Source: Flavobacteriales bacterium (GTDB lineage: Bacteria > Bacteroidota > Bacteroidia > UBA10329). Taken from it: a stretch of 40,851 nt of DNA. The notes beneath the pieces are model-generated. The model had not been told where the DNA came from. It worked only from the letters and a program-made list of their open reading frames with translations, and did no database searches. Both the position numbers and the translations under genes were made by a program. The DNA is taken from positions 1 to 40,851 of the forward strand of contig JAIPBJ010000016.1 in assembly GCA_021739625.1 (NCBI GenBank), given 5' to 3'. Positions 1-40,851 of the stretch are shown piece after piece. Numbering within the stretch: the stretch's first letter is position 1; the number at the start of each line of letters is the position of its first letter.

Positions 1-194
1 ATGTCGGCCTGAGGGATGGTGATCACGTTGTCGCCCACCGTCCTGATGGTCAGGTGGCTGCCAATGATGTACTCCTGTAGAATGCCGCTGACCACATCGT
101 CATTGGTAAGGAACACCTTGGCGCGGGTCTCCTGCTGGGCAGATGACTGGAGGGCAAAGAGACAGAGAAGGAGGGAAAGCAGTAGGTGGTGCAT
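1..194 (-). CDS. Secreted protein of unknown function, N-terminal part only
   Basis: The reading frame starts at an ATG (complement of 192-194) and runs off the left edge of the window, so only about 64 residues are visible. The first 20 or so residues form a clear Sec signal peptide: a Leu-rich core ending in SSAQ, just before QETRAKVF. The mature part contains VVSGILQEYIIGSHLTIRTV and then VITIPQAD. From memory this resembles a short beta-rich motif of Bacteroidota envelope proteins of the form G-x-I-x-G-x-I-x-E followed by L-T-I-x-T. No function is assigned. It is the last visible gene after the LRR gene and the 34-codon remnant, all on the minus strand, but whether it shares their transcript is not clear. 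Confidence 0.6.
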   Translation of the reverse strand, partial: MHHLLLSLLLCLFALQSSAQQETRAKVFLTNDDVVSGILQEYIIGSHLTIRTVGDNVITIPQAD

Positions 195-214
195 GGCGGT
201 CGGGTTAAGGTGAT

Positions 215-319
215 TCAGTTTTGTTGTGCCCCCGTGGCGTTGATGTCCACATGCCAGCGGGCGGCCTCTGACGAAAGGGCAATGAGGGTAAAAGAAAGGA
301 GGAAAGGGACTGTTCTCAT
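215..319 (-). pseudogene. 34-codon remnant of a secreted surface protein (signal peptide plus first mature residues)
   Basis: A short frame begins with ATG at 319 and ends at a TGA 34 codons later. It encodes a good signal peptide (MRTVPFLLSFTLIALSSEA) followed by ARWHVDINATGAQQN. The piece RWHVDINATGA resembles the start of the mature part of large Bacteroidota surface proteins with right-handed beta-helix domains, where it is normally followed by NGTSWA-type sequence. Here the stop comes exactly where that would begin. The simplest reading is a truncated or deleted gene whose export signal survives. A real tiny secreted peptide is possible but less likely. The family comparison is from memory. 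Confidence 0.4.
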
Positions 320-373
320 GGTAATGCGTTTATGATATTGCTGGACAATGTTTCATTGAGGCTTGAAGTCAGT

Positions 374-1369
374 TCAATCATGCCACAAATATTTGAGGTT
401 CGGCATCTGGTCGGCTATGCGGTGGGCTTCTTCTGCGGTCACATTCGTACCCACGAGGTACAATAATTGCAGTTTGCGCAGATTGATGAGTTCATCAGGC
501 AGTTTCTCAATCGGATATAAATGAAGACTCAGGGCTTCAAGGTCTTTCATGTCAAGAATCCCCTTGGGAAACTCCTTCACACCCACTTTGCCTGCCAATC
601 CTTCAATCCACAGATACTTGATGTGCTCCAACCCCCGAAGCTCATTGGGGATATCCACATTGCAATCGTAAATCCTCAACCAGATCAGGTCCTGAAACAC
701 AGACAGGTCGCCCTCTATCAGGACGGTCGGCTCTTCATCGTCAGGGCCACCGGTGCCTGCAATGTCAAGTTCCCTCAAGTTGGAGTGCTTGGACAGAAGC
801 CCTGGGAACCTCATCGCTCCTCTCAGGTGCAGTACCACTCTCTCTATCTCCTGATGGTGTGCATACGGGTAAAGCAATGGGTCCTCAACGAAAGGATAGA
901 AATGCAGTTCATGGATCCGCACTTGTTTCGGCTGGCTGGGGGAGGCACATATCGTTCTATGTGGGGTTCCCTTCTTGGAATACGGGAATCTTCTCTTCTC
1001 GGGATACACATCGGCTGGAAGAAAACTGAAGGCACTGGAGTACAGCCTGAAAGTTTCGTGTTTTCGGGGCCTTGTGCGATTGGTTTGGATAATGTTCTGG
1101 GCCGCTGTTTTTACGAAAATCGTATCCATGCACTGGTATAATATCTTAATTCTTTTACGGTATAAGGCCGTTGCGAAGTACTTGTCAATGAGCCATGATG
1201 CTGGCCTTCCCTTGCGTGTCCGTTTATATTTCGCATCGTTAAGTGTGCCCTCATGCCAAGCACCGTGACAGGATAACCTCATGGCCTCCTGAGCATGACA
1301 ATTTACGGCATCAAGAAAAAAAAATCCGATGACCAATGCGAAGGGTAGATATGTCCGGAAAGCCCTCAT
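374..1369 (-). CDS. Exported leucine-rich-repeat protein
   Basis: A 331-residue product is read from the ATG at 1369. A TTG six bases upstream would overlap the stop of the preceding gene, but the ATG gives a cleaner signal peptide: MRAFRTYLPFALVIGFFFLD, ending near CHAQ. The middle (about 30-170) is charged and shows no domain I recognise. From about 180 to the end there are degenerate leucine-rich repeats: SNLRELDIAG, QDLIWLRIYD, EHIKYLWIEG, KDLEALSLHL, RKLQLLYLVG and PNLKYLWHD. Such repeats normally bind proteins, so a periplasmic or surface binding role is inferred. The ATG lies 2 nt past the protease stop codon, so the two genes are very likely co-transcribed and translationally coupled. 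Confidence 0.8.
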   Translation of the reverse strand: MRAFRTYLPFALVIGFFFLDAVNCHAQEAMRLSCHGAWHEGTLNDAKYKRTRKGRPASWLIDKYFATALYRKRIKILYQCMDTIFVKTAAQNIIQTNRTRPRKHETFRLYSSAFSFLPADVYPEKRRFPYSKKGTPHRTICASPSQPKQVRIHELHFYPFVEDPLLYPYAHHQEIERVVLHLRGAMRFPGLLSKHSNLRELDIAGTGGPDDEEPTVLIEGDLSVFQDLIWLRIYDCNVDIPNELRGLEHIKYLWIEGLAGKVGVKEFPKGILDMKDLEALSLHLYPIEKLPDELINLRKLQLLYLVGTNVTAEEAHRIADQMPNLKYLWHD

Positions 1370-1371
1370 GA

Positions 1372-3213
1372 TCAATACATCAAAAGCGCGTTAGAGTGTA
1401 CGCTGTTCTCATTGTCTCGCATGATCTTCGCGAGATTGCCTGTGCCGGGCTCACTGAACGAGATGACCGTAAAGAACTTCCCCGACCTCAAGGTAGGATT
1501 TACAAAAGTCCGTTGTGCCGTCTTCGTCACCAGATTGGAATCGGAGTTCTTGGTTTTACCGGCTCTGGTAAACCGATCCGATAGATTATTGGGGCCGTCA
1601 TAGAGGTTGTCCCCTCTCACTACATGACAAAACACATGGCGGTTCTCTGATGTGGGCACATCAGTGGTGGCGAAGCTCAACGAACCATCCCCGTTGTGAA
1701 GGAACAGCCCGATGCCGGGAGTGGGGTTCCTGTTTTCAAAGTTAGCCATTGCCTGGCCTCCCAAGTAAGTGAACTGATGAACAGGCAGCACCTCAATGCT
1801 CTGATCAAGTACGACCTCCAGCTGTGCGTTCGTCACGCAGTCGGTGTGCGGCACACTCATCAGGTTGTCCCTGAAATCATACTGCCTGTCATGGCTGCCG
1901 GGAAGAAGCATGGGCATGAAACCTCCCCAGCTGTCCGGATCGCTTGGGTCGCTTGGGCCACCATTGACATTCAAAATCTTCTCGTCTCTGTAAACCTGAT
2001 AATAATGGTATCTGTCCTGAAGACCCAACATGTGCCCGAACTCATGGGCAGGCATATTGCCGTGGGTGTCGAAAATTCCTGTTCTCGTGAAGTATCCCTG
2101 AAAATAGCCAAGACATGCGTAGCTGCGAACTGAGCGGTCGGCATGGGTGGGATCGGTATCAACGATCGGGAAAGTAACGGGGTCATCAACCGTGATGACG
2201 AGGTCATATTCATTCGGGTTTGCATTTTCGGGGATCGGCCCCTCAACATAGTCAATTGAAACAGTTAATCTGGTCTGTGTGCCGTCAGGGGCCACATAGG
2301 TCAGACCATCCCATATCTCGGTGATGTTATCGATGATACGGTCGGCCATGTTCTTCAACTGTTGCTCGGTCACGCCTGTGTACACCTCGTGGGGTATGAG
2401 GTAGAGGCAGAGCGCGAGGTTGTTGCGCATGGGCGGGGGCTGCGTCTGTTGCGTACCGTTGCCGTCTTTCATCGACATGGCAGCGGGCGGCTCCGGGCTC
2501 TCGATGCTGGCGGGGTAGTGCAGGCTTATACTACCGTCATCGGTGGCATGGGCCAGCAGATGATAGGGTGTGAGCCTGCCATTGGCATATCTGTAAACCA
2601 TGGCAGGAGCGGCCACGGGCCCCATCGCTCCGATGCCGCCCCCAATGGCCGATGACGGGCTGATGCGGTCTGTGAGTTCCTCCCGTTTGACGGGCAGCAT
2701 ACTGTAGCGGATGGCGTTGAGCACACCCTGCACCGTGATGCGCAGGAACAGCTCCCAGCCCTCCACGCGCACAGGCTCGCTGTCCTTGTCGGGGCGAACC
2801 TCCACGCGATAGGTGATGTCCCAGGCCAGCTGCCTCCGGTCGGAAGGACTCACATAGGGCACGCAGGTTTCCAACTTGAGCAGCTCTGTCTGGAACAGCC
2901 GTGGGAAGCTCTGCGCCCTGTGGGCAGGGCCGTTTGCCGCTCGGTCATTGAACCGCTGGAAGAGCATCCCGGCCACTTCCACGGCCTTGTCCATGTCGCC
3001 CGCATCTTCGGTGCGCCCGGGCGCGAGGCTGACCACAGGGTTCTCAAAACTCCAGTAGCCTGTCCGGGCACTCATGGAGAAACGGTAACCAGCACCCTCA
3101 TTGGTGCTTCCCCTCATACCGAACAGCCCCTTTATGAGGCTTTCGGCCCTCACCATGGTGGCCGGACTTTCGGTCTCGTATATGAGGATGCGAGGCATGA
3201 TTCCGTCAAGCAT
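1372..3213 (-). CDS. Metzincin-like zinc metalloprotease, cytoplasmic-looking N-terminus
   Basis: The 613-residue protein carries HEFGHMLGLQD at residues 390-400. This fits the extended zinc motif HExxHxxGxxD, with two His and an Asp as ligands and Glu391 as catalytic base. About 60 residues later DNLMSVP could supply the Met-turn of metzincins. The N-terminal 300 residues (MPRILIYETESPATM onward) have no signal peptide or membrane segment and no domain I recognise. The C-terminus is beta-rich with GIGLFLHNGDGSLSF. The first ATG (3213) overlaps the upstream stop by 8 nt; an ATG at 3198 is an alternative. The substrate is unknown; the operon partners (the 1002-aa protein or the LRR protein) are natural candidates for processing, by inference only. 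Confidence 0.82.
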   Translation of the reverse strand: MLDGIMPRILIYETESPATMVRAESLIKGLFGMRGSTNEGAGYRFSMSARTGYWSFENPVVSLAPGRTEDAGDMDKAVEVAGMLFQRFNDRAANGPAHRAQSFPRLFQTELLKLETCVPYVSPSDRRQLAWDITYRVEVRPDKDSEPVRVEGWELFLRITVQGVLNAIRYSMLPVKREELTDRISPSSAIGGGIGAMGPVAAPAMVYRYANGRLTPYHLLAHATDDGSISLHYPASIESPEPPAAMSMKDGNGTQQTQPPPMRNNLALCLYLIPHEVYTGVTEQQLKNMADRIIDNITEIWDGLTYVAPDGTQTRLTVSIDYVEGPIPENANPNEYDLVITVDDPVTFPIVDTDPTHADRSVRSYACLGYFQGYFTRTGIFDTHGNMPAHEFGHMLGLQDRYHYYQVYRDEKILNVNGGPSDPSDPDSWGGFMPMLLPGSHDRQYDFRDNLMSVPHTDCVTNAQLEVVLDQSIEVLPVHQFTYLGGQAMANFENRNPTPGIGLFLHNGDGSLSFATTDVPTSENRHVFCHVVRGDNLYDGPNNLSDRFTRAGKTKNSDSNLVTKTAQRTFVNPTLRSGKFFTVISFSEPGTGNLAKIMRDNENSVHSNALLMY

Positions 3214-6200
3214 TCAAATCCACCCCGTCCAGTTCACCGTCCTCAAACCTCTCCTCCGAATAGTCGGGCAGGTGCTGGTAAGGTGCATTGGGGCCTTCCA
3301 TGTCCGTTGGCAGCGTCACCAGCGAGGTAGGCATCTTGATGACCCACGGGTCGCCAACGGGCTGGGGCTCCAGTTCAAGCGCTTCCAGATTGCCAAGGTC
3401 GTCCATGATCCGGAGGGCACGGTCGCTGGTCAGCGGCACATCCTCGCCCGCCCACACATTGCCCGTATCAAGGAAATGGAGCATGGAGGCGGTCATGGCC
3501 GGGGTGACCGGCACCAGCACCTTCGCCATGCCTGCCCGCAGGAAGTGGGTGAAGTCCGGATCGGCCTGTTCGCCCAGCATCTTCATCTTGTCCACCCAGC
3601 CCGGTTTGCGGCCATAGAAATAGGGGTAGAGTTCATAAGTCAGGTTGTCCCACTCCACGGCCTTCTCGAAGAAGGAGGCGTAGCGGCCCTCCTCCTCTGC
3701 CTTCGCGAAGAGGAATTGCGGATAGCCGAAGGGGTTGTGATTGTTGCGCATGGCGCTGAACGCCTCGAACCGCTGCCCGGTGATGGCCTCCAGCGCGGAA
3801 CGCTTCAGTTCCTCGCGCATGATCGCCTGATTGATGCCGGGGTTGTTGCCACTGATGTCCACCCCAGAGTTGATGGCCGCAGCGGTCACCTTGTTCTCAT
3901 AGTCTGAGAGTTTGGCACGGTATCCCTGCACGATGGAGTTGTAGGTCTTGATGCGCCATTCGTCATAGAGAATCTGGGAGCGTATGCAACGAACCTCCAC
4001 AGTGACCATCGCTGAAATGTTGCGGGTCTTCATAAAAACGAAAGGGACAGTCTCCGTCTCATTGTCCAGTCCGTACCACCATCCGGGACTTCCTATCCAA
4101 TGGTTACCCACCCTCGCTTGAAGGCTACCCCCATCGGTTCCCTGAAGTTTCACGCAGGCATCATGCGCCAGATAGCCTTTGGGCACTGCCAAGGAATTCT
4201 CCACCGTGGTGAGGTGATAGACTCCACTGGCGACATCCGCACCGAGGCTATCTTCCCCGAATGCCTTGTTGACCCATGTGTACTGAGGAGGAGGTGGCGT
4301 TAGGTCAGCGACATCATAGAGTGCCCCGAAACCACCATAATTCCCTTCGTTGATACTTTCAAAGGTCTGTATTCCTGCATTCTCCAACGTCATTGGCGGT
4401 TCGAACTCACCCTTCTGTGCCTGAGACATGCTGTAGAGATAGAAGGCGGCCGGTTCGGGGATGTGCAACTCCATCATCATCCGCTTGCCGTAGTTCAGCA
4501 GACGGGTAAGGTAGAGTTTGTCCACCCAGGTATAGACCCCGGATATGTTGCCGTTGCCTGTCGGCACATTTGTGAAACCATGACTGTTCTTCTCCACCAC
4601 CTCCTCTATGCGGATGGAGGTACGTTCTACCCGTACACGCTCTGTGACGCGGTTGAGGGCCCTGCTGGTGACCTCCTGCGCATAGGAGGATGCGGACTGC
4701 GTGGAATTGGTCTGAGAGTTGGATGTTCCATAGCCGAAGGTGGCCCCCACGGTGACGACACCGCCATAGCTTGCCGTGAGCGATGCGCCCACCTGCATCT
4801 GGCTCTGTTGTGATATGACGCTGCTGCTGGCCTGTTCAAGGCTGAAGCGGTCGGTGGTCTGCAGGTCGCGCTCTTCGAAGGTGGTCCGCTCGGTCTCGGT
4901 GGTGGAGCGTTCTTCCAGTCTGCGGGTGTGGGTGTGTTCGCGATTGCGGGTCTCACCCTCCAACACGTTCTCTATATGGGCCACCTCACCGGGCTGGTAG
5001 CGTATGAGCTGCCGTCTGGTGAGGAGGAGGTCGCCTACATACAGGCTCTGGACATTGCCTTTGGTGCGTGGCATGGGGCCTCCGTTATACGAACCGCAGG
5101 GATCCTTTTCCATGGTGGCATTGCAGACGATGTTGTCCAAAAAGAACACGGCACCATTCAGCAGTACGGCTTCCTGCTGCCCTCTGCGATATTCTTTGTT
5201 CCATCGCTTGGAGAGCACATGTCCAAGCTTCTTGGACGCAGCGGGCACATCGAGGTCGGTGAGCTGTATGGCCTGCTCGGTCAGCAGGTTGCGGGTATCG
5301 GCCTTCAGTTGCTGCACGAATGCCTCGCGCAGTTTCCACGGTACCTTGACGGTAGAGGAGGGTGATGAGCGCTTGAGCGCGGGACGCTCTTCCAGTCCGC
5401 TGGTGATGGCCGGCTCCTGACGCTGCTGCTCCTCCCGCAACGCTGCATACTGTTGTTCCATCACCTCATCCATGTCTGCAATCGCATCCTGCACCCGGTC
5501 TGAGAATGCGAACAGGTCTGTGTTGTCGGGTCGTGTCGGCACCGGGGCAGGGTCGGACACATCAGGCACAGCCACCTCTGGCACGGGGAATACCGTTGTG
5601 GGCAGCACCGTGCGCATCGCCCTCCAGTTCACATGGTCGCGAAGTAGATCGGTGGACGGGGCCACACTGTTCAACACTTCCAATACACGAACCATCCTCA
5701 CGACCTTGACAAGGTCTTCGCGCAGGCTTATGTCGGAGGGGGCGATAAGCTGAGCAAACAGGTTGTCCCATAGCCGCAGGTGGGCTTCGGGATGGTCTGC
5801 ATCGATCACAATGTCACTGATGCTCTGACCGAGGGCATCCTCAATGGCAGTTACCGCTTCGTCCACCGTGGTGGCAGGGGCAGGTGTGTTCAGATAGGCG
5901 TGTACATGGTCGAATCCACCGAACGCGGCATAGAGTGCTGCACGGTCGGGTATGAAATGGGGCGTGACCCGGAAATCCTGAGCGAGTTGCACGGCCTCTG
6001 GTCTCATGCCACCTGCACCGATGGAATCCCTAAGCTGGGAATAAAGCAATAGGCCGTTGGCGGCCTCCATAGCGGCAATGGCAGCGGAACCGACACCGGA
6101 ATGCACATGACCATAGTCAATCACATTGTTGCCCGATTCCACGGTTTCGGGAAGATTTGGCGGGCGGACAGAGACAAAGCGGAAAACTTCGGTGATGTGG

Positions 6201-6214
6201 TTCTTGGTCTTCAT
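3206..6214 (-). CDS. Large uncharacterised protein with a Gly/Ser/Thr-rich core between charged helical arms
   Basis: This 1002-residue protein has no signal peptide and heads the minus-strand operon. Residues 1-330 look mostly alpha-helical. Around 390-418 it has LYVGDLLLTRRQL and GEVAHIENV. A highly charged Glu/Arg/Thr-rich stretch (about 420-470) follows, then a Gly/Ser/Thr/Val segment of alternating character (about 473-500, GASLTASYGGVVTVGATFGY). A second charged stretch comes next (about 510-545, EVTSRALNRVTERVRVE), then VYTWVDKLY (about 558-566) and MMELHIPEPAAFYLYS (about 580-595). The last 300 residues are mixed. The symmetry of charged arm, glycine-rich amphipathic core and charged arm is unusual. 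From memory, similar large proteins of unknown function with the VYxWVDK and PEPAAFY signatures exist in diverse bacteria. I assign no function; a membrane-inserting hairpin is one hypothesis. Confidence 0.72.
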   Translation of the reverse strand: MKTKNHITEVFRFVSVRPPNLPETVESGNNVIDYGHVHSGVGSAAIAAMEAANGLLLYSQLRDSIGAGGMRPEAVQLAQDFRVTPHFIPDRAALYAAFGGFDHVHAYLNTPAPATTVDEAVTAIEDALGQSISDIVIDADHPEAHLRLWDNLFAQLIAPSDISLREDLVKVVRMVRVLEVLNSVAPSTDLLRDHVNWRAMRTVLPTTVFPVPEVAVPDVSDPAPVPTRPDNTDLFAFSDRVQDAIADMDEVMEQQYAALREEQQRQEPAITSGLEERPALKRSSPSSTVKVPWKLREAFVQQLKADTRNLLTEQAIQLTDLDVPAASKKLGHVLSKRWNKEYRRGQQEAVLLNGAVFFLDNIVCNATMEKDPCGSYNGGPMPRTKGNVQSLYVGDLLLTRRQLIRYQPGEVAHIENVLEGETRNREHTHTRRLEERSTTETERTTFEERDLQTTDRFSLEQASSSVISQQSQMQVGASLTASYGGVVTVGATFGYGTSNSQTNSTQSASSYAQEVTSRALNRVTERVRVERTSIRIEEVVEKNSHGFTNVPTGNGNISGVYTWVDKLYLTRLLNYGKRMMMELHIPEPAAFYLYSMSQAQKGEFEPPMTLENAGIQTFESINEGNYGGFGALYDVADLTPPPPQYTWVNKAFGEDSLGADVASGVYHLTTVENSLAVPKGYLAHDACVKLQGTDGGSLQARVGNHWIGSPGWWYGLDNETETVPFVFMKTRNISAMVTVEVRCIRSQILYDEWRIKTYNSIVQGYRAKLSDYENKVTAAAINSGVDISGNNPGINQAIMREELKRSALEAITGQRFEAFSAMRNNHNPFGYPQFLFAKAEEEGRYASFFEKAVEWDNLTYELYPYFYGRKPGWVDKMKMLGEQADPDFTHFLRAGMAKVLVPVTPAMTASMLHFLDTGNVWAGEDVPLTSDRALRIMDDLGNLEALELEPQPVGDPWVIKMPTSLVTLPTDMEGPNAPYQHLPDYSEERFEDGELDGVDLNA

Positions 6215-6460
6215 AGCTCTTGGGATGGGTTATCGGTCTTGAAGTATGGGGAACATTCTCGTTTCACGGGGCGACATGGATGAGATATGACAAGTGTAGA
6301 AATAAATTCGGAGATATGTCCAAAAAAAAACGTAGTGCTTCAATTGCTCCGTCAAACTCTGTTCAGGCAAGATGGCTTCACAGACAGAGACTTCGGTTCT
6401 GTTCAAATAGGCCGGTTGCGTTGAGTCGTGCGGAGCAGGCTCAGGGATGGGGGCGAGAGG

Positions 6461-6519
6461 TTATTGCAAAGGCAATAAGCTCCCTTCGGTCGGTTGCTTC
6501 GCTCCGCTCGCAATGACGC
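6461..6519. repeat. Intergenic repeat-like element with hairpin
   Basis: This lies in the 433-bp gap between the divergent 1002-aa and 339-aa genes. It starts with a perfect 7-bp stem and 4-nt loop (TTATTGC-AAAG-GCAATAA, 6461-6478). It continues into a stretch whose minus strand reads GTCATTGCGAGCGGAGCGAA followed by GCAACCG. From memory, GTCATTGCGAG...GAAGCAA is a common dispersed intergenic repeat in many bacterial genomes. Only one copy is visible here, so the assignment rests on recognition. The rest of the gap (6215-6460 and 6520-6595) holds no gene I can support. Confidence 0.5.
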
Positions 6520-6595
6520 GGGGGGAAGTGTGAACAGATGTTAAAAGGCGAAATTTTTTTCATGGAGTTGAAATATATTGGGCAGAGATGCGTTA

Positions 6596-6632
6596 ATGGT
6601 TCAGACAGTGCGCAGCACGAGTGTTGAACCAT
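6596..6632 (+). promoter_or_regulatory. Nested inverted repeat just upstream of the 339-aa gene
   Basis: ATGGTTCA (6596-6603) pairs perfectly with TGAACCAT (6625-6632), and the loop contains a second short stem, GTGC-GCA-GCAC. The element ends 15 nt before the ATG of the 339-aa gene, so it would lie in the leader RNA or over the promoter. An ATG at 6638 opens a 12-codon frame that overlaps the start of the 339-aa gene out of phase. There is no T-run after the stem, so it is not an intrinsic terminator. An operator or leader hairpin is possible. Confidence 0.35.
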
Positions 6633-6647
6633 AAAAAATGACAGGCC

Positions 6648-7667
6648 ATGAATACGCGACCCACCGCAGAGTATAACTGCACGACCGCCCAGCTGTATGT
6701 GATCGCCCGCACGTGCTGGAACAGCCATAGGGATAACCAGCAGTCGTTCGAGGACTTCAACACGACCTACACGGCCCAGAACACACAGGATGCGCTGGCG
6801 GAGATTGACGCAGCGGCCGCGCTGCCGATGTTCCAATCGCGGAACGAGGCGACCGAGAGCACATACGTAGGGATGCAGGCAGCGGCCCGACTGGGCCTGA
6901 AGCAATGGAAGTATCTGCGCAACTACATCAGAGCATCATATATAAAGGACCTGAGGAAGGCGAAGTGGGAGAGTGCGGGCCGTGACCGCTATGATAAGGC
7001 CACGAACAACAACTGGGGCGAGCTGCTGCTGATGTTGGACGCGGGGAAGAGTTTCATTGCGAGTAACGGTGTGGAGCTTGCGGCAGGGGGGATGCCTGCG
7101 AATTTCCCTCAGCAGTATAACGATGCTCGGAACACATTCATTCTGCTCCACACAGATTTCCTGGACTTTGGACAGGACGAGCTGGAGGGGACGGATGCGA
7201 AGACGTTGGCGAACAACGCGGTGTACCGTAGGATGATGGACATGAACGAGGACGGGCAGCTGGTGTTCGATGAGGAGCCTGCGAAGGCCCAACGGTTCGT
7301 GTTTCAGAGTGTGAAGGACATGATCACCCATCAGGGAGGCGGAGGGGAGCAGCCGCTGCCCGGGACGGAACTGAAGGTGACGGGTGTGATGTCTGAAGCG
7401 CTGACGGGGTCACCGCTGCCGAACCGGGCCGTGAACCTGACGCTGATGCTGCCCGATGGGCCCTTGCAAAGGCAGGTGATGACGAGTGCGCTGGGAGTTT
7501 ACCTGCTGGAGGAGAAGGAACTGCCTGCAAACACGTCCTTCGATCTTGTGACCAAGGTGAACGAGCCGGGCTTCATGCCCTATAGCAGCACCATGGGTGT
7601 GACGAGCGGAGCGAGCTACAGCGAAGACATTGAGTTGACGCCTGAGGCGCCCCCACCAGGGGCGTGA
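6648..7667 (+). CDS. Uncharacterised protein with C-terminal carboxypeptidase-regulatory-like domain
   Basis: The 339-residue product has no signal peptide. Residues 1-230 look alpha-helical (AAARLGLKQWKYLRNYIR, MTHQ-type helices, FVFQSVKDMI). After a Gly-rich linker (HQGGGGEQPLPG, about 228) there is a beta-sandwich-like tail: LKVTGVMSEALTGSPLPNRA, then GPLQRQVMTSALGVYLLEE and ending YSEDIELTPEAP. That tail has the V-x-D/E-x-x-T-x-x-P-L-x-x-A layout of carboxypeptidase regulatory-like / SdrD-B-like domains that Bacteroidota attach to many proteins. The gene is divergent from the 1002-aa/protease/LRR operon with 433 bp between, so a shared control region and role are possible. Low-complexity PPPGA closes the protein. 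Function unknown. Confidence 0.7.
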   Translation: MNTRPTAEYNCTTAQLYVIARTCWNSHRDNQQSFEDFNTTYTAQNTQDALAEIDAAAALPMFQSRNEATESTYVGMQAAARLGLKQWKYLRNYIRASYIKDLRKAKWESAGRDRYDKATNNNWGELLLMLDAGKSFIASNGVELAAGGMPANFPQQYNDARNTFILLHTDFLDFGQDELEGTDAKTLANNAVYRRMMDMNEDGQLVFDEEPAKAQRFVFQSVKDMITHQGGGGEQPLPGTELKVTGVMSEALTGSPLPNRAVNLTLMLPDGPLQRQVMTSALGVYLLEEKELPANTSFDLVTKVNEPGFMPYSSTMGVTSGASYSEDIELTPEAPPPGA

Positions 7668-7717
7668 TGCGCTGTTTTGACCTCTCCCCCGACCCCTTCG
7701 ACCGTGCTCAAGGCAGG

Positions 7718-7738
7718 CTCCTCTCCTGAGGAGAGGGG
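7718..7738 (+). terminator. Stable hairpin downstream of the 339-aa gene, possible terminator
   Basis: CCTCTCC-TGA-GGAGAGG (7720-7736) is a perfect 7-bp stem with a 3-nt loop, extended by one wobble and one G-C pair. It lies about 50 nt after the stop of the 339-aa gene. Only TTTG follows after a few bases, so as an intrinsic terminator it is weak. The CT/GA-rich context (CCTCTCCCCCGACCCC just upstream) also looks like a dispersed intergenic repeat. The rest of 7668-7941 shows no gene. Confidence 0.35.
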
Positions 7739-7941
7739 AGTTTGGGAACCTCGGACGTATGTGGGAATCCTAAGGCTCATTGGGAAGTAACAATTGCGAA
7801 TTCAGGCAGTGCTGTGCATGAGGCCCGGCCTTGGGATGTTGACCTACATGGGAACCTGACTGTCCATTCTTAGCATCCGCCCCTTGTTGCAATCACGTAG
7901 TTTCGCGGCCTCCAAAATTCCGCCATCAGCGGACACAGCGC

Positions 7942-10272
7942 ATGTGGCAGACCATTGCCCGTATCATCCTTAAGAACCGGCCATTCGTCCTTCTTCTCAT
8001 AGGAGTGGTCACGGTGTTCATGGGCCATAGGGCCACCAAGGTCGAGGTGCGCTATGACTTTGCATCGCTGCTGCCCCCGGACGACCCCGATCTGGTGGCC
8101 TACACCGATTTCAAGCAACGGTTCGGTGAGGACGGGGCGATGATGGTCATCGGGATTCAACAGCCCGAGATGTTCACCATAGAGGTGTTCAATGCATGGT
8201 ATGACCTCGGGCAGGAGGTGAAGGCACTCCCGGGCATCGATCAGGTCATCTCTGTGGCCCGGTGCATGAACATCAGCAGGAACGATAGCCTGAAAAAGTT
8301 CGACTTCCTGCCTTTGGTCTCCCATCGGCCCACCGAACAGGCACAGGTTGACAGTATCCGCACTGTGCTGGAGCAGCTGCCCTTCTATAAGGATGTTCTA
8401 TGGAACGGTGAAGAGATGGCATTTGTAATGGCCATCACCATGAGTCCTGACTATCTGGACAGCAGGAGAAGGATAGAACTTTCGGAGCGGGTGCGCACCA
8501 TAGCCCACAGCTATGAAGAACGGTTGAATGCCCCGTTGCATATATCCGGACTGCCATTCATACGCAGTTCAATAGCGCAGATGGTGCAGTCCGAGCTGCG
8601 GCTGTTCATCTTTCTGGCGGCTGCGGTGACCGGGCTGATCATGTTCCTGTTCTTCCGATCGTTCACCGTGGTGTTCTTCAGCCTGCTGGTGGTGGCCATT
8701 GCCGTGGTGTGGGGATTCGGCATCATAAGTCTGCTGGGCTACAAGCTCAGCATTCTGACGGGCCTCATTCCCCCGCTGTTGATCGTGCTGGGAATTGCCA
8801 ATTGCATTTTTCTGCTGAACAAGTATCACAGTGAGTTCCGCGACCACGGCAACAAGATCAAGGCCCTGCAGCGCATGGTGCGCAAAGTGGGCAACGCCAC
8901 GCTGCTGACCAATGCCACCACCGCCACCGGATTCGTCACCTTCGCCATCCTTGAGAGTGCGGTGATGCGCGAGTTCGGCATCGTGGCCTCGTTGAGCATC
9001 ATGGGGATATTCCTGGTGTCGTTGCTGCTGATCCCCGTAGTGTTCAGCTATTTGCCGCAGCCCCGCCACCGCCACATCAGACACCTCGACCGAAAGACCA
9101 GTCTGGTCATCATCACCAGGATCATTCAGGTGGTGCAGTCCCATCGCACCAAGATCTATGGGGTTGCTCTTGTGATGCTCGCCTTTGGCTTCTATGGCAT
9201 CACCAAGGTGCGGACGACCGGCAATCTGGTGGACGACCTGCCCAAGGACAATCCGGTGCTTACCGATCTGCGCTGGTTCGAGGAGCATTTCGGTGGAGTG
9301 ATGCCCTTTGAGGTGCGCATCGATGCGTTGAAGCCCGACAAGGCAGTGTCTGCGGCCACACTCAGGCGCATCTCACAGTTGCAGGACGAGCTTGCCACAC
9401 ATTCTGAGTTTGCGCGTGCGGTGAGCATAGTGGAGGTCATCAAGTTCATCAAGCAGGGCTATTATGGAGGACTTGCGGAAAAATATGACCTGCCCAGCAA
9501 CAGCGAGCGGGGGTTCATACTCAGCTATGGTCAGGGTGAGGAGGAAGGGACAGGCCTGCTGCACACGTTCATTGACAGCGCTCGGCAGCAGACCCGGCTA
9601 AGTGTGCAGATGCGGGACGTTGGCACCGAAGAGATGGTGAGGCTGCTGGCCGAGATACGTCCCAAGGTGGACTCCATTTTTCCTGATGACCGATATGATG
9701 TGCTGCTCACGGGAACTTCGGTCGTCTTTCTCAAAGGCACTGAATATCTTGTGAACAATCTGTTCGTGAGTCTTGGCATTGCCATTCTCATCATTGCGCT
9801 CATCATGCTCCGGATGTTCAGGTCGTGGCGCATGGTGGTGGTCTCGTTGGTGCCTAATCTTTTTCCGTTGGTGATCACTGCCGCGCTCATGGGCTATTTC
9901 GGCATCACCATAAAACCATCGACCATACTGGTGTTCAGCATAGCTTTGGGAATCTCGGTCGATGACACGATCCATTTTCTGGCCAAGTACCGTCAAGAGC
10001 TGGAGATCACCGGTTGGAGCATCAGGCGCTCGGTGATGAAGGCCCTGAGGGAGGTGGGTGTGAGCATGATCTATACAAGCGTGGTGCTGTTCTGCGGGTT
10101 TGCCATTTTCGCAGCCAGCACTTTCGGTGGCACCAAGGCGCTCGGTCTGTTGATAAGCATCACGCTGTTCGTGGCCATGTTCTCCAATCTGCTCATCCTG
10201 CCCGCGCTGCTGCTTACTTTCGAACGTTCGTTGACCACCAGGGATTTTCAGGTGGCGGACAAGGAGGAGTGA
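7942..10272 (+). CDS. RND-superfamily (MMPL-type) exporter
   Basis: The 776-residue integral membrane protein has the duplicated RND layout: one transmembrane helix near the N-terminus ([14 protein letters not shown]), a periplasmic domain of about 180 residues, then a block of five helices (about 213-365). The second half repeats this, with one helix near 405 and a final block (about 610-760). [13 protein letters not shown] is the second-half TM4-type motif, and [17 protein letters not shown] is its counterpart in the first half. It belongs to the stand-alone predicted exporters of the COG1033/MMPL kind, driven by ion flow; the substrate is unknown, possibly a lipid or hydrophobic molecule. 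No membrane-fusion or TolC-type partner lies beside it. A second member of the family lies at 32807-35083. Confidence 0.88.
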
Positions 10273-10336
10273 TCTTTCACTTTCTTTGGGCCACGGCCCC
10301 AATGCCCGTCAGTTCAACTCATTTCGCCACACACCC

Positions 10337-11197
10337 ATGAAAGGCATCATCCTCGCAGGCGGTTCAGGAACCCGACTCCACCCACTCACACTGGCGGTCA
10401 GCAAGCAGCTCATGCCTGTCTATGACAAGCCGATGGTCTATTACCCCCTCAGCATCCTGCTGCTGGCGGGCATCAGGGAGATTCTGATCATAAGCACTCC
10501 CCACGACCTGCCTCATTTCGAGCGGTTGCTGGGCACAGGCGAGCAGATAGGCTGCAAGTTCAGCTATGTGGAACAGAAAGTGCCCAACGGACTGGCACAG
10601 GCCTTTGTGCTGGGCGAGGAGTTCATTGGCAACGACAAGGTGGCGCTGGTGCTGGGCGACAACATATTCTATGGCCACGGGATGGAGAAGCTGCTCAAAG
10701 AGAATAGCAATCCCGAAGGCGGAGTGGTGTTCGCCTACCATGTCTCTGACCCAGAGCGATACGGTGTGGTGGAGTTCGACCAGGATTTCAAGGCGATCAG
10801 CATCGAGGAGAAGCCCGCGCAGCCCAAATCCAACTATGCGGTCCCCGGACTCTATTTCTATGACAATTCGGTGGTGGAGATTGCCAAGCATCTCAGGCCC
10901 AGTGCGCGTGGAGAGTATGAGATCACCGATGTGAACAAGCACTATCTCGCTGCCGGAAAGCTGAAAGTGGCCCAGTTGGGACGGGGCACTGCTTGGCTCG
11001 ACACAGGCACCTTCGCCTCGCTGATGCAGGCAGGCCAATTCGTGCAGGTGATCGAGGAAAGGCAGGGCCTGAAGATCGGCTGCATCGAAGAGATCGCCTT
11101 TCGCCAAGGGTTCATTGATGCACAGCAGCTGCGGGCAGTGGCCGAACCATTGAAGAAGAGTGGCTATGGCGAGTATCTGCTCAAATTGGTGAAGTAG
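10337..11197 (+). CDS. rmlA: Glucose-1-phosphate thymidylyltransferase (RmlA/RfbA)
   Basis: The enzyme joins dTTP and glucose-1-phosphate to give dTDP-glucose, the first step towards dTDP-rhamnose and other surface sugars. The 286-residue length is normal for the family. The start [20 protein letters not shown] contains the nucleotide-binding GGSGTRL loop, followed by [33 protein letters not shown] (about 110) and GEYEITDVN (about 195) are family hallmarks. I chose the ATG at 10337; upstream in-frame sequence does not look like part of the enzyme. Only one rml gene is present, next to a sugar-nucleotide SDR gene, so the rest of the pathway must lie elsewhere. Confidence 0.95.
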
Positions 11198-11269
11198 GGT
11201 TCTCGGAGCAGAGGCCCTCGATTCGGTTAGTGTTTCTCTTACATTCGCAGGCCGAACAGATCAGCAGTC

Positions 11270-12232
11270 ATGCACAACGAACCGAATATCCAACGCAAGA
11301 TCCTCGTAACGGGCGGAGCAGGTTTCATAGGGAGTGCAGTGGCCGAAAAACTGGCCCAGAACCCCGAGAACTATGTGGTGATTGTGGACAATCTGCTGAC
11401 CGGTTCCGTGGTCAAGATCCCCGAATCGCCTTATGGCAATCTCCGCTTCATCAAGTGCGATGTCAACGAATGGAAGGACATCAGCGGGGTGTTCTATGCC
11501 TACACCTTCGACTATGTGTTCCACTATGCTGCCGTGGTAGGAGTGAAACGCACGCTGAACCACCCCGTCATGGTGCTCAACGACCTGCATGGGCTTGAGA
11601 ATATTCTCAATCTGAGCAAGAACACGGGCGTGAGACGCGTCTATTACAGCAGTTCATCGGAGGTCTATGGCGAGCCGGTCGAGTTTCCACAGAACGAGCA
11701 CACCACCCCGCTCAATTCGCGCCTGCCTTATGCCATTGTCAAGAACGTGGGCGAGGCATATCTGCGCAGCTACCAGCGGGAATTCGGGCTGGAGTTCACC
11801 ATCTTCCGATTCTTCAACACTTATGGGCCCAAGCAGAGCAAGGAGTTCGTCATCTCCAGATTCCTCTATCTCGCCCTTCAGAATCAGGACATGACCATCT
11901 ATGGCAACGGTCTGCAGACGCGCACCTTCTGCTTCATTGACGATAATGTGGACGCCTGCCTTACGGCATTCTATGAGGATCTGCACGTGAACGATGTGGT
12001 GAACATAGGTGGGGCCAAGGAGGTCACCGTCCTTGAGTTGGCGGAGACCGTGATCAAGGTGACGGGCTCCAGTTCAAAGCTGGTACATCTGCCTGAGCTG
12101 GTGGAAGGGGACATGACCCGCAGACTGCCCGACACCACCAAGATGCGCGAACTGCTGAGACGCCAGCCCAAATCGTTGGAGGACGGCCTGCGCATCGTGA
12201 TTGAGCAGGGACAGTTCATTTCTCTGATCTGA
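11270..12232 (+). CDS. NAD-dependent sugar-nucleotide epimerase/dehydratase/decarboxylase (extended SDR)
   Basis: The 320-residue protein begins with a Rossmann fold: VTGGAGFIG gives the NAD-binding GxxGxxG at G15, G18 and G21. SSSSEVYG (127-134) supplies the catalytic Ser/Thr region and Y154-x-x-x-K158 (YAIVK) the catalytic Tyr/Lys pair. RFFNTYGP, GNGLQTRTFCFIDD and NIGGAKEVTVLELA are typical of UDP-glucuronate decarboxylases and UDP-glucose 4-epimerases. Which sugar it acts on cannot be decided by eye. It follows rmlA by 72 bp on the same strand, consistent with production of activated sugars for surface polysaccharide. Confidence 0.9.
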   Translation: MHNEPNIQRKILVTGGAGFIGSAVAEKLAQNPENYVVIVDNLLTGSVVKIPESPYGNLRFIKCDVNEWKDISGVFYAYTFDYVFHYAAVVGVKRTLNHPVMVLNDLHGLENILNLSKNTGVRRVYYSSSSEVYGEPVEFPQNEHTTPLNSRLPYAIVKNVGEAYLRSYQREFGLEFTIFRFFNTYGPKQSKEFVISRFLYLALQNQDMTIYGNGLQTRTFCFIDDNVDACLTAFYEDLHVNDVVNIGGAKEVTVLELAETVIKVTGSSSKLVHLPELVEGDMTRRLPDTTKMRELLRRQPKSLEDGLRIVIEQGQFISLI

Positions 12233-12298
12233 ATCGGTCTGTGGTTCTGACGTTCAAAGTCCAAGGTCATTGATGAGTGATCAACCTTTATTAGATAG

Positions 12299-13270
12299 AT
12301 GATGATAGCACCACTGCTGAAACAGATGGAAGTGGCGCTGCGCGACATGCACTTCGAGAGTTGGCCCGCAGAGCTGTACGACCCTGTGCGCTATACGATG
12401 GCCAATGGCGGCAAGCGGATGCGCCCGCTGCTTGTGCTGATGGGCTGCAAACTTTTCAAGGACGATGTGACCGATGCCATGGGCCCTGCGATGGCCGTGG
12501 AGCTGTTCCACAATTTCAGCCTGCTGCATGACGACCTGATGGACAACGCCCCCGTGAGGCGCGGCCACCCATCGGTGCATGTGAAATGGAACCCCAACAT
12601 CGCCATCCTGTCGGGCGATGCCATGCTGGTGCTGGCCTATCAGGCCCTGGCGCGCACGGATGCGAAGCTGTTGCCCGAACTGCTCGACATTTTCAGCAGC
12701 ACTGCCCTCAAGGTGTGCGAAGGCCAGCAGTTGGACATGAACTTTGAGCAGCGCAACGATGTGGCGGTGGTGGAATATGAGCAGATGATAGCCCTGAAAA
12801 CGGCCGTGCTACTCGCGGCCTCGCTCAAGATGGGGGCCATCATAGGTGGGGCCGATGCCGCCCAGGCCAAGCACCTCTACGACTTCGGACTGCATGCCGG
12901 CATCGCCTTCCAACTTCAGGACGATATCCTCGATGTGTTCGGTGACAGCGGCAAGGTGGGCAAGCAGCAGGGCGGTGACATTGTGAGCGACAAGAAGACC
13001 TACCTCCAGATCAAAGCGCTCCAATTGGCAACTGGGCCCGACCGGAAGGAACTGGCCCTCTGGAAAGGCAATGGCCATGCCTCTGCGGCAGAGAAGGTGC
13101 GGGCGGTCACCGACATCTATCACCGGCTCGGCATCCGCGAGCTGGCCGAGGAGCGCATGTCCTATTATCATGACGAGGCATTGCGGCACCTCGAACCGGT
13201 GATGGGCAATGAGGAATGGAAGGCCACCCTCCGCAAGTTCACCGACAGCCTCATGATCCGTGAGTACTGA
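12299..13270 (+). CDS. Trans-polyprenyl diphosphate synthase (FPP/GGPP synthase family)
   Basis: The enzyme condenses isopentenyl diphosphate with an allylic diphosphate to extend isoprenoid chains, giving precursors for quinones, carotenoids or carrier lipids. In the 323-residue sequence GGKRMRP (37-43) binds diphosphate. DDLMD at 78-82 is the first Asp-rich (FARM) motif and DDILD at 208-212 the second (SARM). GDIVSDKKTYL is also typical. Product chain length is not assigned. The start could be either of two adjacent ATGs. The small gene downstream begins at or just after this stop, so the two are co-transcribed. Confidence 0.93.
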   Translation: MMIAPLLKQMEVALRDMHFESWPAELYDPVRYTMANGGKRMRPLLVLMGCKLFKDDVTDAMGPAMAVELFHNFSLLHDDLMDNAPVRRGHPSVHVKWNPNIAILSGDAMLVLAYQALARTDAKLLPELLDIFSSTALKVCEGQQLDMNFEQRNDVAVVEYEQMIALKTAVLLAASLKMGAIIGGADAAQAKHLYDFGLHAGIAFQLQDDILDVFGDSGKVGKQQGGDIVSDKKTYLQIKALQLATGPDRKELALWKGNGHASAAEKVRAVTDIYHRLGIRELAEERMSYYHDEALRHLEPVMGNEEWKATLRKFTDSLMIREY

Positions 13271-13286
13271 CAACGGACAGACCTCC

Positions 13287-13691
13287 ATGGCAGACGGCCT
13301 CTTTCCCCAACAGGAGGGCAAGGGCCCGCAACTTCCTCTGGCACCGGACCAACTGGAGCTGTTCGCCATGCGCATCGACCTGTTGGCGCAGGTGGTCGCC
13401 CAGCTCAACAAGGATTTTCAGCTCAGTGGCTTCGAGGTCAATTTCACAGGCAATGAGGCCAATGCCTACCGGGAACTGTCAGACCAGTTGATCCCTGTTA
13501 TCGACTATATGCTGGAGCATCAGACAGAACGGTTCTGGAGCCTGCTCTATGGCATAGACCTCAACGAGGAGCAGGTGCGCAAGGCCCTGTTCGGGGAAGA
13601 GGCCGACAGCCTGCAACGCCTCACCGACCTCATCATAAGGCGCGAGCTGCAGAAAGTGGTGATCCGGAATCATTATGCGGGCAGGTTGTAG
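13287..13691 (+). CDS. Conserved small hypothetical protein coupled to the polyprenyl synthase gene
   Basis: A 134-residue protein is read from the ATG at 13287 (MADGLFPQQEG). A GTG at 13260 would overlap the synthase stop by 11 nt and add nine residues. The sequence is helical and acidic, with RIDLLAQVVAQLNKDFQLSG and YRELSDQLIPVIDYMLEHQT, and has no signal peptide, membrane segment or motif I recognise. Tight spacing suggests translational coupling and perhaps a helper role for the synthase, but that is inference. The 42-bp repeat block starts 86 nt after the stop. Confidence 0.75.
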   Translation: MADGLFPQQEGKGPQLPLAPDQLELFAMRIDLLAQVVAQLNKDFQLSGFEVNFTGNEANAYRELSDQLIPVIDYMLEHQTERFWSLLYGIDLNEEQVRKALFGEEADSLQRLTDLIIRRELQKVVIRNHYAGRL

Positions 13692-13776
13692 CTGGCAGCC
13701 CACTTCGGCAGCCCCCTTTTTTTGCACCCCTTCGCTGAAACCCGCTCCCAGAGCCTGCACGGATACAATACCTGCT

Positions 13777-14006
13777 CGGCAGGTGCATCCGTGCAAGTGC
13801 ACGGGTCCAAAGCCGGAGCGGCAGGTGCATCCGTGCAAGTGCACGGGTCCAAAGCCGGCTCGGCAGGTGCATCCGTGCAAGTGCATGGGTCCAAAGCCGG
13901 CTCGGCAGGTGCATCCGTGCAAGTGCACGGGTACAAAGCCGGAGCGGCAGGTGCATCCGTGCAAGTGCATGGGTACAAAGCCGGAGCGGCAGGTGCATCC
14001 GTGCAA
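13777..14006. repeat. 42-bp tandem repeat, five full copies plus 20 bp
   Basis: Copies start at 13777, 13819, 13861, 13903, 13945 and 13987 (last partial), each opening with CGGCAGGTGCATCCGTGCAA. Spacing is exactly 42 bp. Within each unit CCGTGCA-AG-TGCACGG forms a 7-bp stem, and each unit junction forms GCCG-NNN-CGGC. Variation between copies is confined to a few positions: C/T in TGCACGG, C/A just after the stem, and GAG/GCT in the small loop. Because 42 is a multiple of three, several frames are open across the block on both strands; these are by-products, not evidence for genes. There are no unique spacers, so it is not a CRISPR array. It fills most of the gap before sucA. Confidence 0.95.
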
Positions 14007-14036
14007 CATCGCCTCTGCATCAGGAATTCATAATTC

Positions 14037-14044
14037 TACCTTTG
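14037..14044 (+). promoter_or_regulatory. Bacteroidota-type -7 box (TACCTTTG) upstream of sucA
   Basis: TACCTTTG matches the TAnnTTTG consensus of the main Bacteroidota sigma factor at every fixed position. It ends 39 nt before the sucA ATG at 14084 and 30 nt after the tandem repeats. No clear TTG -33 element is seen at the usual distance. If used, transcription would begin near 14050, after the alternative TTG start at 14042, which supports the ATG. Confidence 0.5.
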
Positions 14045-14083
14045 CCTCACTTTACATGGGCCATACCCCCGCCCGATCCCAGC

Positions 14084-16816
14084 ATGGACAACTACTCCTT
14101 CCTTTCCAACATGGATGTCTCATCGGCAGAGCATCTTTATCAGCAGTTCCTCCACGACCCGAATTCCGTGAACACAGATTGGCAGCAGTTCTTCGCTGGC
14201 TTCGAGTTTGCGCGCAAGAGCTATGACCTTGACGGGGCAGGGGACATACCCGCCAATTTTCAGAAGGAGTTCGATGTGGTCAACCTCATCAACGCCTATC
14301 GCAAGAACGGCCATCTCTTCACCCAGACCAATCCTGTAAGGACGCGCAGGCAGTACACGCCTACGCTCGACATCGTCAATTTCCGGTTGGCAGACTCCGA
14401 CCTGAGGACAGTGTTTCAGGCAGGCGCGCTCCTGGGCATCGGCCGCGCCACTCTGGAGCAGATCGTGGCCCATCTCAAGGCCACCTACTGCCAGAGCATC
14501 GGGGTCGAATACATGTACATCCGCAGGCCGGAGGTCATCGACTGGCTGCAGCGGAAATTGGAGGCCGACCGCAACCAGCCCCGCTTCACCATCGACCACA
14601 AGAAGGTCATTCTTACCAAGCTCAATCAGGCCGTGGTCTTCGAGCAGTTTCTCGACAAGAAGTTCCCCGGCCAGAAACGATTCTCGCTCGAAGGGGCAGA
14701 AGCGCTGATCCCCGCTCTGGACGTTGCCGTGGAGGTGGGTTCAGACCTCGGTATTGACGAATTCGTCATGGGCATGGCCCACCGTGGCCGTCTCAACGTG
14801 ATGGCCAACACCTTCAAGAAGACCTACAAGGAGATCTTCTCAGAATTTGCAGGTCACGACTATGAGGATGCCGACCTGGAGGGCGATGTGAAATACCACC
14901 TTGGCTCCACCTGCATCTCCCAGTGCGAGAACGGCCGGAAGGTGAAGATGGACCTGTGTCCCAACCCTTCGCATCTGGAGGCAGTGGGGCCTGTTGCGCA
15001 GGGACTTGCCCGTGCCAGAATCGATACGGAGTATGGGGGAGATGATTCCAAGGTCTGTACCGTTCTGGTGCATGGCGATGCGGCCATAGCGGGTCAGGGC
15101 GTGGTGTATGAGACCATCCAGATGGCCAAGCTGGACGGCTATCGCACCGGAGGCACCATCCACATCGTCATCAACAATCAGGTGGGCTTCACCACCAATT
15201 ATCTCGATGGCCGCAGCAGCATCTATTGCACCGATGTTGCCAAGACCACCCATTCGCCCGTGTTCCATGTCAATGGCGATGATGTGGAGGCCGTGGCCCA
15301 CACCATGAAAATGGCGATGGAATACCGTCAGACCTTCAAAGAGGATGTGTTCGTGGATCTGCTGTGCTACCGGAAGTATGGTCACAACGAAGGCGATGAG
15401 CCGCGCTTCACCCAGCCCATTCTCTATAATATCATCGCCAAACATCCCAGCCCGCTGGAGATCTACAGCAGGCAGTTGATGGAACAGGGCGTTGTGGAAA
15501 AGGAACTGGTCGCAGAGATCGAGAACCGGTTCAAACAGATATTGCAGGAGCGGCTCGATGAGTCGAAGGAGGTGGCCAACGCCAAGATCACCCAGTTTCT
15601 GGCCGATACTTGGGAAGGCTACCGTTTCGCCCGGCCTGAGGATTTTGACCAGAGCATAGAGACAGGCGTCAATGAGAAGGCCCTGAAGGGTCTGGCCGAA
15701 CGCCTCACCACCATACCGCAGGGCTGGAAGTTCTTCCGCAAGATGGAGAAGATCCTTCAGGACAGACGCGAGATGGTCTTCACCTCCGACCAGTTGGACT
15801 GGGGCATGGCCGAACATCTGGCCTACGCCTCGTTGCTTGTCGAGGGGCATCCCGTGCGCCTCAGCGGTCAGGACTGCGAGCGCGGCACCTTCAGCCACCG
15901 CCATGCAGTGCTCAAGGTAGAGGACAGCGAATTGGAGTATGTGCCGCTCAACGACCTCAAAGATGGACAGGCACAGTTCAATGTTTACAACTCATTGCTG
16001 TCCGAATATGCCGTCATGGGCTTCGACTATGGTCATGCATTCGGTACCCCCGATGCCCTGACAATATGGGAAGCGCAGTTCGGTGACTTCGTGAACGGGG
16101 CCCAGATCATCATCGACCAGTTCATCTGCGCGGCCGAGGAGAAATGGAAAGGCATGAACGGCCTTGTGCTGCTGCTGCCCCACGGCTACGAAGGGCAGGG
16201 TGCCGAGCACAGCAGTGCGCGCATGGAGCGTTTTCTGAACGTCTATGCCAACTACAATATCCAAGTGGTCAATTGCACCACCCCGGCCAACTTCTTCCAT
16301 GTCATCCGCAGGCAGATGAAGCGCGATTTCCGCAAGCCGCTGATCATCTTCACACCAAAAAGCCTGCTGCGCCATCCGAAATGTGTCAGCTCATTGATGG
16401 ACCTCGCCACAGGCCGTTTCCAAGAGGTGATCGATGATGCCAAGGCCAATGTGGAGCAGGTTGAGCGCGTGGTGCTCTGCCAGGGCAAGATCTACTACGA
16501 ACTGCTGGAGGAGAAAGAGCGCATAGGCGATACAAGTGTGGCACTGCTCCGTCTCGAACAGATAGAGCCACTGCCGCGCAAGCAACTGAAGGCCCTCATC
16601 GGCAGATACACCAATGCCAAGAAGTGGACGTGGGTGCAGGAAGAGCCCGAGAACATGGGCGCATGGAGTCACCTGCTGCGCGTTTGGCGCGATGTGGAGC
16701 TGGATGTCATCTGCCGCCCACCGAGCGGCACACCCGCCACAGGCTCAGGAGTGCGTCACAGGGCGGTGCAGGCGAGGTTGATATCGAAAGTATTCGAAAA
16801 AGAAATGGCGGTCTGA
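14084..16816 (+). CDS. sucA: 2-oxoglutarate dehydrogenase E1 component
   Basis: SucA is the thiamine-diphosphate-dependent decarboxylase of the 2-oxoglutarate dehydrogenase complex in the citric acid cycle; it passes the succinyl group to lipoyl-E2. The 910-residue length is normal. The N-terminus has SAEHLYQQFLHDPNSVNTDW, the segment that contacts the core complex. GMAHRGRLNVMAN, CPNPSHLEAVGPVAQG, HGDAAIAGQGVVYET and NNQVGFTT are ThDP-site hallmarks. Later GQDCERGTFSHRHAV and LLPHGYEGQGAEHSSARMER are diagnostic. I took the ATG giving MDNYSFLSNM rather than an upstream TTG at 14042, because the likely promoter overlaps that TTG. The stop codon lies inside a GGCGGT/ACCGCC palindrome at the edge of an inserted cassette, so the last few residues may be altered. 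Confidence 0.97.
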   Translation: MDNYSFLSNMDVSSAEHLYQQFLHDPNSVNTDWQQFFAGFEFARKSYDLDGAGDIPANFQKEFDVVNLINAYRKNGHLFTQTNPVRTRRQYTPTLDIVNFRLADSDLRTVFQAGALLGIGRATLEQIVAHLKATYCQSIGVEYMYIRRPEVIDWLQRKLEADRNQPRFTIDHKKVILTKLNQAVVFEQFLDKKFPGQKRFSLEGAEALIPALDVAVEVGSDLGIDEFVMGMAHRGRLNVMANTFKKTYKEIFSEFAGHDYEDADLEGDVKYHLGSTCISQCENGRKVKMDLCPNPSHLEAVGPVAQGLARARIDTEYGGDDSKVCTVLVHGDAAIAGQGVVYETIQMAKLDGYRTGGTIHIVINNQVGFTTNYLDGRSSIYCTDVAKTTHSPVFHVNGDDVEAVAHTMKMAMEYRQTFKEDVFVDLLCYRKYGHNEGDEPRFTQPILYNIIAKHPSPLEIYSRQLMEQGVVEKELVAEIENRFKQILQERLDESKEVANAKITQFLADTWEGYRFARPEDFDQSIETGVNEKALKGLAERLTTIPQGWKFFRKMEKILQDRREMVFTSDQLDWGMAEHLAYASLLVEGHPVRLSGQDCERGTFSHRHAVLKVEDSELEYVPLNDLKDGQAQFNVYNSLLSEYAVMGFDYGHAFGTPDALTIWEAQFGDFVNGAQIIIDQFICAAEEKWKGMNGLVLLLPHGYEGQGAEHSSARMERFLNVYANYNIQVVNCTTPANFFHVIRRQMKRDFRKPLIIFTPKSLLRHPKCVSSLMDLATGRFQEVIDDAKANVEQVERVVLCQGKIYYELLEEKERIGDTSVALLRLEQIEPLPRKQLKALIGRYTNAKKWTWVQEEPENMGAWSHLLRVWRDVELDVICRPPSGTPATGSGVRHRAVQARLISKVFEKEMAV

Positions 16817-16854
16817 CCGCCAAGGAATTATGGGCCGCTGACGCGGCAGAAGTG

Positions 16855-17001
16855 TTGACCACAAAGGCGCACGAAGGGTTTTTCACGAAGGCACACAAAG
16901 GCAAAAGATGCAATTGAGACAGCATTGGGGAGATGATGGTTCTGAAAGGAATTCTTCGTGCTCCTTTGTGAATTGAACTTTGTGCTCCTTCGTGGTTAAA
17001 C
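16855..17001. repeat. Left imperfect palindrome of the cassette (CACAAAGG/CACGAAGG words)
   Basis: The left arm (16855-16902) reads TTGACCACAAAGGCGCACGA and continues with AGGG, CACGAAGG and CACACAAAGG. The right arm (about 16952-17001) is its approximate reverse complement: CTTCGTGCTCCTTTGTG, then CTTTGTGCTCCTTCGTGG. RNA from either strand could fold into one long hairpin with arms of about 48 nt. The first 40 bp of the cassette also hold GCCGC-TGAC-GCGGC. No coding frame is supported here. Confidence 0.7.
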
Positions 17002-17010
17002 ATAAGAGAT

Positions 17011-17375
17011 ATGTTGAACAGGGAAGAGGTTTTCAAAAAGGTCTTGGACTGTTCGTTCAAGGTTCATACTGCACTTGGCCCCGGACTGCTGGAAAGCGCC
17101 TATGAAGCGTGTTTGGCTTATGAGATGAGAGAGACAGGACTGATTGTTGAACAGCAGAAAGCCCACCATTGAAATACAAGGCTGTAGAACTCGAAGTGGG
17201 CTACCGTCTCGACCTGCTGGTGAATGATTGTGTGATAGTGGAAGTAAAATCAGTTGAAAGACTAACCGATGTTCACATGGCCCAAGTGCTCACCTATCTC
17301 AAGCTATCAGAATGCCGACTTGCATTGCTCGCCAATTTCAACGTCCGCCATTTAAGAACGGTTTTCAACGAGTAA
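17011..17375 (+). pseudogene. GxxExxY family protein gene, broken by a one-base frameshift
   Basis: The first frame (17011-17172, 53 codons) encodes GPGLLESAYEACLAYEM, which contains the family motif G-L-L-E-S-A-Y, and then stops after VEQQKAHH. A second frame from 17169 continues exactly where the family should: LKYKAVELEVGYRLDLLV, then VIVEVKSVERL and LRTVFNE. Joining the frames gives about 120 residues, close to the usual length. The break sits at AAAGCCCACCATTG, where one base appears to be missing. The D...ExK pattern (RLDLLV and VEVK) resembles PD-(D/E)XK nuclease folds. The biochemical role of the family is unknown. No slippery heptamer is seen, so this is a disruption rather than programmed frameshifting, unless it is an assembly error. 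Confidence 0.85.
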
Positions 17376-17393
17376 TTCTCTGATTGATTCATA

Positions 17394-17525
17394 CCCACAA
17401 AGGCACACTAAGGGTTTTTACGAAGTCGCTCAAAGTCGAATAGAAAATAACCTCAATCGTCATCCATGAATTTTTTCCTTCGTGTCCCTTTGTGAACCTG
17501 ACCTTTGTGTGCCTTTGTGGTTAAA
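17394..17525. repeat. Right imperfect palindrome of the cassette
   Basis: The left arm (17394-17440) reads CCCACAAAGGCACACTAAGG and continues with TTTTTACGAAG. The right arm (about 17476-17525) reads CCTTCGTGTCCCTTTGTG, then CCTTTGTGTGCCTTTGTGG, roughly the reverse complement. It uses the same word set as the palindrome at 16855-17001, so the gene lies between two related palindromes. CCGCC-TT-GGCGG (17534-17545) follows immediately. No gene is seen here. Confidence 0.7.
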
Positions 17526-17564
17526 GAAAATCTCCGCCTTGGCGGTTAAACATCATACGACAAC

Positions 17565-18812
17565 ATGTTTGAAGTAAAAGTCCCCAGCCCAGGAGAGTCC
17601 ATCACCGAAGTCGAGATCGCATCTTGGCTCGTGTCCGATGGCGACTACGTGCAGCAGGATGCCGAGCTCTGCGAGATAGATTCCGACAAGGCCACCCTCA
17701 CCATCAATGCCGAGAGGGCAGGCCGCGTCACCATCCTCGTGAAAGAAGGCACCGTGAATGTTGGTGATGTCATCTGCAAGATCGACACCAGTGCCGAGGC
17801 CCCGGCAGGTGTACCCGCACCGAAGAAGGAAGAAGCCCCAAAATCTGAAGCTGCACCAAAGAAAGAGGCCGCACCCGCTCCAGTTGCTGAGAAGAAACAG
17901 GAAACAGGCTATGCCGCTGGCACACCGTCACCCGCAGCCAAGAAGCTGATGGCCGAGAACAATGTCTCTGCCCATCAGGTGAAAGCATCGGGCAAGGACG
18001 GACGCATCACCAAGGGCGATGTGCTCACAGCCATGTCATCAGGCTTTTCATTGGGCGAGGCGGGACAGAGCTGGGCAGGAGGACGCGAAGTCCGTTCGGA
18101 GAAGATGAGCATGCTGAGACGCAAAATTGCGGAGCGGCTCGTTTCTGTGAAGAACGACACGGCCATGCTCACCACCTTCAACGAGGTGAACATGAAGCCC
18201 ATCATGGACCTTCGTGGCAGATACAAGCAGAAATTCGCAGACACGCATGGAGTCAACATCGGCTTCATGAGCTTCTTCACCAAGGCCGTTACTGAGGCAT
18301 TGTATCACTATCCGGCAGTCAACGCGTTGATAGACGGGCAGGACATCGTTTTCCACGACTACTGCGACATAGGCGTGGCAGTTAGTGGCCCGAAAGGTCT
18401 GATGGTGCCCGTGCTGCGCAATGCCGAGCAGATGAGCCTCGCGCAGATCGAGGCGGGCATCAAGGAGCTGGCCATCAAAGTGCGCGATGGCAAGATCTCC
18501 GTTGACGATATGACAGGCGGCACATTCACCATCACCAATGGGGGCGTGTTCGGGTCGATGATGAGCACACCAATCCTGAATCCGCCCCAGAGTGCCATTC
18601 TCGGCATGCACAATATCGTGGAGCGCGCAGTGGTGGAGAACGGCCAGATAGTGGCCCGCCCCATGATGTACCTGGCCCTGAGCTACGACCACCGTATCAT
18701 AGATGGCAAAGAGTCCGTCAGCTTCCTTGTTAAGGTGAAGGAGATGCTGGAGAACCCGGCATCCATGCTCTTCGGTGGGAAGACGGCCGAGGAGGTGCTG
18801 TTGGGATTGTGA
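17565..18812 (+). CDS. sucB: Dihydrolipoyllysine succinyltransferase, E2 of 2-oxoglutarate dehydrogenase
   Basis: The E2 core enzyme moves the succinyl group from its lipoyl arm to CoA. The 415-residue protein has one lipoyl domain (1-75) with the lipoylated Lys42 in IDSDKATL. An Ala/Pro/Lys-rich linker (78-115) is followed by a peripheral-subunit-binding domain (about 119-155, [18 protein letters not shown] and GRITKGDVL). The catalytic domain runs from about 180. Catalytic His376 and Asp380 are in DHRIIDG near the end. It would normally follow sucA directly; here a cassette of about 0.73 kb lies between, so expression may depend on read-through or a new promoter. Confidence 0.97.
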
Positions 18813-18895
18813 CGCGATCCATTCAGGCCGTCCATTTCCTTTTTCATACCAATTTCACAACCTGCCACAAGGTCAGGTGAACCGATATTTGCGCC

Positions 18896-20122
18896 ATGCT
18901 CGTCAGGCAACTCTCGTTTGCGTTCCTGTTCTTTTTCCACCTTGCTTCTGCTCAGGCCCCGCTTGAGCAGAAGATTGCAGCGTTGGAGGCACGCCTTACC
19001 GACCTCGACAGGCAGCGTGAGCGCATCTATGTCGAAATGGAGAGCCTTCAGCTGGGCCACGTGCGGCAGGAGCTCGACCGCGTTGGATTTCCAACGGTGG
19101 CGAAAGGACAGGAACTGATTCATCACACGGCCATGTCGCTCTGCTATTCCGAGCAGGACGAGCAACCTACGTGGGTGATGCACGTGGTGCTTCCAGCAGT
19201 GGAGTTTGGCGATGTGAGCCGCACAGATGATTTCCGTGCTGACAAGAAGGTGAGCACCGAATCGGCAGCGAAGGAAGACTACTGGAAGACCGGCTACGAC
19301 CGTGGTCACTTGGCCCCATCGGCCGATTTCCGTTGGTCGGAGAAGGCTGTGAGCGAATCGTTCCTCTATTCCAACATGAGTCCGCAACTGCCTGAATTCA
19401 ACCGCCAATCGTGGTCAGACCTTGAGGCCTGGGTGCGGAGATATGTGAGCGATTTTCAGGAACCTGTCTTCGTGGTCACGGGTGGGATACTCACAGAGGA
19501 AGGCCTTCAGAAACTCGGCCCGAACGAGGTCACCATCCCGAAGCGTTACTATAAGATCGTGATGGATCTCTATGGAGATGAGCGCAAGGGCATCGCCTTC
19601 ATCATGCAGAATGGGGTCAATGAGTATCCGGTGGTGTCATGCGTCACCACCATCAATGAGGTGGAACGGCTCACAGGCATTGATTTCTTCTCATCGCTCC
19701 CAGATGGTGAGGAGGAGAAGCTGGAATCGGACGATGACATTGCGCCATGGATCCATGAGGAGGCTGCCGCCTTTGGTGAGGCCGTCCCTTTGAAGGCCCC
19801 GCTTCCCAAGGGTTACTTCAATTCCATTCAGGCCAAGTATCAGCAGGGGAAGACTGTGAATATCTGTGGCACTGTCGTGTCGAGCAAGAAGAGCCGCAAA
19901 GAGGCCGTCTATCTCAATTTCGACAGCAAGTATCCCAACAGTCCGTTCTATGCCACCATCTGGAAGAACAACCAGAACAATTTCAGCTACGACCCCGAGA
20001 AGGAGCTCATCGGCAAGACCATCTGCGTGAAGGGCGAAGTGACGGTCTATGATGGCAAACCGCGCATGAGCATCAACAAGGAGCAGCAGATCACCTTCTG
20101 GGAGGATGTGGTAGGAAAGTGA
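18896..20122 (+). CDS. Secreted DNA/RNA non-specific endonuclease with C-terminal OB-fold-like domain
   Basis: The 408-residue product starts with a signal peptide (MLVRQLSFAFLFFFHLASAQ), then a short coiled coil (about 23-60, LEQKIAALEARLTDLDRQRE). The beta-beta-alpha-metal nuclease domain follows, with D135-R136-G137-H138 (YDRGHLAPSADF); His138 is the general base. SNMSPQLPEFNRQSW (159-173) contains the Asn that holds the metal in Serratia-type nucleases. The last 80 residues (VNICGTVVSSKKS, ICVKGEVTVYDGKPRM) look like an OB-fold that may bind nucleic acid. A secreted nuclease could serve nutrient scavenging or clearing extracellular DNA. The gamma-carbonic anhydrase gene follows by 31 bp. 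Confidence 0.92.
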   Translation: MLVRQLSFAFLFFFHLASAQAPLEQKIAALEARLTDLDRQRERIYVEMESLQLGHVRQELDRVGFPTVAKGQELIHHTAMSLCYSEQDEQPTWVMHVVLPAVEFGDVSRTDDFRADKKVSTESAAKEDYWKTGYDRGHLAPSADFRWSEKAVSESFLYSNMSPQLPEFNRQSWSDLEAWVRRYVSDFQEPVFVVTGGILTEEGLQKLGPNEVTIPKRYYKIVMDLYGDERKGIAFIMQNGVNEYPVVSCVTTINEVERLTGIDFFSSLPDGEEEKLESDDDIAPWIHEEAAAFGEAVPLKAPLPKGYFNSIQAKYQQGKTVNICGTVVSSKKSRKEAVYLNFDSKYPNSPFYATIWKNNQNNFSYDPEKELIGKTICVKGEVTVYDGKPRMSINKEQQITFWEDVVGK

Positions 20123-20153
20123 ACCCGTCAAATTCATTGTAAACATCAGGCAC

Positions 20154-20675
20154 ATGGCACTCATCAAACCCGTCAAAGGCATATCACCGATATTCGGCAA
20201 GGACTGTTACCTCGCAGAGAATGCCACTGTGGTGGGCGATGTGGTGATGGGCGATGCATGCAGCATCTGGTTCAATGCCGTAGTGCGTGGCGATGTGAAC
20301 AGCATCCGGATAGGCAACAGGGTCAACATTCAGGACGGGGCCGTCATCCATTGCACGTACCAGAAGGCAGCTACAACTTTGGGGAATGATGTCTCCGTGG
20401 GCCACAATGCACTGGTTCACGGTTGCACCATCCACGACAATGTGCTGGTGGGCATGGGTTCCATTGTGATGGATGGCGTAGTGGTCAACTCGCACTCCAT
20501 CATTGCGGCAGGCGCTGTGGTGCTCGAAGGCACGGTGATCGAATCCTATTCCATCTATGCGGGGATGCCCGCCAAGAAGGTGAAGACGCTCGACCCGCAG
20601 AAGGCGGAGACCATGTTGCGCAAGGTGGCGGAGAACTACGTGATGTACAGCGGTTGGTTCACCAAAGAAGCTTGA
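20154..20675 (+). CDS. Gamma-carbonic anhydrase family protein
   Basis: The 173-residue protein folds as a left-handed beta-helix of hexapeptide repeats (IGNRVNIQDGAVIH, VLVGMGSIVMDGVVV). His66, His84 and His89 (IHCTY and GHNALVHGC) match the three zinc ligands of gamma-carbonic anhydrases, and RGD (46-48) and IQDG (59-62) match conserved structural residues. Members are cytoplasmic and either hydrate CO2 or act as unidentified acyltransferase-like proteins, so activity is likely but not certain. The C-terminus (YAGMPAKKVKTLD, NYVMYSGWF) is typical of the YrdA/PaaY group. Its end faces the murI stop with only 15 bp between. Confidence 0.93.
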   Translation: MALIKPVKGISPIFGKDCYLAENATVVGDVVMGDACSIWFNAVVRGDVNSIRIGNRVNIQDGAVIHCTYQKAATTLGNDVSVGHNALVHGCTIHDNVLVGMGSIVMDGVVVNSHSIIAAGAVVLEGTVIESYSIYAGMPAKKVKTLDPQKAETMLRKVAENYVMYSGWFTKEA

Positions 20676-20690
20676 CCTCTGCGCTGACGG

Positions 20691-21512
20691 TCAGAGTGCG
20701 ATATGTCGGGATGCGACCCCGGCCCCATAGAATATCCGGGCCTTACTGTCAAATGCAGCGGCATCATCCGTTGTGAGGAAGTTGCGTGTACCATTCCTGC
20801 TGAGTTTCGACTCCATCTCTGCATGTCTGCTGAGGTAATCGGTCAGGCTGTCGGCCACTATTTTCCCTTGCGGAATGATGGTCACTTCCTTGGCCACATG
20901 CGCCTTGATCTTTTCCATCAGCAGCGGATAATGCGTGCAGCCCAGCAGAATGGTGTCGATGGACGATGATTGGGCTATCAGTTCATCGAGATACTTCTGG
21001 ATAAAGAAATCGGCCCCATCACCTTGATGCTCATTGTTCTCGATGAGCGGCACCCATAAGGGGCAGGCCTGCTGATGAACGCTAACATCGGGGAAGAACT
21101 TGCCGATCTCGATGGGGTACGATTCTGAGGCCACGGTCCCTGAGGTTCCAAGCACGCCCACATGACCGGTCCGGGTCGAATTGCCGATGACCTCGGCCGT
21201 GGGGCGTATCACCCCCAACACCCGCAGACCGGCCCGCATCTTCGGCAGGTCGCGCTGCTGGATGGTGCGAAGCGCCTTGGCCGAGGCCGTGTTGCACGCA
21301 ACGATCACCAATGGGCAGCCTTGGTCGAACAGGTAGGTGACGCACTCCAACGTGTAGTGATACACCGTCTCGAACGAGCGAGTGCCATACGGGGTGCGCG
21401 CATTGTCGCCCAGATAGAGGTAATCGTACTGTGGCAGCGCGGTCACCATTTCGCGCAGCACGGTGAGACCACCGAAACCTGAGTCGAAAACACCGATGGG
21501 GGAGAGGGACAT
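20691..21512 (-). CDS. murI: Glutamate racemase
   Basis: MurI makes D-glutamate for peptidoglycan. The 273-residue sequence shows IGVFDSGFGGLTVLREM (substrate Asp10-Ser11), GDNARTPYGTRS, and the two catalytic cysteines, Cys73 in VACNTASA and Cys192 in LLGCTHYPLL. The ATG at 21512 is the only start that keeps the N-terminal strand. The T-run of the ompH terminator ends two bases before this codon. The mRNA is therefore either made by read-through or from a promoter overlapping the terminator, with almost no leader. Placement after ompH is usual in Bacteroidota. Confidence 0.97.
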   Translation of the reverse strand: MSLSPIGVFDSGFGGLTVLREMVTALPQYDYLYLGDNARTPYGTRSFETVYHYTLECVTYLFDQGCPLVIVACNTASAKALRTIQQRDLPKMRAGLRVLGVIRPTAEVIGNSTRTGHVGVLGTSGTVASESYPIEIGKFFPDVSVHQQACPLWVPLIENNEHQGDGADFFIQKYLDELIAQSSSIDTILLGCTHYPLLMEKIKAHVAKEVTIIPQGKIVADSLTDYLSRHAEMESKLSRNGTRNFLTTDDAAAFDSKARIFYGAGVASRHIAL

Positions 21513-21513
21513 G

Positions 21514-21547
21514 AAAAAACCCGTCAGCGGTCTTTCGCTGACGGGTT
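21514..21547 (-). terminator. Strong intrinsic terminator after ompH, touching the murI start
   Basis: On the minus strand CCCGTCAGCG pairs perfectly with CGCTGACGGG (10 bp, extended by two A-T pairs) across a 6-nt loop, followed by six Ts (complement of 21514-21519). The T-run is one base from the complement of the murI ATG (21510-21512). It should end most transcripts from the envelope cluster at ompH. No T-run follows on the plus strand, so it works in one direction. Confidence 0.9.
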
Positions 21548-21577
21548 CAAATGTACCGTATCCTATGGGTCTGTGGC

Positions 21578-22078
21578 CTACAGGCCCAGTTTGACCTTCA
21601 CATCGGCAATGATGTTCTCGCTGTCCTTGGCGAAAAGCAGCACGCCCGAAGAGTTGTCGAACACATAGGTGTAACCTTTCTCTGTGGCGACAGCATCGAT
21701 CGCTTTGCGTGCTTTCTCAACGATCGGGGCCAGCAATTCCTGCTCCTTCTTCTGAATCTCTCCTTGGGCCTGGCCCTGAAACTCTTGGATCCTACGTTCC
21801 AGATCGGTGATCTCTTTCACCTTGGTCTGCTTGACCAGTGCGGTCATATCCTTCTCTTTCGATTGATAGTCGGCCACCTTGGCCTCATATTCTTTGGCCA
21901 TGGCCTCCAATGCACCTTGAAACTCTTTGGCGAAGGCCTCCATGTCCTTCTCTGCCTTGGCCTTTTCGGGCATCAGTTCCATCAGAGCATCAGAGTCGAT
22001 ATGGCCGAATTTCTGGGTCTGAGCCGTTGCTGAAAATGCCACGGTCACTCCAAATGCAATTATCAGTATCTTTTTCAT
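21578..22078 (-). CDS. OmpH/Skp family periplasmic chaperone (second of two)
   Basis: The 166-residue product has a signal peptide (MKKILIIAFGVTVAFSATAQ) and then FGHIDSDALMELMPE, the beta-strand that opens the Skp body. A long helical hairpin follows (MEAFAKEFQGALEAMAKEYE and VKEITDLERRIQEFQGQAQG), then the closing strand YTYVFDNSSGVLLFAKDS. Skp-type proteins hold unfolded outer-membrane proteins in the periplasm for BamA. It lies just after another ompH and bamA on the same strand and ends at the terminator, so it is the last gene before murI in the cluster. Confidence 0.93.
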   Translation of the reverse strand: MKKILIIAFGVTVAFSATAQTQKFGHIDSDALMELMPEKAKAEKDMEAFAKEFQGALEAMAKEYEAKVADYQSKEKDMTALVKQTKVKEITDLERRIQEFQGQAQGEIQKKEQELLAPIVEKARKAIDAVATEKGYTYVFDNSSGVLLFAKDSENIIADVKVKLGL

Positions 22079-22111
22079 GTTTCTGTTTTAAGGGGCTGCG
22101 AAAGTACTGCT

Positions 22112-22693
22112 TTACTTCTTGTCCGATCCCGTTCCTGAACCGGTTCCCGTACTGGTTCCCGTACCGCTGTCGGGTGCGGCCTTTACCGAGTAGCCGAGTT
22201 CTTTCAGAATCTCTTCGCTCAGATCATATTTGTCGCTGGTGTAAAGCATCGTGAGCGTACCCGATTTATCGAAGATCACCGCATAGCCTTTGGCATCTGC
22301 CATGGTCTTGATGGCCGCATAGATCTTATCCTGAATGGGCTTGGTGAACTCCTGCCGCTTCTTGAAGAGGTCGCCCTGCGGGCCGAAACGCTGACGCTGT
22401 TTGTCCTTTGCGGCCTTCTCCTTTTCAATGATCTGCTCTTCGCGCTTGAGCTTCATGTCATCCGTGAGCAGGATCTGCTCGGCCTGATAGTCCTTGTACA
22501 TCCGGTCGATCTCGGTGTAGAGGGCCTCAATCTCCTGCTGCCACGCCACAGAGACCTCATCCAACTGTTTCTGTTTCTGATTGTATTCGGGGATGTTCTC
22601 CAGAATGAACTGAGAGTCCACATAACCGAAACGCTGGGCCATGGCCCCGATGGCGGTCAATGTGATGGCAAGGGTGAGAATCGCCTTTCGCAT
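22112..22693 (-). CDS. OmpH/Skp family periplasmic chaperone (first of two), Gly/Thr-rich tail
   Basis: Translation most likely starts at 22693 (MRKAILTLAITLTAIGAMAQ, a good signal peptide), not at the ATG 20 codons upstream, which would hide the signal. The 193-residue protein has FGYVDSQFILENIPEY, a charged helical hairpin with VAWQQEIEALYTEIDRMYKD, and the closing strand GYAVIFDKSGTLTMLY. It ends in a low-complexity Ser/Gly/Thr tail (GTGTSTGTGSGTGSDKK). Its role should match its neighbour at 21578, from which it differs in sequence. Tandem ompH genes after bamA are usual in the phylum. Confidence 0.92.
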   Translation of the reverse strand: MRKAILTLAITLTAIGAMAQRFGYVDSQFILENIPEYNQKQKQLDEVSVAWQQEIEALYTEIDRMYKDYQAEQILLTDDMKLKREEQIIEKEKAAKDKQRQRFGPQGDLFKKRQEFTKPIQDKIYAAIKTMADAKGYAVIFDKSGTLTMLYTSDKYDLSEEILKELGYSVKAAPDSGTGTSTGTGSGTGSDKK

Positions 22694-22789
22694 GATGTGA
22701 TTTTTTGGTGTTGGGAATGATTCGGCAGTCGGTTGGCGAAAATAGTGCCACAACGGTTCATGGTACCAAAACTGGTACAGTTTGATCTA

Positions 22790-25294
22790 TCAGAACTGCT
22801 GCCCGATGCTGAAGTGGAACTGGCTTGGGGCCATGTCCTCTCTTCCGGGCACATCATCAAAGCGCCATCCGTAGTCGAGACCCAACAGTCCGAACATGGG
22901 CAGGAAGATCCGTACACCCACACCTGCCGATTTCTTAACACGGAAGGGGTTGAACTTGTCGGCCGTGAGCCATGAGTCGCCCGCCTCCACAAAGCCCAGC
23001 ACATAGATGGTGGCCTGCGGGTTGGGCGAGATGCGATAACGCAGTTCCATGGCATACTTGGTGAAGATGGTGCCGCCCACCATCTGACCGTTCACACTCG
23101 GGGTGAGGGAGTTGTTGTCATAGCCGCGCAGGGCGATGATCTCGCGGCCATCGAGACCGAAACCGCTGAGGCCGTCACCGCCCACGAAGAACCGCTCGAA
23201 CGGGGCGATGCCCAGTCCGGGATTGTAAAGACCGAGATAGCCGAACTGTGCCTTGGTCTCCACCACAAGGTTCTTGGCAAGGCCCAGATACCACTTGGCA
23301 TCGAGCTTCCATTTGTGATACTCAATCCACTGATATTTTTCGGCAGGTGTCGAGTTTTCGGTGTCCAGACCTCTCATATAGGAGAATGGAGGCGTGAATT
23401 CGACACTGCCCGATATGATCGATCCGTAGGTGGGGAATATCGGGTCTCCGATGGAGTTCCGCGACAGTGTGATCTGCCCGCTGAACGTATTGGCACTGCC
23501 ATTGTTGAAGTTCTCCACCAACTGGTAATTGTCCAGCAGATAGTTCTTGTAGTTGATGGTGCCCTGCAGCATGAAGAAGTCATCCGGCCATTTGAGCCTT
23601 GTGCCGAGGCCCACGCTCGCGCCCGTGATCTTGATTCCCTGGCTTCCCACCTCGCCCGTGCCGACACCGTTGCTCTGCGAGGAGTGATAGGCCGAAACGC
23701 TGAATGCATTGGGTCTTTTTCCTCCCAGCCAAGGTTCCATGAACGAGAAGTTGTAGGACTGGAACCATGGTCCGTTGCTCTGTGCCCGGATGGACAGCCG
23801 CTGACCATCGCCCGCTGGTAGCGGTTTCCATGCCCCTTTCTTGAACATGTTGCGGACAGAGAAATTGTTGAACGTAACCCCCACAGTTCCGATGATGGTG
23901 CCCATACCCCAACCGCCCGATAGCTCAATCTGATCCGAAGGCTTCTCCTCTACCGTGTATTCGATGTCAACGGTGCCATCGGCCGGATTGGGCTTGGGAT
24001 CGACCCCCATGGCCTCGGGGTTGAAGTATCCGAGCTGCGAGAGTTCGCGCTGTGTGCGGATGATGTCCGACCGGCTGAATAGCTGCCCAGGCTTTGTGCG
24101 GATCTCACGCAATATCACGTGGTCGTTGGTCTTGGTGTTCCCTTTCACCGTCACACGGTTGATGGTGGCCTGTTTGCCCTCCCTCATCCGCATCTCCAGA
24201 TCGATGCTGTCGCCCACTACCAGAATCTCCACCGGTTCCACGTTGAAGAACAGGTATCCGTCATCAAGATACAGGGAGCTCACGTCCCTTTCATTGGGGT
24301 TCATAAAAAGGTTGGCGTCCAATCGTGCCTGATCGTACACATCGCCCTTCTTGATGCCCAATACCTTGTCAAGCACATCTGCCGTGTATTTGGTATTGCC
24401 CACCCAGGTAATGTTGCGGAAATAGTACTTGCGTCCTTCCTCCAGATTGATTTCGATGTTGATGGAGCCATCACGGTTCGGATAGATGGTGTCCGAGATG
24501 ATCCGTGCATCCCGATAGCCCATCTGGTTGTATTTGGCCATCATGGCCTTCTTGTCGTCCTTGTAGTTGTTCTCGAGAAACTTGCTGGCCTTCCACACAC
24601 GCCACCATGTGCGCTGCTTGGTCTCCTTCATGGCACGCTTCAGCTTGCCATTCTTCACCTCCTGATTTCCGTGGAGGATGATTCTGTTGATCTTCACCTT
24701 CTTGCCCTTGTTCACCAAAAATTCCAAGGTCACGTTGTTGGGCAGCAGGGTGTCGGGGTCCATTTTGGATCTCACGCTCACGTGCAGGAATCCCTTGTCG
24801 ATAAAATGTTCTTTGATGATGTTCTCTGTCGAGACTATCAGGTTGTCTGTGACCACCTTGCCTTTGATCAGTTTTATCTTCTCCCTTATATCGTTCGAGT
24901 CGCCCTTTTTCACCCCTTTGAGCGCGAATCTGTTGAGGCGGGGCCGCTCCTGAAGAGCTATTTCAAGGAAAATGAGGTCGCCATCGATCCTGTCGAGATA
25001 GATGGCCACATCGCTGAACAGGCCCTGGTCCCACAGTTTTTTGACAGCCTCGGTGATGGTTTCGCCCGGCACCTGGATCTTGTCTCCGACCGACAGGCCC
25101 GAAAGCAGCACAAGGACCTTCTTGTCGAGATACTTTGTGCCGGTGACAGTGATGCCACCTATCTCGTATTGCTTGGGGGCAGAATAGTCCAACTTCTCCG
25201 AGCCTCCTACGGTTATCTGCGCGGTCGCTACCGGGGCCTGTAGAAGGCCCAGTATCGAGAAAGCGGACAGGATCAATGCTTTATACAACCTCAC
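22790..25294 (-). CDS. bamA: Outer-membrane protein assembly factor BamA
   Basis: BamA folds and inserts beta-barrel proteins into the outer membrane. The 834-residue protein has a signal peptide (MRLYKALILSAFSILGLLQA), POTRA domains from about 45 to 450 (YEIGGITVTGTKYLDKKVLV opens the first; INRVTVKGNTKTNDHVILRE is a later one), then a 16-strand-type barrel starting near VEEKPSDQIELSGGWG and ending in the C-terminal Phe of FHFSIGQQF. FVGGDGLSGFGLDGREI covers the conserved barrel lid region. The start is a GTG that overlaps the uppS stop by 14 nt, so the two genes are translationally coupled. Two ompH genes follow. Confidence 0.97.
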   Translation of the reverse strand: MRLYKALILSAFSILGLLQAPVATAQITVGGSEKLDYSAPKQYEIGGITVTGTKYLDKKVLVLLSGLSVGDKIQVPGETITEAVKKLWDQGLFSDVAIYLDRIDGDLIFLEIALQERPRLNRFALKGVKKGDSNDIREKIKLIKGKVVTDNLIVSTENIIKEHFIDKGFLHVSVRSKMDPDTLLPNNVTLEFLVNKGKKVKINRIILHGNQEVKNGKLKRAMKETKQRTWWRVWKASKFLENNYKDDKKAMMAKYNQMGYRDARIISDTIYPNRDGSINIEINLEEGRKYYFRNITWVGNTKYTADVLDKVLGIKKGDVYDQARLDANLFMNPNERDVSSLYLDDGYLFFNVEPVEILVVGDSIDLEMRMREGKQATINRVTVKGNTKTNDHVILREIRTKPGQLFSRSDIIRTQRELSQLGYFNPEAMGVDPKPNPADGTVDIEYTVEEKPSDQIELSGGWGMGTIIGTVGVTFNNFSVRNMFKKGAWKPLPAGDGQRLSIRAQSNGPWFQSYNFSFMEPWLGGKRPNAFSVSAYHSSQSNGVGTGEVGSQGIKITGASVGLGTRLKWPDDFFMLQGTINYKNYLLDNYQLVENFNNGSANTFSGQITLSRNSIGDPIFPTYGSIISGSVEFTPPFSYMRGLDTENSTPAEKYQWIEYHKWKLDAKWYLGLAKNLVVETKAQFGYLGLYNPGLGIAPFERFFVGGDGLSGFGLDGREIIALRGYDNNSLTPSVNGQMVGGTIFTKYAMELRYRISPNPQATIYVLGFVEAGDSWLTADKFNPFRVKKSAGVGVRIFLPMFGLLGLDYGWRFDDVPGREDMAPSQFHFSIGQQF

Positions 25295-26030
25295 GTACCT
25301 GCTCGCTTATTTTACCGAACCTTCGTTCGCGTCCTTGAAAATCTATGATGGCCTGTTCCAGATCGGCAGCCCCGAAATCGGGCCAGAGCTTTTCTGTGAA
25401 ATGGAACTCAGCGTAGGCGATCTGCCAGAGCAGAAAATTCGATACACGGTGTTCTCCACTTGTTCTGATGAGCAGCTCCACATCGGGCATGCCTGCTGTG
25501 CATAGGCGCTGCGCAATAAGTGCCTCATTCACATCCCGCTCGTTGAGGGCGCCTGCGCGGGCATCCTTTACTATGGATCTCACCATCTGCACCAGTTCCC
25601 ATTTGGCCGAGTAGCTGAGTGCCAACGTCAAAGTCATCCGCGTGTTGCCACTCGTCCGCTCCATGGCCTCATTGAGTTCACGGTGGCAGCTTTTTGGCAG
25701 GCTGTCCAGATCTCCGATCGCATTGAGTCGGATATTGTTGTCCATCAACGTCTTGGTCTCCTTGTGGATGGTGCGCACGAGGAGGGTCATCAGTGCGCTC
25801 ACCTCCATTTTGGGCCTGTTCCAGTTCTCTGTGCTGAAGGCATAGAGGGTAAGGAACGGGATGCCGATCTCTGCTGCGGTCTCCACTGTTTCGCGCACGG
25901 CCTTGACCCCGTTGGTATGCCCGAATGTGCGCAGTTTGCCACGTTGCTTCGCCCAACGCCCATTGCCGTCCATGATGACGGCAACATGCTGTGGCAGGCG
26001 CAAGGTGTCTATGCGTGGGTCAATGGCCAT
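25281..26030 (-). CDS. uppS: Undecaprenyl diphosphate synthase (cis-isoprenyl transferase)
   Basis: UppS makes the C55 lipid carrier for peptidoglycan and surface glycans. The 249-residue protein has HVAVIMDGNGRWAKQRG near residue 15 with catalytic Asp21. LTLYAFSTENWNRP and DVELLIRTSGEHRVSNFLLW are the other family signatures. It lies between a DUF6089-type gene and bamA, the common order in Bacteroidota, and overlaps the bamA start by 14 nt. Confidence 0.97.
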   Translation of the reverse strand: MAIDPRIDTLRLPQHVAVIMDGNGRWAKQRGKLRTFGHTNGVKAVRETVETAAEIGIPFLTLYAFSTENWNRPKMEVSALMTLLVRTIHKETKTLMDNNIRLNAIGDLDSLPKSCHRELNEAMERTSGNTRMTLTLALSYSAKWELVQMVRSIVKDARAGALNERDVNEALIAQRLCTAGMPDVELLIRTSGEHRVSNFLLWQIAYAEFHFTEKLWPDFGAADLEQAIIDFQGRERRFGKISEQVREVV

Positions 26031-26089
26031 GATGAGGCTTTATTTCGGCCTTGGAAACGGGGCGCAAATGTAGTGCCCTAAAAGGCGCA

Positions 26090-26956
26090 TCACTCATAGG
26101 CCGGACATTTCTCAGGCCGGGCCTTGATATTCATCGATACGGAAAGAAGCACAAAGGAATACCAGTCGTTGTTCGTGGAGTTGCCGCGCTGCCTTCCCGC
26201 AAACTCCTGACGCTGTTGATCGGTGAGGGGAACGAATTCACCCGAAACAGGGTCACGCACCACAGAGCGGTTGGAAAGCGCATTGGCAATATCGCCCCTT
26301 TCTGCCTGAACCACGTCAATGTCCGCATAGGTGGTGCTCACATCGTCCAGATAATCCGTGAACGTGTAGCGCATGCCCCATTCCACTCCTACCGAGAAGG
26401 TCTTGCTGATATTCACTTTGACCCCGAGCCCGAAGGGGATGGCAGCATTGACCAAAGAGTATTTCTGACGGTCGGGATAGAACGTGGTTCCCTGACCCTC
26501 GGTGCCCAAAGGCTGCAATTCCCACATCTCACCGTTGAGCTCAGTGCGCGGATTGAATTTGAAGATGGAGATGCCACCGAACAGGAACGGGGTGATCCAG
26601 TGGCGCATGTCGCCCGGGGCATACTTGAAGAAGTTGAACTCTCCGGTCACCGAGAAATCGAACAGCCAGCTCTCAAAGCTGAGGTTACGCTCCAGTTGCG
26701 CGGGATCGGTCGAAGAAGCATCGCTCCCCACCAGATAGGCCACATGGGCCGCAGCCCTGACCGAGAACCGGTCGTTGAAGTTGTAACGGTAGAACAGTCC
26801 GCCTGCCGGACGTACATCCCTGAACGGCATATCGGGATTGAGGTCGCCCATATAGAACGAAATGCCTCCCAACAGTCCTACTTCCGAATACTGGGCGAAT
26901 ACCGTAGTCCCCGACAGCATCAGGGCCAAGAACGATACCAGAAGGGATTTTCTCAT
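26090..26956 (-). CDS. DUF6089-type outer-membrane beta-barrel protein
   Basis: The 288-residue product has a signal peptide (MRKSLLVSFLALMLSGTTVF, cut near FAQ) and EVGLLGGISFYMGDLNPDM, a hallmark of the DUF6089 family. Repeated amphipathic strands follow (GGLFYRYNFNDRFSVRAA, GISIFKFNPR, PFGLGVKVNISKTFSVGVEW, RYTFTDYLDDVSTTY), so it is probably an 8-10-strand outer-membrane barrel. No biochemical role is known to me. It lies directly upstream of uppS and is a diverged copy of the next gene upstream. Confidence 0.85.
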   Translation of the reverse strand: MRKSLLVSFLALMLSGTTVFAQYSEVGLLGGISFYMGDLNPDMPFRDVRPAGGLFYRYNFNDRFSVRAAAHVAYLVGSDASSTDPAQLERNLSFESWLFDFSVTGEFNFFKYAPGDMRHWITPFLFGGISIFKFNPRTELNGEMWELQPLGTEGQGTTFYPDRQKYSLVNAAIPFGLGVKVNISKTFSVGVEWGMRYTFTDYLDDVSTTYADIDVVQAERGDIANALSNRSVVRDPVSGEFVPLTDQQRQEFAGRQRGNSTNNDWYSFVLLSVSMNIKARPEKCPAYE

Positions 26957-26980
26957 GATGCGAATACCACAGTGAAGCGG

Positions 26981-27943
26981 TCAGAACTTCGGAAGTCCTT
27001 TTCTGCCTGTGCGGATTTTGCGGTAATAGGTGATGGTCATGAACATGTAGGAGTCCAGATCGGTCGGATCGCCCCGTTGTTGGCCAGGACATGCCGAACA
27101 TCCGTCAGCAATGAGGTCCACACCGCTCGGGGCAGGCGCCAAAGAGGGGTCGGCCAATGTCTTTGCGATACGGTCATAGCCAAGCGCATCACTCACCATC
27201 TGGGCTGCGGCCGGAGAGCGGTTCTCGCCTTCCTTGGTATAGACATAAGAGGTGCTCGTATCGTCCATGTAGTCTGTGAAGGTCTTGCGCAGTCCGTATT
27301 CGATGCCGATGCTGCTCCGTTTGTCTATGGTATATTTCATCCCGATCCCGAATGGGATAACGAACTGCCAGTTGGAATATTGCGTGCGTCCCGGAACAAA
27401 ATCCTGTCCCTCCGTCCGCAGCGGGCGCAGCGCCTGCCAAGTGCCCTCATACTTTGCATGGGGGTCCATGAACATGAGACCAACGCCTACGAAACCATAG
27501 ACATAGACCTGACTGCCTTTTTTACCACGGCCCCTCACGCGCCTTATCTTATATCGTGAGCCGGTGCTCTCCCGCATGAACGATCCTTCCATGGTCACAG
27601 ACCACTCGAACACCGGAGAGCGGAAATGGATGTTCCTGTTGTTTCTCCATGGTTCGTCCGTATAGGCATCATCACCATATACTTCTGCGAAGGTCAGATG
27701 CGTGCGTGCCGCGAAGTATTCAGACAGTTTGTATCGCAGGCCCACGTTGACGACATATCTCGTGGAAGCGCCATCAAGGTCAAAGAAATAGTCGGAACCG
27801 ATCTGATTGCGACCACCCACATCACCAAGGAACTGCGATGCCCCGGCAGAGGCCATCCACTCATAGCGCTCCCTTTTCCACCGCTGGGCTATCAGCATCG
27901 TGGGAAGCAGGGTCAACAACAGAAAAAGTAAGCGTAATCTCAT
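26981..27943 (-). CDS. DUF6089-like outer-membrane protein, tandem paralogue
   Basis: The 320-residue protein has a signal peptide (MRLRLLFLLLTLLPTMLIAQ) and ASAGASQFLGDVGGRNQIG, parallel to the GGISFYMGDLN region of its neighbour. YGFVGVGLMFMDPHAKY, FVIPFGIGMKYTIDKRSSIG and EYGLRKTFTDYMDDTSTSY match the same strands in the downstream gene, notably FTDYxDDxST. The C-terminus holds DGCSACPGQQRGDPTDLDSY. A shared barrel fold and outer-membrane location are inferred. The 24-bp gap to the next gene implies one transcript. Confidence 0.82.
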   Translation of the reverse strand: MRLRLLFLLLTLLPTMLIAQRWKRERYEWMASAGASQFLGDVGGRNQIGSDYFFDLDGASTRYVVNVGLRYKLSEYFAARTHLTFAEVYGDDAYTDEPWRNNRNIHFRSPVFEWSVTMEGSFMRESTGSRYKIRRVRGRGKKGSQVYVYGFVGVGLMFMDPHAKYEGTWQALRPLRTEGQDFVPGRTQYSNWQFVIPFGIGMKYTIDKRSSIGIEYGLRKTFTDYMDDTSTSYVYTKEGENRSPAAAQMVSDALGYDRIAKTLADPSLAPAPSGVDLIADGCSACPGQQRGDPTDLDSYMFMTITYYRKIRTGRKGLPKF

Positions 27944-28027
27944 GGCCTTTCGGGTTAGTCCATTAACCGCAAGAGCGCAAATATAGCCATATCAGAACTT
28001 TTTGGATGGCTGCCTCATGGTCCGCAC

Positions 28028-28903
28028 CTAATTTCTTCGGTCAATGCCCCACATCAGTTTGCTGCGCAGCGTGTTGAAATAGTCTTCGGCAGAGAAGCGC
28101 ACCAGCCCCACAGAGAAATTGGCCTTGCATATTTCCAGCCTTGTGCCCGGCCTCAATGTGTGTGAGACCGAATCGAGCGAAACAAGGTGATCCGATGCTC
28201 TGCCTTCCACTTCGAGGGTGATGCAGTGACCGTCAGGTACCACCAACGGCCTCACATTCAGATTGTGCGGTGCAATTGGGGAGATGATGATGCTTTGTGA
28301 GGTCGGGGCCACGATCGGGCCACCGGCACTCAGCGAGTAGCCCGTGGAGCCTGTAGGTGTCGAAATGATGAGGCCGTCAGCCCAATAGGTGTTCAGGAAT
28401 GCACCGTCAATGTAGGCATGGATCACGATCATGCTCGACCGGTTGCTCTTGTGCACCGTCAATTCGTTGAGTGCGAAATTCCGGTCTTCAAATGGATTAT
28501 CGACCGACCGTAGCTCTATCAGTGAACGCTGCTCGACCACATACTCACCTGCGATCACCCGGGCGAGCGCCTGTTCTGTCTCCTCCAGCGGAGTGCTGCT
28601 CAGGAATCCCAGACGTCCGTTGTTGATGCCGAGAATGGGAATGCCGGAGTCTCTCACCATCCGCGCAGCCTCAAGAATGGTACCATCTCCACCGATGCTC
28701 ACCAGCATGTCATAACTTCCAGCTGTAAGCCGGTCGTCCGGGGCTACGGTTCTGCCCTGAAGCCGGTCTTTCCGTTCCAAGGCAGTGGCAAGTCCAGGGC
28801 AGAGGGTCACCTCGGTGAATAGCCCTTCCAACTGGCCCAGGACACCCAGCAGCCTGTCCATGTCCTTGGCATACCTCAATCTTCCATGAACCGCAATTCT
28901 CAT
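28028..28903 (-). CDS. nadK: NAD kinase
   Basis: NadK phosphorylates NAD to NADP in the cytoplasm. The 291-residue protein has the GGDGTILEAAR motif (71-81) that binds nucleotide and diphosphate, followed by GINNGRLGFLS. FALNELTVHKSNRSSMI contains the conserved NE (NAD-binding) motif, and YWADGLIISTPTGSTGYSLS is the family's second signature. The start ATG gives MRIAVHGRLRYA, and the gene begins 6 nt after the upstream barrel gene ends. Its place between envelope genes is common in Bacteroidota. Confidence 0.96.
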   Translation of the reverse strand: MRIAVHGRLRYAKDMDRLLGVLGQLEGLFTEVTLCPGLATALERKDRLQGRTVAPDDRLTAGSYDMLVSIGGDGTILEAARMVRDSGIPILGINNGRLGFLSSTPLEETEQALARVIAGEYVVEQRSLIELRSVDNPFEDRNFALNELTVHKSNRSSMIVIHAYIDGAFLNTYWADGLIISTPTGSTGYSLSAGGPIVAPTSQSIIISPIAPHNLNVRPLVVPDGHCITLEVEGRASDHLVSLDSVSHTLRPGTRLEICKANFSVGLVRFSAEDYFNTLRSKLMWGIDRRN

Positions 28904-28909
28904 CCCGTT

Positions 28910-30298
28910 TCAGATATGTTTCTGGAAATGTAGGAAGAATCCATGTTTTCCATCCCTGTTGATTGAATACTCGAACCGCCACACGATGTCGTAGAACGTG
29001 GATATGTCTATGCCAAGGCCTCCGCCATAGATCCATTTTTCGGCCATAGGGTTGGTGGCACGGGTCTGTGCATCCATGCCGAAACCCATGTCGAAGTTGG
29101 CATTGGCGAAGATAGTGAGTGGAATGAGGCCCAATTTGTCGGTCTTGAGAAATCCGAGCCTGATGCGTTTCGGTCGCAGCAGCATCCAGCGCAACGAGGT
29201 CTTCACCAGCGCGAAATGCTGCCCATCGATCACATTCAGCTCGTAGCCCCGCACATAGTCGTTCATATAGCCAAGATTGCGCTGATATAGATAGGATTGG
29301 CGGTTGAATGAGCTGAACTTCAGTTTCTGGCCGTGGGCAAAATACCAGCGTGGATGCAACTGCCAGTATTTGTTGAATTCAATTTCGGCCAGGAACATGT
29401 TCACAGGACTGCCCAGAATGCCCAGACCGTCCTTCCGCACCCTGATGTGGAGAATGTGTCCCTTGAGCGGATAGATGGTATAGTCGGTCTTGTCGTTCTT
29501 CAATTCATATTGAAGGGAGAAATGGCGGGTCAGCGTTTCGCCATTGCCCAGAATGTTCGGGTTGAGCACTGCCACCGTGTCTGCGACCCATTCGTTGGTG
29601 AACCCTATCGTCAGTTCATGCACGTTGTAAAGGTTGGGCCTCCACCGTGGAATTATTTCACCGTAGGCCAGTTTGCGCATATACTGGCCGTTCACATTGA
29701 TGAACGCCCTCTTGTTCTCCAATGACGAATAGGCCACTTCGCGCGCCTGCTCATATCCCCCTTTGAATTCGATGCCGATGGTCTGTTTCCGGTTGAGATA
29801 TGGAATCTCATAGCGCAGCTGATAGCGGTTGTTGTAGCCGAACCGCAGTTCGAGCACCACCGTCTCATTTCTTCCCCGGAAATTGTTCCAGAATATGAAT
29901 GCGCCATAGTCGATGCGGCCCATGTCCTTGGTCTCCCACCATTCGCGGAAATTCCGATCACCAAGTTCCACCAGCGGCACAGGCCAGATGTACCAGCGCT
30001 CCACCACACGGACCTCCACGTTCAGCACACCGGCCTCGCCCGTGCAGGTGTCCACTTCCACGAAATTGAAGAGTTTGATGTTGCGCAGGTTGCTGCGCGA
30101 CCTTTCCATGTGATAGCCCACGCTGTCCAGCGCCATGGTCTCGCCTGTGCGCAAGGTCATCTCGCGGCTCAGGATATGTGTCTTGGTGATGCGGTTGCCA
30201 GTGTAGGTGACCGGACCTATGACCACCGACCGCTGAGCAAAGGAGCTGACAGACCACAATATGGACGCCAGTAACAGCAGCTTTCGGAACGGGGTCAC
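28910..30298 (-). CDS. BamA/TamA-related outer-membrane protein with a single POTRA-like domain
   Basis: The 462-residue protein is read from a GTG at 30298 (MTPFRKLLLLASILWSVSSF, a signal peptide), one base after the CBS gene's stop. IGPVTYTGNRITKTHILSRE and SRSNLRNIKLFNFVEVD form a POTRA-like module (about 25-105). The rest is rich in amphipathic strands of a surface-antigen barrel (FGYNNRYQLRYEIPYLNRK, GYEQAREVAY, SIGFTNE-like and GLIPLTIFANANFDMGFG). With one POTRA it is shorter than BamA, so a TamA-like or patatin-partner-like insertion role is possible. Its place in the bamA cluster supports an envelope job. Confidence 0.85.
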   Translation of the reverse strand: MTPFRKLLLLASILWSVSSFAQRSVVIGPVTYTGNRITKTHILSREMTLRTGETMALDSVGYHMERSRSNLRNIKLFNFVEVDTCTGEAGVLNVEVRVVERWYIWPVPLVELGDRNFREWWETKDMGRIDYGAFIFWNNFRGRNETVVLELRFGYNNRYQLRYEIPYLNRKQTIGIEFKGGYEQAREVAYSSLENKRAFINVNGQYMRKLAYGEIIPRWRPNLYNVHELTIGFTNEWVADTVAVLNPNILGNGETLTRHFSLQYELKNDKTDYTIYPLKGHILHIRVRKDGLGILGSPVNMFLAEIEFNKYWQLHPRWYFAHGQKLKFSSFNRQSYLYQRNLGYMNDYVRGYELNVIDGQHFALVKTSLRWMLLRPKRIRLGFLKTDKLGLIPLTIFANANFDMGFGMDAQTRATNPMAEKWIYGGGLGIDISTFYDIVWRFEYSINRDGKHGFFLHFQKHI

Positions 30299-30299
30299 T

Positions 30300-30962
30300 T
30301 CAGATGTTGATGTAGCGCATCAGTTCATCATACCGGCCTCTCAGATCCTCATTGTGAGAGCCTTCTTCCAAGTAGGCCGTCACCTGATATCCGTGGCGTT
30401 CCAAGCTTTGAATGGTCGGCCCCAGATCCTCGCGGTCCACTTTCATGGTCACATCGATCATGCCCACGCCTTTCTGCTGCGCGATGTAAGAACTGAGAAT
30501 GGAAGTGCCGTTCGATTCGATGATGTGTGCCAATTGGGCCAATGAGTAGTCCGATTCCTTCATGTGGATGGCCAAGATGCCTCCCGGACGGCTGATGACC
30601 GCCAACTCATCGAATTTCACAACAAGGTCTGACAGCGTGATGCAGCCCACATAGTTGTCCTCATGGTCCAACACCGCGATGCATGTCAGGTCGGTCGATG
30701 CCAGTCTGCGGATGACCGCATAGATGTGCTGGATGTCTTTGACAAAGGCCTTCTCCAGATCGGCATCCAACTCAGCGATGGTACTTCCCGGGGCGTTGGC
30801 ATCCATGATGTCCGCTTCGCTGAGCAGACCAAGGAACTTCTTGCCATCGACCACCGGCAGATGCGAAACCTTGAAATCGTCCATCCACAGCAGGGCACGG
30901 TCGGCATCATCGCCCGGACGGAGGGGCGGAACCACTTTCGAAATGAGGTCGCGTGCAATCAT
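30300..30962 (-). CDS. CBS-domain protein with C-terminal ACT-like region
   Basis: The 220-residue cytoplasmic protein has two CBS motifs: residues about 8-60 (MDDFKVSHLPVVDGKKFLGL) and about 70-125 (TCIAVLDHEDNYVGCITLSD). CBS pairs usually bind adenine nucleotides and act as sensors. The rest (GGILAIHMKESDYSLAQLAH, MIDVTMKVDREDLGPTIQSL) looks like an ACT-type ligand-binding fold. It heads the envelope cluster. A near match to the -7 box (TTACTTTG on the minus strand, 30976-30983) lies about 14 nt upstream of the ATG, which would give a very short leader. No target or ligand can be named. Confidence 0.88.
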   Translation of the reverse strand: MIARDLISKVVPPLRPGDDADRALLWMDDFKVSHLPVVDGKKFLGLLSEADIMDANAPGSTIAELDADLEKAFVKDIQHIYAVIRRLASTDLTCIAVLDHEDNYVGCITLSDLVVKFDELAVISRPGGILAIHMKESDYSLAQLAHIIESNGTSILSSYIAQQKGVGMIDVTMKVDREDLGPTIQSLERHGYQVTAYLEEGSHNEDLRGRYDELMRYINI

Positions 30963-31096
30963 TGTCTGTGCGGTGCAAAGTAAACGCTAATACACAGGCA
31001 TTTGTTATCCAAGGCCGTGCCAAGTTGGAGATCAGTAGATATGGCTGTGGGAGGTCAAGGGCTTGGCGCTTTATGGGCAGGCGTGGCTATCCATTG

Positions 31097-31138
31097 AAAA
31101 ACAGAAGAGGCCGCCCCAACAGGGGGCAGCCTCCTCTT
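31097..31138 (-). terminator. Intrinsic terminator after the YceI-like gene
   Basis: On the minus strand AAGAGGAGGCTGCCCC pairs with GGGGCGGCCTCTT across a 5-nt loop, with one bulge or mismatch, and is followed by CTGTTTTT. It lies 25 nt downstream of the YceI-like stop. The rest of the 200-bp gap holds the CBS gene's promoter region. Confidence 0.8.
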
Positions 31139-31162
31139 ACTACCGATATCAACCAGTGCCTG

Positions 31163-31972
31163 TTACAGGTTCTGTTGCATGATCATCGGCATTCTTACGT
31201 TCACGGTGCTCTTGATGTTGTTGCCGCAGTACCATGGGTCAGTGGCAGTGATGCCGGCAGGGAACGAAAAGTCGGCCTCGAAATTGTGATACCTGACCGT
31301 AGCGGAGTTGTCAACCGATCCGATATAGGTCAGATACACAGAGACTGGGGCACTTACACCTCGGAAGGTGAAGGTGGCAGTCGCCTTGTACCCGTCACCG
31401 TAGGCTACAACGCTTCCAGGATTGGCTACCAATGTGGCCCAATCGGTCGCATCATCAAGACCTTCTGGCGGATAGACGGTTGTAACGATGGTGTCAAGTG
31501 GAATTCCACCGCTGAGGCGATAGGTGGTGTCGTTGTACTCTCCGGTCCAAACCACACCGAGACTTGTAAGAACACAATGGCCGGGTCCTTCCCTTCCTGG
31601 CTCGAACGTGTTGGCACTTGACAGCCGGACTTTACCGTCAAACTTGATATTGCCCGGATTGGCCGCATCAAACTTGAAGTTTGCCTCGCTGTGGTCGAAA
31701 CCACCGGCTATTGTCGCATTCGACCCCTTGTAGGATGCTTCCCAATATACCTTTGAGTGGGTGTTCATCAGGTATGTTGGATCCGTGTAGGTGTCGAACG
31801 TCAGAGTGCCTGGAGTGGCAAAATCACTGAACGTGATGCTGTCAACTTCCGATACGATCGTTTTGACATTGCCACCGACATTCTTGTGAAGAATGATGTT
31901 CTTCTGTGCGAAGCCGAAACTGGCCGTCAGCATCAGCACTGATGTTAGGATTACTGTTTTCATGGTTTTCAT
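31163..31972 (-). CDS. Secreted YceI-like protein
   Basis: The 269-residue protein has a signal peptide (VILTSVLMLTASFGFAQ). Its first mature stretch (IILHKNVGGNVKTIVSEVDS then ITFS) resembles that of the upstream gene. From about residue 55 the pattern TFDTYTDPTYLMNTHSKVYW, then FKFDAANPGNIKFDGKVRLS and CVLTSLGVVWTGEY, matches YceI-family lipocalin-like barrels, which bind long isoprenoids or amides in the periplasm. Assignment is moderate because it is based on pattern only. Two in-frame ATGs (31972 and 31963) fit equally. It lies 33 bp after the T9SS cargo gene and ends at an intrinsic terminator, so the two probably form an operon. Confidence 0.65.
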   Translation of the reverse strand: MKTMKTVILTSVLMLTASFGFAQKNIILHKNVGGNVKTIVSEVDSITFSDFATPGTLTFDTYTDPTYLMNTHSKVYWEASYKGSNATIAGGFDHSEANFKFDAANPGNIKFDGKVRLSSANTFEPGREGPGHCVLTSLGVVWTGEYNDTTYRLSGGIPLDTIVTTVYPPEGLDDATDWATLVANPGSVVAYGDGYKATATFTFRGVSAPVSVYLTYIGSVDNSATVRYHNFEADFSFPAGITATDPWYCGNNIKSTVNVRMPMIMQQNL

Positions 31973-32005
31973 GGCTTTTTGTTTGTGAGGTTGAGTGGAG
32001 TAGTA

Positions 32006-32509
32006 TTACCTTTTGACAATTTTTCTGGTGATCACGTTTTTTCCGTTGCCGATTCTGACGATGTAAATCCCGTCAGCACTGCCGGAAATATCGATGGTCT
32101 TGCTTAGCAGACCTCCAGATGAAGTGTATGCATCGGTGGAAATCCTGGATCCAACGACATTGAACACGTCAATTGTCACGTTGTCAGAGCTACCGTTCAT
32201 GACATCCAATGTGAAAATCCCAGAGGATGGATTGGGATAGACCGCAACGGTCGGAGCATGAACATTCTCGTTCACACTGGCGATGTCATCAAAGATGATC
32301 TTGACAACATCATTCATGGCGTATGGAGCAGTGCCGCTGTTGATGGCGACATTGAGATCTGTGGCAGAAAAGGTCATTACTTGAACATCATTGATCAAGT
32401 AGGTCGCTGTTTCTCCCACATTCTCCACGTGCATGTAGGTTTGGGCGATTGCTGTAGCTGATACAGTCATTCCCAAGGAAAACATTAAGGGTATTGCAAG
32501 TTTCCTCAT
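32006..32509 (-). CDS. Small T9SS cargo protein (N-terminal module plus type A sorting domain)
   Basis: The best start is the ATG at 32509 (MRKLAIPLMFSLGMTVSATA, signal peptide ending at IAQ), giving 167 residues. The mature part is only about 60 residues (YMHVENVGETATYLINDVQV then MTFS; VVKIIFDDI). It is followed by a type A T9SS C-terminal domain: VAVYPNPSSGIFTLDV, VTIDVFNVVGSRI, and ending GIYIVRIGNGKNVITRKIVK. The domain is cut off during export across the outer membrane by the type IX system. So little mature protein beside its sorting signal is unusual. Two CRP-like sites lie upstream. Confidence 0.85.
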   Translation of the reverse strand: MRKLAIPLMFSLGMTVSATAIAQTYMHVENVGETATYLINDVQVMTFSATDLNVAINSGTAPYAMNDVVKIIFDDIASVNENVHAPTVAVYPNPSSGIFTLDVMNGSSDNVTIDVFNVVGSRISTDAYTSSGGLLSKTIDISGSADGIYIVRIGNGKNVITRKIVKR

Positions 32510-32577
32510 GGCGTTTGTGATTTGGTTAGTAATTGTCTTTTGACGCCACAAATGTGCGGGTAGGCCGCCCTGCAGCT

Positions 32578-32593
32578 GAGTGACCAAGGTCAT
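32578..32593. promoter_or_regulatory. CRP/FNR-like palindrome, proximal site
   Basis: AGTGACCAAGGTCATG contains the inverted repeat TGACC-AA-GGTCA. It matches the TGTGA-N6-TCACA consensus at 7 of 10 positions. It lies about 75 bp upstream of the cargo ATG. If the near-consensus -7 box CACATTTG (minus strand, 32549-32556) is used, the site would be centred about 44 bp upstream of the start of transcription. Confidence 0.4.
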
Positions 32594-32623
32594 GAATCAC
32601 TATGACTTTTGGGCTACGCGAGA

Positions 32624-32639
32624 TGTGACTTAGGTCACG
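32624..32639. promoter_or_regulatory. CRP/FNR-like palindrome, distal site
   Basis: TGTGACTTAGGTCACG matches TGTGA-N6-TCACA at 9 of 10 positions, with inner palindrome GTGACTTAGGTCAC. Its centre is 45 bp from the proximal site, about four helical turns. Both lie in the 297-bp gap between the second RND exporter stop and the cargo gene, which otherwise holds only a 7-bp hairpin (CCATTCT/AGAATGG, 32734-32753) and no gene I can support. Confidence 0.5.
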
Positions 32640-32806
32640 CAGACATCGTAAAACACTGTGAGTCAATGGTGTCGAACCTGCTCGAAGGACAATGTTGCAC
32701 CCGGTCGCCAAATGATGATGCTGGATGGCATGTCCATTCTTTTTTCAGAATGGAATCCAATCGTCATTTATAAAATGGACGCGGCCCACGAAGGACTACC
32801 ATAATC

Positions 32807-35083
32807 TCAGGAGATGGCAGGGGCGGTCTTGGGAGTGCTTCTGTAGCAGAGTAGGATCAACAACGGGAGGACGGTCAGATCCATTATCAGTGCGAATACG
32901 AGACAGAGGCTCACAAGGAGGCCAATGTAGTAGGTGCCTCCAAAACTCGAGAACAGCAGCGGAACGAACCCTGCAAGCAGGAGAACCGTGGTCACGATCA
33001 TGGCCTTGCCTGTGGACAGATAGGCCCGTTTTATGGCATACAACGTCTGTCTCCCTTTTGAAAGTTCGATCTTGACCCTGCTAATGAAATGGATCGAATC
33101 GTCCACCACAATGCCAAAGGCTATGGCGAAGATGATGGAGGTGTCGGCCTTGAGGTAAATTCCCATCATGCCCATTACGGCTGCCATGAACAGCAGTGGG
33201 ATTATGTTGGCTATCAGAACTATGACCACCATCTTGACCGACCTGAAAAGCCCTCCCACGATGAGCGATATGACGCAGAACACGATCAGCAGCCCGAAGA
33301 ACATGTTTCTGGGCAACGAGTACGTGGTCTTGTCTATGAGAACCCCTGAGCCGGTCAGTTTGTATTCGAAGGCCCTGTCCTTCTTGCTTTGGAAATACCT
33401 GTCAAATCTGTCTGCCAATGCTTCGAATTCAACAGTGGTCAGGTCGGGAAGCCTACCGCTTACCCTGCAGTTCTTCTTGTCAAGCGACACATAGCGTAGG
33501 AATTCCCCGCCATATTCGGTCTGCATGATCTTGTTGCTCAAGTAGTATATGTCGCCTTCAGAATCCGGGACCCGGTATCCTGAACTTTTGCCTGCGCTGT
33601 ATGCCTGCAGCGCGCTCTTGATGAATGATACGTGGGACACCATCATTCCCACGTTGCAGCTATCGTGCAGAAACGCGTTGAGTTCGTCAATCTCCCTTAC
33701 CACACCGAGATCGAAGAAAGAAGCAGACGTATCTGTGATGGTCAGTGCCATTTCAAATGGACGGGTTCCGGAGAATTGCGTCTCCACAAAATGGTAGTCC
33801 TCCAAAATGGCACTGTGCTTCGGCAGTTCGAGCAGCAGACTCGAATTGACCTGTATGTTGCTCACAGGGAACAGCGACAGTATCGTGAGCAGCGCAGTGG
33901 CCCCGAGGAACCAGATTCTTCTCCTGATCACTGTACGCAGGCAGGCGGACAGAAATCGGCCCCATCTTTCTTCATATTGCTTGAAACCGACAATTCTTGG
34001 CGCAGACGAATTGGCGCTGGCTGCGAAAATGAAGACGATGACTATGATAAAGGCCAGCAGTACACCTGTGCCGGCAAAGATTCCGAACAGTCGAATGGGC
34101 ATCACATTGGAGAATGCCAATGAGTAGAATCCCACGGCAGTGGTCAGCGATGTGAAGAGGGTGGCACTGCCTATGTCCTTGAATGTCGTACGCAAAGCCA
34201 TGGTCCTCTCGGCCCCTTTCCTCAGTTCTTCAATGTACTTGCTGTAAATGTGGATCACATCAGAAAGACAGATGACCGCCAGTACAGGTGGCAACAGGCT
34301 GGAAATGATATCTATGGGCCGGTCGCACAGCGCAATGAGGGCAAGTGTCCAAATGATGGAGAACACGATGGCCAGCAGTGCCATGACCACCGTCCGGTAC
34401 GACCGGAAAAGAACGAGCAGGATGATGCTCACCAACAGGAACGATATGCTGAGATAGACCCGGAGATTGCGTTTGATCTCGGTGAGATAGGTCTGTTCGA
34501 CCAGAATCTTGGCGGTCAGATATGATCGGTCGAATCCAAGCCGTTCCATCTCAGACCTGATGCTCTCTATGAGGTCATACTGCGCCTGCCTGTCGAGGTT
34601 CGGAGTGGTGAATGCCGAAATGGCCACTGATTTCCCATCTTTCGATACAAGGAATTCTTTGATCTCCTTGGCATTGAATAGCCGAACCGAGTCTTCCATA
34701 TACCGCTGGGGAACCGTATAATGGATGAGGGGAGATTTGTAAAGTCGGCCATTCCAAACGACACTGTAGGACGAATTGGTGACCGAGTACACAGATAGGA
34801 CACTGTCGAAATTGAAGATGAACTTCGTAAGCGTATCTACCTTGTTCAGGAATGTGCTGTCGAAAATACCTGTCTCGTTGGTGAGACCAATATAAATGTA
34901 CTCATCATCAATGTCTGCCCTGAACCGTTCATTGAATTCCTTGTAGAACTCCAGATCGGGATCATCGACAGGGAAGAACTGCTCAAGATTGAAATCGAAT
35001 CCGAGATTCCTTAATGGAATCAGGCTGACCGCAGTGATTGAGACGATAGCAATGATGGCCAGTATGCCCAGTCTTCTGCTCAT
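32807..35083 (-). CDS. RND-superfamily (MMPL-type) exporter, second paralogue
   Basis: The likely start is the ATG at 35083 (MSRRLGILAIIAIVSITAVS), giving 758 residues; the longer frame adds 10 hydrophilic residues. Layout is as for 7942-10272: one N-terminal helix, a periplasmic domain (FNLEQFFPVDDPDLEFYKEF), a five-helix block with PPVLAVICLSDVIHIYSKYI, a second periplasmic domain (KHSAILEDYHFVETQFSG) and the final block with GIVVDDSIHFISRVKIEL. It is also stand-alone, without fusion or outer-membrane partner genes. The two copies share the FPxDDPDLxxYxxF signature but are clearly diverged. Substrate unknown; lipid or hydrophobic molecule export is only a family-level guess. Confidence 0.87.
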   Translation of the reverse strand: MSRRLGILAIIAIVSITAVSLIPLRNLGFDFNLEQFFPVDDPDLEFYKEFNERFRADIDDEYIYIGLTNETGIFDSTFLNKVDTLTKFIFNFDSVLSVYSVTNSSYSVVWNGRLYKSPLIHYTVPQRYMEDSVRLFNAKEIKEFLVSKDGKSVAISAFTTPNLDRQAQYDLIESIRSEMERLGFDRSYLTAKILVEQTYLTEIKRNLRVYLSISFLLVSIILLVLFRSYRTVVMALLAIVFSIIWTLALIALCDRPIDIISSLLPPVLAVICLSDVIHIYSKYIEELRKGAERTMALRTTFKDIGSATLFTSLTTAVGFYSLAFSNVMPIRLFGIFAGTGVLLAFIIVIVFIFAASANSSAPRIVGFKQYEERWGRFLSACLRTVIRRRIWFLGATALLTILSLFPVSNIQVNSSLLLELPKHSAILEDYHFVETQFSGTRPFEMALTITDTSASFFDLGVVREIDELNAFLHDSCNVGMMVSHVSFIKSALQAYSAGKSSGYRVPDSEGDIYYLSNKIMQTEYGGEFLRYVSLDKKNCRVSGRLPDLTTVEFEALADRFDRYFQSKKDRAFEYKLTGSGVLIDKTTYSLPRNMFFGLLIVFCVISLIVGGLFRSVKMVVIVLIANIIPLLFMAAVMGMMGIYLKADTSIIFAIAFGIVVDDSIHFISRVKIELSKGRQTLYAIKRAYLSTGKAMIVTTVLLLAGFVPLLFSSFGGTYYIGLLVSLCLVFALIMDLTVLPLLILLCYRSTPKTAPAIS

Positions 35084-35207
35084 GGGGTTCGTGTGAAGGT
35101 CGGTTCGGATCAATGGCCTGATTTTGAAATCATTGTTCCTTGCAGTTGCTTTTCAGGACAGCAATGTCGGGTGATGATAAGGCTTTTAATCAGATGGGTT
35201 TCAAAGA

Positions 35208-35239
35208 AACACCCCCAAAGCGTTGGCTTTGAGGGTGTT
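35208..35239 (-). terminator. Strong intrinsic terminator after the choice-of-anchor V gene
   Basis: On the minus strand AACACCCTCAAAGC pairs with GCTTTGGGGGTGTT (one mismatch) across a 4-nt loop, followed by TCTTTG. It lies about 47 nt after the stop of the 276-residue gene. The RND exporter downstream therefore probably has its own promoter in 35084-35207, where I see no clear consensus. Confidence 0.85.
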
Positions 35240-35285
35240 GTTCGGCATTGTGCAAGGTGGGTATGATTCCGAAGCGGTCCTTGCC

Positions 35286-36116
35286 TTATTGCGACACGAC
35301 AATCCTCTCGGTATAGACCTTGCCGCTGTGAGTGAGTCTCACGAGATAGGTCCCTACGTTAAGGTCGCTTAGGTCATAGGATATCGAGAACCTGTCTCCT
35401 CCAACAACCACGTTGTCGTTCAGAACCATCTGGCCGGTGATCGAATAGACATCCACAGAAACGGTTCCACTTCCTGCAGAGGGCAATTCAATGCGAAGCA
35501 TGTCGCTCACAGGGTTAGGGAAGATGCTCACCATGTCATCTGAACCGACTTCGCTGACACCTACAGATGCCTCAGCAACAGACAGAGATGCCGTGGCAAC
35601 GCCCCCGGCATAACCGTTCTTGACAAAAGCAGCATACACTGTGACATCGCCTGTTCCCTGTGCAGGGGCCGTCCAACCCACTGTCCACGCGGTCTGGGTT
35701 ATTCCAGCTGTTCGGTGAGTTACGTGATTGTCAAAGTATGATGTGTTCGTGGCATCTGTCGCGCTCAATGTCCCGGTCGGTGCGTTGGCCCCGTTCTCTA
35801 CTGTGACACTGAAGCCTTTGTTGGTCGAAGGAGAACCGCCCGCAGTGGTCAGCGTGATGCTGTAGGACTGTCCGGCCACATAGCCCGTACCGGGAATGTC
35901 GGTGGTTATCCATGTGTCCTCTACGGTAACACCTCCCTGAGTGTGACAGGCCGCACAGGTCTCTCCACCATCACCGGGCGAGCCCGTATTGCTCCACATC
36001 CCTGCAGATTCCCTGTTCCCGTCACGGTGGGCGGCCTCGGGACTGTTATAGGCGGTCATAAAAAGGTACATCGGCACGGCTACGATGAAACTGAGAATTG
36101 TAACTGTTCTTTTCAT
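35286..36116 (-). CDS. Secreted T9SS cargo with CxxCH motif, choice-of-anchor V type
   Basis: The 276-residue protein has a signal-anchor-like N-terminus (VTILSFIVAVPMYLFM) and a single CxxCH (C54-A-A-C57-H58, in ETCAACHTQGG). It then has a beta-sandwich of about 120 residues (GYVAGQSYSITLTTAGG, VENGANAPTGTLSATDA, AGITQTAWTVGWTAPAQGTG). The end is a type A T9SS sorting domain (SIFPNPVSDMLRIELPSAG to VGTYLVRLTHSGKVYTERI). CxxCH may bind one heme c; the sandwich resembles reelin-like domains of choice-of-anchor V proteins. A surface redox role is possible but unproven. An intrinsic terminator follows. Confidence 0.85.
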   Translation of the reverse strand: MKRTVTILSFIVAVPMYLFMTAYNSPEAAHRDGNRESAGMWSNTGSPGDGGETCAACHTQGGVTVEDTWITTDIPGTGYVAGQSYSITLTTAGGSPSTNKGFSVTVENGANAPTGTLSATDATNTSYFDNHVTHRTAGITQTAWTVGWTAPAQGTGDVTVYAAFVKNGYAGGVATASLSVAEASVGVSEVGSDDMVSIFPNPVSDMLRIELPSAGSGTVSVDVYSITGQMVLNDNVVVGGDRFSISYDLSDLNVGTYLVRLTHSGKVYTERIVVSQ

Positions 36117-36367
36117 TTTGCTCTTTGTTTAGTGAATGTAAATGAATGGATTGAATTCTGCTTGATGAATTGAGAGACGGATGAACTGCTTAGCACAGAT
36201 GTCATCCCGGTATCTCTAAAGGGTTGGACAAAGAAATTTGGAATGTAAAGGTAAGCAATTGACAATTGTCAGGGAGGCAGATGATTTTTGGCGGTGTTTT
36301 GGGAAGGGGACGTGGCCTGTGGGGTCAACGAGGAGAGAGTCAGATGGCCACGGCCTTGGACAAGTCG

Positions 36368-37693
36368 TCAGAATGCCCGGGCCACTCCCAACACCCATCG
36401 GAATTGCCAAGGCCCGGGCTGCAGCGCGGCAGGTCGGCTCACGAACAGGGGCATGTCGAAACGCAGTGTGATCGGGTGCAATCTAGTTATAGGACCCCAT
36501 TGACGCACGGTGAAGGCCACGCCCACACCCGCATCGGCACGGGGCATGGCAAAGGCTGGAGCGGCATCAGAAGCGTTTATGCTGATGATGCCCGCATCCG
36601 CAAAGAAATAAGTGTTCAGCCGAAGATACTTGCGCATTGGCCATTTGTCGCTGCCAAGGAGCCGGTCGAATTCCAGTTCCAGATTCACCGCTGCCCCATG
36701 CACGCCACTGTGGGCCATCAAAATCTCATCGCCCCGCTGCTCAGGTGCGAGATAACCTGAGTAGCCACGCAGGTTGAGTCCTCCACCGTGGTGGAAATGG
36801 TTCTGAACCACGCCATACTCGGCCCATTGGGAAGGGAAGATCCCGGCCGAGCCGGTCAATCTGCTGTCGGCCATTTCCTCGGGAGAGGCGCGATCGAGGT
36901 AAAGCATTGATTCGCTGGCCCAGTCGGTCCCATAGCCCAGTTGAAGGAACACCCGCGAATGCAGTTTCAGCATCCAGAGCTCTGTGCGGTTGATGGCCGT
37001 GGTGCGGATGTAATGATAATCGTGGTCGCTGCCGAGGTTGCTGCTACGCAGTACCATATCCAATTCTCCAGTGCCTGTTCCGTATGAATACTGATATTCG
37101 AGGGTGGCTGCAAAGGAATTATTCCAGCGGCCCATGTCCCAGTGCTGACGGTCGAGCAGATAGGGGAGGCCATTTCTCTCTGGCCTGTACATTGCTTTGA
37201 ACCAGAGTCCGAATGTGATGTCGCCCTTTCGGTTGCCTTTCGTCAGACCGACCTTTCCTCCATACAGCCCGTCCAACGCCCTTACTGCCAGGCGGACCGT
37301 GCTGTTACGCCAATAGCTGTGCAGCGAGGTCCGGTAATCGCCACTGAATGAAAGTGGCATGAATCCATACCGGTCGCTCCCATCGGGCAGGCCATATTGC
37401 CCTATTCCAGTGTGAGCCCACAGAAATGCATTGAATACATGGTGACGGTCGGCAAGGCCCCCGGCAAGTTGCACTCCGAGCTTTAGCCCGTCATAACCAT
37501 TATACCAGATGTCCGGCCCACCTTCAAGGACGTAGTTGATGGTGTCGCGTTCTGGCTGCCATTGCTCAGGATAGTACATGAACTGGATGTAGGCCCGCAA
37601 TTTTGTGGTGTCCGTCAACTCCATCTCCTGCTGAGCAGACACGCAGGAAGTCAGTGCCAGAATGAGCACTACGATATGAGCGGATTTCCTCAT
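36368..37693 (-). CDS. Stand-alone outer-membrane beta-barrel, resembles the barrel tail of some M1-peptidase proteins
   Basis: The 441-residue protein has a signal peptide (MRKSAHIVVLILALTSCVSA) with a Cys that could also make it a lipoprotein. GPDIWYNGYDGLKLGVQLAG, then alternating strands such as FNAFLWAHTGIGQYGL, HSRVFLQLGYGTDWASES, AVNLELEFDRLLGSDKW and YFFADAGII, mark a surface-antigen barrel ending in GVARAF. From memory, close matches occur as the C-terminal half of large Bacteroidota M1 aminopeptidase-like proteins; here there is no peptidase in front. The stop faces a 251-bp non-coding gap (36117-36367) in which I see nothing. It overlaps the YihY stop by ATGA. Confidence 0.75.
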   Translation of the reverse strand: MRKSAHIVVLILALTSCVSAQQEMELTDTTKLRAYIQFMYYPEQWQPERDTINYVLEGGPDIWYNGYDGLKLGVQLAGGLADRHHVFNAFLWAHTGIGQYGLPDGSDRYGFMPLSFSGDYRTSLHSYWRNSTVRLAVRALDGLYGGKVGLTKGNRKGDITFGLWFKAMYRPERNGLPYLLDRQHWDMGRWNNSFAATLEYQYSYGTGTGELDMVLRSSNLGSDHDYHYIRTTAINRTELWMLKLHSRVFLQLGYGTDWASESMLYLDRASPEEMADSRLTGSAGIFPSQWAEYGVVQNHFHHGGGLNLRGYSGYLAPEQRGDEILMAHSGVHGAAVNLELEFDRLLGSDKWPMRKYLRLNTYFFADAGIISINASDAAPAFAMPRADAGVGVAFTVRQWGPITRLHPITLRFDMPLFVSRPAALQPGPWQFRWVLGVARAF

Positions 37694-38688
37694 GAGACCT
37701 TTTCAGGATCGCCCTGCTGGATGGCCTTTTCCAATGACAGGTGGAGGGTTCGTTCCTTGTTCTCCAATTCTTTCAACTTGGCCCGCTCAATACTTGCATT
37801 CAGCTCGAACCCTATTAGCAGCACCGTGCTGTTGATGAGCATCCACAGCATGACCACCAATAGGGTGCCGATAGATCCATACAACTTATTGTATGTCCCG
37901 AAATTCTCCACGAAGTATCGGAAACCCAATGAAGAGAGGATGATGAGTCCTGTGGTCAGTGTGGAGCCGGCCGAGAAGAATCCCCATCGTGCCTTGCGTG
38001 CCGGGCCGTAAACATAGAGCACCGTCACAGCAAGGAACAACAACAGGAGCACGACAGCCCAACGGCTAAGGTTGACCGCCCAGATGGCGACCATTCCCCT
38101 GATGAGGCCCTCATCCAGCAGAAATTGAATGCCCCGGCTGCCAAAGATGATCAGACCGATGGCTACAATGACAATGGACACGAGTACAAGCATGAGGCCA
38201 AGCGCGATGGCCCGTTGCATCACAGGCGAACGCTTCTCGTAGGTGTGAAAGGTGGCATTGAATCCGTCAATGAGTGCGCTGATTCCGTTGGTGCTGAAGT
38301 AAAGTGCTGAAATGACCGTCAGCGACAGCAGTCCTCCCCGTTGCTGGGTGATGACATCCTCGAAGGTCTCGCGCACCACCACGTATGTTGAATTTGGTAG
38401 AAACTCACGCATAAGGTCGAGCAGTTGACCCTGAAATCCATCATAAGGGATGTAGGCCAGCAGGGTGAACAGGAAGATGATGCCAGGGAAAACAGCAAGG
38501 ATGAAGTTGAAAGCCACGGAAGACGCACGAATGTTCAGAGATCCTTTCTGCAGCCCGATGATGAAGAACGTGGCCACGTCATAGAGCGGCAGTCCGTCAA
38601 AGCCGGGGAGGCGCACCCGCTTGCTGAAATCAAGCAGCCAATGGACTGCCCTCAACCTCAGAAACCGGACGATGAGCCTGCGAACCAT
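37690..38688 (-). CDS. YihY/BrkB family inner-membrane protein
   Basis: The 332-residue protein has about six transmembrane helices: FNFILAVFPGIIFLFTLLAY, LSLTVISALYFSTNGISALI, GLMLVLVSIVIVAIGLIIF, WAVVLLLLFLAVTVLYVYG, and a final segment around LLVVMLWMLINSTVLLIGFE. KGSLNIRASSVAFNFILAVF and GPARKARWGFFSAGS are family signatures. These are widespread inner-membrane proteins whose transport substrate is unknown; old names such as virulence factor BrkB or RNase BN are not supported for most members. The stop overlaps the next gene's ATG by 4 nt (ATGA), indicating coupling. Confidence 0.93.
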   Translation of the reverse strand: MVRRLIVRFLRLRAVHWLLDFSKRVRLPGFDGLPLYDVATFFIIGLQKGSLNIRASSVAFNFILAVFPGIIFLFTLLAYIPYDGFQGQLLDLMREFLPNSTYVVVRETFEDVITQQRGGLLSLTVISALYFSTNGISALIDGFNATFHTYEKRSPVMQRAIALGLMLVLVSIVIVAIGLIIFGSRGIQFLLDEGLIRGMVAIWAVNLSRWAVVLLLLFLAVTVLYVYGPARKARWGFFSAGSTLTTGLIILSSLGFRYFVENFGTYNKLYGSIGTLLVVMLWMLINSTVLLIGFELNASIERAKLKELENKERTLHLSLEKAIQQGDPEKVS

Positions 38689-38779
38689 TCAATTTTCAAT
38701 TGGCGGTGAACAAAATGCAATTGGAGGAAAGCCGAGTGCATACTCGGACATGGTCATAAATTGATGACATCATATTTCT

Positions 38780-39625
38780 CTATGGTGAATGATGAACCGC
38801 TTTGAGGCTCATGTCGAGGCTGCGAATATGGTGCGTGAGGGCACCCACAGAGATGAAATCTACTCCGGTGAGGGCATGTTCCCTGAGGTTGGATTCAGTG
38901 ATGCCGCCCGATGATTCGGTCTCGTATCGCCCAGCAATGGTCTCTACGGCCAATTTCAGTTTCTCGGGAGTGAAATTGTCGAGCATGATTCGGTGGAACC
39001 CCCCTACACGCAGGGCCTCCTCCAGTTCGTCAAAATCCCGCACCTCCACTTCTACGCGAAGGTCTTTGCCTATGGTGGCAAGATGCCCTTTCACCCGGTG
39101 AAGGGCCTGTGCCAGTCCGCCTGCCATGTCAATGTGGTTGTCCTTGATCATCACCATGTCATAGAGTCCGAAACGGTGATTCTGGCCTCCCCCAAGTTTC
39201 ACTGCAAGTTTTTCCAGTTCGCGGAGCAGTGGAGTGGTCTTGCGGGTGTCGAGCAGTCTGGTGTTCGTTCCATCGGTCAGGCGCACCAGCCGTTGGGCGT
39301 GTGTGGCAATGCCGCTCATGCGCTGCATGAAATTGAGCACCAGCCTTTCGGCCTTCAGAATGGAGCGGGAACTGCCCTCCACCGTTAGGATAACATCTCC
39401 GACCGCAATGGGCGATCCGTCCACGATTCTCACATCCACCTTCAATGTCGCATCGACATGATGGAAGATGCGGTGGGCCAATTCCACACCTGCCACCACA
39501 CCACTTTCCTTGACCAGCAGCTGGGCGCTTCCCTTGGCATCGGCAGGGATGCAGGCATTGGAGGTGTGGTCACCGTCACCGATGTCCTCACGGAGGGCCG
39601 CTTCAATGATCTCGTCAATGGTCAT
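38780..39625 (-). CDS. nadC: Nicotinate-nucleotide diphosphorylase (carboxylating), quinolinate phosphoribosyltransferase
   Basis: NadC turns quinolinate and PRPP into nicotinate mononucleotide in de novo NAD synthesis. I chose the ATG at 39625 (MTIDEIIEAALREDIGDGDH), 4 nt after the upstream stop; an earlier start would add residues inside that gene. The 281-residue length is normal. LNFMQRMSGIATHA, DTRKTTPLLRELEKLAVKLG and RFGLYDMVMIKDNHI carry the Arg/Lys/His residues that bind quinolinate. FHRIMLDNFTPEKL and ALTGVDFISVGALTH are C-terminal signatures. nadK lies about 10 kb away, so two NAD(P) genes share the window but not an operon. Confidence 0.97.
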   Translation of the reverse strand: MTIDEIIEAALREDIGDGDHTSNACIPADAKGSAQLLVKESGVVAGVELAHRIFHHVDATLKVDVRIVDGSPIAVGDVILTVEGSSRSILKAERLVLNFMQRMSGIATHAQRLVRLTDGTNTRLLDTRKTTPLLRELEKLAVKLGGGQNHRFGLYDMVMIKDNHIDMAGGLAQALHRVKGHLATIGKDLRVEVEVRDFDELEEALRVGGFHRIMLDNFTPEKLKLAVETIAGRYETESSGGITESNLREHALTGVDFISVGALTHHIRSLDMSLKAVHHSP

Positions 39626-39629
39626 TGGC

Positions 39630-40019
39630 CTACTCGCTGACCTCGAACCGTAGTTGTTGGATGCGTGCCTTCTCGCCATCGCCCTTCGTGAGCACGTATG
39701 TACGATAGGTGCCTGTTGCCGTGGTCAGACTTCCTATGACATACTGGGCCCCATCGCGCGATCTGCCACGGTGAATGACCTGATAGGCGCTCACTTTGTT
39801 CTTCTCAAAGAAATCCTTGATGATAAGCTCGGCCTGGGCCTTGCTGTAGCTGTTCTCCTTGCGGAGCACGGCCATGTCCACTTTCGAGTCGAAATGGCGG
39901 GCCAGTTCCTTGTGGTTGCCCACACGGATAGCCGAGGCGATGTTCTCTTCAACGTTCTGAGCCAGAAGAGTGACAGACAGAAGAAGAGCGGATGCAAGGG
40001 TACTGATGAAATGTCTCAT
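39630..40019 (-). CDS. DUF4783-type secreted protein
   Basis: The start is taken at 40019 ([20 protein letters not shown], cut near LAQ), giving 129 residues. The mature protein is a small alpha-beta fold of the SnoaL/NTF2-like type: [40 protein letters not shown], and closing strands [20 protein letters not shown] and [13 protein letters not shown]. From memory DUF4783 proteins commonly sit next to nadC in Bacteroidota, which supports this. Role unknown; a periplasmic ligand-binding function is only a guess. Confidence 0.85.
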
Positions 40020-40156
40020 GGTACCAGTGTTTGGTGACGGATGGGAGCAACAACCGCGCCATGGCCGTTGCACCTCACAAAGAAAGCGTTTATGATGATG
40101 GTGCGAACATGGCCAGCGTATATCGGCTTTATCTTGGCCCCAGAATCCAACATGAC

Positions 40157-40851
40157 ATGAGAAAGAAGGTGATGCTCCTTGGCAGCGGGGAATTAGGAAA
40201 GGAACTGGTCATAGCGCTACAACGCCTCGGACAGCATGTGATCGCTGTTGACAGTTATGAAGGCGCGCCAGCCATGCAGGTGGCTCACGAGAAAGAGGTC
40301 ATCAACATGCTTGATGGACACGCGCTCGATGTCATCGTTGCAAAACACCGGCCCGATCTTATTGTGCCAGAAGTAGAAGCCATCCGGACTGAGCGGTTCT
40401 ATGCATACGAGCTGTTGGGCATGCAGGTGGTGCCGAGTGCGAAGGCCGCCAATTTCACAATGAACCGCAAGGCCATCCGCGACCTTGCCGCCAAGGAATT
40501 GGGGCTGCGCACCGCCAAGTACCGATATGCCACCACCGCAGCAGAACTCAGCGATGCGGTGGCAGAGGTCGGGATGCCCTGCGTGGTAAAACCCTTGATG
40601 TCCTCATCCGGCAAAGGACAGTCGGTGATCCGGGCCCACGGTGATGTGCAGGCGGCCTGGGACTATGCCTGCGCGGGTTCGCGTGGCGACATCGTGGAGG
40701 TGATCGTGGAGGCATTCGTTCATTTCGACTCCGAGATCACACTGCTCACCGTGACGCAACAGCATGGCCCGACATTGTTCTGCCCACCGATAGGTCACAG
40801 ACAGGAGCGTGGTGACTACATGGAAAGCTGGCAGCCGGCAATCATGGGGCC
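40157..40851 (+). CDS. purT: Formate-dependent phosphoribosylglycinamide formyltransferase, truncated by the window edge
   Basis: PurT uses formate and ATP to formylate GAR in purine synthesis, an alternative to folate-dependent PurN. Visible residues 1-231 begin [20 protein letters not shown], a pre-ATP-grasp Rossmann start. [34 protein letters not shown] and [19 protein letters not shown] follow. The ATP-grasp domain starts with [19 protein letters not shown], and [11 protein letters not shown] and [19 protein letters not shown] match PurT closely. About 390 residues are expected, so the C-terminal third is outside. The start is the ATG at 40157; an ATG five bases before it opens only two codons. 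It is divergent from the DUF4783 gene, with 137 bp between. Confidence 0.95.

What the first reader, a model, noticed from the sequence alone, without database searches (positions are those of the whole stretch)
374..6214. Three-gene operon: large unknown protein, metzincin protease, exported LRR protein
Seen: on the minus strand the 1002-aa gene overlaps the protease gene by 8 nt, and the LRR start lies 2 nt past the protease stop, so the three are almost certainly translated from one message. The first two products lack signal peptides and the third has one. Known: HExxHxxGxxD with a later Met-turn is a metzincin layout. Inference: the protease could process the large partner or a target recognised by the LRR protein, as in toxin-activation or defence modules. 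I know of no described system with this trio.
Basis: partly seen in the sequence, partly recalled or inferred. Interest (0 to 1): 0.6.

Follow-up and report, generated by a model that had tools for sequence, protein, structure and literature searches.

The report
Carrier protein with swappable toxin cargo
The large unknown protein is the window's copy of a widespread but uncurated family whose next gene is nearly always a changing, toxin-like enzyme, so the protease beside it is most likely one interchangeable weapon carried by a shared vehicle, though nobody has yet shown that anything is delivered.

Summary
The operon is real: three ORFs at the stated places. The 1002-aa protein (BIG) has no Pfam, NCBIfam, PHROGs or PADLOC family, no solved relative and no significant fold match, yet at least 441 loci in bacteria and archaea encode relatives. 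In 94 distinct loci, 92 have a same-strand gene next downstream, 76 within 100 nt. Those genes vary: patatin phospholipases, Het-C, M23/amidase lysins, deaminase, EndoU, CdiA-C tRNase, WHH nuclease, metallopeptidase toxins, sometimes with SUKH immunity genes. Carriers 71% or 58% identical hold unrelated cargo. The protease sits in this cargo slot. Its first 186 residues are a domain (ND) shared with genes just downstream of BIG in six other loci (E=7e-13, profile built without it) and found only beside BIG in the genomes scanned. So BIG plus protease is best read as carrier plus toxic cargo, not protease plus substrate. The LRR protein is locus-specific; an exported immunity protein is a guess. 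Whether BIG itself translocates cargo or helps an unknown exporter is unproven; a charge-poor hairpin between charged arms and phage lysis genes near two copies are only hints. Polymorphic-toxin logic is known; this carrier family appears undescribed in the libraries searched.

The parts
3206..6214 (-). BIG: 1002-aa carrier-type protein, first gene of the unit, no obvious signal peptide
   Evidence: ORF; no Pfam/NCBIfam/PHROGs/PADLOC hit; relatives in 9 of 99 relatives' genomes and at least 441 genome-contig loci
5165..6214 (-). BIG residues 1-350, helical N-terminal module; in Legionella and some other loci a separate upstream gene seems to carry this part
   Evidence: AlphaFold2 model; upstream ORFs before shorter BIG ORFs
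4445..5059 (-). BIG residues 386-590: two long predicted strands and a helical hairpin, very rich in charge (about 41% in the flanks)
4724..4786 (-). BIG residues 477-497: charge-poor hairpin tip (9% charged against 25% overall in 80 sequences); candidate membrane- or partner-inserting tip, inferred only
   Evidence: beta-amphipathicity itself was not exceptional
3314..4282 (-). BIG residues 645-967: beta-sandwich, helices and C-terminal alpha/beta domain with many of the most conserved W/Y/F/G residues of the family
1372..3213 (-). PROT: 613-aa cargo, N-terminal ND domain plus Asp-type zinc-peptidase-like region
2656..3198 (-). ND domain (PROT residues 6-186) shared with genes downstream of BIG in L016, L054, L055 (two), L093, L116, L127
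   Evidence: hmmsearch E=7e-13 with a profile built without PROT; best of 300 shuffles E=1.6; confidently folded part of the model
2014..2046 (-). HEFGHMLGLQD, predicted zinc site H390, H394, D400 with catalytic E391
1858..1866 (-). NLM, candidate Met-turn (M452)
   Evidence: position only, no reliable model
374..1375 (-). Exported protein with a hydrophobic N-terminus and C-terminal leucine-rich repeats; candidate immunity or accessory protein
   Evidence: no relative in other BIG loci; only LRR-like hits elsewhere

Best explanation
BIG is the conserved vehicle, or essential partner, of a polymorphic-toxin module used against other cells. The gene behind it encodes interchangeable cargo. Here the cargo is a zinc-peptidase-like protein that carries an ND domain, and ND most likely docks it to BIG. 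The LRR protein, exported to the envelope, most likely protects the producer or helps at the surface. Shown: operon layout, family spread, variable toxin-like cargo, exchange of cargo between related carriers, ND shared with other BIG-linked genes. Inferred: physical binding of ND to BIG, delivery into another cell, peptidase activity, LRR role. Least certain: that BIG itself forms the conduit through its charge-poor hairpin after release without a signal peptide, for instance by lysis.
For: Downstream neighbour same-strand in 92 of 94 loci and within 100 nt in 76, against 56 and 27 of 89 upstream. Pfam on 86 first downstream genes: patatin 13, Trypco1 5, M23 4, PAD 2, and single Amidase_3, PLD, Het-C, Tox-MPTase4, Toxin-deaminase, CdiA_C tRNase, PT-TG, EndoU; second genes: Het-C 3, Gln_amidase toxin, Tox-MPTase4, WHH nuclease, SUKH. 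Upstream control: 107 families over 124 genes, a housekeeping-type mix with two patatins. Cargo swap: BIG 71% identical with no cargo similarity (L047/L049); BIG 58% identical with cargo alike only in the first 31 residues (L018/L022). Patatin cargo needs 8 changes on the BIG tree. Second zinc-peptidase-like cargo HELAHGLGVNH...NVMDY behind BIG in L049. ND found in 2 genomes of those scanned, both beside BIG. BIG N-termini are mostly not signal-like (median best 10-residue mean 1.03).
Against: No experiment on any member is known to me. No export marker lies at these loci, and the tail-tube marker of contractile systems is absent from the window's genome. Some cargo (patatin, Trypco1, a nucleotidyltransferase-like gene) also fits intracellular immunity, and patatin cargo weakly matches anti-phage phospholipases. 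Many of the downstream genes have no family match. The hairpin's beta-amphipathicity is only average (62nd percentile). The metzincin half was not confirmed structurally.
Confidence: 0.62

Rival explanations
1. Intracellular anti-phage or suicide system: BIG senses an attack inside the cell and activates the downstream enzyme, which kills or stalls the host cell.
For: Patatin cargo in 13 of 86 loci with weak NCBIfam matches to CBASS and anti-phage lipases; Trypco1 in 5, a domain named from conflict systems (PMC7159879); no signal peptide on BIG or most large cargo.
Against: Cell-wall hydrolases, CdiA-type tRNase, EndoU, toxin deaminase and SUKH immunity are typical of toxins aimed at other cells; no PADLOC match for the window's BIG; in the window the third protein is exported.
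Confidence: 0.15
2. BIG is cargo or adaptor of a known contractile injection system encoded elsewhere in the genome, which delivers BIG and its partner.
For: Broad spread over bacteria and archaea; tail-tube gene in 7 of 18 BIG-positive against 4 of 27 other genomes.
Against: Absent from the window's genome (96% complete) and 10 other BIG-positive genomes; no recurrent tail genes near BIG; the comparison was not corrected for relatedness.
Confidence: 0.12
3. The protease is a maturation enzyme that cuts BIG or the LRR protein.
For: Overlapping or abutting genes.
Against: Most BIG loci have no protease in that slot, and ND joins different downstream parts.
Confidence: 0.07

Closest known systems
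Polymorphic toxin systems (Zhang et al. 2012, PMC3482391)
   Same: Conserved part with variable toxin modules, toxin families from the same list, SUKH immunity genes, extra toxin cassettes in some loci
   Different: The conserved part is mostly a separate protein (BIG), not the N-terminus of the toxin, and none of the known export markers was seen
Binary and other two-component toxins (from general knowledge)
   Same: Large possible conduit protein plus a separately encoded enzyme
   Different: BIG has no signal peptide, no sequence or fold match to any solved component, and cargo is far more varied
Extracellular contractile injection systems
   Same: Wide spread, diverse toxic cargo, no signal peptides
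   Different: No tail genes at the locus; tail-tube marker absent from the window's genome
M6 / Asp-type zinc peptidases
   Same: HExxHxxGxxD and a later methionine in the protease
   Different: Far below the M6 family cut-off; fold not confirmed

Membership tests
Polymorphic toxin system | Conserved component with interchangeable toxin domains | tested here: met
Polymorphic toxin system | Cognate immunity gene directly downstream | tested here: inconclusive
   SUKH families among second downstream genes elsewhere; the window's LRR gene has no known immunity family
Polymorphic toxin system | Spare toxin cassettes nearby | tested here: met
   L040 fourth downstream ORF repeats the C-terminus of the cargo two genes earlier; not seen in the window
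Polymorphic toxin system | Marker of a known export route | tested here: not met
   No signal-peptide-like BIG N-terminus; no recurrent export gene next to BIG
Contractile injection system (eCIS) | gp19-like tail tube gene in the genome | tested here: not met
   None in G000
M6 metallopeptidase / metzincin | HExxHxxGxx(H/D) motif and Met-turn | tested here: met
   H390-D400, M452; the Met-turn rests on position only
M6 metallopeptidase / metzincin | Score above the curated family cut-off | tested here: not met
   TIGR03296 17.9 against 110.8 bits; no Pfam hit
M6 metallopeptidase / metzincin | Zincin fold of the catalytic domain | tested here: inconclusive
   Model pLDDT below 50 from residue 312 on
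Pore-forming two-component toxin | Oligomeric membrane pore made by the large component | not testable with these tools
   Charge-poor hairpin only suggestive
Anti-phage defence system | Match of BIG to a known defence protein family | tested here: not met
   PADLOC: no match for the window's BIG

The most novel reading that the evidence does not exclude
BIG founds a new class of stand-alone toxin vehicle, with a fold unlike any solved structure, that by itself carries docked enzymes across the membrane of other cells and is shared by bacteria and archaea.
Probability: 0.3. Interest if true: 0.92.

Novelty: new variant of a known kind. Interest (0 to 1): 0.72.

Why it matters
A carrier family at hundreds of loci across many bacterial phyla and some archaea, without any curated name, marks its next gene as a likely toxin. 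It gives a direct way to find new toxins and immunity proteins, and if BIG itself carries cargo into cells it would be a new delivery route. It also makes 'how are these signal-less toxins delivered' a testable question.

Tried and rejected
PROT homologues by single-sequence search: none in 99 relatives, one 75-residue match at the zinc motif in 395 genomes of the class, none in plasmids or genome contigs. PDB sequence hits of the BIG profile (LSD1, nsp8) are weak (best E=0.0056), fall in the helical N-terminal part and were dismissed as coiled-coil-type chance. PDB and viral fold searches of BIG and PDB search of PROT: nothing at E <= 0.001. T9SS cargo as a general rule rejected: the family occurs far outside Bacteroidota. 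Strong amphipathic-strand signal in the tip: tested and not exceptional. Phage origin as a rule: no match in 50,697 phage records, four viral contigs only. Literature searches for BIG-like carriers found nothing describing it; subscription papers and preprints are not covered.

Full report
Observation. The zinc motif HEFGHMLGLQD is at residues 390-400 of the middle protein and a candidate Met-turn at 450-452. Only the LRR protein has a strongly hydrophobic N-terminus. Neither of the first two proteins reaches any Pfam family; the LRR protein is a weak LRR match, and the protease matches the M6 domain only over 22 residues at 17.9 bits against a cut-off of 110.8.

The large protein is a member of a broad family. 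Homologues are present in 9 of 99 related genomes and 11 of 296 genomes of the phylum. Fifteen plasmid records hold it, no record of the phage collection, and four viral contigs. PHROGs and PADLOC have no model for the window's copy.

The gene behind BIG is the key. Of 94 distinct loci with a callable downstream neighbour, 92 have it on the same strand and 76 within 100 nt; upstream the figures are 56 and 27 of 89, and some of those upstream genes are the N-terminal half of a split BIG. Pfam on 86 first downstream genes gives patatin 13, Trypco1 5, M23 4, PAD 2 and single cases of Amidase_3, PLD, Het-C, Tox-MPTase4, Toxin-deaminase, CdiA_C tRNase, PT-TG and EndoU; some single hits such as PPK2 or amine oxidase look like unrelated neighbours. 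The second genes add Het-C, Gln_amidase toxin, Tox-MPTase4, WHH nuclease and SUKH immunity families. Upstream genes scanned as a control give 107 families, mostly of a housekeeping type. The loci were chosen by BIG, not by cargo, so the cargo pattern is not circular.

Cargo is exchanged. BIG of L047 and L049 are 71% identical over their length, their cargo has no detectable similarity; BIG of L018 and L022 are 58% identical and their cargo is alike only in the first 31 residues. On a quick tree of 80 BIG cores, patatin cargo needs at least 8 changes and phyla are mixed (FastTree, no bootstrap). L040 carries a small ORF repeating the C-terminus of its large cargo, as spare toxin cassettes do.

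The protease belongs to this slot. A profile of seven domains from genes downstream of BIG, built without PROT, finds PROT residues 6-186 at E=7e-13; the best of 300 shuffles has E=1.6. This ND domain is joined to different C-terminal parts or stands alone. In an alignment search that did include PROT, it occurred in 2 of the genomes scanned, the window's own and G049, both beside BIG apart from a degraded fragment about 2 kb away. A second zinc-peptidase-like cargo lies behind BIG in L049. I therefore read PROT as docking domain plus peptidase toxin. The docking role of ND is inferred from linkage and shuffling; peptidase activity from the motif.

Anatomy of BIG. The AlphaFold2 model from 80 sequences (pLDDT 77, pTM 0.66) has a helical N-terminal module, two long strands that lead into a helical hairpin with a poorly modelled tip, a beta-sandwich and a conserved C-terminal alpha/beta domain. 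No solved structure or viral model matches at E <= 0.001. In all 80 sequences the hairpin region is aligned; its core has 9% charged residues against 25% overall and 41% in the flanks, but its beta-amphipathicity is ordinary. A membrane-inserting tip is possible, not shown.

Route of release. BIG and most large cargo lack a signal-peptide-like start. Contractile-tail tubes occur in 7 of 18 BIG-positive and 4 of 27 other genomes and not in the window's, so a contractile system is not required. In two viral contigs BIG lies near holin and lysin genes, with tail-type genes further along, which would allow release by lysis; this is a hint from two cases.

LRR protein. It has no relative in other BIG loci, and hits elsewhere are confined to the repeats. 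Its position and export fit immunity or a surface helper; confidence is low (about 0.35, inference).

Verdict. The module works like a polymorphic toxin system and meets its defining exchange of toxins; it fails the test of a known export marker, so the delivery route is open. The logic is known, the carrier family and its ND partner domain appear undescribed in the libraries and open-access papers searched.

Noticed in passing
L140:10715-11841 and L141:780-1794: BIG genes on two viral contigs lie near a phage holin and an Amidase_3 or CHAP lysin; further along are tail-type genes. L140 looks like a prophage carrying the toxin module.
   Followed up: partly
L045:7484-9046, L142:6999-8585, L143:6956-8545: The gene after BIG resembles a phage tail-fibre type protein by eye ('IYQVAAPGAATYTDYAID'), no Pfam match; could be a targeting part.
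   Followed up: partly
L068:8977-11917, L071, L072, L083, L099, L107, L114, L115: BIG appears split into two adjacent genes, an N-terminal part of roughly 270-420 aa and a C-terminal part, in Legionella and other lineages.
   Followed up: partly
L018:1080-3020 and L022:5224-7269: Two cargo proteins share only their first 31 residues (64.5% identity), which may be a short delivery tag.
   Followed up: partly
L112:12086-14416 and L090:14300-15397: Cargo-type proteins with 'FFSHG..GP' and a later Gly-Cys look like clan CD (caspase-like) peptidases by eye; no Pfam match for L112.
   Followed up: no
window 6460-6520: A 'CGTCATTGCGAGCGGAGCGAAGCAACC' element upstream of BIG resembles common REP-like repeats (from memory).
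   Followed up: no
window 216-319, minus strand: A 34-codon ORF with a signal-peptide-like start and '...RWHVDINATGAQQN' looks like the cut-off start of a larger exported adhesin-type protein.
   Followed up: no
window 6648-7667: Divergent 339-aa gene without Pfam or NCBIfam match.
   Followed up: no
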